Assembly: GCA_032358255.1 (NCBI GenBank)
Contig: JAULBX010025220.1
Span: forward strand, 1-64,000
Direction: 5' to 3'
Origin: Heterotrichella gracilis
Taxonomy: Eukaryota > Sar > Xanthophyceae > Tribonematales > Xanthonemataceae
Length of the DNA: 64,000 nucleotides
Part shown: piece by piece, positions 1 through 64,000 of the stretch
How the letters are laid out: each line of letters opens with the position of its first letter
How positions within the stretch are numbered: position 1 is the stretch's first letter
Translations under genes and position numbers: made by a program
The notes under the pieces: model-generated
What the model was told of the DNA's origin: nothing
Database searches by the model: none
What the model saw: only the letters and a program-made list of their open reading frames with translations

Positions 1-130
1 ATTTTTTTAGGCTGAACTGGTAGGTCGATTCCCCCCCCAATCAAATTTTTTTACCCCTTCGGGGATAAAAAAATTCGTAGAAGTGATTTGGTGTTGCTCA
101 GTTTGTTCAGCACCTATATACCAGATTACT

Positions 131-194
131 CAGTGGGTGTATTTAACAATAATGCTGACATTATTCAGTGGGTGTATTTAACAATAATGCTAAC
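131..194. repeat. Two-copy tandem repeat, 35-bp period
   Basis: A 29-bp block beginning CAGTGGGTGTATTTAACAAT occurs at 131-159 and again at 166-194 with one or two differences. It lies in AT-rich, gene-free DNA at the left edge. Confidence 0.85.
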
Positions 195-420
195 AATAAT
201 AACTGATTTGTTGTTGCTACTGCTCAGGGCAGGTACAGAATTAAGTGCCTAAACATGTTTACCAACCAGCCGCCAAGCGCAGCGAAGGCGGTGGGCAACT
301 GGACCATGTGCTATTACCTACTGTGCACCCAGCTTTTCACAGCTTTTGCAGCAACGTGTCACATTCTGCAATGTGAACATACAGTGGTACACTGCTTTTT
401 GCTTAGCGTACAATTTTTAA

Positions 421-545
421 ATTACAATAACCGAGCCAAACCAGACAGAAAAAATTTCGACCGGGAGGCCACGACCCCGTATTATATTACAATAACCAAA
501 CCAAACCAGACAGAAAAAAATTCGACCGGGAGGCCACGACCCCGT
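421..545. repeat. Two-copy tandem repeat, ~65-bp period
   Basis: The block starting ATTACAATAACC at 421 recurs at 486. Each copy continues through a purine-rich stretch into CCGGGAGGCCACGACCCCGT. The copies are almost identical, so the duplication looks recent. No gene is apparent in it. Confidence 0.85.
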
Positions 546-553
546 ATATTTGA

Positions 554-744
554 TAGGGTCATGAGGACTCCTTCTTCAAACCGGTACAGAGCCGCTGCCA
601 TATCCGGTTGCCTTCAACCCAATCAAGTTCCTGCGCCATTGCGCAGCGTGGCCACTGGTGAATAAATTAACAAAGGACATTTTTACTCACACCCTGTGTA
701 GCTCAAAAGCATGTGCACATAGTAGGTAGCCAGCCTCATGGGCG
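554..744 (+). repeat. Dispersed ~200-bp direct repeat, copy 1
   Basis: This block runs from TAGGGTCATGAGGACTCC through CCGGTACAGAGCCGC and GTGGCCACTGGTGAATAAAT to GTAGGTAGCCAGCC. It matches 4703-4913 in the same orientation, with a short insertion in copy 2 near 4745. It could be a short interspersed element present twice, or the two ends of one larger 4.4-kb element. I see no coding homology between the copies that would decide this. Confidence 0.8.
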
Positions 745-1399
745 GTCTGCTCTGCTGCTGCTCGAAGTGCGGGTAACAAACATGGTATGAGACTGCCGGG
801 GATGGCCTGGTTCAGTGAGCTGCAGCTTCCGGGTATGCTGTCTAAAAACCAGCAAACTTCATGATAGCCGCTGTAATGGCTCAGCGTAGCGCGCATCGCT
901 ACCACATCATCTCGTCTACCAAACAATTACCTGCACGGTAGTGCCACTGCACGGCGTGGTAAGCGGCACACATTTCTTGTTTCACAACCAGCCCGGTACA
1001 CTTAAATTTTGGCTGCGCAGATATCAGTACCAAAAAATAGCACAGGCGGCCTGCGCTGCTGCTGCATGGTGGCGGCAGTAAAAGTGGTGTGTGGTCTGCT
1101 GGGTGCGCGCCACCGGGTATGGGCCCTGGTACAGAGCCAGCGCTTGCCTGGCTATACAGGCGCCCAGTTTTCGACCCTAGTACAAAAACCTACAGGATAT
1201 TTAAAACATACTACCCAGACCAGTGAAGGCGGCCCACCGCGCAACTTGAGAAAGCCTAATATAAAATGCCACCCGCACCCTACCGCGCACCATAAAATGC
1301 CATTCCTGTTGCCACCCGCCACCCGCCAGGTCAGAATCCTGCTAGTCAAAGCCTTGTTTGAAACAAGTTTGAATATTTGGGCACGTCCAGTAAATTATA

Positions 1400-1945
1400 T
1401 TCAAGAACGGCGACGCGCTGGCTGTCGTGCGCTTTCCAGATGCTATCATGCAGGCCGTAACCCAATAAATATCAGCACAGCGGAGACCCCCGCCCATGAG
1501 TAATTGGTTTATCTTCGACACCGCGCAGGCCATAATTATTTTAAAAATTGTTGCGCAGGCAGATTACATTCTATTCAATAACGGCAAAGCGCAGGCTGTC
1601 GCGCACCGTGTCGTGCGCTTTCTAGATGCTATCATGCAGGCCGTAAACCAAGAAATGCCAGCACAGCGGAGACCCCCGCCCATGAGTAATTGGTTTATTT
1701 TCAACACCGCGCAGGCCATAACTATTTTAAAAAATGTCGCGCAGGCAGATTATCTTCTATTTAATAACAACAAAGCGCAGGCAGTTGCGCACCGTGTCGT
1801 GCGCTTTCTAGATGCTATCGTGCAGGCTGTAATCCAATTACTTTCAGCACAGTGCAGACCCCCGCGCATGAGTATTTAAATTAATTCCAACACCGCGCAG
1901 GCCGTTAGTATTTTAGAATTGTCGCGCAGGCAGATTATACATTGC
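1400..1945 (+). repeat. Tandem array, ~186-bp period, about three units
   Basis: Units begin near CATGAGTAATTGG at 1494 and 1681, with a diverged start at 1867 and part of an earlier unit from about 1400. The period is 186-187 bp, essentially 62 codons, so the ORF at 1496-1879 reads as two 62-residue repeats (beginning MSNWFIF, ending QRRPPP). The units contain GCGCAGGC motifs. I recognise no protein family. The ORF may be a side effect of the period being close to a multiple of three, or it may be part of a decayed element. Confidence 0.8.
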
Positions 1946-4702
1946 TTCTGAGCAGTGGGCCCTCACACTGCGGCACTTGCCTGTGCGTGCGCATCAGTAA
2001 GTGATTTGAGAGTCATAACAAGCTTCTTGCAATACAGCCGGATAGGCACCCAGGGCCAGCCCCATATCCTTGCACCAGCCAGCCCTGTCTTGTGGAGTGC
2101 TTACACAGTGACGGATTCAACGCACCTAGCTCCTTCAGAGCAAAGTCTGCTCAGCAAACCCAGCCCATTGCTTATGTGCTTCCAAGTGCGCGATCTGTCC
2201 TATTGCTCTATCTTTGTGTGCACGGCACTGTTATTTTCACATGGATTATACTGTCTGTGCTATTGTGCGCAGTGGTTGCACGGGAAGTGACGCATGGCCC
2301 GCTGATTGCACATCATTGGGGCTGAACAATCGCTGGGCGGCCCGTGCATGCGCCCTATTCATTGGATAAATAAAGCTCAGCTGTGGTACAATACCCAGCG
2401 CCGCGTATCTAAATAATTACTATGTATGGACAATGATTCATAGCAGTAGTATTGCTGATTTACTTATGTAGCCGCCTAGCTCAAGTCACAGCCCTTGGCG
2501 CTAGAAGGAGCCAACCCAAGCCCATTACATTGTTGGAGAGGCGGTTGCCAGTGGCAAATCAAACTCATTCACATCGCCTTGTAAAACAACAATGAATTAA
2601 TGAAGCCATAATTGAAGGACTGTCGCCAAGAGTGCCACCACGCATGTCAATATGTGCGCATTTTTTTTACTTGCGCTTGTGATGCCATTCTCAGCGAGAC
2701 TTGTGGTATGAAACTATTGCTCTTTCAATGTAGCTGCTCGCTGCCAGCTCCTCCATGGATGTTACCGTAACATCCATGATGGGTTGCCAAGAGTGCGCTT
2801 GCGCCCCGGGGCTGATTGGCTGCCGCAGTATCATGGGACACCCCCCGCCCCAAGGGTGAGGCCTGGGGCCAGATGAGGTTATATTCAAACATGCGAATGT
2901 GGAAACAATTGTCTGTTTGTGACAAGAATTACGCAAAGGAATTCTGTCCACCTGCCTGCATAAAAATGATAAGTGGAGTCTAGTTCCTGGCCTGCAAAGT
3001 AAGAGATTTATGTTATGAAAGCAATCATCGAGTTTTCATGGCACCTCGCAGCACGAAACAAATTTATTCTGTGCGTCTTGCAACAGTTCAATAACACTGG
3101 CTGGGTCAACTTCAAGTAAAAAGCTGGCCCAGACATTCAGCATTCAGGTACCACGTTGCCTATGCCTAGAGATTTCATCTGTGCAACGTTCCAGACATTG
3201 TGTTTCTAGCTGCCACCGCTATGGTGTTTACAACAACCTTCCAATTTGCGTTCCTGGGAAAACACGTATCTAGCTCCTTTGCTAGCATATGTGGGGCCAG
3301 TTGGCCCCATAATGCTTTATTATAATAAATTGACAGACTATTCAGCAAGCGAGGTGACTTCATTTAGTCCAACTGTCCGTCCAACACATGCCGTCTGCGT
3401 AAATTCAAGCAAGAGTTGGATTCTGTACCCATCCAGAAATGGTGGATGTACACTGTGCAAAGTCACTTGCCAATGCAGACTCCAGCTTATAAACCAACAA
3501 CCCACCATCAGACAGGAGATAGAGGGCAAGCATGATCACTCCCAAATTAGCCCAACGTGCGCAGGAAACGCAACGCAATCTAGGCGGAGGAACAGGTCAG
3601 TACCTAGCTAAGGTTCTGGTGGGGTTCCTCAGGCCATTGACGGCAGTTTGACTGGGGTTTGATGCACGCAGCTACCGGGATGCTGTCTGGCTATCAGTAC
3701 ATAGCAGTACAACGTTGCCACGCATTATCTTTGGAATATACATGACTTTCAAGCTAGATGTTACACTTCACACATTCATGTACATGCTGATCAGTGCATT
3801 CAACATGCATCCTTGTCAAATGCCGTCCACACATCATAAATGTAAGCGTGCAAGCGTGCATTTTCGTAGCCTCTACTACAAACCTGGGCCATAAGAAACT
3901 TCAATGTGCGTATACAGAATAAAAGAGTAGTGAGTCAGAGTCTGCGCTGCTGCTGCAGGCTACCAGTTTTCAACGAGAATAATGGCCCTGGGTCAAGGAC
4001 GGACGCTTGCGGGGCTGCGCATGCGACCTGTGTTGGAATTAAAGCTCCGGGCCCCGGCGGCGGCTATCAGTGAAACAATAGCTATCAGTGAAACAACAGT
4101 GTAATGAGCCCGGGTTGGCTCCCTCATGACTGTCTCAAAATTCCTGTAAATTCCTGTAATAGCCTGTGAAACAACCCAGCCGATGCTCGTTTGTGCACCT
4201 TCTCCACTAATCGGCTTTCTGTTCCGGCGCTGGACCTGCTGATGGGTGCGCCACGCCCAGCCGCCCATCGCCGCAAGCCAAATCATATCCAAGGGCGCAG
4301 ACCCAGCTGGTTCCATAGGGCCAGGTGGAGTTTACTCGTACGCACACCAAAGAATGTATTGAACATGTTCATGCCTGCCATACCCAGGCATGCTTGCCTC
4401 CCTCGTGGACGATCCCAGGGTAGGCCTGTATACATCACGGTGGACAGGGTCCCGGCGATGGGAACCTTGTTTGGAAGGCGCTTGAAGGGGCTGCCACTTG
4501 CGCTTTTTTATGGGTCCCTCTTGGCGGAGTTAAAATCAATTGGACTGCAGCAGAGACTTTTGTAGCTGGTGTTTGCCCCCATTGGCAATGCTCAACAGCT
4601 TGTGCATGGCAGCCAGCGCAAGGGGGGTTGGTGGGGTACATGGTGGAGGTTGCAAGTGGTGCAAACCCAAAATCACACGCAAACCCTCAGCTAGGGTATC
4701 TG
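1946..4702. other. Gene-free, repeat-poor stretch
   Basis: Only short ORFs are present, with no recognisable domain and no consistent exon chain on either strand. Base composition is mixed. Fragments such as GCGCTGCTGCTGCA recur near 1041 and 3945, suggesting decayed repeats shared with the first kilobase. Confidence 0.6.
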
Positions 4703-4913
4703 GTAGGGTCATGAGGACTCCTCCTTCATACCGGTACAGAGCCGCTTGGTAGCTACAGTCCGCTGCCATATCCGGTTGTCTTCAAGGCAATCAAGTGCTT
4801 GCGCCATTGCACAGCGTGGCCACTGGTGAATAAATTAACAACGTATATTTTTATTCGCACCCTGTGTAGTTCAAAAGCCTGTGCACATAGTAGGTAGCCA
4901 GCCTTACGGGTGG
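4703..4913 (+). repeat. Dispersed ~200-bp direct repeat, copy 2
   Basis: Second copy of the block at 554-744, same orientation, roughly 90% similar by eye, with an extra TTGGTAGCTACAGTC-type insertion. It is followed by about 250 bp without a recognisable gene before the 3' end of APC6. Confidence 0.8.
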
Positions 4914-5170
4914 CGCCCATCTCCATATCCCAACAGTAAACAATATAGCACCCAAAACCACGTCAATCTGGTTCCATCAGCTGAGACCATCTTCCCAAAA
5001 ATGCATGCATGCGCGATGGGCTCCCAAAAGCGCTAGCAAGGGACCAGGAAGTCAACACCTGGGCCGGTCCACAGCACACATTTCTGCCCTCCTCCACACT
5101 TCGCAAGGTTCCTTCTCCCCCTGCGCCTAGCCCTCCACCCACCCTCTCCGCAGTTCACTACCCCTGAACT

Positions 5171-8100
5171 CTATCCCCCCATCACCCCCCCTGCGCAATC
5201 CTCCTCCAGTGCCTGCGTGAGCATGGACTGGCAGAAGGTGTCATCGGGGCGCAGGCCAAGCGCCTGCAGTGGGGGGAGGGTTGAGGTGGGGTAAAGAGCC
5301 GGGAGGGGTGGGTTAATGATCAGAGGGGCGGGTGCATGGTTGTGAGGAGGGCAAGGGACATATAAAGGGTTCTTCTCACTGTAGGCGCTAAGTGCAAGGT
5401 GTGGAAGGCTGAAAAGCTTGAGCACGGGAGGAGATGGTGGGTGGGTGGGTGCAAGGCGTGTTGCGCAAGAGAAAAAACTGGTTACTTGCAGAAGAAAGCG
5501 TTGCATTCTAACAGTGCCTGATAACCTCAGACACCCCCCAAAAGCATTCCCCCCACTCCTCCCCTACCACCCTCCATCCACCCACCTTGTGGTAGTTCTC
5601 TATCGCTGCCCCCCTGTCCCCCCCAAGATGCTGCGTGAAGGCCAGCGCTGCATAGGTGGAAGGGTGCGCGGGGCTGACCCTCAGTGCCGCACTGTAGGTG
5701 GCTGCAGCCTCTGCAAGCCGCCCCTGCTTGCGCCGGCAATGGGCAAGGTTCACAAGCGTCACCTCCCACCCTGCATAGATTTAAACCAGTGTCATCATCA
5801 GTTATCCTACCGGGACGGCTGCTGTCTCGACCAGTCGGCCCTGCTTGCGCTGGCAGTGGGCAAGGTTCACCAACACCATGCAAGGTCACCAGCACCCTGC
5901 ACAGATTAATGTACGCCTGTGAACCCATCCCGCACCCCTCAAAATTGTAATTAATAGATATATCTTGCACCACCCCAAACCCCGTAATAAATCATTATTG
6001 CATCCCGCGCCTCATCCAGCAGGGATTTGGTTTTTTCTTCACTTCCCGCACTGGTAAATGGTCGTGCAAAGCACACCGTGCTATGTAAAAAGTCGTACGC
6101 AGCATTAACAGGCGTTGAAATGAACTTTGCGAACTGCAAGACTGCAAAGTAGCTGCTTCACGACCGTCGGCATATTTTTTACTATCGCGCAGGCATTCCC
6201 CAAAATCTGTCACGCAGCTGCGGGCAGCGGCGAATGATATTTATATGACCGTCACGCGGGCAAATCAGTAATTTTGCGCGATGACCCACAGGTGTAGGTA
6301 CTCTTGATAGTCAATATTATTCCTTATCGCTTATTGTCTTGCCATCATCATCATCATCAGCAGCAGCAGCAGCAGCACCCAAATCACAGCAACCATGCCC
6401 TAAACCATCACGCAACCCTAGACAGGCCCCAGCACACACTTTCCACCCCTTGTTTGACAGCGTAGATCATGTGCCACGATCCCCCAGTCTCATAATGCCT
6501 TTCCTTGAATTCGGACACCATGACCACACCCAATCAACCTTATGTAAGCGTTGTCCTGCCAACCGCCACTACCCTAGCCAAAACCCCAAGCACACCTTCT
6601 GCGCCCTGCTCCTTCAGTAGGTCCAGTGCTCTGCACAGCCACGATGCAGCGGTGTCATAGTGCCCCTCCCTGAATGCCAGTACCCCCAGCTCGTTTGCTG
6701 TGAGGGGGTCGCAGGGGCACAGCTTGAAGGCCTGGCAGGTGGAGAGTGGTGGGTGAGGGAGTGGGGGAGGAGATGGAAGGTGTGCAAGCAATGTGACAGG
6801 GGGAGCGGTGTCTTTGCATAAATGCCAGTACTCCAGATCGTTGGCTGTGGGCAATTACAGCCATAGGGCAGAGGTGGATGCCGTCGGAGGGGTGGGGAGT
6901 GTGCAAGTGAGGTGGGTACGGTGAGTGTGATGATCTGCAAATGGCAGAACAAGCACAGTGACGGACGACAGAAATGCACACCCCACCTGCAGAAAAGCAC
7001 TGCTTTGCCAGGTGGCAGCTGCCCGTGCCCCAACCAAAACCCTCCCCATTGCAAGTCCTAACCCAAACTCTAAACCATGCCCCACCTGCACGAAGCACTG
7101 CTGCGCCAGGTGGCAGCTGCTCATGCGCGCGTACTCCATGCCCATGCCCAGCAGCGGGAGATGCAGCCCAGGGAACAGGCGGGCAGAGGTGCGGTAGGCA
7201 GACATGGCCTGCAGGGATGATATAGGCTTTAGGGAAGGGTTTTGATCTAGGGTTTAGAGGTTTGAGGGGGGGGTCGGGTGAGCATTTCGCTTGTATGCCA
7301 TCCCACCCCCTACACATGGCAGCTTCACCCATAATATCCACCACTTCCACCCCCCAACGCCCCACCTAATTGCTCTAATCCTGCACGGCAACTCCGTGCG
7401 CAAACGCCACCCAGGCCGCCGTACCCCTCTGGTTCAGCAGGGTTGCTGTACCCAGGTAGGTCCATGCAACAGAGGGCTAACCGATGCACAGGCAGTAGGG
7501 TATACTGTAGGGTTTGGAGTACAGTGTAGCTTTCACCAAGCACCCCATACACACCTGGTCGCTCTCATCCTGCAGGGCAAATGCGTGCGCAAACGCTAGC
7601 CACGCCGCCGCACCACCCCGATCCAGCAGGGTTGCTTTACCCAGGTATCGCCGCGCCACTGAGGGCTGGCCGGTGCACAGGTAGTAGCAGCCCACCGCAA
7701 GCCACGACACGCCCCGAGTAGGGTATTCCTCGGTCAGCCTGCAGGAGGGTTTTGATAGGGTTTGGTGTATATTGGGTGAGATTTTCCTAAGGTAGAGGCG
7801 CCACTGAGGGCTGGCCTGTGCACAGCTAGAGCAGCCCACCGCCAGCCAGCACACATACCGAGCGCGATCATTCCGCGGTATCCCTCGATCAGCCTGTAAA
7901 GAGGGTGCGCAACAGGGTTTTGGAGGAGGGTTTATAGAGTTACCCACCCCCCAAAGATACACCCAGCCACTGGCATCAAGTTAAAAATTGGTGCGAGAGG
8001 TCAAAGATTTGACTCGCGATGAAGGCAATTTATCGCGTATTCCCATGAACCGTTGTCGCCTGAAAATGAGTAGCACGACAGTGTGGTAAGCGGCATGTCT

Positions 8101-11100
8101 GCTTGGCCACCATCTGCCACACTGGAACAGTGTTGGACAAGCCTTGGCCGTTGGAGTGGGCTGATACCAAGGCATGCTAATCTGGCTGCAAAAGCTGGAA
8201 TGCATTTACTTACTTGTAGTGGTTGAAGGGGTTTTCTTTAGGGTTTTATGGCTCCTGCCATTGCAGTTGTAGGGCTTCACCTTTAGGGATTTATGCTCAG
8301 TTCTCACCTGTGTCCCCTCTTGAACAGCTCCCCCTTGTGGCCCAGCTCAGTTGCGGCAGCCACGTGCAGCGGCAGGCAATGGAGTGCATAGGGGTCCTGG
8401 GCCAGTATGGCGGAGGTGATGCGGTAGGCGCGGGCGGTGTGGCCCTGGTGGTACGCAAGGTCGGCTCGGCAGGACAGGACATCAAGATTACCCTGCGGGC
8501 GTGGTGGGAGGGAGGATGGGGGTGACAGGGGGCACTTGATTGCGTGTGGGTGGTGGTGAATGGATGATTTGGTGTGGTGGTGGGGAGACGTGGCGATGTG
8601 GCTCTGGCGGTAGACCAGGTCTGCTCAGCAGGAGAGCACAAGAAGGTTACGCACTTTAGGATCTAGGTACCGTTGTCCCAGGGCACCTCAACCGACCGCT
8701 GCCAACTGCCCTGCAACCTGGTACAACCCTGGCACTGCTACTGTGGTGTTTGGTAGGGTAGGGAGGGTAAAGGGGTAGGTAAGCCAAGGGCCACGTGGCC
8801 CGACCTTATTCAATCAGCAGGACCTTGAATCGCGTAGATCGCAGGAGTTACAAACAGTGCCAGGAAAGAGCTGCTTGGCGCCGCATGTGCAAGACTGACT
8901 GCTAATGTGGCTGTATTGCTGGAATGCATGTAACTAATTACTTCTACTGTCACTGTACACACCCCATCCCCTACCCACCTTGAGCCCGTATCCGGAGGTG
9001 GATGCCTCCCCGCCTACCCCCCCATCCCCACCACCCTCCGGTGTGTGCATGTCCACGTCACCGCCGCGGTGTGTGCCTCCCAGGGGGGTGTCACCAGGAA
9101 AATGAGGAGGGGGAATCTTCACCGGGGCGGCGCTAGTCGCATAGCCTGCGAGCATGCAGGAGGGTTGACTGGCCAGGAATTGTAAATATTACTTACACTA
9201 ACATATTACATTACGGCTCATATTACCATGAGGATTCATTGTTATGATGGCGGCCAGGGTCCATAGGTGCACAAACTTATAGGGTTCGAAGTGCAGGTTC
9301 ATGGTTGGGGTTAAAGGCTAGGGCTCCAGAGGATGACATCCCTACCAATAGATGATAAAATAACAATTAATCAAAATTTTATAAATTAATACCAATATGC
9401 TTACCTTGTGCAGTGTTGAGCCTGGTGCTGGGCTGCCACGGCGTGGAAGCCACGGCGTGCGGGTCACCGGGGTTGCCACCGGGGTTCCCGGCAGGGTTTT
9501 CGCTAGGGTTTTCCTGCAAGCTGCTTGCCGGCGCCTCCAGCTGGTCCAGTAGTCCCTGCAGCTGCTTCTGGCCCTTGTACTGCACCACACAAAACCCGAC
9601 ATGTTGACTTTCGCCTCAGGGCCATTGACAACATTTGGCAGAGTTTTTTGTTCAGGCTTCCTGCCCTGGCATCGGCGCCATTAGCTGCTTCTCGCTTTTG
9701 CACGTTTTTGTGACATGCAAAATACTATCTAATATCCCGCCCGCACACATGCACATCCATCCCCTCCCCACTCCCCCATCCCCACCCTAGTTCTTTCCCC
9801 TTGACCCTCTACATGCCCGCTAGCCATGCCCCGCCTTGCCCCAGCCCCCCGCCACCTCATCCATTCAGAATTGACTCGGTGTGTCCCCACTCCTTGTCTT
9901 AACCCACTTGTCCCCTCTTGACCCAGTGCCTGGCAGCTGTGCAAAGCGCGCACCCATCGGCCATCCACCCCTTCCCCTCCCCTGCCCCCCTCTGCCCCAC
10001 CTTTTTCCCCTTGACCCGGTACATTGCCGCCAGCCATGCCCCCCCTTGCCCCAGCGCCTCCGCCAGCTCATCCATCAGCGATGACTCAGCGTCCCGCCCC
10101 AGCATGTGGCCCTCGACAAGCGCCTGGAAGGCCTGCAAGTGGACGACAAGCTTCACAAACCCATCAAAACACCCTAAATATCTAGAAAGCCACGTGGCCG
10201 GCAACCAGTGCCTGGAAGCCTGCAACATGTGCAAACCCCTCCACAGATTTCATGCAACGGCCGTTAGTACTTGGAACGCCTGCATACACCACGTGGTGCG
10301 GGGACAGACTGGACGAAACCCTAGATGGACCTCCTCCTCCCAAGGAGGAAATCCTACACTCTAAACCCTAAACTGCCTCGCCATGTAGCAGTAAGCATCA
10401 CCCTTCAGTGCCGCACCATCTCAGATAGCTAAGCGGGTTAGCTTCTCTAGCTGCGCATACACCCTAACGGTTCACACCCTAGGGTTTCTAAGGCCTTCAC
10501 CGTCCCTATGGTTTCCCCTCCCATTCCACTAGGCTTTCCTCACCTCATAGCAGTATGGGTCCACTTTCAGCGCCGCACCATACCAGGTTGCGGCACGAGG
10601 CAGGTTCTCCAACTGCGTGTACACCCTCCCCCGCAGCAGGTACACTGCGCACCGCAGGCTCAGCTCGCGACCAGGGGTGGACTCACCCTCAGGCCGCCCG
10701 TTGTGCTGCATCAAAGAACAAGTCAAAGGAAGACCATTCGCATGCATTTCAGCGGGCCAAGACGCAGGTCACAAAATGTTTCATACACAGGTGTGCAGGT
10801 AGGGCTGTATAGAGCGGCTTTTTTACACCGAAAAGGTGGCGTAAAATACAGTTGTACACGGTTGCATACGCGCTGTACACAGTGCAGACAGGTTGGCTCG
10901 GGAGAGACCTACCCTCAGGCTAAATGTTGTGCTGCAAATAGGCCCACACGCCCCAGCATCGCCAGGCACCCCTCTCACTCAGCCAGGCGCAACCCCCTCC
11001 ATAAATTAACTCCGAGACCCTCTCAAAAGCCTCACACACACACACGGAAAAGCCCCACTCAACCACCTCCAGCTGTGCTAGGTTCGCCTCCTCCGTATCC

Positions 11101-11980
11101 TCCTCAGGACCACCTAGCAATCCTCCCACTCCCCCGCCTCGGCCAGGCACCTGGCCACCAGGTGGCCAAAGCCCTCACAAAAGCCATCTAACCCTCCCCT
11201 ACACCTACCAAACCCTACACAGCACAAAAGCCCACTGTCACCCACCTCCAGCTCCGCCAGGTCGGCCTCCTCCGCCTCCCACCCCCCCAGCACAGCCAGG
11301 CATTCCTCCCACTCCCCCGCCTCAGCCAGGCACCTGGCCGCCAGGTGGCGGAAGCCCACCTCGCCCTCCAGCCAGGGGCTGGCGCGCAGCAGCACCAGGC
11401 AGCGCCGGTACTGGCCGCTCAGGAAATAAGACTGCGGGGCGGGGCTTGTGTTCAGGAGGGTCACCGGCAGACCCCGTGGCAGTCCGAGGTTTGAAAAAGA
11501 ACGGGAATTTACGCTTTATGAAGGGTTTGCTCAGGGTGTAGGTTTGTGGGAAGGCGGGGAGCAGGTTCGTATGGTACCAGAGTGTCAGCCGGGTTGACTT
11601 GTGCATCTTGAACTATGAAGTGACCGTGGGCATATGCATGCATATGATACGAAAACTGCTGTGCTTTTCAAAGTTCTACACGTCGTACACCAATACCATC
11701 TATACAATCAGACTTAATATGGATGCCATGGCAAGGCGCAGTGTGGGGAGTTCACCCATCATGACACTCATTAGCCCATTCGTTAACAGCCCAGTAATCA
11801 AAATACAGTGCTCCAACCCCGTTACGCAGTCACCTGAGCAAGTAGGAACACATCCGCTGGGTCGGAATCGCTGAGAGTGACCAGCTTGTCCGCAAAGAAG
11901 GCTGCTGACTCGTACAGGTGCTTCCCGATGCAGTCCTGGACCAGGCTGCGAAGGTTTTGTAATTGACTAGAGACGTCCAT
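5171..11980 (-). CDS. Anaphase-promoting complex subunit 6 (CDC16), 12 exons, 624 aa
   Basis: TPR scaffold subunit of the APC/C ubiquitin ligase, which drives mitotic exit in the nucleus and cytoplasm. Exons, all in phase: 11980-11834, 11431-11246, 10705-10544, 10132-10001, 9579-9405, 9145-8979, 8492-8308, 7738-7555, 7208-7086, 6731-6596, 5770-5586, 5263-5171. The product is 624 aa; human CDC16 is about 620. Co-linear matches to CDC16 include SAAFFADKLVTLSDSDP (N-terminus), LLRGRVYTQLENL, NLDVLSCRADLAYHQGH, GVSWLAVGCYYL, ARRYLGKATLLDR, LTANELGVLAFREGHYDTA and LGLRPDDTFCQSML at the end. TPR repeats fill about residues 385-600. The ATG at 11978-11980 is chosen because MDVSSQLQNLRSLVQ aligns with the family start. 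It is divergent from the PP2C gene 446 bp away. Nearly every intron holds a degenerate copy of an adjacent exon edge. Human alignments are from memory. Confidence 0.95.
5810..5890 (-). repeat. Intronic echo of APC6 exon 11
   Basis: The segment CCCTGCTTGCGCTGGCAGTG...GGCAAGGTTCACCA repeats the 5' part of exon 11 (about 5695-5775, CCCTGCTTGCGCCGGCAATG). It ends at a copy of the acceptor (CACCCTGCACAG against CACCCTGCATAG). The copy is diverged and lies just upstream of its source in the transcript. Confidence 0.8.
6343..6377. repeat. ATC/AGC trinucleotide microsatellite
   Basis: A run of CAT/CAG triplets (CATCATCATCATCATCAGC then CAG units) inside the large APC6 intron between exons 10 and 11. 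That intron (5771-6595) also holds an AT-rich block at about 5930-6340 resembling the repeats at the left edge of the window. Confidence 0.85.
7360..7470 (-). repeat. Intronic echo of APC6 exon 8 (3' side)
   Basis: The stretch GCTCTAATCCTGCACGGCAA...CAGGGTTGCTGTACCCAGGT mirrors 7559-7650 in exon 8 (GCTCTCATCCTGCAGGGCAA...CAGGGTTGCTTTACCCAGGT) at roughly 80% identity over about 95 bp. Exon 8 is echoed on both sides; see 7775-7905. Confidence 0.85.
7775..7905 (-). repeat. Intronic echo of APC6 exon 8 (5' side)
   Basis: CGCCACTGAGGGCTGGCCTG...CAGCCCACCGCCAGCC and then TCCCTCGATCAGCCTG repeat exon 8 positions about 7650-7740 (CGCCACTGAGGGCTGGCCGG...TCCTCGGTCAGCCTG), including the acceptor region. 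The copy has indels and would not preserve the frame. Confidence 0.85.
8540..8640 (-). repeat. Intronic echo of APC6 exon 7
   Basis: GATGTGGCTCTGGCGGTAGACCAGGTCTGCTCAGCAGGA repeats exon 7 positions about 8435-8500 (GTGTGGCCCTGGTGGTACGCAAGGTCGGCTCGGCAGGA). It sits in the intron upstream of exon 7. Confidence 0.8.
9793..9890 (-). repeat. Intronic echo of APC6 exon 4
   Basis: TTTCCCCTTGACCCTCTACA...TAGCCATGCCCCGCCTTGCC...CTCATCCATTCAG repeats 10003-10100 in exon 4 (TTTCCCCTTGACCCGGTACA...CAGCCATGCCCCCCCTTGCC) at about 80% identity. The offset is about 210 bp, just downstream of the exon. Confidence 0.85.
10383..10475 (-). repeat. Intronic echo of APC6 exon 3
   Basis: CATGTAGCAGTAAGCATCACCCTTCAGTGCCGCACCAT...CTGCGCATACACCCT repeats the 3' part of exon 3 (about 10546-10628, CTCATAGCAGTATGGGTCCACTTTCAGCGCCGCACCAT...CTGCGTGTACACCCT). 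The offset is about 160 bp. Confidence 0.85.
11069..11174 (-). repeat. Intronic echo of APC6 exon 2
   Basis: TCCTCCCACTCCCCCGCCTCGGCCAGGCACCTGGCC and flanks repeat exon 2 positions 11249-11356 (TCCTCCCACTCCCCCGCCTCAGCCAGGCACCTGGCC). The copy lies about 180 bp into the following intron. It still reads as a partial TPR segment (VARCLAEAGEWEDC). Confidence 0.9.
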
Positions 11981-12426
11981 CAGAACAGCCTACACTATGA
12001 GACGGGTTCAACGAGAAGGGGACTGTGTTGCTTGGTTGACGTGAAGGGCTGGTTCGTGTGTTGACATCACGAGCATTTTGGGGCGGTTGACCTGTCTCTG
12101 TTGAAAACCTCTGCAGTGGCGAAGTCTTTTTTCCATACAGATAGAACATCAACTGGTTAAGTCTTGTTCAACAAGTTGTTGTCACAGGGAAATCGGACAG
12201 CTATTAACGCTATTTCTTCAGCTTGCAAAGTACTGGCAACGTGGAAATACAAAATTAAAATAATATCAAACCCACATGCATGCATGCATTCAATCAGCTT
12301 TCACTCAAAGCTGGCACCTTAACACCGACTGTGACAAATACAGCTCAAGTGGGTTGTCCAGAATTTGCAACTCACGCCGTCGCGGGTACCACTCATAGCC
12401 ATACACCAAACTTGCATGCCACAACA
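11981..12426. promoter_or_regulatory. Shared upstream region of divergent APC6 and PP2C genes
   Basis: There are 446 bp between the two start codons, which point away from each other. The stretch must hold both 5' UTRs and promoters unless a distal promoter exists. I see no clear TATA element. It contains a GCATGCATGC run near 12276-12290. That it acts as a bidirectional promoter is inferred from spacing only. Confidence 0.5.
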
Positions 12427-15400
12427 ATGGCCTCAGATGATGACATGTTTGCTGACTTGGACGACCCTTCCAGCACGACTGCTGTGTCCAATCTACCCAT
12501 CAAACCCCAATCACCACACACACTAGCGCCCTCAGTTGCTGGTGCGAGCATGGACAGGCTGACACCAGGGTTTAAAAGGAACACCCAAGGGCCAATCAAG
12601 GAAAGCGACAACAAGCGTGTTCGTGCAGACTCCGTTCTCACAGGTATTGTTTGCAAGGTTTCACCACACTAGCCTGATGGAACATGAAGGTCATTGGGGT
12701 CACGGTCACTTGTAAAACTTCTGGTGGCCCCCATGTAGGATACACCCCCCCGCACCACCCATGAGGCCCTACCAGCTGAGCGGTCAGCTGGTAACAAGTA
12801 ATCGCAGTTTTTATACCCTCTCTGCTGCTTGCGAGCAAAACTGGTTGCCAGTTTTTTGTGTCAACAGTGGCATTACCATCTCACGCGACCTCTCTATCCG
12901 CCCCCGCCAAAGCAGGCACCCGCCCGTACCCACCCGCCACCAGCCACTCAGCCTCCACCAGCCACCCGACCCAACCCACCATCACCCCACCCGCCAGCAC
13001 CAACCAATCAGCGGGTGCCACACCGCCAGCCGGCCAACCAGGGCCAAGTGCACAGCCTGCCAGCCAGTCAGGTGGCTTGGCAGGCAACGGAGTAAGTATA
13101 GAGGTTGCTGCCAGCGAGGACAAAGGCAGCAGGCCATGCATGGAAGGTGCGCAGTAGAACTCATGCAAAATAGCAATTATTTTGCCTATTATTCATTCCA
13201 GAACAGGAGGACATTAATATATCACATGTCGTGATATATTTAAGTCCTATTGTCCAGAATCTGTGATCGTTTTAGTAAACATTTTTAAAATAATTCTTTT
13301 GCGTGTCATTCTTACTTGCCTGTCATTTTTAAAATGATTGATTTGCTTGCAAAAACTGATACTGATGGACAAAAATATCTGACAGGACAAAGCGCAGTGA
13401 TACCTGTTGTCTGAAAACGCCCTGAACAGGCAGGCACACAGCATGTGACACTGCATCCTGGATCGTGTTCCTTTTCAGAAACCAGAGGTTGTGACATGGC
13501 ATGGTGCATGGCGCCAAGCCGATGTGCGTGTGTGTGTGCAGATGTGTGGGTGATCACGCAGGACGCGCGGCAGCACCAACACCTTCCAACCAGGTGGGTG
13601 GGGGGCCGATGGTGGTGATGGTGGTGGTGTGGTGAATGTATTCCTGCCGTTGACGGAATGGGGGTTGAGCAAAGTAGGGCATATTAATGGTTACCGCGTT
13701 GCATTGACACCGTTGGTGTTCCAGCCATCTGGCTCCGATCAAAGCCTTTTGGCTGTGAGCACAGTTGCCTGCCAGCCAATCATACAGTTTGACACGTTCA
13801 TGCAACGAGGGGTAATGGAATGCCACCTCCCAACCTCCCCCACAGCCATCCTCAAACCCCCCGCACTTGAAGTGCAACCCCGCCACAGCTGAACTGTACA
13901 TGCAATCCCCACGACAGCCTGCAGCCATGGATCAGACTCTGACTCGAAAGTCTGAGTAGCCATGAGCCTTGAGTCAAGTCCTGAGTAGCCGTGACCCACA
14001 CATAAAACCTTGCGCAGGGTTTCCTTCATGGCTATATTTGACGGCCACGGGGGCAGGAGCATTGCTGAGCTGGCGGCCAAAGAGCTGCACCCTAGGGTAA
14101 TGGGCTGTGCACTGGTACCTGAGGAGGTGCGCAAAAGCAGTGGTGAAGAGCAAAAGCAGCATGTATCGTAGAAACTTTAGGTCCCTCAGCCTGCACAAGT
14201 GTTGCCCAGCTGGTCCTTGCTGTGGCCAAACCCTTGCTAGGGTCCCACAGTACTGCCATACTTGTGATAATTTACATATAAGCGTAAGTTGTGCTGCCTT
14301 GCCAGGTGGCGCAAGGTGGTGCGTTGGACCTTGCTGCAGCCAAGGTCGCTGTGGTGGAGGGGTTTAAGGCTACAGATAGGGTTTTGCTTGAGGCTGCTGC
14401 TGGCGCTGGGTGGCAGGATGGCGCTGCGGCGGTGGCTGTGTGGGTGGTGGGGGATGCGCTGCTTGTGGCCAATGTTGGTGCGGCAGGGGAAGGGTGGGGT
14501 TGGCGGTGTGTTGTGGGAATGGGGAAGTTACCCAAAAAGTATATGGTTTGTGCTTTCAAGAAGCTTCTCAGTGTGAATGCTACCATACCCATCCCAGGCG
14601 TGTGTTTATATACAGTTGCGTACTACTGAATACACACTACTTCAGGGTCATTTGCATGCCCCACTCTGCCCATACTGGTGCTGAAGTGCAAGGAGCCAAT
14701 AACACCAAAAAGAATGCTGGGCTGCAAACTTTATTGGAGGTTCTTTGTAAGTACTATTTGTCAACCCTAGTCCGAGGTTGTTTGTGATGTGTGTGTTTTC
14801 AACCCTCACCAAGACTTGGTTGTGGTGAGTTCAACCCTACATTAGGGTTTTATGGCATTGGTCTGCAGGCGACGCACGCTGCGTGCTCGGCAGGGCACGG
14901 CCGCCAGGAGAAGAAGCACAGCGGGTTAATGGGGAGGGGAAAGTGGAGAGGACTGATGCAAGTGCAGTGGACAGAACAGATGCAAGTGCAGGGGAGGGAA
15001 GGAATGGGGGTGCAGGGGAGGATGGTCAAGGTTTGCTGAAGGCGATCACTTTGAGTCGAGACCACAAGGCCATTTTCCCAGGGGAGAGAGCACGCATTGA
15101 GAAAGCGGGGGGAGCTGTGCTTGACGGCAGGCTGGATGGTAAATGGGGGGCCTTATGGCTTGGGCTTCATTAGGGTGTAGGGTTGGGGATGATGGGTGGG
15201 TGGGGGCCCTGATGCCTGCAGGTTAGGGTGTAGGATGACGGGTGGGTGGTGGTAGGCTGTTGCCTTCACCTCTGTAGGATGCTGGGTGTAAAGTGTAGGT
15301 CCAAGCAGGGGCACATTCACACTATAGTAGGCTGGATGGTGGATGTTGTACCCTCCTCATTTACCCGCAACCACAGGGAGCGGAAATCCCACCTTACCCC

Positions 15401-15988
15401 CAACTCTGCAGGCTGCATCAAGATTTCACTTGCTGATTTGCCGACCCCCACTTCAGCGGCATGGGCTTTGAAATGGGCAAACACCCACCTACCCACCCCC
15501 AAATCGCAGGCCGCATTGACATTTCCCGTTCATTTGGCGACCCCCGCTTCAAGCGGCGCGGCATGAGCGCCACCCCCAACGTGACCGCCTTGCGGCTGAC
15601 GCCCCGGGACCGGTTCCTGGTGCTTGCATGCGATGGGTTCTGGGGTGTGTGTGGGGCGCAGGATGCGGTTGCGCGAGTGGAACAGCTTCTGGCTGAGGGG
15701 AGGGGAGTGAAAGGGGCGTGTAATAGGCTGCTGTACGAGGTGAGGATGCGAGATGGAGGGAAGGGGGGGGATAATGAATGAGGAGGGGGCGGGAGTGTGT
15801 TTTGTACTAGATGAGGAGGAGTGCAGAGAGCGGGACCTTGTCTCACGGGAGGGGTGAAAGGGTAACCAATTGATGCATGCCGCCATTCCCTGACTGGCAC
15901 CCCCCTTTCTCTGCAGGCCATTCGCGAGCGGCGGTGTAGCGACAACTGCACCGTCATGCTGGCGCTGTTTAAGCATGGGCCGCGCTGA
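12427..15988 (+). CDS. PP2C-family protein phosphatase (ILKAP-like), 8 exons, 440 aa
   Basis: Metal-dependent Ser/Thr phosphatase of the PPM family. Exons, all phase-consistent: 12427-12643, 12916-13146, 13542-13593, 14018-14096, 14306-14477, 14869-15138, 15510-15739, 15917-15988. An acidic and then a proline/serine-rich N-terminus (about residues 1-130) precedes the catalytic domain. Motifs in order: GSRPCMED (143-150; start of the domain, split over exons 2 and 3), FDGHGG (Asp175, metal), GDARC (251-255), SRSFGDP (346-352), LACDGFWG (Asp382, metal) and SDNCTV (Asp426, metal). The IEKAGG and RFKRRGMSATP stretches resemble ILKAP. All metal-ligand aspartates I look for are present, so it should be active. 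The start is the first ATG of the first open exon and could move upstream. An echo of exon 7 sits at 15412-15475. Confidence 0.93.
15412..15475 (+). repeat. Intronic echo of PP2C exon 7
   Basis: CTCTGCAGGCTGCATCAAGA...GCCGACCCCCACTTCAGCGGCATG parallels the acceptor and start of exon 7 (15503-15570: AATCGCAGGCCGCATTGACA...GGCGACCCCCGCTTCAAGCGGCGCGGCATG). It lies about 95 bp before the true acceptor and includes its own CAG. Using it would add a diverged copy of the SRSFGDP segment. Confidence 0.85.
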
Positions 15989-17300
15989 GGGGCGTGAACC
16001 CCCTGAAGGCATCTGCTACAGATCATATTCATGTGGGTTAGATCAGGTGTGTGGGTTGTGGTGGTGTACCACTATTGGTAGATACAAATTGAGGGTCAAC
16101 AAACTTTGGAAGACCTTTACATGTACAACTTGTGGTCAAGTCAGAGGACACCCCTAGGGTTTGACAGGCCGGCTTGAGAAGCACCAGCATGTGCGTGGGG
16201 GGACCATTAACACCTCCAAATCCAGAATTACAGTGTTTGGATGCGGCCCTCATGGGGATTTTTCAAGGTTGAACAAGTGCCACCAAATAGTTCCGACTTT
16301 AGGGCCATATTCATGCATTTGATTATCTAAGCCGTGCACACATAGTGTACCTAAACGTCGTTGTGTATTGCCCTTTTTTTGTACTTCTTTTGACTTGATT
16401 GGCACATGAGCATAGTCCATTGACATACTATGCTGCGTAGTACTTTACATAATTACTGCTCCTGCTGCTTTTCTGCGCATGCGCGCGTTCATTTTCTACT
16501 CTTGACTTTTCATTTTGCCAGGCGATCTCGCACTGCGAAGGTTTCAATATAATTGAGCCAGCTGTAAAACAGTAGTCTTAGGACTTGCTTAAGGCAGAGT
16601 GAGCTCACTTTACTAGTCACTATCAATGACTGTCCCATTGCAAAAGGAAGTACTGCATCTTATGACATTTTGTATCAGGTTGTATAGACTATATATATCA
16701 TGATTCGCTGGAGGTTACCAACAAGCAGCTGCTGCAATAATACACAATTGTAGTGTACCATGGGGTTCACACATGCTGCTTGTCAATCTACCATGGTGCG
16801 CAGCAATAAGTGGCCCAGTTACTGTCCAGGGCCAGAAACCGGTTAGCATATGGAAGAGATATTCTCTGATCATCAATGCGACCATGGCCCAATGGCTATA
16901 CTAACCAGATCAGGAGAAGCTTCTTAGAAAACCCTCAACACGCATGGTACCTGTGTACAATTACCCTCTATACCTCCAGATCTGGGTAAACTTTTTTAGA
17001 TTCCCCCTCACCCCCCACCCCCACTACTTGGCGGTGACCAACTATCCTATCGATTTGCTAATTAATCATTAACAGGCTCACATGTTAGCAATAAACACGT
17101 AACTCACTGAGCCTGTAGAAAAGTAAATGAAAGGAAATGAAGATTGCGGGTGCTGGACCAGCCCCTACGATGAAGGACAGAGCACAACAATATGCCCATG
17201 TGCCAAAGTTGATCAATTGATAATAGGCCACCATGACACAATCACATAATAACGGGGTGTCCAAGCCAGCGTAGGTTGAAAGAACCCCAGGCATATTATT
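15989..17300. other. Intergenic, gene-free
   Basis: Between the PP2C stop and the next minus-strand coding sequence. It is AT-richer from about 16300 to 17100, with poly-T and TATATATA tracts and no ORF with recognisable content. The 3' ends of the two convergent genes must lie here. Confidence 0.6.
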
Positions 17301-17853
17301 AAATCTCCCGCATGCAGCGGCTCTCCGTCCGGGAAGGCATGCAAGAGCAACACGCGCCCCACACGCAGCGGAAAACAACCAAAAATGCTACAATGATCTG
17401 AAAGAACAGAACAGCCCTGAAAGAAAAGAAAATGCTCCAGAAGCGCAAATTACTTCAAACACTCGCTCTAAATTCCACTACCACAGACAACCCTGACGTG
17501 GGTCCAACCCTCCCCACAACCAGTGCAATTCCAACCCCTCCAGTGCACCTGTCCCACTCCCTACTCCCCACTCCTCTGAGGGACCCTTCACACCCTCACC
17601 CCTTGGCCCCCGCCACCACCCACCCACCACCCCCCTGGTGTTCGAAAGGCACAGCAGGAATTGGGAGGCCGTGTACGGTACGCAGTGCTCCTTCAGGCAA
17701 TGTAGTCGCTTAACGTGGCGTGCCCTTGCCTCACACGCCACCATCCAGCACCCGAGCAGCCCACCCCGCCAGATCCACCCCGCACCCATGCCCATTCTCA
17801 TACGCGCACTTGTCTGCAGCCCTCTGGGAGCACCAGAGCTTAGGGTTTAGGAT

Positions 17854-19380
17854 TTAGCGAGCACCAGGACTGGCAAAATTCAACATGGCTCGTGGCAAGC
17901 TCCCGTGCGCGGGCTGGAGCGCATAGCTATGCTGCATATCCTCCATGTGTGCCCGCCACTCCAGCAGGGCGTGCGCCGAATGCTGGTCAAGGGTCTTGTC
18001 ACAACAGCAGGCTGGAGGAGGTTTGGCTGACCGACCCTAATAGGGTAGTGAGCAGGCACAGCAGGCTCAGCAGCAGCATGGTCCAGAAGCCATCATCCAT
18101 CACCAGCTCCAGGCGCCGACACTTGGCGGCACCACAGTGCCTGGTGATAAATGAGTGCCTGCGCAAGGGACATGCAGTGGTTAGGGTTTAGGGTTTGCAA
18201 GATTGACAGGCAGCGCTTGGCGGGACCACGGTGCCAGTTATACGCATTGCCATCAGTATTTTTGATGTGATGGCATGCGTGGTATGGATGCACGCAGGAA
18301 CAATACATCTGCCATCTCACACAGCCATCACACGCATGCAACCCACACATGCCCAAATTTAAACCCTGCACGACCCCCATCTAGGCTACCCCAGACACTG
18401 CCCCACATCCCTAGCTCAGCCCAGCACCCACCTGTCTTTCACCTCCAGCCCATACAGGAAGCGCATGCACGTCACAAAGGACAGGAAGTGCGCCGTGTGC
18501 GTCAATCCCAGGCACACAGCCGATGGAGACACCTCCACCCTTGCCCCAAACCCCGCCGCAACCCTAACCAGGGTATGCGCCAGCGCCTCCAGCCACTCCG
18601 GGTTTGGGCAGGCTTCCAGCAGCTTCCGGCAGTGAGGCCCGTTGCTGGCGATGTGGTAGGAGTAGAAGATGAGCATCAAGGGGAAGTGCGCCCTCAAGGG
18701 GAGGTGGAAGGTGACCGAGTAGAAAAGAAGGGTTGCCACCCGACACCCTATGGCGAGCCTGATGGTGTCCATCACGGGCGAGTCGCCTGACTTGGCCAAC
18801 CCTATCGAGGGTTCCCATTGGATGAACCCGCAGATGAGCAGCGCGCTAAGGATCCACACAAAGGCCCCCCGCTGCTGGATGTAGAGGTGCAGCTTGTGGG
18901 TGATGAGGTAGGCTTGCAGGGACAGAAGGAGGGCGCCTGCCAGCATGGTGGCCTGCGCAGCCCAGTGGATGGTGCCCCAGTGCCTGGTGTACTCTACAAG
19001 GAGGACCGCCTGCAAGGGGGGGTAGGGTTGTGGTTAGGGTCTTGTTGGGTGCAGTATAACGGCACGCATGGGTCTGTACATTTGCAGCTACATAGCTGCA
19101 GGCACAGCGCGCATTCCAGCCACACGGCCATGACAGCCTTGCAGGCTATGCCCACCATGTCACACGTGCCCGTACCCACTGCCCACGCCCCTCTCTCAGC
19201 ACAAGCAAACACACCACCCTGATAAGGCATGCACCCCCCACACAAGTACCACCAACCGCCACTCCCCCCCGACCCCACACGCACCACTATGATAAGGCAG
19301 GCGCGCCTATCTCCAACTGCATTCAGGCGCGAGTGGTGGATCCGGTACTGCATCTCGATGTCTGGGTGGTAAAACTCCAT
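17854..19380 (-). CDS. Multi-pass membrane protein, unknown family
   Basis: Exons: 19380-19285, 19009-18432, 18158-18032, 17982-17854. Junctions are in phase and give about 309 aa. I count roughly six or seven hydrophobic segments, among them RACLIIVAVLLVEYTRHW (across exons 1-2), TMLAGALLLSLQAYLI, FVWILSALLICGFI, CRVATLLFYSVTFHL and FWTMLLLSLLCLLTTLLG. The N-terminus FYHPDIEMQYRIHHSRL, with a 'P-x-x-E-x-x-Y' pattern before TM1, resembles N-termini of algal membrane cyclases or sensors, but I cannot name the family. The start may be extended to the in-frame ATG at 19467. An alternative 3' end could splice on past 17850 to a TM-containing exon near 17400-17306 (IIVAFLVVFRCVWG). An echo of exon 3 lies at 18206-18245, and the 5' end carries two similar blocks (19415-19462, 19497-19545). 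Confidence 0.7.
18206..18245 (-). repeat. Intronic echo of exon 3 of the membrane protein gene
   Basis: GCGCTTGGCGGGACCACGGTGCCAGTTATACGCATTGCC parallels the start of exon 3 at 18118-18160 (ACACTTGGCGGCACCACAGTGCCTGGTGATAAATGAGTGCC). It lies about 85 bp upstream in the transcript. Confidence 0.7.
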
Positions 19381-19544
19381 GGCGAGGCCCTCCAGGGGTT
19401 TGGTACGCCGGCGGTGGGGTTTTGCTAGGGTCTCTCCAAGTCCCTGGTGCTGCTGAGGATGCGCCAAAGGTGCTAAGGCTGGTGCTTGGGCGACCCAGGG
19501 CGCCGGCAGGGTTTTGCAGGGTTTCTAATATGCCCTGGCGCTGC

Positions 19545-22500
19545 TGAGGGTTGACAAGGGCTTTGGGGCTGCTGGGAAATGGCAACTTGCTGCCTGCTGC
19601 TAGGGCAACCCTAGGGTGTTGTACAGGGACCGTCAGCGGATGGTGAGGGTGGTGAACTGCAACTTGCTGGGTGGGAGCGCTGGCTGTTGTTGCAGCTGTA
19701 AGGGGCTACCAAGGGTTTGTGGCGGGTCTACCAGCTGGCATCCATCACGTGCAAAGATTCTTTTGCACCAGCCACCAATGTGCATTTTGACCGCCACTGC
19801 AGCTGGGTGTGTGCCATGGAAGAGGGGGATGCGCAGCTTGCGCCTGGGGGGTGGGCTGTTTGTTGTCAGGAGCAGCAGCCGGATAGAGTTGTGAATATGG
19901 CTCTGACGGGGTTGAAGGAGACGGCCTAGGGGCTGCGTTGGAGCCAGGTGTGACACAGTCTTCAGGGGGGCATGCTCACACTGAGTCTTTGCAGAACTAG
20001 GGGGATTCACCTGCACACACACCACACGGATTATTCAGTATGTGTGGGAAAATTCGTTTGAAAGGGTAAAATCATACTGGAGTTGAAGTGGTGTAGCGTG
20101 GTAGTGTGGATGGTGTGTGGGTAGGAGGTATGATAGGGCGTGAGTAGTTGGGTAGGAGTTCAGCTACGGCAAGCCAGTCATGTGGTGGGCGCAACCTAAC
20201 TGGGTAGGGTGGTGGCTCGGGAGTCGGAGAGGGTAGGTGGTCTGCTGGGGGTCGTGCGCGCGTGCCGGATGCACAGGCTGTAGATAGCGACGCTGGGCTA
20301 GAAGTGCACTGACGCAACCAGAAAGCCGTGGGTATTCGCTACGAGCTGCAAAGGGCTGGATAGGGACCACAACGAAAAAGGGGCCGTTTGGTGTGCTTCG
20401 TCAGCACCATCGTGCACGCACACCAGCAAGGGACACAGCTAGCTTCAGCTCACGCTTCACGATACGTGCAGGGCAACGAACACGTACGAACAACCCAGTG
20501 TCGTCTGTTCTGCTGGAAAACCATACCAACAGCTGGAACCGCGAGGCCAAACCTCGCCTCGCCCAAGTATGAGCACAACTCCTTCTAGAAACTTCCTTCG
20601 TTATGTACAAAATAACATGCGAGAAAAGGACCCTGGCAGCGACCCTCGAAAAGGCGGTGTTTGACTTTGTCTGGCACAGCATCTTAGGTCGAGGGATTGG
20701 GTGGGTTCCCTATTGGGCCATGGAAGGGGCCCATGTCGGGGAAGACAGGGTGGTAGCTCGTGAGTGAGGCCGATGGTTGCCCAGCCACCTCTCAAATTGA
20801 ACCAACACTTTGAAAAGGCTGCTGTGGTTAGAGTCAGTGTACCCAGCAACAGAACGCGAGCCTGTATACAGTCTGGTACGTACGTGTAGTATCACCCTTT
20901 TTACAGCCAAAGTGGCTCAAGTGCAAGGCAGCGCCTAACGAGGATCGTACACCGTTACTAGAGTGACGAATGCCTGCTTCACGTACCTGTAAGGAGAAGG
21001 AGACCTTGGTTGCCAGCACCCGAGACGCTTCAGCTCAACTATGCGAGTTTCCATGGCATCGCGCGGCACACGCTGGAACGTCCTGGCATCCGTTTTGGTT
21101 GTACGCTTCGCTATCAAACAAACACTGGCAGCGGCTTGCATAAGGCTAGGAGTCTTGACTTGCATCCGCTGTTCGTCAAGACTCAATGCTTGTAGGCGGT
21201 GCTGTAGAAGGTTTCGATCAAAAGCTTCCAAAGCCTTCCGCGTCCGCAAGTTTCTGAAGATAGGGTGATGCTGTGCCAAAAGAATTGAGTCTCGTCCGCC
21301 CCTTTCCAAATGTGGGATTTATAGTCGGAGTACAAATGTATGATGAGGGTGATTCGTCATAGGCCCCCTTACAAATGAACCTGCAAATGCTAGATGAAGG
21401 CAGGGGTCAAAGCGGTGGAGTTGTCATCCTGTCAAAAAGTGACGCAAAAGCAAAAAGCACCTGCAGCAGGGACGATACGGATTTCCTGCACCGCTGCTTT
21501 CCTGCCACACTTGTGGGTTTATCATATTGTACTCGCAACTGACGTGGTACCTTGCTGCCCAAAAAAGTTTCAAACGGTTTGACCTGGACGCCTTCCCACC
21601 CTCTATTCTGCCAAAACAGGGCCTGAGGTGTTGTAGGCTTCGTGTAGGTACAACTGGGTTCCTGCACATGAGCCACAGCCTGAGGCAACAGGCCCAATTT
21701 CAGCCACTGCTCAAGCTCTGCACTTGAGTACTCTGCAAGCTTGGCACTGGTGTGGGATTTTTAGTGTGGTTTGACACCCTTGGTTTAGTTGTGCAACTTC
21801 CCCGTCTACCTTAACTGGCACTTGAAACCAAGTTGTGCACAGCATTCGGTGACTTTTGTGCTGGTGCAGCACTGCAGGCACTCAGTGTTGCACCAGGCTC
21901 AACCATAAGCTGAAGCAAAAAGCAACGTCGTGTATGGGGGTTTTGTTGGGAGCAAACTGCAGGCCACAGGTAGGGTTCAGGTTTCAGGGTTTAGGGTTTG
22001 GTGCATCCCTTGCGCCAGCTGTGGGGTGGGTACTGAGCAATCTGGGATGGTGATCTGGTGGGAGTGAGTGCTTGTGACGGACCTGAGAGGTGGAGGGAGG
22101 GTGCCCCTCTGCTCATATCTGAACTGGCGCCGCGCACCCTGTGTATTCAGCGTTGGTTCATGGCATTCCACACACGCGCCTACGCACATCTGTGTGCACG
22201 CAATGGACCCATGTGTACGCATGCATGCTTTACCACCAAGCATCTGTCCAGTGTGATTTTTGAGTACCCCCAGGACCAGCAGCCTGTACCCACCACCAGC
22301 CTACGGCACTCACAGCCCCTGCCCGCCCTAGCACAAGCTGCGGCGACCTCGACCCTTAACCAAACCCCCAGCTAGCCAAAACCCTTTACTAGGGTTTGTC
22401 ATCTTTGCTAGGGTTATCTGCTTCCTCCCCCAGTTTTGGTTAAATCCCGGCATCACCCCTTCCCACAGGTTGCAATTGCTGCAAGTGTCTGGCTGAACAT

Positions 22501-22710
22501 ACGCTGCAGACTTAGCAAAGAAACCACCACCCAATAAGGCTCGTCACCATGGCCAACGACGTCAACGACTTTGTTAATTAGACCTTGGGCAGCAGTGTCC
22601 CTACAAACAGTAACACAATCAAAGGGGCAAGCAACACCACCACAACCCCCAGAAACTTGCATATTGACAGCTGACCCGTCATCCCAGGGAGCAGCAAACT
22701 GTGAGTGCCC
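19545..22710. other. Gene-poor interval with no recognised gene
   Basis: Apart from the doubtful ORF at 20935-21309, nothing coding is recognisable. A telomere-like TTTAGGG cluster occurs at 21965-21995 (CAGGGTTTAGGGTTTGG). The part nearest 22711 must hold the 5' UTR and promoter of the kinase gene. Confidence 0.5.
20935..21309 (-). CDS. Unrecognised ORF, 124 aa (doubtful)
   Basis: An ATG-initiated basic ORF (starts MERGGRDSILLAQHHP, ends VTVYDPR) in a gene-poor interval. It contains a possible helical, charged segment (RTRKALEAFDRNLLQHRLQ). I recognise no domain, and no consistent partner exon was found. The interval 20380-21310 differs in texture from the neighbouring introns (few GGGTTT motifs), so it may be an inserted sequence. 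Confidence 0.25.
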   Translation of the reverse strand: MERGGRDSILLAQHHPIFRNLRTRKALEAFDRNLLQHRLQALSLDEQRMQVKTPSLMQAAASVCLIAKRTTKTDARTFQRVPRDAMETRIVELKRLGCWQPRSPSPYRYVKQAFVTLVTVYDPR

Positions 22711-24659
22711 ATGGGAGTTGGCATCCCAGGGACTGAATTAGGGCGGTTGGAATCCCAGTACCTCCTGGGGAACGTGATCGGGCGGGGGAGCTGGGCGGTG
22801 GTGCGTGCGGCAACCCACAGGACCACAGGGGATGCGGTGGCTTGCAGGTGGGTGCAGGTGTTGTGGGATAGCTGGTAGGGTTTTTGGCAGGGTTCTTCCG
22901 CTGGTTTTGAATCTATAGCTCCCCCACCACCCGCGTGCAGGTGGGTGTCGTGTTCATTTGTACGGTTTTTGACAGGGCTGGGCGGTAGTGCGTGCAATAA
23001 CCCACAGCACCAGAGAAAGGCGCTGGCACTGTGTCCATCCTTTTGTATTAATCATCAATAAAATATATTAGTTGCTGATGACGATGAGATGACAGGCCTG
23101 CTATCTGTGTCGTACACTTATTTGTTTTTTAGTTTAAAATAATATTTAATTCTTTTAAATGTTATAATATATTTCTTGTGAACTTTATTTCACGTTTGCT
23201 TTCTATATTTATGCGTGCGCCATGCAGGACTGTCCGCAAGCATGGTCCAGATGGCAGCAGTAGTGCTGAGCTGGCGACTGAGCTGGCGATACTCACACGC
23301 CTGCAGGGCCACCCGCACATCGTTGCCCTGCACAGGGTCTTTGAGGATGACGGGGCAGTGCACCTTATCATGGAGAGGTGCGAATGGGATGGCGACCACA
23401 AGAAGCGCTTCACAAAGCGCATCATGAGCATGTGGTGGCGACTGTGTTGTATGAGAATATTGGTCTCACAATCACCCTCGGTCATCCTTAGATTAAAACC
23501 TTTCACTCCTCAGTCCTAGCTTATATGGTAACCCTTGCCCCAATTGCACCCCTCTAGTTGCCCACCTCATCCACCACCAGCCACTGACAGAGCGCCATGT
23601 GGCACGATTGGCGCGCCAAAGGCTACTACTCTTACTTTGCTATCACTGTGATACTGTGGGGCACCCCATCCTCTTGAACCCCAACGCATGAAACTGACAC
23701 AACCAGTCGACTCTCCCCCCAGGTGCACCCCCCTGGTTGCCCACCTCATCCACCACCAGCCACTGACAGAGCGCCACGTGGCACAATTGGCGCGGCAAAT
23801 GCTGGCAGCAGCAGCCCACTGCCACTCGCACGGGGTGGTGCATCGGGACATCAAGGTGGAAAACTTCATGGTGGCGCAGCGGAGGGGAGGGGAGGAGGGG
23901 GTGAAACTGGTGGATTTTGGGTTGGCCACGTGGCATGCGGGGGAGGTACCGCTGCAGGAGGTGAGGGGAGGCTAACATGGGAGGGTTTTCTGTGATGGGG
24001 ACACAGGTTGGTTGGCACTGTAGCCTGTATTGCCCTGATCACACATGATTATGCGTTAATCAAACCTGGTCATGCCTCATCAAACCCCACTGGTTGCGTT
24101 GCTCCCACAGGTTGTGGGCACCGCAGCCTACATCGCCCCAGACATGCTGAGAAAACAGTACAGCTTTGGGGCGGACGTGTGGAGCCTGGGCATCGTCATT
24201 GCTGCCCTGCTGACAGGTACCCCCCCCTTTGTGGGTGACACTGACGCATCCACCTTTGAGGCCATAGCCAGGGGGAAGTTTGATGCGAGTGTCCCCCCTT
24301 GGTGCCATTTGTCGGCTCAGGCAGGAGAGTTGCTGACTCAGATGCTGACCAGGGACCCTGATGAACGACCCTCGGCAAGGGTTTTGGAGCACAACCCCTG
24401 GCTGGAAAACCCTCCCGACAGGGTTCTGGGGGCGGCGGCGGTGGACCGGTTGAGCGAATTTGTGGGGCAATCATCCGCGGAGTTTGCAGGAGATTCATCC
24501 ACGGATAGGTTGAAGGCCACGGGTGTGTTTTCCCTGTCAGAGGGGGCACAAGGGGGATATAGCGGTGTGGGGGTGTGGGGGTGGCTGAGCGCCTGCTGTT
24601 GTTGCTGTGGGCCTAGGCCGCATGGTGCAGACAGCGCAGCAGCGGCGATGGCCTTGTAA
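22711..24659 (+). CDS. CaMK-like Ser/Thr protein kinase with Arg at the VAIK lysine, 357 aa
   Basis: Exons, all in phase: 22711-22847, 23228-23377, 23723-23960, 24111-24659. Kinase motifs: glycine loop IGRGSWAVV (23-31), αC glutamate in ELATELAIL (60-68), HRDIKVEN (136-143), DFG (160-162), APD instead of APE (184-186) and [15 protein letters not shown]. At the usual VAIK lysine the sequence reads AVACRTVRK, so residue 46 is Arg (codon AG|G split by intron 1). That normally cripples ATP use, so this may be a pseudokinase or use a different lysine. The tail has a five-cysteine run (SACCCCCGP), a plausible lipidation site. The ATG at 22711 is the first in frame with the glycine loop. Introns 1, 2 and 3 each hold an echo of an adjacent exon edge. 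Confidence 0.88.
22979..23030 (+). repeat. Intronic echo of kinase exon 1
   Basis: CTGGGCGGTAGTGCGTGCAATAACCCACAGCACCAGAGA parallels 22789-22840 in exon 1 (CTGGGCGGTGGTGCGTGCGGCAACCCACAGGACCACAGG). It is 190 bp downstream, inside intron 1, and covers the glycine-loop region. Confidence 0.85.
23545..23628 (+). repeat. Intronic echo of kinase exon 3
   Basis: TTGCCCACCTCATCCACCACCAGCCACTGACAGAGCGCCA is nearly identical to 23735-23795 of exon 3 and includes a CTAG acceptor-like site at 23557. The copy is about 170 bp before the true acceptor. Identity is above 90% over about 70 bp, so this is one of the youngest echoes. Confidence 0.9.
24001..24042 (+). repeat. Intronic echo of kinase exon 4
   Basis: ACACAGGTTGGTTGGCACTGTAGCCTGTATTGCCC parallels the acceptor and start of exon 4 (24104-24146: CCACAGGTTGTGGGCACCGCAGCCTACATCGCCC). 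It includes its own CAG. Confidence 0.85.
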
Positions 24660-25444
24660 CAATGTCAGATAAGCATTTTCTTTTTGTGGGTCCTCCATGG
24701 AGGAATACTGCTTTGGATGGATGGCTGCTACTGAGCAGTGCGCACGCTACTTAGCCTTAAGCAACGTCATGTGCAGCAGTGGTGGCCTTGTGACATTGGC
24801 AATCAAATGTCACGGGAGCCAAAGGTTTCTGCCACATTTCTTCCATTGGATAACATAATGCTGTGGCGCCATCTGGCTGATGAATTGTGTGACATATATG
24901 CATTAATGAGAGATCTCTAGCTGAGCTAGTGGCTCAGCCACTGCCAGTGATAGTTTTGCTCTTCGATGCCATTGCCACTTGAAGTTTAACTCCATATTGT
25001 GAGCTGATATTAATTGACAACATAACTTTAGCTAGCATCTGATGGCACCCTTGGGCACCCTTGCGGCAAAGCTTAAGTCCAAATGACTGAAGCCCATATG
25101 CGTCACAATTTGTGACTCACAAACATGAACATTTCAATCCATTTACAATATTGCATTCTCAAATGGCTGGCAGTCCAAATGCCTCTCCATGGAGCTGCAG
25201 CAAATGGCATTATGATGTATACATATTTTGTTTTACACTCCAGGTGGCAGGCCATCCCATATGGGATCCCACATGCATGCTGAGCGCGTACCACTGTCAC
25301 AGCCATCAGGTGCCACCACCCGCACGGTCATGCCATAAACCTTCAACCCTTGTCTTTAGAAACCCTTGTCAGCCTAAATCCGAGGTTCGTGCACTGCGCA
25401 CTCACCACCCCACCCCACCCTTAACCCTAAGCCCTAAACCTTGC
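24660..25444. other. Intergenic between convergent kinase and DNMT2 genes
   Basis: No ORF with recognisable content. Near 25420-25440 there is a CCCTAAGCCCTAAACC telomere-like run just beyond the DNMT2 stop. The 3' UTRs and polyadenylation sites of both genes must lie here. Confidence 0.6.
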
Positions 25445-28237
25445 TCAGGGTTCATGCAGCGCGTAGCGCAGTAGGTGTGCCACCACTCGCACGCTCAGGC
25501 TGTTGCCCAGCAGCGCGTATCGTTGGCGCAGGGTGATACTCGCCGGGAAGGCAAAGCCAGGGGGAAAAGAGTGCAAGTTGGCGATCTCGCGAGGGGTGAA
25601 GTACCTCAATCCAAGTTGCGACAGCTGGCTCTCACTTAAATGCCGGTGTGCTGTGCTTCCATTTGCGGATTCCGCCAAGTCAGTGCTTGGACCAGGGCCA
25701 CCTCCTCCTTCATCCCAAGCATCCTCCTCCCCGGGGACAAACTCTGCCTCAGGGTTCCCGGCTGTCGCCACCTTGGCGCGTTTTGCCTCCGGTGGCTTCG
25801 AGACTGCCGCAGCAGCTGTGGAGCCGCCACCTGGCGCAGACTGCTCCACCCCTTGTGGTCTGGATGGTGCCATTTGCCTGTTCTGGTGAGTCTGCCCCTG
25901 CTGGTAGCATATGTCCAGGAGGTGGGTATTGGCCGTGGCCAGGACAGAACCCGAGCCCTGCGCAGTAGCAGCAGATACTTAATTGCAGGAATTTATTTGG
26001 AGTGTTACGGTAATGGTGGAAAAGAGCAACAAATTTACGTAACAAATCAATTCCAAAAAAAATCCAACTGATCACATGCATGCACCTTCTGTGGGTCTTA
26101 ATGAAACCGTTGCAACGTTCCCCGAATCTTGCCCCCAACCGCAATCACCCCCCCCAAACACACCACCCACCACAATAGCTGCACTTAGCATGACAACGGG
26201 CAACATCACTATTGTCAAGACGCTTTGCAGCACATGACTTATGTGACATAATGCACCCACCTTTGCGTATCTGCTGTATGTCTTTGTGAAGCAGTTGCAA
26301 CACAGGCTGTCTCCCGTCACAATGTCAAACACAATCCCACACTGCGCAATCGCGCCCTCAGAAATATCAAACTGCCCCCAGGGATTTGCCCCATCCCTGA
26401 CAGCATTATCCTGGTCCCCAGACGCCACACCGGGGATGATATCTGCCTGGGGGTCTGTCACGAGAAAATCACAAATAGGGGAGATGGGGTAGCTGCTGCC
26501 TGTGGAAGCATCGCCAGGTGGCAGGTGGCTGGGCCCTTCCACACTGCCCTCCTGGACGCCGTCCTCATGCACGATTGGCTCTGCACTTGTGGTTGACGCA
26601 GGTGCCGTAATCGTTGATTTGTGAGCAGAAGCAGGCCGGCCATCAGGGGTCGCCTGATCCTGGTGGGACGTGGGTTGGGGCCCCGACGGGATGGGCCCTA
26701 AATGCACCATATTTGGCACATTCGAGGGGGTCAGTCCCAGGGACCGTAGCTTCGCCACACGAAAGGGGTCAGGGATGGAAGAACCCAGAGGACCTGATTC
26801 ACAAAACAAACAAAATAAATGAAAAGGCATAACAAGGGCAACCAATGGCGTGCATATGGCCAAGAAAATGTTGAATTGTAGTCCACATACCTAACCTTTC
26901 ATGCCATTGTGCATCCATGAACTGTTCTACAACGCATGGGCAAAGGAGAATGAAGACACATATAGCCCTTCCTACCTAGCACGAAATCACTTAAGCAAGC
27001 GCAACACCGTAGAAGACCAAGAAGGTTTCAAGGTTTACGGTTTCATGGCAGCGCACCTTGAGCCGTGTCAGGTGGTGGCGTCAAGGGGGAAGACTTGGCC
27101 ACTATGAAGTACCGGGGACGGGAGTAGGGGACCCCAAATTGGACGGGGCTGAGCAGGAACTCCTGGGGATTGAGCCAAGGTGGGATGGGGGTTAACAGAG
27201 GCGATATTTGACTGCAATACAATGACTGGGCCGCGGCGACTCATTGAATACTTTTATTCTTATTCTGAGGTGTGCGGGCACTTAGTTTGTGCTGTGCACC
27301 AGATAGGACCTAGATAAATGTGGTGGTCGCAACCCTGCGTCTCAACCCTGTCTCTCCACCACCATCAAGCCCCACCCCAAACCCTGATAAAACCCTTACC
27401 TGGAAGGAGTACCCTTGGCCCTGCAGCATGGCCAGCAGGCGGGCCCTGGTTTCACTCCCCTCAAATCCCACCACATTCTCCACCAATAGGACCTTTGGCT
27501 TGCGCTTCAATTTGGGGATTCGCTCCAAAAGGTCCAAAAAGCTGGCTGCCCTCCCATCGTTTTCGTGCTTTTTCAGTCCCCTGCGTGTGTAGGGCTGGCA
27601 AGGGGGGGAAAGAAGCCAGATGTCTGCCTGATAGGCATCCAGCTGCTTGGGGGATAGGGTTTGGATGTTACCCTACAGAACACATACGCAGGGTTTGCAC
27701 GTTGCCACACCAGGCACATGAGTAGGGTTTTCCTGTTACTTTACAGGGCAAATCATGTAGGTATTTCACAAGTTACCCAATGGGACACGCAAACAGCTTT
27801 TCACCGCATAGGCCACATGCATAGACGCACCAACCATTCGCTTTCTCCCATCCCTGCGCTCACCTGCACAGGCCTGACCCCAAAGTTGTGCTGGTACACA
27901 TCATTGGCCACCTCGTTGATGTCAAACGCAGCCACAACTTGGGCCCCCGGGGCAGCATCTGCTAGCGCATAATGCAGACCTGCATACACGCGGAGGGGTG
28001 CCGATCAGTAAAATACCCTAAACACTGGAGTAATCCTTTGCATGGTAGAAAGAGATGTTTGGGAACCCTGGAATAGGGTTTGTGTATTAGTGAGCCTGCC
28101 CACCAACTACACCCAGCGGGCAGCTTCTGCCCTAGCTTCATGCAGACTTCTGGATTAGTTTCTTCACCAGCGTGTGGTTACGCACCTCCAATCCCACTAT
28201 AAAACTCGAGTGCCCTCATGCCTTCGCCAATCGTCAT
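25445..28237 (-). CDS. tRNA (cytosine-5) methyltransferase DNMT2/TRDMT1, 6 exons, 530 aa
   Basis: Methylates C38 of tRNA-Asp and related tRNAs in characterised members. Exons, all in phase: 28237-28186, 27979-27864, 27672-27400, 27162-27057, 26793-26261, 25957-25445. Motifs: SAM loop FYSGIGGLHYAL (12-23), catalytic PPCQPYTR (Cys81), ENV (121-123), [20 protein letters not shown], the DNMT2-specific [11 protein letters not shown] (350-360), [24 protein letters not shown] and [15 protein letters not shown]. Human DNMT2 is 391 aa. The extra length is mainly a Ser/Thr/Pro-rich insert in exon 5 (about residues 200-310) and a second one in exon 6. Met1 (MTIGEGM) or Met7 could be the start. It lies divergent to ProRS. 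The conserved catalytic set is complete. Confidence 0.95.
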
Positions 28238-29321
28238 GCCGCCTCCACCCGGCAGCTCCTCTCGATGCCACGTGGCACTCGTTGGTTGAAAGCACAATTG
28301 CTGGCTGTAAACTTGGTGACCGCCACTGCTGCTACTGCCTTTGATGGGCAAGGCCAGGGGCGAGGGGCTTTGGCGGATGACGCGCTGGTGTGGGTGGTTG
28401 CAAGGCGGAAATTGGAGGGAGGTGTGGCGGGAGAGCGTGTGGTGGGTTCTGCACAGGTGTCTGGCCAAGGTGGGTAGCAGGGGCTGCGTGCGGGTGTGGA
28501 GCATCCAGGGTGTGCGGGCCGCTGTGGCGACAGGAAACCCTATGAAAACCCTAGCTGGACCAGAGGGTAGGTGGTGGGTGGCTGCAGGGGAGGGTGGGTG
28601 GTTCCTTGCGGGGCCTAGGGGTTGAGTAGTTGGGTGTGACGAGCACACAGCTGTGAGTACTTGGTGTCTGCCTGACCAACCCTTGTAGGCCGCTGCTGTT
28701 GCTGGCTGTGGTGTTGTGGTGTCACCTTTGTGACTTGCTGTTGTCAACAGGTGAGAGAAAACCCCTTGCACCCGTTTTTGAATCTCAAGTGAGCACCAGT
28801 GGTTGCGGTTGCCAGGTGCGAAGTGGCTTGGCGTGTTTGACACAAGGCGCACATGCATGCATGCAAGGTTAGAATTCAACAACCTGCGACTCCCCGGGAA
28901 CTATACGTACAACGTAAATTGCACCCATTTATCGGAGTGCACCGCTTTGTGACTACTACAGCAGGGTTTGTAATGTCTGGCGCTTTGTATAAGCCGCAGG
29001 CAGGGCGGCTTGCAAGGGGGGCGACATATGCATGCATGTTGCCAACGGGCACGGGAAACGTTGGCCACACTTGCAAGCCCTAGCTTTTGGCTCTGCAAGG
29101 ATACATTGTTGCAACGACATTGGCATTGCGCGCATTACAACATCCTCTCTAGGGTTGGGACTAAGCAGTAGGTTGCTGGGTTGTAGGGCATAGGCCGCCA
29201 CTGCACATTGCATTGCGCACTGTCCTAAAGAACTGCTTTTTGTGCTGTTCTTTAACACTTGACTCCCTGCAAGGAGTTGGCGGAGCGCCCTAGCAAGAAG
29301 CAGGGCTCCCCGGGGTCAAAG
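28238..29321. promoter_or_regulatory. Upstream region between divergent DNMT2 and ProRS
   Basis: There are 1.08 kb between the two start codons. I see no gene. A GCATGCATGCA palindromic run lies near 28853-28866. Just before the ProRS start, an open stretch in frame with its ATG (about 29272-29321, reading ELAERPSKKQGSPGSK) may be coding if initiation is further upstream. Confidence 0.45.
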
Positions 29322-36257
<6,936 letters not shown>

Positions 36258-37235
36258 GCGACATAGTGAGGAACGATGAGGCTATGTACTTGTAGACCAC
36301 TGCGTTACCCTCGGTAGGATTTCTGCGGTTTTGCTGAGGGGTGACGACACCCTCGCTAGGATATTGGGACGGGGAGGGCGGTGCCACTGACAGGGAAAAG
36401 CCCTGGTGACGCCCTCAGCAGGGTTTTTGTAGGCAAGGTGGCATATGCTGTGGTGTAGGGTGTGCTGGGTTGGGTGAGCATATGGCAGGTGACGGTGCAG
36501 GTATGCATCCTTGCGCACCAAATTTTGGCAGGCAAGTGTGCACAATAGGGCCGTGATTGTGCAGCGACTATTTTAATTCCTTACCAAATGGGGTCATTGG
36601 CCGCGCAGTGTATGGAGCTACAAAGGATGTCGTGCTTGGACAGTACTTGCTTCCCTTGTGCTAAATCTTTTATTATTATTCATGGTGCCGCTGCGCAATT
36701 TCCCACATCCATAAGCCTTTCTTCCCTAGGAGAACCAACATACTATCCTCTGTCAGATTGTGCCATGGCTGGAAACTAAAGCCCTTTACCTGCGGGTGTG
36801 TAACGCCTGCCACCAGGCGTGGTGGGGAAAGGGTACCCATTTAGTTTCTAGCTACGCAGATTGTAACACACACCCCTGGATTGCCTGGACTTTGGCTCAC
36901 TGCCACCACCGGTGGCACCAGGGTCCATAGGTTAAGTGGTGTGGAGTCTCTTGCATTGTCTGCATCAAACCTTGCTGGCCTTGTATTTATCCCTGTCACC
37001 AACAAACTGCCGCACCTACTTGTTAGCCTGCTCCACTGATCCTCCAAGAGAAGCACCACCACACAGCACAAGGCTGTGTTCGTAGTACTGACCAGCGCGA
37101 GTACGGTATGTTTGCACTAGAAAAATCCAAGCACGCAGAGGAAACCAGCAGCTGCTGATACAAAGCCCTACCAGTACATAGCCAAGGCTGGTTTCCAGCG
37201 ACAGGAGCACACAGTACACACCCTGTGTGCAGACC
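36258..37235. other. Intergenic between ProRS and the S49 peptidase
   Basis: Nearly 1 kb without a recognisable gene. It holds two degenerate copies of a GACGACACCCTCGCTAGGAT-type motif (about 36340-36430), the ProRS 3' UTR and the next promoter. Confidence 0.55.
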
Positions 37236-40054
37236 ATGAGCTTCCTATCGCGCCTGTTCACACGGGTGGGGTCGCCCTCTAAACCTTTGGTGACGGTGGT
37301 ACGGCTCCAAGGTACGGCAGTGCAGTGCAGTGCAGAGCAACATCCACGGCCATATGCAACCTTTGCACACACGCACAGGTAGGTATATGCTTTGCAGCGG
37401 TCAGCAGCGTTGCACGAGCAGGCGCCATCCAACTTTTTCAAAGGTATGTGCTCAAACCGTTTAGAGAGACTCGTGTATCTGCTCGTTCTTGTGGGTACTG
37501 AGACGACCCAATGGGCGCATGTATCAAGTCGGTATATGCATGCGTTCTTGCATGCATGCACGTGAGCTAGTTGCAAGTTGCTAGCCACTGCTTTGCTTGT
37601 TTGCAGGCGTCATTGCAGCTAGCAGTGGCCAAAGAGGCCCCGGTGCAAGGAGACTCATCAACATCGAGCGGGTAAGGGGCCCCGGACACCTCGGATGCAT
37701 GCATGCACACAACTTCCGAGCTTTACCAAGCATATGCAGCCATGGCTTGTAGCAGGTGCCTCAACCACGAGCACCTCATTCCATACGTTCCACGTCGCTG
37801 AAATCCTTATTTCCTGTCGCTGCTTGCCATGTCAAGGGTTTCACTCGCCAGTCCAAAACCCTAAACCAAACCCTAATGCGCTGCAGGTGGAACAGTGGCT
37901 CCTGCGCGCATTTGACAAGAATCTCAAGCCTGCTGCAGTGGCGATATCCATCAACTCACCAGGTGAAACCCTGTACCTTAGGTGCCAGAAAATTCAAAAT
38001 CCCATCCCATGGTAACATCCACCAAGTCTCCCAGCGGACGCCTAAGAACCTAAGCTCTAGCCAGATACCCTGAACCCCACGCCTGCTGCGCGGGCAAGAG
38101 ATTACATCAATCCGCCAGGTAGAACCCTAAGCCCTACACCTAGACCTGCAGGGGTAATATCCACCTACTTGCCAGGAAAAAGTAAGCTGTTGCGCAGATC
38201 TGTGACACCTCCATTTTGCTGTTGTAGGCGGCTCCCCCTTCCAGTCTGACATAGTGCATCGTTACATCCGGAGCCTAGCCAAGGAGACAGGCATCCCTGT
38301 GTATACCTTTGCAGAGGATGTGGCGGCCAGCGGCGGGTGCGGCGGAACCCTAAACCCTACACCAGAACCCTAAATAGAGGGGAGTGTAGCTGAGCCTTGG
38401 GCCCTGAGCCCTGAGGTTGAACCGTGTTGACATCCCCTGTTGCAACTGCGAATCCTCATTTCACCCTAAAGCTGCCCCAAGGTACTCGCTGCTGTGTATC
38501 GGGGACCACATGTAGGCCTTCACACCCTGTAGAAACCCTATCGCACCCGTCAGAAACCTTTGCCAACCCACCAAACCTTAACACAGGTACTGGCTGCTAT
38601 GCGCTGGGGACCACATATACGCACTCAACACCTCCATCGTCGGCTCGATCGGGGTCATCAGCGCCAGCTTTGGTTTTGTGGATGTGCTTGAACGGCTGGG
38701 GGTGGAGCGGAGGGTTTTCACTGCAGGGGAGGCAAAGGCACAGGTGAGGAGGGGAGGGGAGGGAATAAATAGGGGAAAGCTGATCGACGCACTCATTAAC
38801 GGCAGCCTTACCCAATCGTTGCATTGCATTGATTCCAGTACGTTTGCCATGTGCGTGCCGACTTAGTCAAGTTCATCCAATCTGGTCGGTTAACTCATCA
38901 AACTTGATCCAAGCCTGCAATGGCATGCTGATCCAACCCAATTGTATTTCTGTGTGCAGATCGATCCATTCAGGCCAATCCAGCCCGATCAGCTAGAGCG
39001 CACCCTCTCCCTTATGACAGACCTGCATGGTTCATTTAAGGACCTGGTCAAGGGGAGCAGAAAGGGAACCCTGAAGGGGAACGACGCAGAGCTGTTCTCA
39101 GGTGGGGGTGGGTCCCAGGCTGGGATGGGGGTGGGGATGGGTGGCACGGTGCTGTTGGCTGGAGCGGAGGTGTTATCCCTGGACCAAGGATCAGGCGGTG
39201 CATTGAAGCACTTGTTGATGTACCGCCAGTGTTATGCTCCCAGGATAGCGATGCATTTGCCGTGTGACCCTCACAAATCATAGGCGCCATGCATCGTACT
39301 GCTCTTGAGGTTCCATTACCCATTGCCATGAGATGTTGAAAATTATACGCACTCCCCTTCCGTTCCCTTCCCTTGCCTGCTCACTTAAATATGACTTCCC
39401 CCGTCACAGGTGCTGCCTGGACTGGTCGTCAGGCACTTGAGTTGGGCCTGGTGGATGGTATTGGGGACATGAAGAGCCTGTTTGAGGAGAAACTGGGCCC
39501 AAAAGTAGGGCCTAGGGTTCTAATGTTTAGGGCTGTATGGTTGTTGTGAGCATTGAGGACACGGAGGGGTTATTTGAGACAGGTATTACTGGAGTGAAGA
39601 GACACGCAACGGTTCAGGCCATTAAGTTGGGAGCTCCGAATCTTACCAAATATATATAGGGTGAGTAACATGTAGGGCAATGTCATGGCCCCGGTGTGTG
39701 TGCCCCGTAACCCGCCGTCTACACACACACGTCTCCTGCACAGGTGTGCAGTGAGCGCCCCTCGCCCAGCCTGCCCGATCTTGTGGGGGCCCAAGTTTCG
39801 GCCTAGGAGTTTGGGTAAGTAACTTAAAACACAATTACCGCCCCATTTTGCAGGTGCGCTTCCTGATGTGCAGTGAGCGCCCCACCCCCAGCCTGGCTGA
39901 GCTTCTTGGGGCCAAGGGGAGCGTCAACCCACTGGGGGGCATGGGAGGAGAGGGAACCTACAGCATGACGCGACAGGCAGTGCAGGCAGCTATGGATGAG
40001 GTGCAGGAGAGGGCGCTGTGGGAGCAGCATGGGGTGTCTCACCCGCCGCAATAG
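37236..40054 (+). CDS. Signal peptide peptidase SppA/SohB-like, S49 family, 8 exons, 306 aa
   Basis: Serine protease with a Ser-Lys dyad; bacterial relatives degrade leftover signal peptides, and plastid SppA acts at thylakoids. Exons, all in phase: 37236-37311, 37607-37671, 37887-37962, 38228-38336, 38587-38743, 38960-39101, 39410-39504, 39854-40054. Motifs: INSPGGSPFQSDIVHRYI, nucleophile in VAASGGYWL (Ser107), TSIVGSIGVI, and FTAGEAKAQIDPF with the likely catalytic Lys159. The dyad spacing and TAGE-x-K context match SohB more than long two-domain SppA, and the length fits the short form. The N-terminus MSFLSRLFTRVGSPSK is basic and could be an organelle presequence; I see no classical TM helix. 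Echoes: 38085-38125, 38476-38515, 39740-39795, and 40150-40180 beyond the stop. Confidence 0.93.
38085..38125 (+). repeat. Intronic echo of S49 peptidase exon 3 end
   Basis: GCCTGCTGCGCGGGCAAGAGATTACATCAATCCGCCAGGTAGAACCCT parallels 37929-37974 (GCCTGCTGCAGTGGCGATATCCATCAACTCACCAGGTGAAACCCT). It retains a donor-like CCAG|GTAGAA. A still weaker third copy appears near 38155-38180. Confidence 0.8.
38476..38515 (+). repeat. Intronic echo of S49 peptidase exon 5
   Basis: CAAGGTACTCGCTGCTGTGTATCGGGGACCACATGTA parallels 38583-38619 (ACAGGTACTGGCTGCTATGCGCTGGGGACCACATATA), about 105 bp upstream of the true acceptor. Confidence 0.85.
39740..39795 (+). repeat. Intronic echo of S49 peptidase exon 8
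   Basis: CACAGGTGTGCAGTGAGCGCCCCTCGCCCAGCCTGCCCGATCTTGTGGGGGCC repeats exon 8 positions 39850-39913. The copy lost a short internal block but keeps an acceptor-like CACAG. It lies about 110 bp upstream. Confidence 0.85.
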
Positions 40055-41398
40055 CAGACGACTTATTCCTGGCAAAACGAGCTTGGGTGTTGCTCCTGCC
40101 CAATTGTCCATAGTACAGCTTGGAATGGATTTATGGTTTGGAGTGGTAGGGAATGGTCATTGATGAGGTGCAGGAGAGGGCTTTCACTGTAGCAGGAACT
40201 CTTTCTGTTACAATACACTGTATTATACAGCATTGTGGCACAAAACACTCGTTCCTTTTACACTACTTTTGTAAAAATGCCAGTGGCACTGGCACTGGCA
40301 ACCCTTTGTGTAATGCTGACATCACTGATACTGTGCCGCAGCCTGGGGCTGGAATGTACAAGCATTCAAACGTTAGCCCAACAGGCCCAATACTCAATGA
40401 GAATTGGCCTTGTTTTGTACAGATCGTGACTGAATTCATGATATTGGTATACACAGCCATACTCCAAAACATACTGATGATGTACCATAATGCTTTACGC
40501 AGCCAAAGATTAATCCCAATCGGATGCAGTGACTAAGAATAAGATAAATAGATGAAAGAATTCGAATACGTACAGCACAGCAACTGGCAGGGCCCTAATC
40601 CACTATTGCACTGCAGCCAAAACAAGCATCCCATGTATATATACCACGAGCACATAGATTGACTGTCTAAGACAAACGCACGCCTTTTAGGAAATGCTCT
40701 GCATTCCAGCTACCAAATACTGGGTCCCCTTGAATAACACACCCCATCCATCTACCCCACCCCCATGTCCCCGGCCCTCCCTCGGCTGCAACAACAATAC
40801 AAAGCTGCTTAGAAAATAATTCCAAGGATTTGTAACAAGTATCGCACCGCCGATTTATTTACCACCATACACATTGTTGAGTACAAGTGGAACATGCACG
40901 CTCCTTTCCCTTGACAGTGGGTGACTGAATCCCAAACCCTGAACCCGAAATGAGGTCTTGCGATGCGCAGTACTTCAATACGAAGATGCAGCTCCAAATT
41001 GCAGTGGATTTCCCCCATGACCACACAGTCATGTGCTCTCAAACTTTGGCAATGCGTATGCCTTGGTGGGCACCTTGCCATCCTTTCACAGCCAAGACTA
41101 TCCTCCTGCAGGAAAAACCATCCAACAATTAAAAGGACGTCGTGGTTTGTTGCCATGAGATCACCTCAGTTAGGTGCCCAGTGACAAAAAGACATCTGGG
41201 CATATGGACATGCAATGCCATGCACTGAGGTCCGCGTAAGCTGCTGCACCATGCATGCAAGCCAACAAACCTAGACCACGGTACAATCAGTGTTTGAGTC
41301 TTCTCCGCCATTGGTAGGCGACTGATCATAGGCAGCACCTCATGGCCATAGGCAATGAAAACACATGAGCACCAGTCTGTCCATTTGGTAAACATGAG
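40055..41398. other. Intergenic between convergent genes
   Basis: AT-rich with no recognised gene. It begins with a copy of the end of peptidase exon 8 (ATGAGGTGCAGGAGAGGG at 40162-40179, against 39996-40013), so echoes also occur downstream of a stop codon. Confidence 0.6.
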
Positions 41399-43703
41399 TC
41401 ATCCCAGCATTTTTGCGCACTTACAGGTGGCAGTGGTGGCGGTGGTGGGTGGCGTCGGTGGGTGGCCCGTGCGGTTGGTTGAGTTTATGAGACCTAGTAG
41501 CACGGAGAACACCAACGCTGCCAGAAAGAGTACTGAGGCCACTCCCAGCGGCAACACCAATATCTTCACGACAGCGGTCCTGGCTAGCGCCTTTGGAGAC
41601 GCAGACAATACGTCCCTCTGCGGTGATTGGAATAACATTGTAAGATTAATGTTGTGGATGGATTGTCGAGGATGGGAAAGAGTGAGACTTGTCTCTGCAG
41701 TAGTGATGTTGTTGGATTTGTGGTCATTTTGATAACATAATACCAAGTGGACATGGCTCCAAGCGATGATCATCCCCAAAGCACAGAACCCTAAGCGTTA
41801 CATCCTACATGCATAGCACGTTTGAATGTGGCACACTTTCATTCACAGAACTGCATGAGCTGGCTTGGACATTCCTTAAATTTTGTACTTGTGATTGTGA
41901 CTGTGACTGTGGCTGTGACTGTTATCATCAGATTGTGATTGTGCACATCATGGTTGTGATTGTGATTATGGTCTAAGTGCAGTGTACAAAACATGCTGCT
42001 CACATGGGTCAACTGCTCCTCCGCCCTAGCAGCTCTGTGATTGGCCGCCTCAAGCTCTTGCCTCAACTCAGCCATAGAGGTAGGTTGCTCAGCCACTGCT
42101 AGCACAGCAAAACAAAGATGAATCGTGAACTATGTAACATAAACACCGCCAGCCTGTCCATCAACAGGGATGCTCCTTATGATATACTTTTAACAACGGG
42201 AAGTGAGCAGAAAGGAGCGCATTCATGCATAAATACGCACCCCAGGCCATTTGAAACTCCACAGGAGGCGCAACCACACTCAACCACAGTTTTAGTGCAT
42301 GCGGCCAAACCAAGACAATACCACTTGCATACCTAATTCCTCAGAAATGAGAAATGCGATGAAAAGCATGCATGCATTCCCTCAAGCCTCTGGTACGCAC
42401 CTGAGCTGCCACCAGGACCGCGGCTTACAGCTGTGGTGGCAGGCATCAGTGGTGCGCCGCCACGGCCTGCCTGCGCTGCGCGACCAGGCCCCACCAGGGC
42501 CCATCCAATGGACAGACACACCAGGCACAGTGCAGTTGCATGGCGTGCTGGCCAGTGCAGCCAGTGCTGGGGGTCAACCTGCATGGCAGGCATGAAGGTT
42601 AGAGATGTAATGCATGTAATACATATGCATATAGCACCACAGGCACAGTGTTATATAAAGACAAAGTCATCCCAATTCCTATAGATGCTAATAGCCGAGG
42701 ATTCACTGTATATGCATATGGTCAGATGTAATCTGATATGGTGCTAGATTCTCCCCCCCTTAACAGTGATACACACATTTGTACTGCGCTGCCTGTCCAC
42801 AATCTACGACGGGGTGATGGGAACTGGCTTTGCACCACACCTACCGAGGGCGTTGCCAAGGCCACCAGCTCGCCCTCCCCTTGCAGCCGGGGCTCAACTA
42901 GGTCAGCTATGTTAGCATAGCAGCAAGAGGCTGCCGCTTCCCCATTGCGCCCTGCTTCTTGGTCCTGCAGGTCTGTCTCCTGGTTGGCAACCGGTGGAGC
43001 AGATTTAAACGCATGCGGGTGAGTAGGGGCTGGCGTGCCTGAAGGGGTGTGACAAGGGAGATACGTCATTCATTAACTGTTTATTACAAACCCCTCAAGA
43101 TGGCGAAAAGACACTAGCGTGCCTGTTGACTGGTACCGCAGCTGAGCACCACCTAGGAAAATGCACAGAGTGGCCACAGTCAACACTTGACGAGGGGTTG
43201 GCAAACAATGTGCGTGCATGCCAGGACATGTGGAGGGTGTCAACCACATGCAGTGCATGTACAACGCTTCAACACACGTATGTCTGTACAGAAAGCTTCA
43301 GCTTCCTTGCGGCAACCAGCGCTGCATGCCAAGCAAGGCATCCAAGGCAGTGCACACCATATGGCACCACATATGTGTGCACGCGAAGTACCAGCCACGT
43401 GTGTGCGTTCACGTAAGTAACAACGTTGGACACCCATGCCTGCGCGTACCAACGGGTTGCAAAGGTGGCAATGGCAACAGGCCCACCAAGATGCATGCAT
43501 GCATATGCCAACTTGTGTGTGTGCCATGCTACTAAATTGCCCAACACGGAGATCAGTCTGCTTGTTAAACAGGATCATATGCACGATATCATGCCCCGTG
43601 GCTGCGTACCTTGACTGGCAGCTCTGCAGGGTGGTGGGTGGCGGTGGGCTTGCATGGCGGCACAGTGCCACGGCGATGGCGCGAAACGGAGAGCAGACTT
43701 CAT
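41399..43703 (-). CDS. Unknown two-TM protein with coiled coil, 5 exons, 259 aa
   Basis: Exons, in phase at every junction: 43703-43610, 43038-42845, 42578-42401, 42098-42004, 41617-41399. No family recognised. The N-terminus (MKSALRFAPSPWHCAAM...) is Arg/Ala/Ser-rich with no acidic residues for its first 30 or so positions, like an organelle targeting peptide. Then come an acidic/Gln-rich stretch, a hydrophobic segment TALCLVCLSIGWALVG (about 111-126), a short coiled coil AELRQELEAANHRAARAEEQ (about 164-185), and a strong TM near the C-terminus (about 206-230, VLPLGVASVLFLAALVFSVL) followed by a Thr/Pro-rich tail. The topology would suit a plastid or mitochondrial membrane protein. Phase consistency over five exons makes a real gene likely; the first exon is the least certain. 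Confidence 0.6.
41880..41960. repeat. GTGATT/GTGACTGT microsatellite
   Basis: Degenerate hexamer repeat (TGTGATTGTGACTGTGACTG and similar) within intron 4 of the two-TM gene. Confidence 0.85.
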
Positions 43704-44767
43704 GCAGCGCGAACACCGGGTACTGTAGTCAACAACTTGTGCCCAAGCGTTGACTGGCTGTCTATAAGTTCTTATAAATCGATATCTTCAGAGCCAGCAA
43801 CAAACGGGGGGGTTTCAGTACATCCTTCAACACAACCCTCTGGCATGCCACGAGATGTGTTCTGGCGTATAGGGGTGCAACGCACGTAGTTGAACTTCTT
43901 TTGCCGTGCTAAAATTTCAACAAGTGATGCACGCCCAAGATGTTACTTGTGTAAACGAGCGCATATACTCGAAAACGTACTTTGTCTGGTGAAGTTGAGA
44001 GGAAGCCACCCATGGCTACGTCTTTCTTGCAGAACTCAAGTCTGATGCTCCACCTCTCCCCAGGTGGGCGATAGGCGAATGTGCACTGATACCAGCAAAA
44101 CACCCCATCAATGAACAGGCGTGTCCATGTACGACGTATACGCGCGACACACCTTGCCCGGATGTATGTATGCGATATGCATGCATATGAACCTGCGGGA
44201 TGCGTGCATGCGGAAGGAAATTTCAGAAAATCGGACGAAATACAACCCGGCAACAACCTTTACCGTCTCGACCTTTTATACACCAGTATACAGGTGATAG
44301 AGTCGCATGAATCTGGCATCAGTTTCCACTAAGCCCGGATTTTGACGTGCCCGTGTTCACACGCCCAAGGCTAGCCAAGCGCTGGACCCACCTTGTACAA
44401 GGGGATGCGTCTCGTGTTCCTTGCACTTTTAAGGCAAACCCACCCAGATGCAGGACCCTGATTAGCTTTTCCCAAGCATCGGCAACTGCATATAAAACTT
44501 GATCACTTGTTTGGCGCCCTTGTCTAGACTCTGCAAGTGGCCGCCCTCACAAGGTGCCACGCCTTCCAGTTGGATCAGTCTTGTAAGCACTAGGAATCTC
44601 CTAGGCTAGCTAAACCTCACAGCGTGTCTCTTTCGATCGCTGTGCTGCCAGCCTGCAGTGCACAAACGCCTGCCATAACCACTGGCCTGAAAGGACTGTT
44701 CATTCTGTGTGGTCAACCTAGGTGTCCCACTGGACAGCATTTGCCTTGAAGGCCTGCAGGAGGAACC
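43704..44767. promoter_or_regulatory. Upstream region between divergent genes
   Basis: Just over 1 kb between the two-TM gene (-) and the basic exon at 44768 (+). No ORF of note. GCATGCATA-type palindromes occur around 44180. Promoters for both directions are expected here; none is identifiable by motif. Confidence 0.4.
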
Positions 44768-44912
44768 ATGGGCAGGCGCAGGCGTGGTGGCAAGAACAAG
44801 AGGCGCCACAAACGCCGGGATATCCAGTGGCAGCACTTGCATGATGCAAGGGAGGGGGCAGTCATCGACATGCAGGAGAGTGAGAGGAGGAAGAAGAAGG
44901 CAAAGGAAAACA
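44768..44912 (+). CDS. Orphan first exon encoding a strongly basic N-terminus
   Basis: ATG GGC AGG CGC AGG... reads MGRRRRGGKNKRRHKRRDIQ and continues to a second basic stretch (ERRKKKAKEN) before a good donor (A|GTACGTATG), ending in phase 1 after 48 codons. The composition suggests a nuclear or nucleolar protein. It could be the first exon of the RDR locus: an AG at 45363-45364 gives the right phase for the RRM exon. Or it may belong to a separate gene whose other exons are gone. I do not recognise the family. Confidence 0.4.
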
Positions 44913-45364
44913 GTACGTATGCATTGTAGCGCTCTTGTATATGCCCTGGATGCAACGAGCAGCTACTTGATGATACGCATACATCTCCATGTACTGCTGC
45001 CAAGACTGATGTGACCAAACATGTATTGTGATTGCTTGAAATGATTGATGAAGCAATACTGCCTGAATGTATTGCTCGAGCTTGATATGTACCAGAGTCG
45101 ATGGTATGGCGTGCTGCATTTACTGTCGCCTAGAATATTGAAAAATGTCCGATTTTAAATTTAAATGTACAATAATTTCAAATTTGTTTTGCTGATTTTT
45201 AAAACACGCATAGCATGATAATACGCACGCATGGGTTGCATACCTCAGCGCGTGCTGTCTAGAGTAGTTGCCTTTGCCTAGATACCCCTTAGCTACTACC
45301 CTAACCTGCCCAGAGCGCAGCATTTACAGTCACAACGCATCATATGACACTCAGATTAGCTGAG

Positions 45365-47906
45365 CAATGTCTGCTCTGTCCTCCCTGGCCACAGTTGTGG
45401 AGCTGCTGAAGCAAGAAGCCACCAACCCAACCGAGGTCAAGTTGCAAGGGCTCAACTACCAAGCAAGCGCAAAGCAGGTTGCTCAGTTTTTTGGTCCTGC
45501 ATATGGACCAGTCCAGAGCTGCAGGATTGCAACCAAAGCCAACGGAGGGGGCAAAATCAGCAGTGGCAGGGCATTTGTGAAGTTCCAGTCCAGCGAACAC
45601 TGCCAGAGGCTTCTGCAAGACACTGAGCGGTTTCCTGTGAATGAGAGGAGGGGTCCAAATGCGATCACATATCCCGGGCTGCACTTGAGCAATGTGCGCC
45701 CAGAGTTCCATCCCGTCTTCTGCCCAATTGCGCACAGAAACACTTAAGGTGATCAGCACAAGCGCATACAACGCAGTGCGTGACCAATGCTGCTGGTGCA
45801 CCCACTACATGCCAAGGTCACGATCCAAAACTGCAGATGCACTTTGCTTGTGTATAATCTGTATGGTGCTGGAACTGGGCCTGTTGTGCACTGCAACAGT
45901 TACTATGATATAACAAAGTACTAGTAGCTTTTGCAAAGCCTTTAAACGATTTAGCATACATGTCACAAGGCATATCATTACTTTTTTAATGAAGCTAATT
46001 CTGTGCAGGGTGTCCCGCAACCCTCCAGAAACAACAGAGTTCCATCCCGAGAAGGCCAATCACCCCGCCTTTGCTGCCACTCGCCTCCAGCTGGGAAACT
46101 TGGTTGGCAATGACCCAGTGGAATTTAGTGTACTGGCTGAGCTGGAGTGCAATGTCAGGGTCGATATCAAGGGGAGGAGTCTGTGCTGCTATTTCACCAT
46201 CAGCGACGACACACTGCCCAACAGGGATGTTTCTGTGCATGATGACTCATTGGGCCTTCACCAGCTGCTTTCAGACCTCCAGGAGGCCAGCAAGGGTTTC
46301 CAAATGCAGGTGACCAACAGTAACACTCCTTTGCTCCTGCCCAAACTTTGCAGGCGATTGGCAGTAATTGAATCGGAAACAAGAACAACATTGCTGGTGA
46401 ATTTCACCTCTATTATATTGCCAGCTCATGATTGCGTGATAAAGTGCACCTGATGCCTGCTGTATAGTACTACTGTACAGGCTACGCAAGAGCATCATGT
46501 AATACACCAAGCGGTTGTAGCCCAGACCAATGCCAGTACACGTGGTGTATTTTGTGATACTGACAGGAAGTTGCATATGATGGTCAGATGCGGTTCAAAG
46601 ACATCTCCAGCCACATTATCCTTCAGGCACAAGCCAACATCGATGATCAAGCTGAAAACAGTGCAACTGCCTGCATAATTGTGCCCATGCGCATCCCACC
46701 ACAATTCTTCAAAATGGCTACTGTGGGATTGTTTGCTGCTTTTCATGAAGTGGACCGTTTCAACTATGGCTGCGACGCGGAGCCTGTGTGGATCAGGACT
46801 TGTGGAATTCCTGACACTGGCGAAGCTGCTGGATACAGCTTTGCCTACAGGTAAGGGTGCATTTGTTATCTATGTTTTCATAGCACAGCTTTGCATTGAC
46901 TTGCTTGTAACTGCCCACTTGGCGCTGCCAACTTAGCACTGCCAGCTTGGCATGGCTCATTTTCAGTGAATCCCCGTGAACTGAAAATGAGGTTATCCGG
47001 GGGTGTACGCTTTCTGTATTATATCTCCTTGCTGGAGATCTCTCCAGCTCTTTTATTCTGTGGATACTTGTTTGGGCTTCTCGCCTATACGTCAGGCTTT
47101 TTGTTTCACAGCTCCTGGTATCGTTTAGCACGGTATCAGCTAGTTAACATCTGCTGCCCACTTGTATTCGTATGCTTACTCGCTCTTCTAGGGGGCGTGC
47201 CCTTCCCTCCAGTCCCACCCGGGCATCGCCTCTCTTATCTTTTGTGTTCTATCGCTTCCTTTCCCTCATCGCCGCGGTGTGTGCTTGGTTGTTTGGGGAC
47301 AGGGTGTTGGCGGCGATAAGTGTTTCATACTGTAATAAACAATTACCAAAATGGTGCAACGATAAGAGGATGGGAGTTGACAGTGGACTTCTAATATATA
47401 TGGCAGGACTAATATACACGGGCGAACATAACAAACATTGATAAGACATTTGTCGCTGGTGGGTGCAAATGACTAAATTGGACTATATGTGACTGATTAA
47501 TTTATCAACCTGGCAGGTCGATCATCAATGATTTATTAGTAAGGATGAAAATGTTAATAATATCGCATTAGGGGCCCTGCTTGGGAGTGACCTGACGTAC
47601 GTACCTTTGCAGGACTTCCACCAGCAGTTGCGCGAAGACCTGGTAGACCCTTCAAATCCCGCCGGGGAAATTCCAGACTCTGAGTTTCTCCAAGAGGCTC
47701 GCAAAAAGGCTGCCGCCTGGTACTACGTCACCTACGACTCTGAATGGCAGCACTTGGGTGGTGCAGCAAGCAATGGGAGGCAAGGCAGGCGCAACCAGCG
47801 CCCACTGTGTAGCTTCCCGTGGATTGTCGCAGAGCATCTGTCAGAGATCAAGCACATGTGGGCCAGCCCAGCACCCGGCCCTGTAGCCAATGTCAGTGCA
47901 GGCTGA
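45365..47906 (+). pseudogene. Plant-type RNA-dependent RNA polymerase (RDR) locus lacking its catalytic core
   Basis: RDRs make dsRNA for siRNA pathways. The N-terminal part is present: an RRM-like exon (from 45367; VKLQGLNYQASAKQVAQFFG, SSGRAFVKFQSSEHCQ), an exon ending at 46309 (FHPEKANHPAFAATRLQLG, DIKGRSLCCYFTISDD) and 46567-46850 (YDGQMRFKDISSHIILQAQ, VWIRTCGIPDTGEAAGYSF), which align in order with RDR1-type N-termini. The last exon (47613-47906) has EARKKAAAWYYVTYDSEW and LCSFPWIVAEHLSEIK, the RDR C-terminus. Between them only about 760 bp remain, with no DxDGD motif and no RdRP exon, where about 2 kb of coding sequence is expected. The exon ending at 46850 is phase 2 and the last exon starts in phase 0, so joining them shifts the frame. 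I infer an internal deletion, unless the assembly is wrong. Confidence 0.75.
46957..46990. other. Perfect 11-bp inverted repeat
   Basis: TCATTTTCAGT and ACTGAAAATGA separated by 12 nt, at the left edge of the segment that replaces the RDR core. It is followed by a pyrimidine-rich stretch unlike the neighbouring introns (46990-47340), ending in CTGTAATAAACAATTACC. It could mark an insertion or the deletion junction. Confidence 0.6.
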
Positions 47907-48737
47907 ACCTACTAGGTGTGGCTAACTTAGCCTTGAAGTACTCCTGTGCAGTTCTGGGAAGCAGTGGGCAATGTCAGGGCACAGCACGCAGGATGATTGG
48001 CAGTTGCCAGGGGTCAGCTTGTGGGGGAGCACCTCAATGATTGACAAGGCTGGTGTAACTCTGGGCTCTTGGTGCACATTTGAGCACCAGATACACATCA
48101 AATGTATCTGCAGGTGCAAGGGGGTTGCATGCGCATTGCCACCAGGCTGGCCACAGGGAATGAAGGTGGCCGGCTGGGCTTTCAAAGCTGAGTACTAGAT
48201 TTTGGCTTCCTGAAGGCCAAGCCCTTCAGGCTGGCAGGCCGCTGCTGACATGGCACGCAGCAGGATTTGACGAGTCTTTTGGTGGCAATGGTTAGATAGT
48301 GACAGAGAGCCTTGCGGCTGTCCGGACTGCTGCAGATTCTGGCAGGTGGTTTGCCTGTGGGTGCACATTGCCATTGCATCCATATGGCGGTGCGGCCAGC
48401 ACCTTTGGCAGTGGCCTAGTAGGAAGTGCGGGGTCACATGGTACTGGTACTGTTTGATGATGGCAGTTGGGCCTTGCGGTTGGGCCTTGCAGTTGGGCTT
48501 TTATGATACCAGTTGGTATCTTGAAATTTGCTGCCACCCACATCAAGGAGATGGTATTGGCAAGCAGCGCGCTTGGTACTGTGTTTCTCAACAGAGTTCT
48601 AATACACTGTGTTATGGTTGGAGTTTTGTTCATTCTAATGCAGGCTGGCTTAGCACGCAGCAGTCTGAAATGTTTTATCCCCCCCCCGGCCCCTGCAGCT
48701 TTTCTGGCACCAGTTGACACCACCATTTCCCCATATT
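47907..48737. other. Intergenic between convergent RDR and METTL4
   Basis: No recognised gene. Short direct repeats of TTGCGGTTGGGCCTTGCAGTTGGGC type occur near 48473-48495. Confidence 0.55.
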
Positions 48738-51700
48738 TCAAGTCCTATTCCCCGGGATGCAGATTGGCTCCAGGTGCTCCCTGCTCTGGAAGCGTAGCAC
48801 CTCGTTGCCCCAGCTGTCCCACCCCGCTGTGAGCTGGCGGGCAAACAGCTGCGGGGACACACAATGGGAGAGTATGTTAGGGGAGACACACAAATGAGGA
48901 TGGTTGTGGATTGAGAATAACAGTGTGCAAATGCATTATAATGCACAGTTGGTCTAAACTTCCTATTCCCCTGTGATTAAGTGGCCTATGAGTTGGTTAA
49001 CTGCTGGAACCGAGGTTGCAATACCACATACTGCCAGCATGCTTGCCACCAATCACAGGCTTCCAGACAAGTGCCCATCCAGGGACATGAGGCCAATGCA
49101 CAGCATGCCTAGAACATGTACAGATTACCATCGAGCAGCGCAAATAAACCCCGAACCCTACACTTTCAGCTCACCTCCAGGCAGTGCCATTAATAATAAA
49201 CCCTAAACCTATAGACCCTAAACCCACCTCCAGGCAGCGCGGCTGGTGCACGTGCGCCAGGTGGCGGGCCAGCAGGCGCTGGAGAGGGGGCTTGCGGGAG
49301 TGCTGCCCGGGGACGGCGACAACCACCAGGTGCCGCGGAATTGGGACTGGCGCAGGCCCCAGCAATTGCTGCTGCAGCTCTGGTTGCATCCCTGGTTGGT
49401 GCTCTGGTTGCAGCTCTGGTTGCACTTCTGCATGAGGCTGACACTGTGCCTGCTGCAACTGCGCCTCTGGCTGTTTCTGGCGCTGTGGCACAGGCACCTG
49501 TCCAGGTGTGGCGTTCACTGTTGCCGCTGCTAGCATGGACCCGGGACGCGCAGCAATAAGGATGAGCTCGTAGGGCCTGTGGTGGGTGCCATCCTGTACC
49601 ATTGACGAAGGGTGTAGGGTTTACAATTATAGGGAGGTGTTGCAATGAGGATGAGCTCGTAGGGCCTGTGGTGGGTACCATCCTGCGCCACATGACAAAA
49701 CAACATACAAGTGAGTAGTCACGTGGACGAATTAAACATACACTGTGAGGCCCCTCTGTGCCATCATGATTGCCTTGTGAAAAGCATTGTATATTCCAAT
49801 TCCCCTAGCAAGGGTCCAACCACGCACTAGTAGGCATAGGCATATGGCTGCCACTCTTTAGGGTTTAGGAATCAAGCCACGCACCAGTGGGCAGATGGGT
49901 GTGCCTGTCCCTGTCACCTTGAGCCACTGCCAGTTGGCAATCACCTGCAGGTTCCAGGCTGGCAACAGCTGCTCCTCAACAAAGTGCCACATGCGCTCAC
50001 GATTGGTCATCCACAGGACCACCAAACCCTCCTGTGACAGGGGGCCAACCCATTGGTTAGTTGATTGTTAATGATGTGCGTTCCAAGCGGCACATGCCCC
50101 CAACTTGATGCAGCATCGAGGTTACGTACAGGGTCAGGAGAATGCAAGTGCATTTTGACTACAGTCTCGGTAACGGAGGCAACTATGCACCACATGATAT
50201 CCTCATGGCCTGTTGCCACAGCCCACCTTGTGCAGCAATGAGGGTATGGGCATACTGAGCAGCTTGTAGGAGGGCAGGGTAGGGTAGTGCCCCCCCCGTT
50301 TCACGCTCCTGTTCTCCCAGGGGGGGTCCATCACGATGCAGTGGTAGCAGGGGGAGGCAATGCCTGGGATACACAGCTGTTACTTGGGAGGTTGCAAGAG
50401 GCCCATCATGTGAACAACATCATCATGCAACCATGATCATGATCACCATACATGATCAGCATGCCACAAGCCCCATATGCAGGCCACGTGAGTCCTATAT
50501 GCACATGGCCCCATGTGACACCCATGCATCATTCTATAGCCAGGGATGGCATCGCAGGCATGATAAATCACAGCCACCCCCAGACCCCATGCAGGATCGA
50601 CAACAGCGCCTCACCAGGGGGGATGATGCGGGTTAGTGAGGGGAGGTCACCCATCACCCAGGCAGATCCCTGCGGCAGCACCACCGCTGTGCCGGCAGCA
50701 TCCGCCACCACCTCACATGGGCTGGTGTTGGCAACGCGGGTGTCAAAGAGGTTCCAGTGCCGCTGCTGCTGCTGGTGGTGAGTGGTGTTGCCTGAGGGGA
50801 AGGCACAAATGGGTTGTGATGGAATGTATGATGCTGGCTGTAGCCTGACTCCTGCATTGCCCTGGTGCCGGCAATGTCATGCAGTGGGTTATTAGAATAC
50901 CGCATGTGGATCATCCTTCCATAAACCTGGTGCAAGTGAACATGAGCACCAACAACGGCAGGCAAACACCCACCTGCATGTTCAATGGCGCCCCCGTTGC
51001 ACACGTCACACCCGTCACTGCCCTCTCCCCGGCACCAGCACCCAGGTCCCATCACCCAAAGCTTGGGTCTGACGACATGCTTGACAGAGGCCAGAGAGAT
51101 ATATTCAACGGAAGCACAGGGGAGGTCTCCAGAGGGGGACACTCCTCCTTCATGCACGTTTGTGCATGGCGCAAAGTCATCCTGGGCTGTGGTAGCTGCC
51201 TCATCCTGCGCCCCACCCTCAGCCAGGCGATCAAACACCCCTGGGACCTGTTTCCCCCCTTCCAGGCTGTCATCATCCCCTTCCCCTGGACAAGCACTGC
51301 TGACAGCACCTCGATCCTCCCCTTCGCCTGACGGAGGATTCTCCCTTGGGTGTGATGAAAGGGCAGGCTTACCCAGGAGCCAACCAGGTTCACCACCACT
51401 GCCACCGCTGCCACGCTGTGCACGCTGCGCCAGGCACTCCATGGTAGGCTGCGGCACAGCGGCGAGCCATCCCTGCAACCGCTCATGCGCCAGGCATGCC
51501 AGCTGCACCCAGGGAGCGTGTCGTGCCTGCGCTGCAGCGGCTGATGCTTCGAGCTTGGGGTCGACTGCAGCTGCGCGTTTCTTGCGCTTGCGCTTACCCT
51601 GAGCAGGGTTTTGTTCATGGGTGGAGGTCCCGGTTGCAGGCTGTGCCTGGCTGTCAGTCTCATGGCTAGGTTGCCCTGCACCGCCTGTTGTGCCATTTGC

Positions 51701-52021
51701 TGTGCAGTCTAGTGTCTGATGCTCTGTTACTCCCTGCGCTGTGGGGTACTCTGCTGCCTGATGTGCCGGCTCGCTGGTGGTTGTCCTGCCCTGTGGGGGT
51801 GGCTCGTTTGGAGAAGCCGCTGGTGGGGAATACAGGTGGGTGGTGGTGGGGTAAGGGTGGGCTGTGGCTATGTTTATGGGTGGATGGGGGGTGCTGGTGG
51901 CTGTGTGGGGGGACGGGCGGGTGAATTGGCCGGAAACTGGCCGCCAGCACTGGTATGAAGCAGCGACCTCCCCCGCCATGTCCAGTACCACAAGTGGGAA
52001 TTCAGGGCTGATCAACTCCAT
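48738..52021 (-). CDS. METTL4-type N6-adenine methyltransferase (MT-A70 family), 6 exons, 661 aa
   Basis: Family members methylate U2 snRNA (m6Am) or DNA (6mA). Exons, all in phase: 52021-50974, 50791-50615, 50363-50227, 50031-49885, 49593-49228, 48848-48738. The first exon gives a long Pro/Thr/Gln-rich, poorly conserved N-terminus (1-349) with a KRKRKKR nuclear-signal-like cluster. Then NLFDTRVAN, SAWVMGDLPSLTRIIP, catalytic DPPW (421-424) in VMDPPWENRSVKRGGHYP, VVLWMTNRERMWHFVEEQLL, WQWLKVTGTG, HRPYELILIAARPG, VVVAVPGQHSRKPPLQRLL and the end LFARQLTAGWDSWGNEVLRF align co-linearly with human METTL4. Exon 5 carries a Gln/Pro/Glu-rich insert (about 530-575) between the PYE-like and HSRKPP motifs. 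Echoes of exon 5 lie at 49643-49690 and 49170-49195. Confidence 0.95.
49643..49690 (-). repeat. Near-identical intronic echo of METTL4 exon 5 acceptor
   Basis: GATGAGCTCGTAGGGCCTGTGGTGGGTACCATCCTG copies 49561-49596 with one mismatch, acceptor included. The two acceptors are 89 nt apart (exon starts 49682 and 49593), so use of the upstream one would shift the frame. One of the youngest echoes in the window. Confidence 0.93.
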
Positions 52022-53526
52022 ATGCAGTCAAGCTGCTGCGCAGTGTGGAGGTGAGGTGGGATGCGGAGGTGGCCAACCGTGTCCTAGGCGAGGGGAGGGG
52101 GGGGGCGGAAGGGGTGCACTTACGGAGCAGTAGCTGTGTGAGAAGTTTCCCCGCAGTGTTCAGCTGGGAACAAAAGGGCAGGGCAGGGCATTCTGGTGGT
52201 GTTGCAGCATGTGCAGGAGGGGCATGTCTGCATGTGTACTGCACTGGGGTCCATATGCATTCCATGTGCATTCCGCACCTGCGAGACTGGGACGAGACTG
52301 CAACCAGCTAACTTCCTTGGTTTGCCCCGCTGTATGTGCGGTAACCTGGTCACCGCTAGTGTGTGGTTTGGTGTGCATGCGTCAATTTGAAGCACTGTAC
52401 AGTGAAGTTCACAAGCTCACAGCATCCAGCGACAATATGAGGAAACACAGCGCGTTGACACACTACCGATGGTACCTTCTGACCTTTGGGTTTGTGTCTC
52501 CTTTCATTTCTTAAAAAAGGACTACCCGGTAGTTATTAACTAAGTTAACTCAGTGTCTACCCCCTAAGTTAACTGGTCTTGTCGAGTTTCAATGCCACGT
52601 GTGTGCCACAGGGTTGCCAGTTGGCCTAACCCACAACTTTGCAGACCTTCCTCACCCCAAGAACGCCTCAGAACGTTGTAAGCTGACGAGGTACTCTCAA
52701 CTTGCCAGAAGCTTGCACAAACTAACTATTTCTGTACTAGAGCTGTTGCAGCCAGGGGAAAGGTCAGCGACCTATTGTAGACATCACACTTGTCGACCCC
52801 ACGTACGATTAATCCCAAAAGGCCAGTTCCTTCAACAGTTCAAACACACTTTGAACAGCTGCGTTTATCAGCAGACTGTATTCTTTTCGAACCATAAGAA
52901 CGCATAGCTGTTTGCAACCCCACTTTTGATAAGACTCCCCTATCTATAAGACCCAGCAGCTACCCTAACAGCAAGAGAGGTTCACCCCATTCGAGGAACA
53001 ACCCAAACTACTGATAAAGGTCCGAGCTTTGTACTTGTGCTCTGTTCTCCAGTGTTGTTGCAACACTTGGGTTCACCAAGCGTGTCAGCACCAGTGCACT
53101 GACGTCATGCCCACGCCCATTGACAAGGTGGCTGCTCACCAGCATGCTTATTACATACACAGGCGCTTATAGACAAAGCTAGTCCCGTACAGTAGCTTCA
53201 TTTCATTTCCACTTAGTGCCTGTACTGCAGTGTTTGGTTCTTGTTGGCTATTGGGCAGGTGGGACCAGTGCACATGGCGCAAGCCTGGTAGAATGCAAGG
53301 GTGACATGTCATGACAGATCTTCGCTCTTACAGGACAACAAAGAATGCCAAGATGCTACTGAACGAAGCCAGCACATTCAGCAGGCAATCTGCTGACCAC
53401 AGGTGGTTCTAACAGGGAGCAGAGACAGGAATCACTGCTTTCAATCAAGTAAAGTTGGGGCAGTTGTGGCAAGGTAATGCGAACGCAACGAAGTGAGGTG
53501 GAGGAGCATAATGTCAGAAAATCTTG
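52022..53526. promoter_or_regulatory. Upstream region between divergent METTL4 and the kinase-globin gene
   Basis: 1.5 kb, AT-richer, with only short ORFs. A TTAACTAAGTTAACT repeat-like motif occurs near 52538-52575. It should hold both promoters; no motif can be assigned. Confidence 0.45.
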
Positions 53527-56500
53527 ATGCCTCTGGGATCTCCTGTGTCTCCCACCAAGGCTAGCGAGCCTGGCAGCAGACCTCAGCTTGAGGCTCCCAG
53601 CCCTGGAAAACGCCAACGCAACGGGATCATGACCTCACCTGCAGGCAGTGCCTTGGAATGGGCCAACCTTCCATGGACTCTGCTCCTGCTGGGGCTGGTG
53701 TCTCTAGTCCTGTGGTTGGTCAACAAGCAGGCCAAGTTGGAAGAGGAGCTGAGGCGGGTCACATCAGCCGCGCTGCTCGCCCAGCGGGGCAGTTTTCAAG
53801 CTGATGATGGTGGGTCAAGAACTAGCTAGTCTGCTATGTACGCGCATTTTGGCATACATGTTGAAACCGCAGTCAAAGTTTACAAGCATGCTCAGTCCTG
53901 GCGCTGCGAGAAAAAATGTGCAACTGAGGGGCATGTCAAGGCATGTTTGCACACACAAGCACGTTTGCTCCGCATCCACTTCGGGATGGCGCAAGGAGGT
54001 GTAAAGGATCCATGCAATGCAGGGCCAGCATGTCTCCACTGCGGAAATGCTGCCCCACTCCCAGCGTGTTGCCTATGGTGCATCATATAATCTTTTTATT
54101 TTTATCATGCAGGGCCAGCACAGCAGGCCAGCCTGGATCAACTGATAGACCAGCTCAAGCGGCACAGCTTCTCAGAACCTGCGCCAGCCGCTGCACGCAG
54201 GGACAGCCAGAGCACTGCGCTTGCCCAGCTCCTGATAGAAAGGCTGAGGAGTAGCTCACTGCCCACCGATAGCACCACGCCACCGCCGGCCAGTGCATCA
54301 CATGGGCCCAGCCTTGGAGCACGCAGCAGCAGCACTGATGACCTGATCCAGCTGATAGACCAGATCAAGCAGCGCAGCTCCTCCGAATCAGCGCTGACCG
54401 CTACTCGCAGGGACAGCCAGGCCAGTGCCCTTGCAGAGCTCCTGATAGAGACACTGAGGAGTGGCCAGCGGCCCACCTCATCACCGCCTGCCAATGCATC
54501 ACCTGAGCCCCCGTCCCAAGGGCTCAGCAGCAGGAAGACTGATGACATACCCGTCACACAAATACTGGACCACATTACCAATCTGTCATCTCGGGGACCC
54601 TCGCCCACCCAATCTGGGACCGATGCCTCCGCCGCGGGTACCGCCGGGGAAACAGGCCCCGGCTCGGGAACAGGTGGGCATTGACATATGGCTACTTACC
54701 AGGTTTTCTTCAGCTCACATTCCATCCCAGGACTGTGTTTCATGTTGACTACGCGTCTCGCGTCAGGCTTTCCTTTTTTTTTTGTGGTGATGTTGCTTTC
54801 TTTTTGCATAAGGGCGCGCATGCTTGGCCTGCGGGGATGCATCCCCTGTCCCAGCGCGCTGCCTATGGTTCATGACAGCCACTAATTATCATCACCACCT
54901 TGCTCACCAGGCTCGGGGTCCGGCATTGCTTCAGCGGGGTCTTCCCACCTGGGCGATGTTGCAGTAGGCATGTTGCTCCAGCAGCTGGTGCATGCAAGGT
55001 CGGGTGGCGCCTCCCCCAACCAATCAGGCAGTGGCGGCGTGCCTGCGCCCATGCTCTTGGGCAATGCCAGCAGCAGCGTTGCCAAGGGGGGCAGCACAGT
55101 GGATGAGCACATCCAGCGCATGCAGCACATGACGGTGGCGGAGTACGCCAGATGGGCCAACACTCCCCGCCAGCCGCAAGACCCCGTCATGGTTCAGGTG
55201 TGGGGACAGCGGTTTTTGTTGATGGAGGTTTCGCAAGCAAGGGGCCTTCCTATTTTTGCTTATTAGATGACTGGACTGGCAATATATTCCATTGTACTAA
55301 ATTTAGCAGAATATAATTCAGTAACATTTTATAAAAGTTTACTTAATAAATCAGTACCTTATCTTATCTCCCTCCTTTTTTCGTGCACTCACCACCTCCA
55401 TCCCCTCCATCAGCTGCAGCAAGAGCAGCTCAAGCCACCCGCGAGGAGCACGGGGCTGGATACCGCCATGGATAGCGGTCCCTCCCCGTCCCCCTTTTTG
55501 GGGCTTGCTGCCGCTAAGCAGCGGGCAAACGTGGCGGCGCAGGCGGCGATCGATGACATCCCGGGCCCACTCATGAAGGCCAAGGCTGACGGGGCGCTGC
55601 CAGGTGAGGAGCAGGCGAGGAGCGGTGCTAGGAAGGCGTGGTGCACTGCCCGCATGCGCCACGACCTATACATATTTTCTTATAAACATATGTGTAATTC
55701 TTTTTGATATGTTTGAACATAGATGTAGATGTAGTTGTGCCTTTTTGGGTGGGATGGTCAGACTTTTCGCTTCCTTTTTTCTTTTTGCATAGAGGGCAAG
55801 TGCAAACATGAAAGCCTTCCCGATACCAAAAAACGCCGTGCACAGGGGTTGCCTATGGTCCTGCTGTACTGCGTCGGACTGCCATCCATTGCTTTGTTAT
55901 TCTGTGAGAGTGCTCCGGTGTGCCCGTTGCATCAATTGCTATAACAAAAGGCACGAGTCAGTGACAATCCACCCCCACTCCTACTGGCAGTGTTGCCTTT
56001 GAACGGGAATGGTAATACATATTTAATATACTGCCGATTTTGTGCAAAACCAGACACCCTCACCCTCACCCACATCCACCACAGACCCCCCACTGGACGA
56101 CCCCCTCCCCAGCCCCTTCAATGCCGACCAGCCAAGTGCAGGTGAGGGCTCCTCGGGCCCATTTGCGCCCGTGGACCAATCCGCCAACAGGTAAATAAAA
56201 CAGTTTTACAGTTTTCTTTACCTATATCTACCTGTTTGTGGGACCATTCGGACAACAGGATTTTTTATGGGCAGCAACGTTTTAAGACGGATGGAGTATT
56301 GTGTTACTTTATATTTACATGTATTTCTGCCCCCAGGGACCTAGAGGCCACCTTGCAGCACTTATCAAAGGACCTGCAATGGAGGGATGGCATCATCGAC
56401 GCCGCGCACATCAACATCTGCCGGTCCGCCAGCGGGGCGCCATACGTGCTGGGGGAAGGAGCCTATGGATTTGTAAGTGCAGCAAAGACCCTAGAAGCTG

Positions 56501-59500
56501 TTTTTGACCAGCCTTTTTGTTGTGAGGAAGCGAGCTTTGTATGCGTATGTGGCAGAATAGTATAAACGAATAATTTGCAATCCCCTCTTTTCTCGGTCTG
56601 ATGATTATGCACCCTGCATATGCCTAAAAGTAATCCACCTGCCCTGCTGTCCAATGAACTTACGAAGACACCCCCTTTGGGGGTTGACGAAAAGCGGGAG
56701 AGGGCAGGGTTAGACCAGCTGTGACGTGAAGGTCCTCCGGCCTGGTACTTGGGCGTCATACATGCGCCATACCTGTCCCAAACCACCCGTAAATACCCCA
56801 CCTGTCCCCGATACACCCACCCTTTAACCATGCACCCTACCACCAGGTGTACCGCGGCACCATGAACCGCAAGATGCCTGTGGCTGTGAAGATTGTGAAG
56901 CAGCAGTGCAGCAGCAACCTGCAGGGCACCCAGCACATTCTGCGCGAGGTGGCCCTCATGCGCCACCTGCAGAGCCCATTCCTGGTGCAGTACATGGGCG
57001 TGGCAATTGACGCGGATGAGAGGCTGATGCTGGTGACGGAGTACATGAGCGGCGGGGATGTGCGGGGGGCGATCGACAAGGGGTTGTTGGACTGGAACAG
57101 GAGGTGGGGTGGGTGGGGGGAGGGTGGTGGTGGTGGGTGGTGGCAGACGTGGGGATGGTGAATGCAGTAGTTGTGGATGGGTCTGGACGTGGATGAGAGG
57201 CTGATGCTGCTGACGGAGTACATGGGGGGGGGAACATAGGGGAAGCAATTGACAAGGGGATGCCGGTCTGGAACAGGACAGGTAGGGTGGGGATTAGCAG
57301 CTGGGAAGTGGTGACAGAGGTGGCTATGGTGGACGTTTAAAAGGTGGAACGGACGCTGGTCTCCACACGCAAGACCCACTTCCATTGAGCTACTAACCCT
57401 AACCCAGCCTGTGCAGGGGCAAGCGCGTTGCCTTTGACATCGCCATGGGCCTGCACTTCCTGCACTCTCGGCGAGTCATCCACTTTGACATGAAGTCCTC
57501 CAACGTGCTGCTCACGCCAACGTTCAACGCAAAAATTGCAGACATTGGCATGGCAAAGGTACTGTTCCGGCTGGGTGGGCTAGAGGACTCCTGGAATTAT
57601 CATTCCATGCATGCAGGCACTGAATATGAACCAGCAAATGTTTGATGAGTTATGTTTGTGGGGTATCGTGGTTGACTCTTCCCCTAAACCCCAGTGGGAA
57701 TGCAGGACATTTGTAGATTGTTTGTGTTTATGACGAATTGTGATACCATTTATGCTTTGTATATAACCCTAAACATAAACCCTACCCCCAATCACCCCTC
57801 AGGTTGCCACCAACAAGAAGGTGAGCGGTGTCTTTGGCACCTTCAACTACATGGCACCTGAGCTGTTTGAGAGCATGCGCTGCAACAGCAAGGTGGACAT
57901 CTACAGCTTTGGGGTGATCCTGTGGGAGCTCATCACAACAGAGGTGCCGCAGAGGGGGGCGCTCAGGGATTTCAGGTGAGGGGAGGAAACCCTCGGCGAG
58001 GGCTTTCAAAGCTCAGGAGGTTCCACTAGTGTGCAAATCCAAATCAATGCAAACAAATAGTGATGCAAATCTTCACAAACATTAAATACCCTTGCAAACA
58101 AAAGGTCACTGAAAGGGGAGCATCCCTGCAGCATCCTGAGATTACCCCCACTGGAATCCTCTTCAGATTCACGCCTCCTGCTTGCAAGATACCCAAGGAA
58201 CGCAGTCTGTATAGCCCTACCCACCGTCTGCAGGATCCCCGAGGAGTGCAGTGAGGCCATGGCAGACCTGGTGTGGCTGTGCTTGGACAAGGACCCAGCC
58301 ACCAGGCCCAGTGCAGAGGACGTGCTGGAGCTGCTGAGACCACACCTAAGGGTTCCATCGCGCTCACTGTCGGCCGGGAGCAACCAATCGCCAAAGAAGG
58401 TGCAGTGGCGTAGGGTGTAGTTTTAGAACTTAGGGTTTGGTGTGACCACCAGACAGCCTCGGCCGCAAGAAGGTGCAGCGGTGTAGAGGATAAAGTGTAG
58501 GTTTTGGGTTTGTAGGTTTTAGGATTCCAGTGCGCACGCTGTCGGCCTCAGGATGCAGCCAGCCAAGGATGTGATACCCTTCTGTAGGGTATAGGTTGAC
58601 CCCCCGCTGCTCCCAGCCTTGCCTTGCAATCCCTTCTGTTTCACACATCTTTCAATCCCCCCTTGTCTCCTGATCCTCCATTGCCTCCTGGTCCCCGCTT
58701 GCTCCTGAATGCCCCTTGGTTACCACCCGCCCTGCAGCCGCCGTTGTTTGAGCGCGTGGGTGGCCTGCCTGCTGTGACCAAGGTCGTGGAGCTCTTCTAC
58801 CAAAAGATGCTCACAGACGAGGTCATCGCGCCTTTCTTCGAGGGGGTCAACATGGCGGTGCTGTCGGCGAAGCAGGTAAACCCTAAACCCTACAATCAAA
58901 ACAGTTCTTGAACTTTACGTTAAAGAGGGTATATATCGCAGTGGTATCTGTAAAGCAGATAAATGTGGGGCAGGTACATTGTATTCCAATCTTGTTTCAA
59001 GCAAGGGGGAGGTATAAAGTGCGAGAGGGACTGTACTGCTTGTTAGTACAGTGACCATCAATTTGGGCTTTACATGCGTGCATGCATGCTGGCCGCCACC
59101 AGCAACATTACCATTATCGCCCATTTTTTCATTTTCTACTCACCGCTACCCTCACCCCCCACCCCTCACACCGGCGCGCCCCACCCCCCCACCCCAGTCC
59201 CAGCTGATGGCCTACATCTTTGGGGGGCCCGCCGAGTACACCGGCAAGGACCTGGCAGCAGCCCACGAGCGCATCATCCAGCAGCAGGGATGCACCCGCA
59301 GGCACTGGAGGATGGTGGTGGCCACGCTCAGCCAGGCAATGGAGGATCTGGGGATAGCAAAGGTGGGTGGGGGCTTGGGGGAGGGGTTCCATTTGGTGGA
59401 GGCGGAGTGTAGTTCCTTTTTAACTTGTGAGGGGATTCTACCTACGAGGGGGATAGGAGAGTTTTCAGACAGACGCTACCTCAGGATGTCACACGAATGA

Positions 59501-59898
59501 CCTCTGCTGGTACAGCTGGTGGGCTTTTAACCCTATCCTCACAGCACACCCCTGCATGCCACCATGTCTGCATGCCACCTTGTCATGGTGTGAACTAGGC
59601 CTGGTTTATCTGCTGCTTGGGCATTCAAACCCGCGTCACCAACCAACGCCCTGTGCTTCAAACAGTGCACTCACATTTGTTCCCATCGCCCATGCACCTG
59701 CATCTTCCTGTGATAAATATGTCTTCCTTATGCTCTCCTATTGGTATACCCCAGGATCTGATTGAGGAGGTGATGGCCAACGTGGCACCCACCGCTGATA
59801 TATTCCCAGAGACCACCGCCACGGTCTCCCCAGCGCCCTCCGCCTTTGCAGCCACAGCCCATGTGCTACTCCAGCCGGTGCATGTGGGGGAGCATTGA
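53527..59898 (+). CDS. Membrane-anchored TKL-type kinase fused to truncated haemoglobin, 13 or more exons, ~930 aa
   Basis: Exons: 53527-53809, 54113-54673, 54911-55197, 55414-55603, 56054-56190, 56337-56472, 56847-57103, 57417-57558, 57803-57975, 58234-58399, 58738-58875, 59198-59362, 59755-59898. A TM (about 49-66, [17 protein letters not shown]) is followed by a linker with two 70-residue repeats. The kinase has [37 protein letters not shown] (DIG for DFG), YMAPELF and [12 protein letters not shown]. Exons 11-13 encode a 2/2 globin: [19 protein letters not shown] (B10 Tyr at 58798), PFFEG (CD1 Phe), [19 protein letters not shown] (proximal His F8 at 59264). The kinase-to-globin join is phase 0 on both sides and no ATG begins the globin, so a fusion is well supported. 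The exon 4/5 join (55603 to 56054) is out of phase, so a short exon or a different donor is missing there. A heme-sensing role is inference. Confidence 0.85.
54131..54490 (+). repeat. In-frame tandem repeat, 210-bp (70-aa) period, in exon 2 of the kinase-globin gene
   Basis: CTGATAGACCAG at 54142 recurs at 54352. Both units encode LIDQ(L/I)K(R/Q)-S-S-E...RRDSQ-(S/A)-x-ALA(Q/E)LLIE-LRS. A diverged third start ([12 protein letters not shown]) follows. The repeats are amphipathic and may dimerise. The RRDSQ motifs resemble basophilic kinase sites. Confidence 0.85.
54760..55870 (+). repeat. Related ~100-bp module in introns of the kinase-globin gene
   Basis: TTTCTTTTTGCATAAGGGCGC...GCGCTGCCTATGGTTC (about 54775-54870, intron 2) and TTTCTTTTTGCATAGAGGGC...GGGTTGCCTATGGTCC (about 55775-55862, intron 4) are related. 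The tail (GTTGCCTATGGTGC) also occurs in intron 1 near 54068. This argues that an apparent mini-exon after the AG at 55792 is part of the repeat and not coding. Confidence 0.6.
57178..57295 (+). repeat. Long intronic echo of kinase-globin exon 7
   Basis: ATGGGTCTGGACGTGGATGAGAGGCTGATGCTGCTGACGGAGTACATGG...AATTGACAAGGGGATGCCGGTCTGGAACAGG repeats 56994-57101 (ATGGGCGTGGCAATTGACGCGGATGAGAGGCTGATGCTGGTGACGGAGTACATG...GATCGACAAGGGGTTGTTGGACTGGAACAGG) over about 115 bp at roughly 80% identity, 183 bp downstream. It covers the kinase hinge region. Confidence 0.92.
58445..58600 (+). repeat. Echoes of exon 10 end in the intron between kinase and globin
   Basis: CCTCGGCCGCAAGAAGGTGCAGCGGTGTAG (about 58457-58486) and GATTCCAGTGCGCACGCTGTCGGCCTCAGGATGCAGCCAGCC (about 58523-58564) copy parts of the exon 10 end and donor (58348-58415: GGTTCCATCGCGCTCACTGTCGGCCGGGAGCAACCAATCGCC...AAGAAGGTGCAGTGGCGTAG). 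Two separate, overlapping echo events are likely. Confidence 0.8.
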
Positions 59899-62480
59899 GG
59901 GGAAGCCCAGCGCCAGACTGCTTAGGATATTGATGCTGCCAGTCATACTACACCCTTCTCGCATCGTTGGCGGATGGGGTTTTAGGGTTTTGATGCGCCA
60001 GACTGGAGCTAGCAGGGACGGAGGGCAACAGTAAGGCTGTGGGATAAAATGACGGGGTAATCAAGCCATGCGATGGAGTAAACTAAGGCAAATGATGGAT
60101 AATTGAGCCACGTGACGTGGTCTGCTGCAGCAAAATTAGTCCCAGTGCATTCTTTTACTATCTCTGGTGGCGGGAGCAGCAAGAGGCATTACTGTTTTGC
60201 AATTTGAGTTATGGGCGACCTAGGCCTAATGTTGGTCATGATGATCTGGGTTTTTACACTATCGCACCTCAGTGTTGTATTGGCTTTGCATCTGCCAACC
60301 ATCCTACAATTTATCACCTGGATTTAATTTACACCAACTTCCCTGTAGCAGGCCCACAATAACTGAGTTTTTATGAAGTCGGCATATGTATTGCGTGTAA
60401 AATGTCTTCATCCTGTTGCTTGTTGTTGGTCCAGTCACTCTTGGGCATGTTTTCTGGTATTGGTCAGTATGACAGCAGTGCTTTGGCTCAACTCATTTGA
60501 TGTACCTCGCTCAGAATAATATGAACGGGCTGCCTATTGGGATTCAAAAAGCACCTGATTCAGGTTGAGACTTTTTGAATTGATTCCGGCATTATGATTG
60601 CAACCCACTTGGTTGGCAATATTAGGCACCAAGTTGGGTGCCAGTGAATTGCCAATTGGTTTCAAGTTTCTCACTGAGAAATTCCAACCTTGTCTAGAGT
60701 CTGTAATCTTGGATCAATTGGGATTCCAAATTGAATTGTGGTGGCACAAGCACGAACCGTTCACGACTTCTACAGGCAATTGTGGTCGAGCACGATGCCA
60801 GCCGATGACGTACTGTATGCTGAGCTGTGCACATGATGTACTTCGCCTTTAAATCCACTAAATCAGATTGGGCCAAAGAGATCCAATCACCGTGACATCA
60901 TCGATGGTCGGCGGCCATTTTGGACTACAGGTGTGTATATCGCCTAAGGTCAGGCAATTGGAAGTGATAAACATCACATCCAATACTGTACAGCAAAGTG
61001 CGCATCCGTTCAAATACTTTACTGACCGAACTCATCAACTCATCCCGGATTGGGCCAACCAATGTGGTCATTGAAAGAATGTTAGTTAACAGCTCAGGTC
61101 TCCAGTGGACTGACGAGAGGAGGGTGGGATGTGGATGGTGGGTGATGTGAGTGTGTGAAGAATCGAGGGAAGAATACTACATTGATTGACATTAAATGAA
61201 AGTAGTAAAAGCGCCAATGCCAATCCAGTGCCAGGGTGTGCCAGTAGCACTCAGTGACCACCAAAGGCACCCAGGGTTTTGCTGAGACTGGCAAAACTGC
61301 GTTTCGCCATCCCTAGCAGTCCAATATGGAACAATTGAGCGATACCCTGAAATTACCCAGGTTTTGCCAGAGATTCCTCCTACAAGGTACAACCCGCTGC
61401 ACCCTGTTGTTACATACCTATTGCCTGAATAGCAAACCCTATGCCACAGATTTAATCTGAAGCAAACACCCATGTGTCATTCAATGGAATGCTAAAACTT
61501 TTAAATCATTATCTACTTAGATAAAGAATATAATAAGTATATAAACTTGCGCCCGCAACCTCCATGATCCCTAGTCATGCGCATGGTGGATGTCCCACAG
61601 ATACGCCTGGCTGCCTACATATGCACATGTACAACCACAGTTGGCATAATTGCACGAACACCCATTTGGGTATTTACACACCTGCGTATGTATACCAAGC
61701 ACCTGACATGTGCAGGGTTAAAACGTGTTCAAATAATCACCAACCAATCAAAGATATGTCTGCATACATTACCGCAATGGGATCATATCCTCTAGATTAT
61801 TAACCTGCCGCAGCATCGCCTTGAGATAGCATGCACAGTATGGTGTATCATAGTCATCAGAGTATCAATAGGCAAGGAGCAGTTGCCTAAGGACTCGCCT
61901 TCTCCACTGGTGGCACCCAAAACGTGCTTTCTTCATTAAGCTCACACCGCCAAACCCAGAGCAACAACCCAGTTGCACCCCGACTGACGTGTGCAGCAGA
62001 CAGTTGGTCAACCCCATGTTATACAATCTGAGCTTGCCAGCCTGCCACTTGTACAGTTGGATAGGGCCACCTTGGAAGTGTCATACCAGTACCATGTGCT
62101 CTTCTTCACAGCCATTGGGTTCTGGATAACCTCTCAGATTTTGAAAAGATGGGCGTCTTGTAACCTGTGAATGCAACAATCTTGCTGTCCACAACTAGAC
62201 TGCACTAATTGTCTGCCTCCACGAGTGAATGCACAGCGCGCACTAGTGCATTCAGTACTGGAGTTGCATTGATTTGGTCATCAGGCCTGGCCATCCACTG
62301 TACTACTGCCACTGGCTAATGTGGTTGCCGTTCATGCAACATTTTTCCAAGTGCATTTGGTAGCAATATCTCAGAGTAACATGTGGCAATTACCAGTAGC
62401 AGTTGCGCATTCAACTGTTCAACTGGCACCAAAACATCATGTATACCCCTTCACAAAATTGTGGGTATTTTTGTGTTGTG
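59899..62480. other. Intergenic, gene-poor
   Basis: No exon chain recognised. A hairpin-like pair (CAACCCACTTGGT / ACCAAGTTGGGTG) lies near 60600-60645. Composition is AT-richer than the genic part. Confidence 0.55.
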
Positions 62481-62851
62481 CATATCATACAATGTACACA
62501 ATGCATCGATTGATAACCAATTGTTGTGCGCTTGGATGGGCCCCTGTGTGGGCGCGAGGCCCAGCTGCCTCAGTCATGGGCCGCCGCAAACTATAAGGGC
62601 TTGCACTGGCCAGAACAATGCTTACAAAATGAGCCCCACTATCACTGACCACTGCCAAGATCGTTTTTGTCTGTGCGTTTGCCAGCCCTGGCAGCTGTAG
62701 CAAAACCCTAGGCAGCACTTGCTGGCGCATGCACACTTTTCTCAGGAATAGACGCAGAAAAAGCGCTTGAAAGAGGAGAAGGAGCAGTACATCCGGCAGG
62801 TAGTCAGTCCTAGAACAGGCTAGCAAAAAGTAGACATTACCCTCCTTCCCA

Positions 62852-63400
62852 CTATGTGCTTTGGGAACGCTTGCCACCTTTGCCTGCCAGCCAACGCGGA
62901 TTGATCTCAATATCAGGACAAATTTTAATGACATGTGGCCACTTTAGCAGTTTCCCATCCTGGTACCGCATATAGCACATGCGCTCCTTTGCCAGATGTT
63001 GATTAATGGCATCCCTAGCGAGCACAACCAAGTGCCTGCCCGCATGCATGCACATGTGCTCCATGTATGCCAGTGCAACAGCCCCCTTCCATACTATGAA
63101 GCCACTGCCGCTCCATACGTTGCTGTAAAGCACACCAATACATTAATTAGATACATGTCCATATGCAGGAGCCACCTAGGTTTTCTGGAGCCATCAGTGG
63201 CGCCGCCTGCAGGTTGCATGCCACGGTATGACAGTGCAAGTTGCATTACATACGCAAACATCTTGATGTACTGCCCAACCCTGCATGCCAGCGGGTCGCC
63301 ACTGGCTGCCTCGCAACCTGCAAGCATTTCCACTGCATTGACGGCATTGGAAGGTGTCATGCTAAGCAGGCTGACCATGCCAAAAGAGAGTCGCAGACCA
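62852..63400 (-). CDS. Possible minus-strand coding exons, unknown
   Basis: An open stretch at 63133-62852 reads VWSGSGFIVWKGAVALAYME and continues HLVVLARDAINQHLAKER. A second at 63378-63150 reads AVEMLAGCEAASGDPLACRV. Both look more protein-like than chance ORFs, and an AG precedes the first (63128-63129). A third open stretch (63979-63749) may belong upstream. I cannot join them convincingly and recognise no family; they could be a host gene running off the window or remains of a mobile element. Confidence 0.3.
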
Positions 63401-63563
63401 TCATTTCAGGCGCGTTTCATGCAGCAGACAATACATTCCGATTTAAATTCCAACTGCAACACCCATATGGAATATACCGCCAATCATATTACCGCTGCCA
63501 ATAAACAACTAAAATTTTCTGTGTGATAGCTTTTTAATAATTATCTAAGGACTGCCGGACGCC

Positions 63564-63600
63564 CGCGCAGTGTCAAATTTGATTGGTTGACACCTGCGCG
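63564..63600. other. Imperfect 13-bp inverted repeat
   Basis: CGCGCAGTGTCAA and TTGACACCTGCGCG, one bulged base, 10-nt loop, in gene-free AT-rich DNA. It could be a remnant of a small palindromic element. Confidence 0.6.
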
Positions 63601-64000
63601 GTTGCTTGCACATTGCCGGTACTAATTTAGATTAATGGGGCGTGGTCAATATTGGAAATTTAATTGAAACAAGGGCATGGGTGTCCTCTCGCCACCCAGG
63701 ATGTTTCTGCTGCTGCAGCCACCTGATGCGCTGTGCATGCGCACAATGCTAAACCAGCTTTTGCTTCAAATCTGTGCAGCATTCCGCCTGTGCTTGATGC
63801 ACAGGGTGGCACATATGCGGGCGCTTGTACTTGCCCATGGCATGCACACAGACTGCCGCGGGGGCCCATTTGTTGTTGCATGGTGCAGAATAAATGTGCA
63901 CGTGCCCATCGTTGTCCAATCTAGCAGACATGCCTTTCCAGTGATGTACACCATCTACTGATAATGTATAACTATCCATAGGAGTCTATTTGTTATAACT

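Follow-up and report, generated by a model that had tools for sequence, protein, structure and literature searches.

A predicted TKL-type kinase gene with a C-terminal group-I truncated globin, probably one of at least eleven in its genome

How NO or low oxygen is converted into signalling in green algae is an open question, in which truncated globins have been implicated. In Chlamydomonas, THB1 uses a lysine at position E10 as sixth haem ligand. Heme-containing domains can also be joined to signalling proteins: in globin-coupled sensors, a globin is covalently linked to a signalling output, and the available excerpt of PMC7082302 describes these globins as 3/3 globins. The same excerpt briefly notes the fusion of 2/2 globins to protein kinases and the possibility of several on a single polypeptide, and it cites Vinogradov 2011, Hade 2017 and others for fused and tandem 2/2 globins. 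In its accessible part, PMC3820574 covers globin-coupled sensors as well as a raphidophyte nitrate reductase-globin, and reports that NO and hypoxia induce plant globins and that NO induces an algal nitrate reductase-globin, while PMC5745447, also available in part, merely cites a review of multidomain globins.

The gene analysed here lies in a stretch of 64,000 nucleotides (hereafter the window). Like the globin-coupled sensors, its product is proposed to contain a globin in covalent linkage with a signalling output, with the difference that this globin is C-terminal, belongs to the 2/2 group-I type and not to the 3/3 type, and is attached to a eukaryotic-type kinase. The kinase-fused and tandem 2/2 globins mentioned in one sentence of PMC7082302 involve the same kinds of domains, with several globins per chain. 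The preliminary description knew of no algal protein with this domain order. Given the statement in the excerpt of PMC7082302, novelty of the kinase-globin kind cannot be claimed, but a literature search, mostly outside the reach of subscription papers, found no such algal family with membrane segment, kinase and globin, and no expanded family of membrane-anchored kinases with globin arrays. The word "globin" is absent from the available text of PMC11523091, on Trebouxia genomes.

The gene model on the plus strand comprises 13 exons from 53527 to 59898, with a coding sequence of 2748 nt, or 915 codons plus a stop, and encodes, in this order, a TM-like segment, a TKL-type kinase and a group-I truncated globin (Table 1). 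The frame contains no internal stop and GT-AG borders are found in 12 of 12 introns. These are 146 to 481 nt long, so that the intron at the kinase-globin junction is of ordinary length. Third-position GC ranges from 0.64 to 0.89 across the 13 exons, and intron GC from 0.36 to 0.59. First- and third-position GC are close to each other in exons 1, 2 and 13, hence GC content lends weak support to the linker exons. Exons 1 to 5 gave no match across the 18 kinase loci compared (see below), and the two similar units of exon 2 differ from each other by 5 synonymous and 16 non-synonymous codons, which gives no sign of constraint. A pseudogene was considered for this locus and ruled out by the open frame and the preserved catalytic and haem residues.

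Table 1. Positions of the modelled features of the gene, numbered from the first nucleotide of the window.
Feature	Position	Strand	Basis
Exon 1: start codon, N-terminal region	53527..53809	+	gene model
Hydrophobic, possibly membrane-spanning segment (residues 47-65), charged residues next	53665..53721	+	hydropathy, position from gene model
Exon 2: linker, two similar 44-residue units	54113..54673	+	gene model
Exon 3: linker	54911..55197	+	gene model
Exon 4: linker	55414..55603	+	gene model
Exon 5: linker	56085..56190	+	gene model
Exon 6: kinase domain start, glycine loop	56337..56472	+	gene model, Pfam, exon profiles
Exon 7: kinase N-lobe	56847..57103	+	gene model, Pfam, exon profiles
Exon 8: catalytic loop HFDMKSSN and DIG	57417..57558	+	gene model, Pfam, exon profiles
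Exon 9: activation segment, APE	57803..57975	+	gene model, Pfam, exon profiles
Exon 10: kinase domain end, phase-0 donor	58234..58399	+	gene model, Pfam, exon profiles, donor scoring
Junction intron, 338 nt, without TGTAA	58400..58737	+	sequence scan
Exon 11: globin, helix A to KQ pair (E10 Lys, E11 Gln)	58738..58875	+	model, alignment
Exon 12: globin middle including F8 His	59198..59362	+	model, alignment
Exon 13: globin helix H, C-terminal tail, stop	59755..59898	+	model, alignment
TGTAA, candidate poly(A) signal some 500 nt past the stop	60396..60400	+	sequence scan

The kinase domain is matched by Pfam, above the cut-off, at residues 514-744 (PF00069, Pkinase, E 3.8e-49; PF07714, E 2.6e-45). 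The catalytic residues are present, namely the Lys of VAVK, the Asp of HxD, the Asp of DxG and the APE motif, with the variants HFD and DIG. The best solved match is CTR1 (E 4.1e-35), which is alike in its kinase domain but has HRD and DFG at these two motifs. As CTR1 belongs to the TKL group, the window kinase is classed as TKL-type by its closest match. Among the best 120 of 218 database matches, trebouxiophyte kinases show the highest identity across some 60% of the query, with land-plant kinases at similar E-values; the host may be a trebouxiophyte. The kinases of Myrmecia, Elliptochloris, Trebouxia, Asterochloris and Coccomyxa are 36-45% identical to the window kinase; unlike the window protein, the algal kinases among the matches listed lack PF01152.

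The membrane segment is the part of the proposed architecture that is only moderate in the window, with a mean hydropathy of only 2.0 over 19 residues. Clearer hydrophobic segments lie upstream of the kinases of the related loci C150, C427a and C427b, and in C150 alone is such a segment tied to the kinase by one exon. A hydropathy scan upstream of 10 loci, for which the cut-off was lowered from 2.3 to 1.9 so as to include the segment of the window itself, yielded 11 segments in sense and 8 in antisense and hence proves little. Membrane anchoring of the window protein is therefore putative.

The globin is matched by Bac_globin (PF01152) at residues 770-882 with E 2.3e-13 and 50.9 bits (cut-off 21), and no NCBIfam family was found for it. 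Its best solved match is THB1 of Chlamydomonas reinhardtii (PDB 4xdi, E 7e-27), to which it aligns without gaps over 112 residues. THB1 is a chain of 135 residues, whereas the window globin forms the tail of a kinase. The two share Tyr, the FF pair, Lys, Gln and His at positions that are taken here to be B10, CD1 and its neighbour, E10, E11 and F8, and the alignment thus bears out the key haem residues named at the outset for the window globin (B10 Tyr, CD1 Phe and F8 His). All pocket residues checked are retained, except for a Leu in place of Phe at the position labelled E14.

Bac_globin, the kinase-globin part of the window protein and joined globins served as queries against the window's own genome (G000; 68.5 Mb in 903 contigs), and 18 kinase loci were then scanned with profiles built from the exons. 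These 18 loci are a non-random set taken from the rows of the kinase-globin search, other kinase contigs of that search being left out, and they include C277 and C413, which were added after globin matches were seen there. Globin exons lie downstream on the same strand at 11 of the 18 loci, on 9 contigs: the window locus (C272), C150, C749, C427 (two loci, a and b), C106, C376 (two loci, a and b), C270, C277 and C413. Each carries 1 to 5 complete globins, and the distance from the last kinase match to the first globin match is 398 to 1458 nt. At the other seven loci (C314, C392, C465, C443, two on C149, and C198), no globin was found in the examined flank. Conversely, globin matches were listed on 13 contigs, 9 of which have a family kinase just upstream; no family kinase was found upstream of the globins on C141, C556, C306 and C161 in the DNA examined (5.8 kb for C161). 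Globin matches on 12 of the 13 contigs came from the searches with joined globins; that on C306 came from the Bac_globin search and was missed by the exon-built profiles. Chance adjacency of kinase and globin was ruled out by the recurrence at 11 loci, which suggests that the window gene has at least ten sister genes of its kind in the same genome.

The most informative of these is C150, with 10 exons and 1030 residues from start codon to stop, in which Pfam finds one kinase and two globins. Its exon 1 (44801-45688) covers the modelled start codon, a signal-like or TM segment and the beginning of the kinase, and its exon 8 (40809-41009) contains both the end of globin 1 (helix H) and the start of globin 2. 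Such continuity is common between neighbouring globins: 14 of 17 inter-globin junctions, judged by eye, lie within one open stretch, with Phe-Pro at the end of helix H in all 14, indicating fusion among the tandem globins. Only the QVGGF globins of C376a, C376b and C277 depart from this pattern; in these three genes a degenerate globin precedes the array. The 17 junctions were counted without three second halves or copies of exon 1 (C376b 65474, C376a 48447 and C277 225353). For the count of 25 complete fused domains, exon-2 matches shorter than 40 residues were dropped (C749 63884; C376b 61481; C376a 45354; C277 230203, 223356, 223464 and 223563) and split exon-1 matches were joined; for domain 4 of C277, one of two exon-1 copies was omitted from the residue count and retained in the globin tree.

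Across these 25 domains, the proximal side of the haem pocket is held while the distal side varies. His is found at F8 in 24 (C106 has Tyr), Tyr at B10 in 23, and the two residues of the FF pair in 18 and 23, against a median column of 0.48. At the distal positions, 13 domains have Met and 6 have Lys at E10, and E11 is occupied by Arg in 12 and by Gln in 11. This pattern would be expected if the repeats bind haem with differing ligand or affinity.

A kinase tree separates the 18 family loci as one group from four outgroup kinases (100/99). Mapping the presence of globins on this tree needs two changes, with several nodes open; of the first three branches within the family, two have globins and the third is mixed. 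This distribution fits one old fusion followed by later loss. In the globin tree, 16 other globins form a group (98/97) that excludes the globin of C161 and every one of the 25 kinase-linked domains. Repeats 2 to 5 of C376a each pair with the repeat of the same number in C376b, the partner of repeat 1 of C376b is repeat 1 of C277, and C270 forms a long branch.

The central question is whether kinase and globin are encoded by one gene. The preliminary description had proposed a single gene for membrane segment, kinase and globin, based on a phase-0 to phase-0 join and the lack of a start codon for the globin. Both observations hold in the window: 58399 and 58738 are in phase 0 in the 13-exon model, and the 47 open codons ahead of the first globin match contain no Met. 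The proposal itself is partly supported by the gene structures of the paralogues. It should be set against the reading that kinase and globin are two neighbouring genes duplicated as a block, the kinase ending at 58420 and the globin starting in the junction intron. Exon 10, when read past its donor, runs on to a stop at 58418-58420 (VQWRRV*), and the junction intron contains an ATG at 58553 and a phase-0 GT at 58589, defining a possible start exon (58553-58588); the window locus alone is hence compatible with two genes. However, a comparable possible start exon can be found in 16 of the 21 introns that the window gene and C150 have together, both junction introns among them, and the candidate is therefore uninformative. 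An intron parts kinase and globin at 11 of 11 globin-bearing loci, and as no locus has both in one exon, their join rests on indirect evidence. The phase of the donor is not specific either: of 10 globin-bearing loci scored with a home-made matrix, 8 have a phase-0 best donor after the kinase, C427b and C749 being the exceptions, and the modelled donor of C150 is likewise in phase 0, but so is the best donor at 4 of 7 loci without globin. In addition, an in-frame upstream Met is found at C749, C376b and C413 (3 of 11 loci), and the globin match of C270 itself starts with Met. The kinase and globin query, in a protein search that admitted about 500-1600 residues, matched 218 proteins, and the 120 of these that were listed include no kinase-globin protein; the two C150 globins (about 570-1800 residues admitted) gave 0 of 28 matches with a eukaryotic-type kinase in the Pfam list. 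These length windows would miss longer proteins such as those of C376 or C277. The window globin region, used as a protein query, gave 158 candidates and none at E 0.001; it missed P0001, which was found later, and this empty result is hence no evidence of absence.

Against two genes, a 3' UTR, a promoter and a start exon would have to be squeezed into the 317 nt (window) or about 347 nt (C150) that follow the read-through stop. The kinase-globin intron of C150 measures 374 nt and lies between exons 43207-42331 and 41956-41804 on the minus strand. Besides the window, the open frame ahead of the first globin is devoid of Met at C150, C427a, C427b and C106; C376a and C277 have no bearing on this count because their first match is partial (0 and 10 open codons). 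Among the globins without a kinase, C141 has no in-frame Met, and C556 and C161 have one. TGTAA serves as poly(A) signal in green algae. It occurs twice in the 12,239 nt of kinase-globin gaps, compared with 14 times in 25,559 nt of the kinase part and 16 times in 27,454 nt of the globin part, a modest depletion, and is missing from 9 of 11 gaps, that of C150 among them. Strand and order are, moreover, preserved across 11 diverged loci. Two separate genes are therefore considered unlikely. It is very probable that the globins are parts of the kinase genes and that they bind haem, and we infer a single transcript crossing 58399/58738.

The reading preferred here, with a probability of about 0.66, is that a single gene encodes a membrane-anchored TKL-type kinase that ends in a group-I 2/2 globin and is under haem control, and that this green-alga genome contains at least eleven such genes. 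F8 His would ligate the haem of the globin, and E10 Lys could be a sixth ligand, by analogy with THB1. Binding of NO or O2, or a redox change of the iron, would move the globin and thereby alter the activity of the kinase on the inner side of a membrane. Control of the kinase by NO, O2 or redox state through haem is most likely, and a role as haem-based sensor is plausible because the pocket is conserved and related globins are joined to chemotaxis receptors and CheA. Indeed, 26 of 28 database matches to the C150 globins are group-I globins joined to MCP or CheA. These 2/2-globin chemotaxis proteins (P0123 to P0148) are 37-53% identical to the C150 globins, and those with a named organism are bacterial; their output is MCP or CheA and not a kinase of the window type. 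Alternatively, the fusion could be real with the globin acting as an enzyme or buffer beside the kinase, by NO dioxygenation or by scavenging O2 or NO. Truncated globins are tied to NO metabolism, for example in the raphidophyte nitrate reductase-globin fusion described in the accessible part of PMC3820574. However, Pfam finds no reductase domain in the window or C150 models and the same type of globin is coupled to signalling outputs elsewhere, which makes this role improbable. It is even harder to credit that the globins of a real fusion have become haem-free structural or protein-binding repeats. The degenerate first globins of three arrays, the Tyr at F8 in C106 and the altered E10 and E11 of many repeats would agree with such a loss, but the near-constant F8 His and B10 Tyr and the retained pocket of the window globin speak against it.

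Relative to the known kind of kinase-fused globin, the analysis suggests that what may be new is an expanded family of membrane-anchored kinases with globin arrays. A more tentative proposal, held at somewhat below even odds, is that these lineage-specific membrane-anchored kinases with one to at least five haem globins would act as a graded multi-site gas or redox sensor, in which the distal pockets tune each repeat. If true, the globin-array kinases would be a eukaryotic counterpart of the globin-coupled sensors built on another globin fold. A globin and a kinase on one chain would provide a direct link from haem ligand to phosphorylation, and at least eleven such genes, with arrays of differing distal residues, would offer a natural series for the tuning of sensor arrays.

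Intron 7 of the probable kinase-globin gene, directly after the exon 7 that encodes part of the kinase N-lobe, holds at 57163-57278 a decayed duplicate of part of that exon (56986-57102), with an identity of 73-80%. In the paralogues on contigs C106, C314, C443, C749, C270 and C277, second, partial matches to the exon 7 profile were found close to exons, and these resemble the decayed copy in the window. Elsewhere in the same genome, the globin on contig C161 (12807-13393, corresponding to 2308-2894 of locus L049) falls among the kinase-linked globins in the grouping. No family kinase was found within the 5.8 kb examined upstream of it, and its kinase has possibly been lost. The window also carries other protein-coding parts, listed below.

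Other protein-coding parts in the window
Feature	Position	Strand
Protein kinase C-lobe, from a kinase different from that of the kinase-globin gene	24060-24656	+
C-5 cytosine methylase, end part	25448-25978	-
Class II tRNA synthetase core domain	32910-33626	+

Several Bac_globin stretches on one chain were found in three database proteins of eukaryotic or metagenomic origin: five in P0001, whose name is of a transcript-assembly type, three in P0121, which also contains ankyrin repeats, and eight in P0122. When the two globins of the C150 paralogue were used as database queries, the group-I 2/2 globin shared its chain, in 26 of the 28 matches (P0123-P0148), either with a signalling domain of the MCP type or with the histidine kinase CheA. 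P0123-P0148 are predicted to be truncated-globin chemotaxis sensors, and the one paper listed by a literature search on terms of this kind was PMC7082302.
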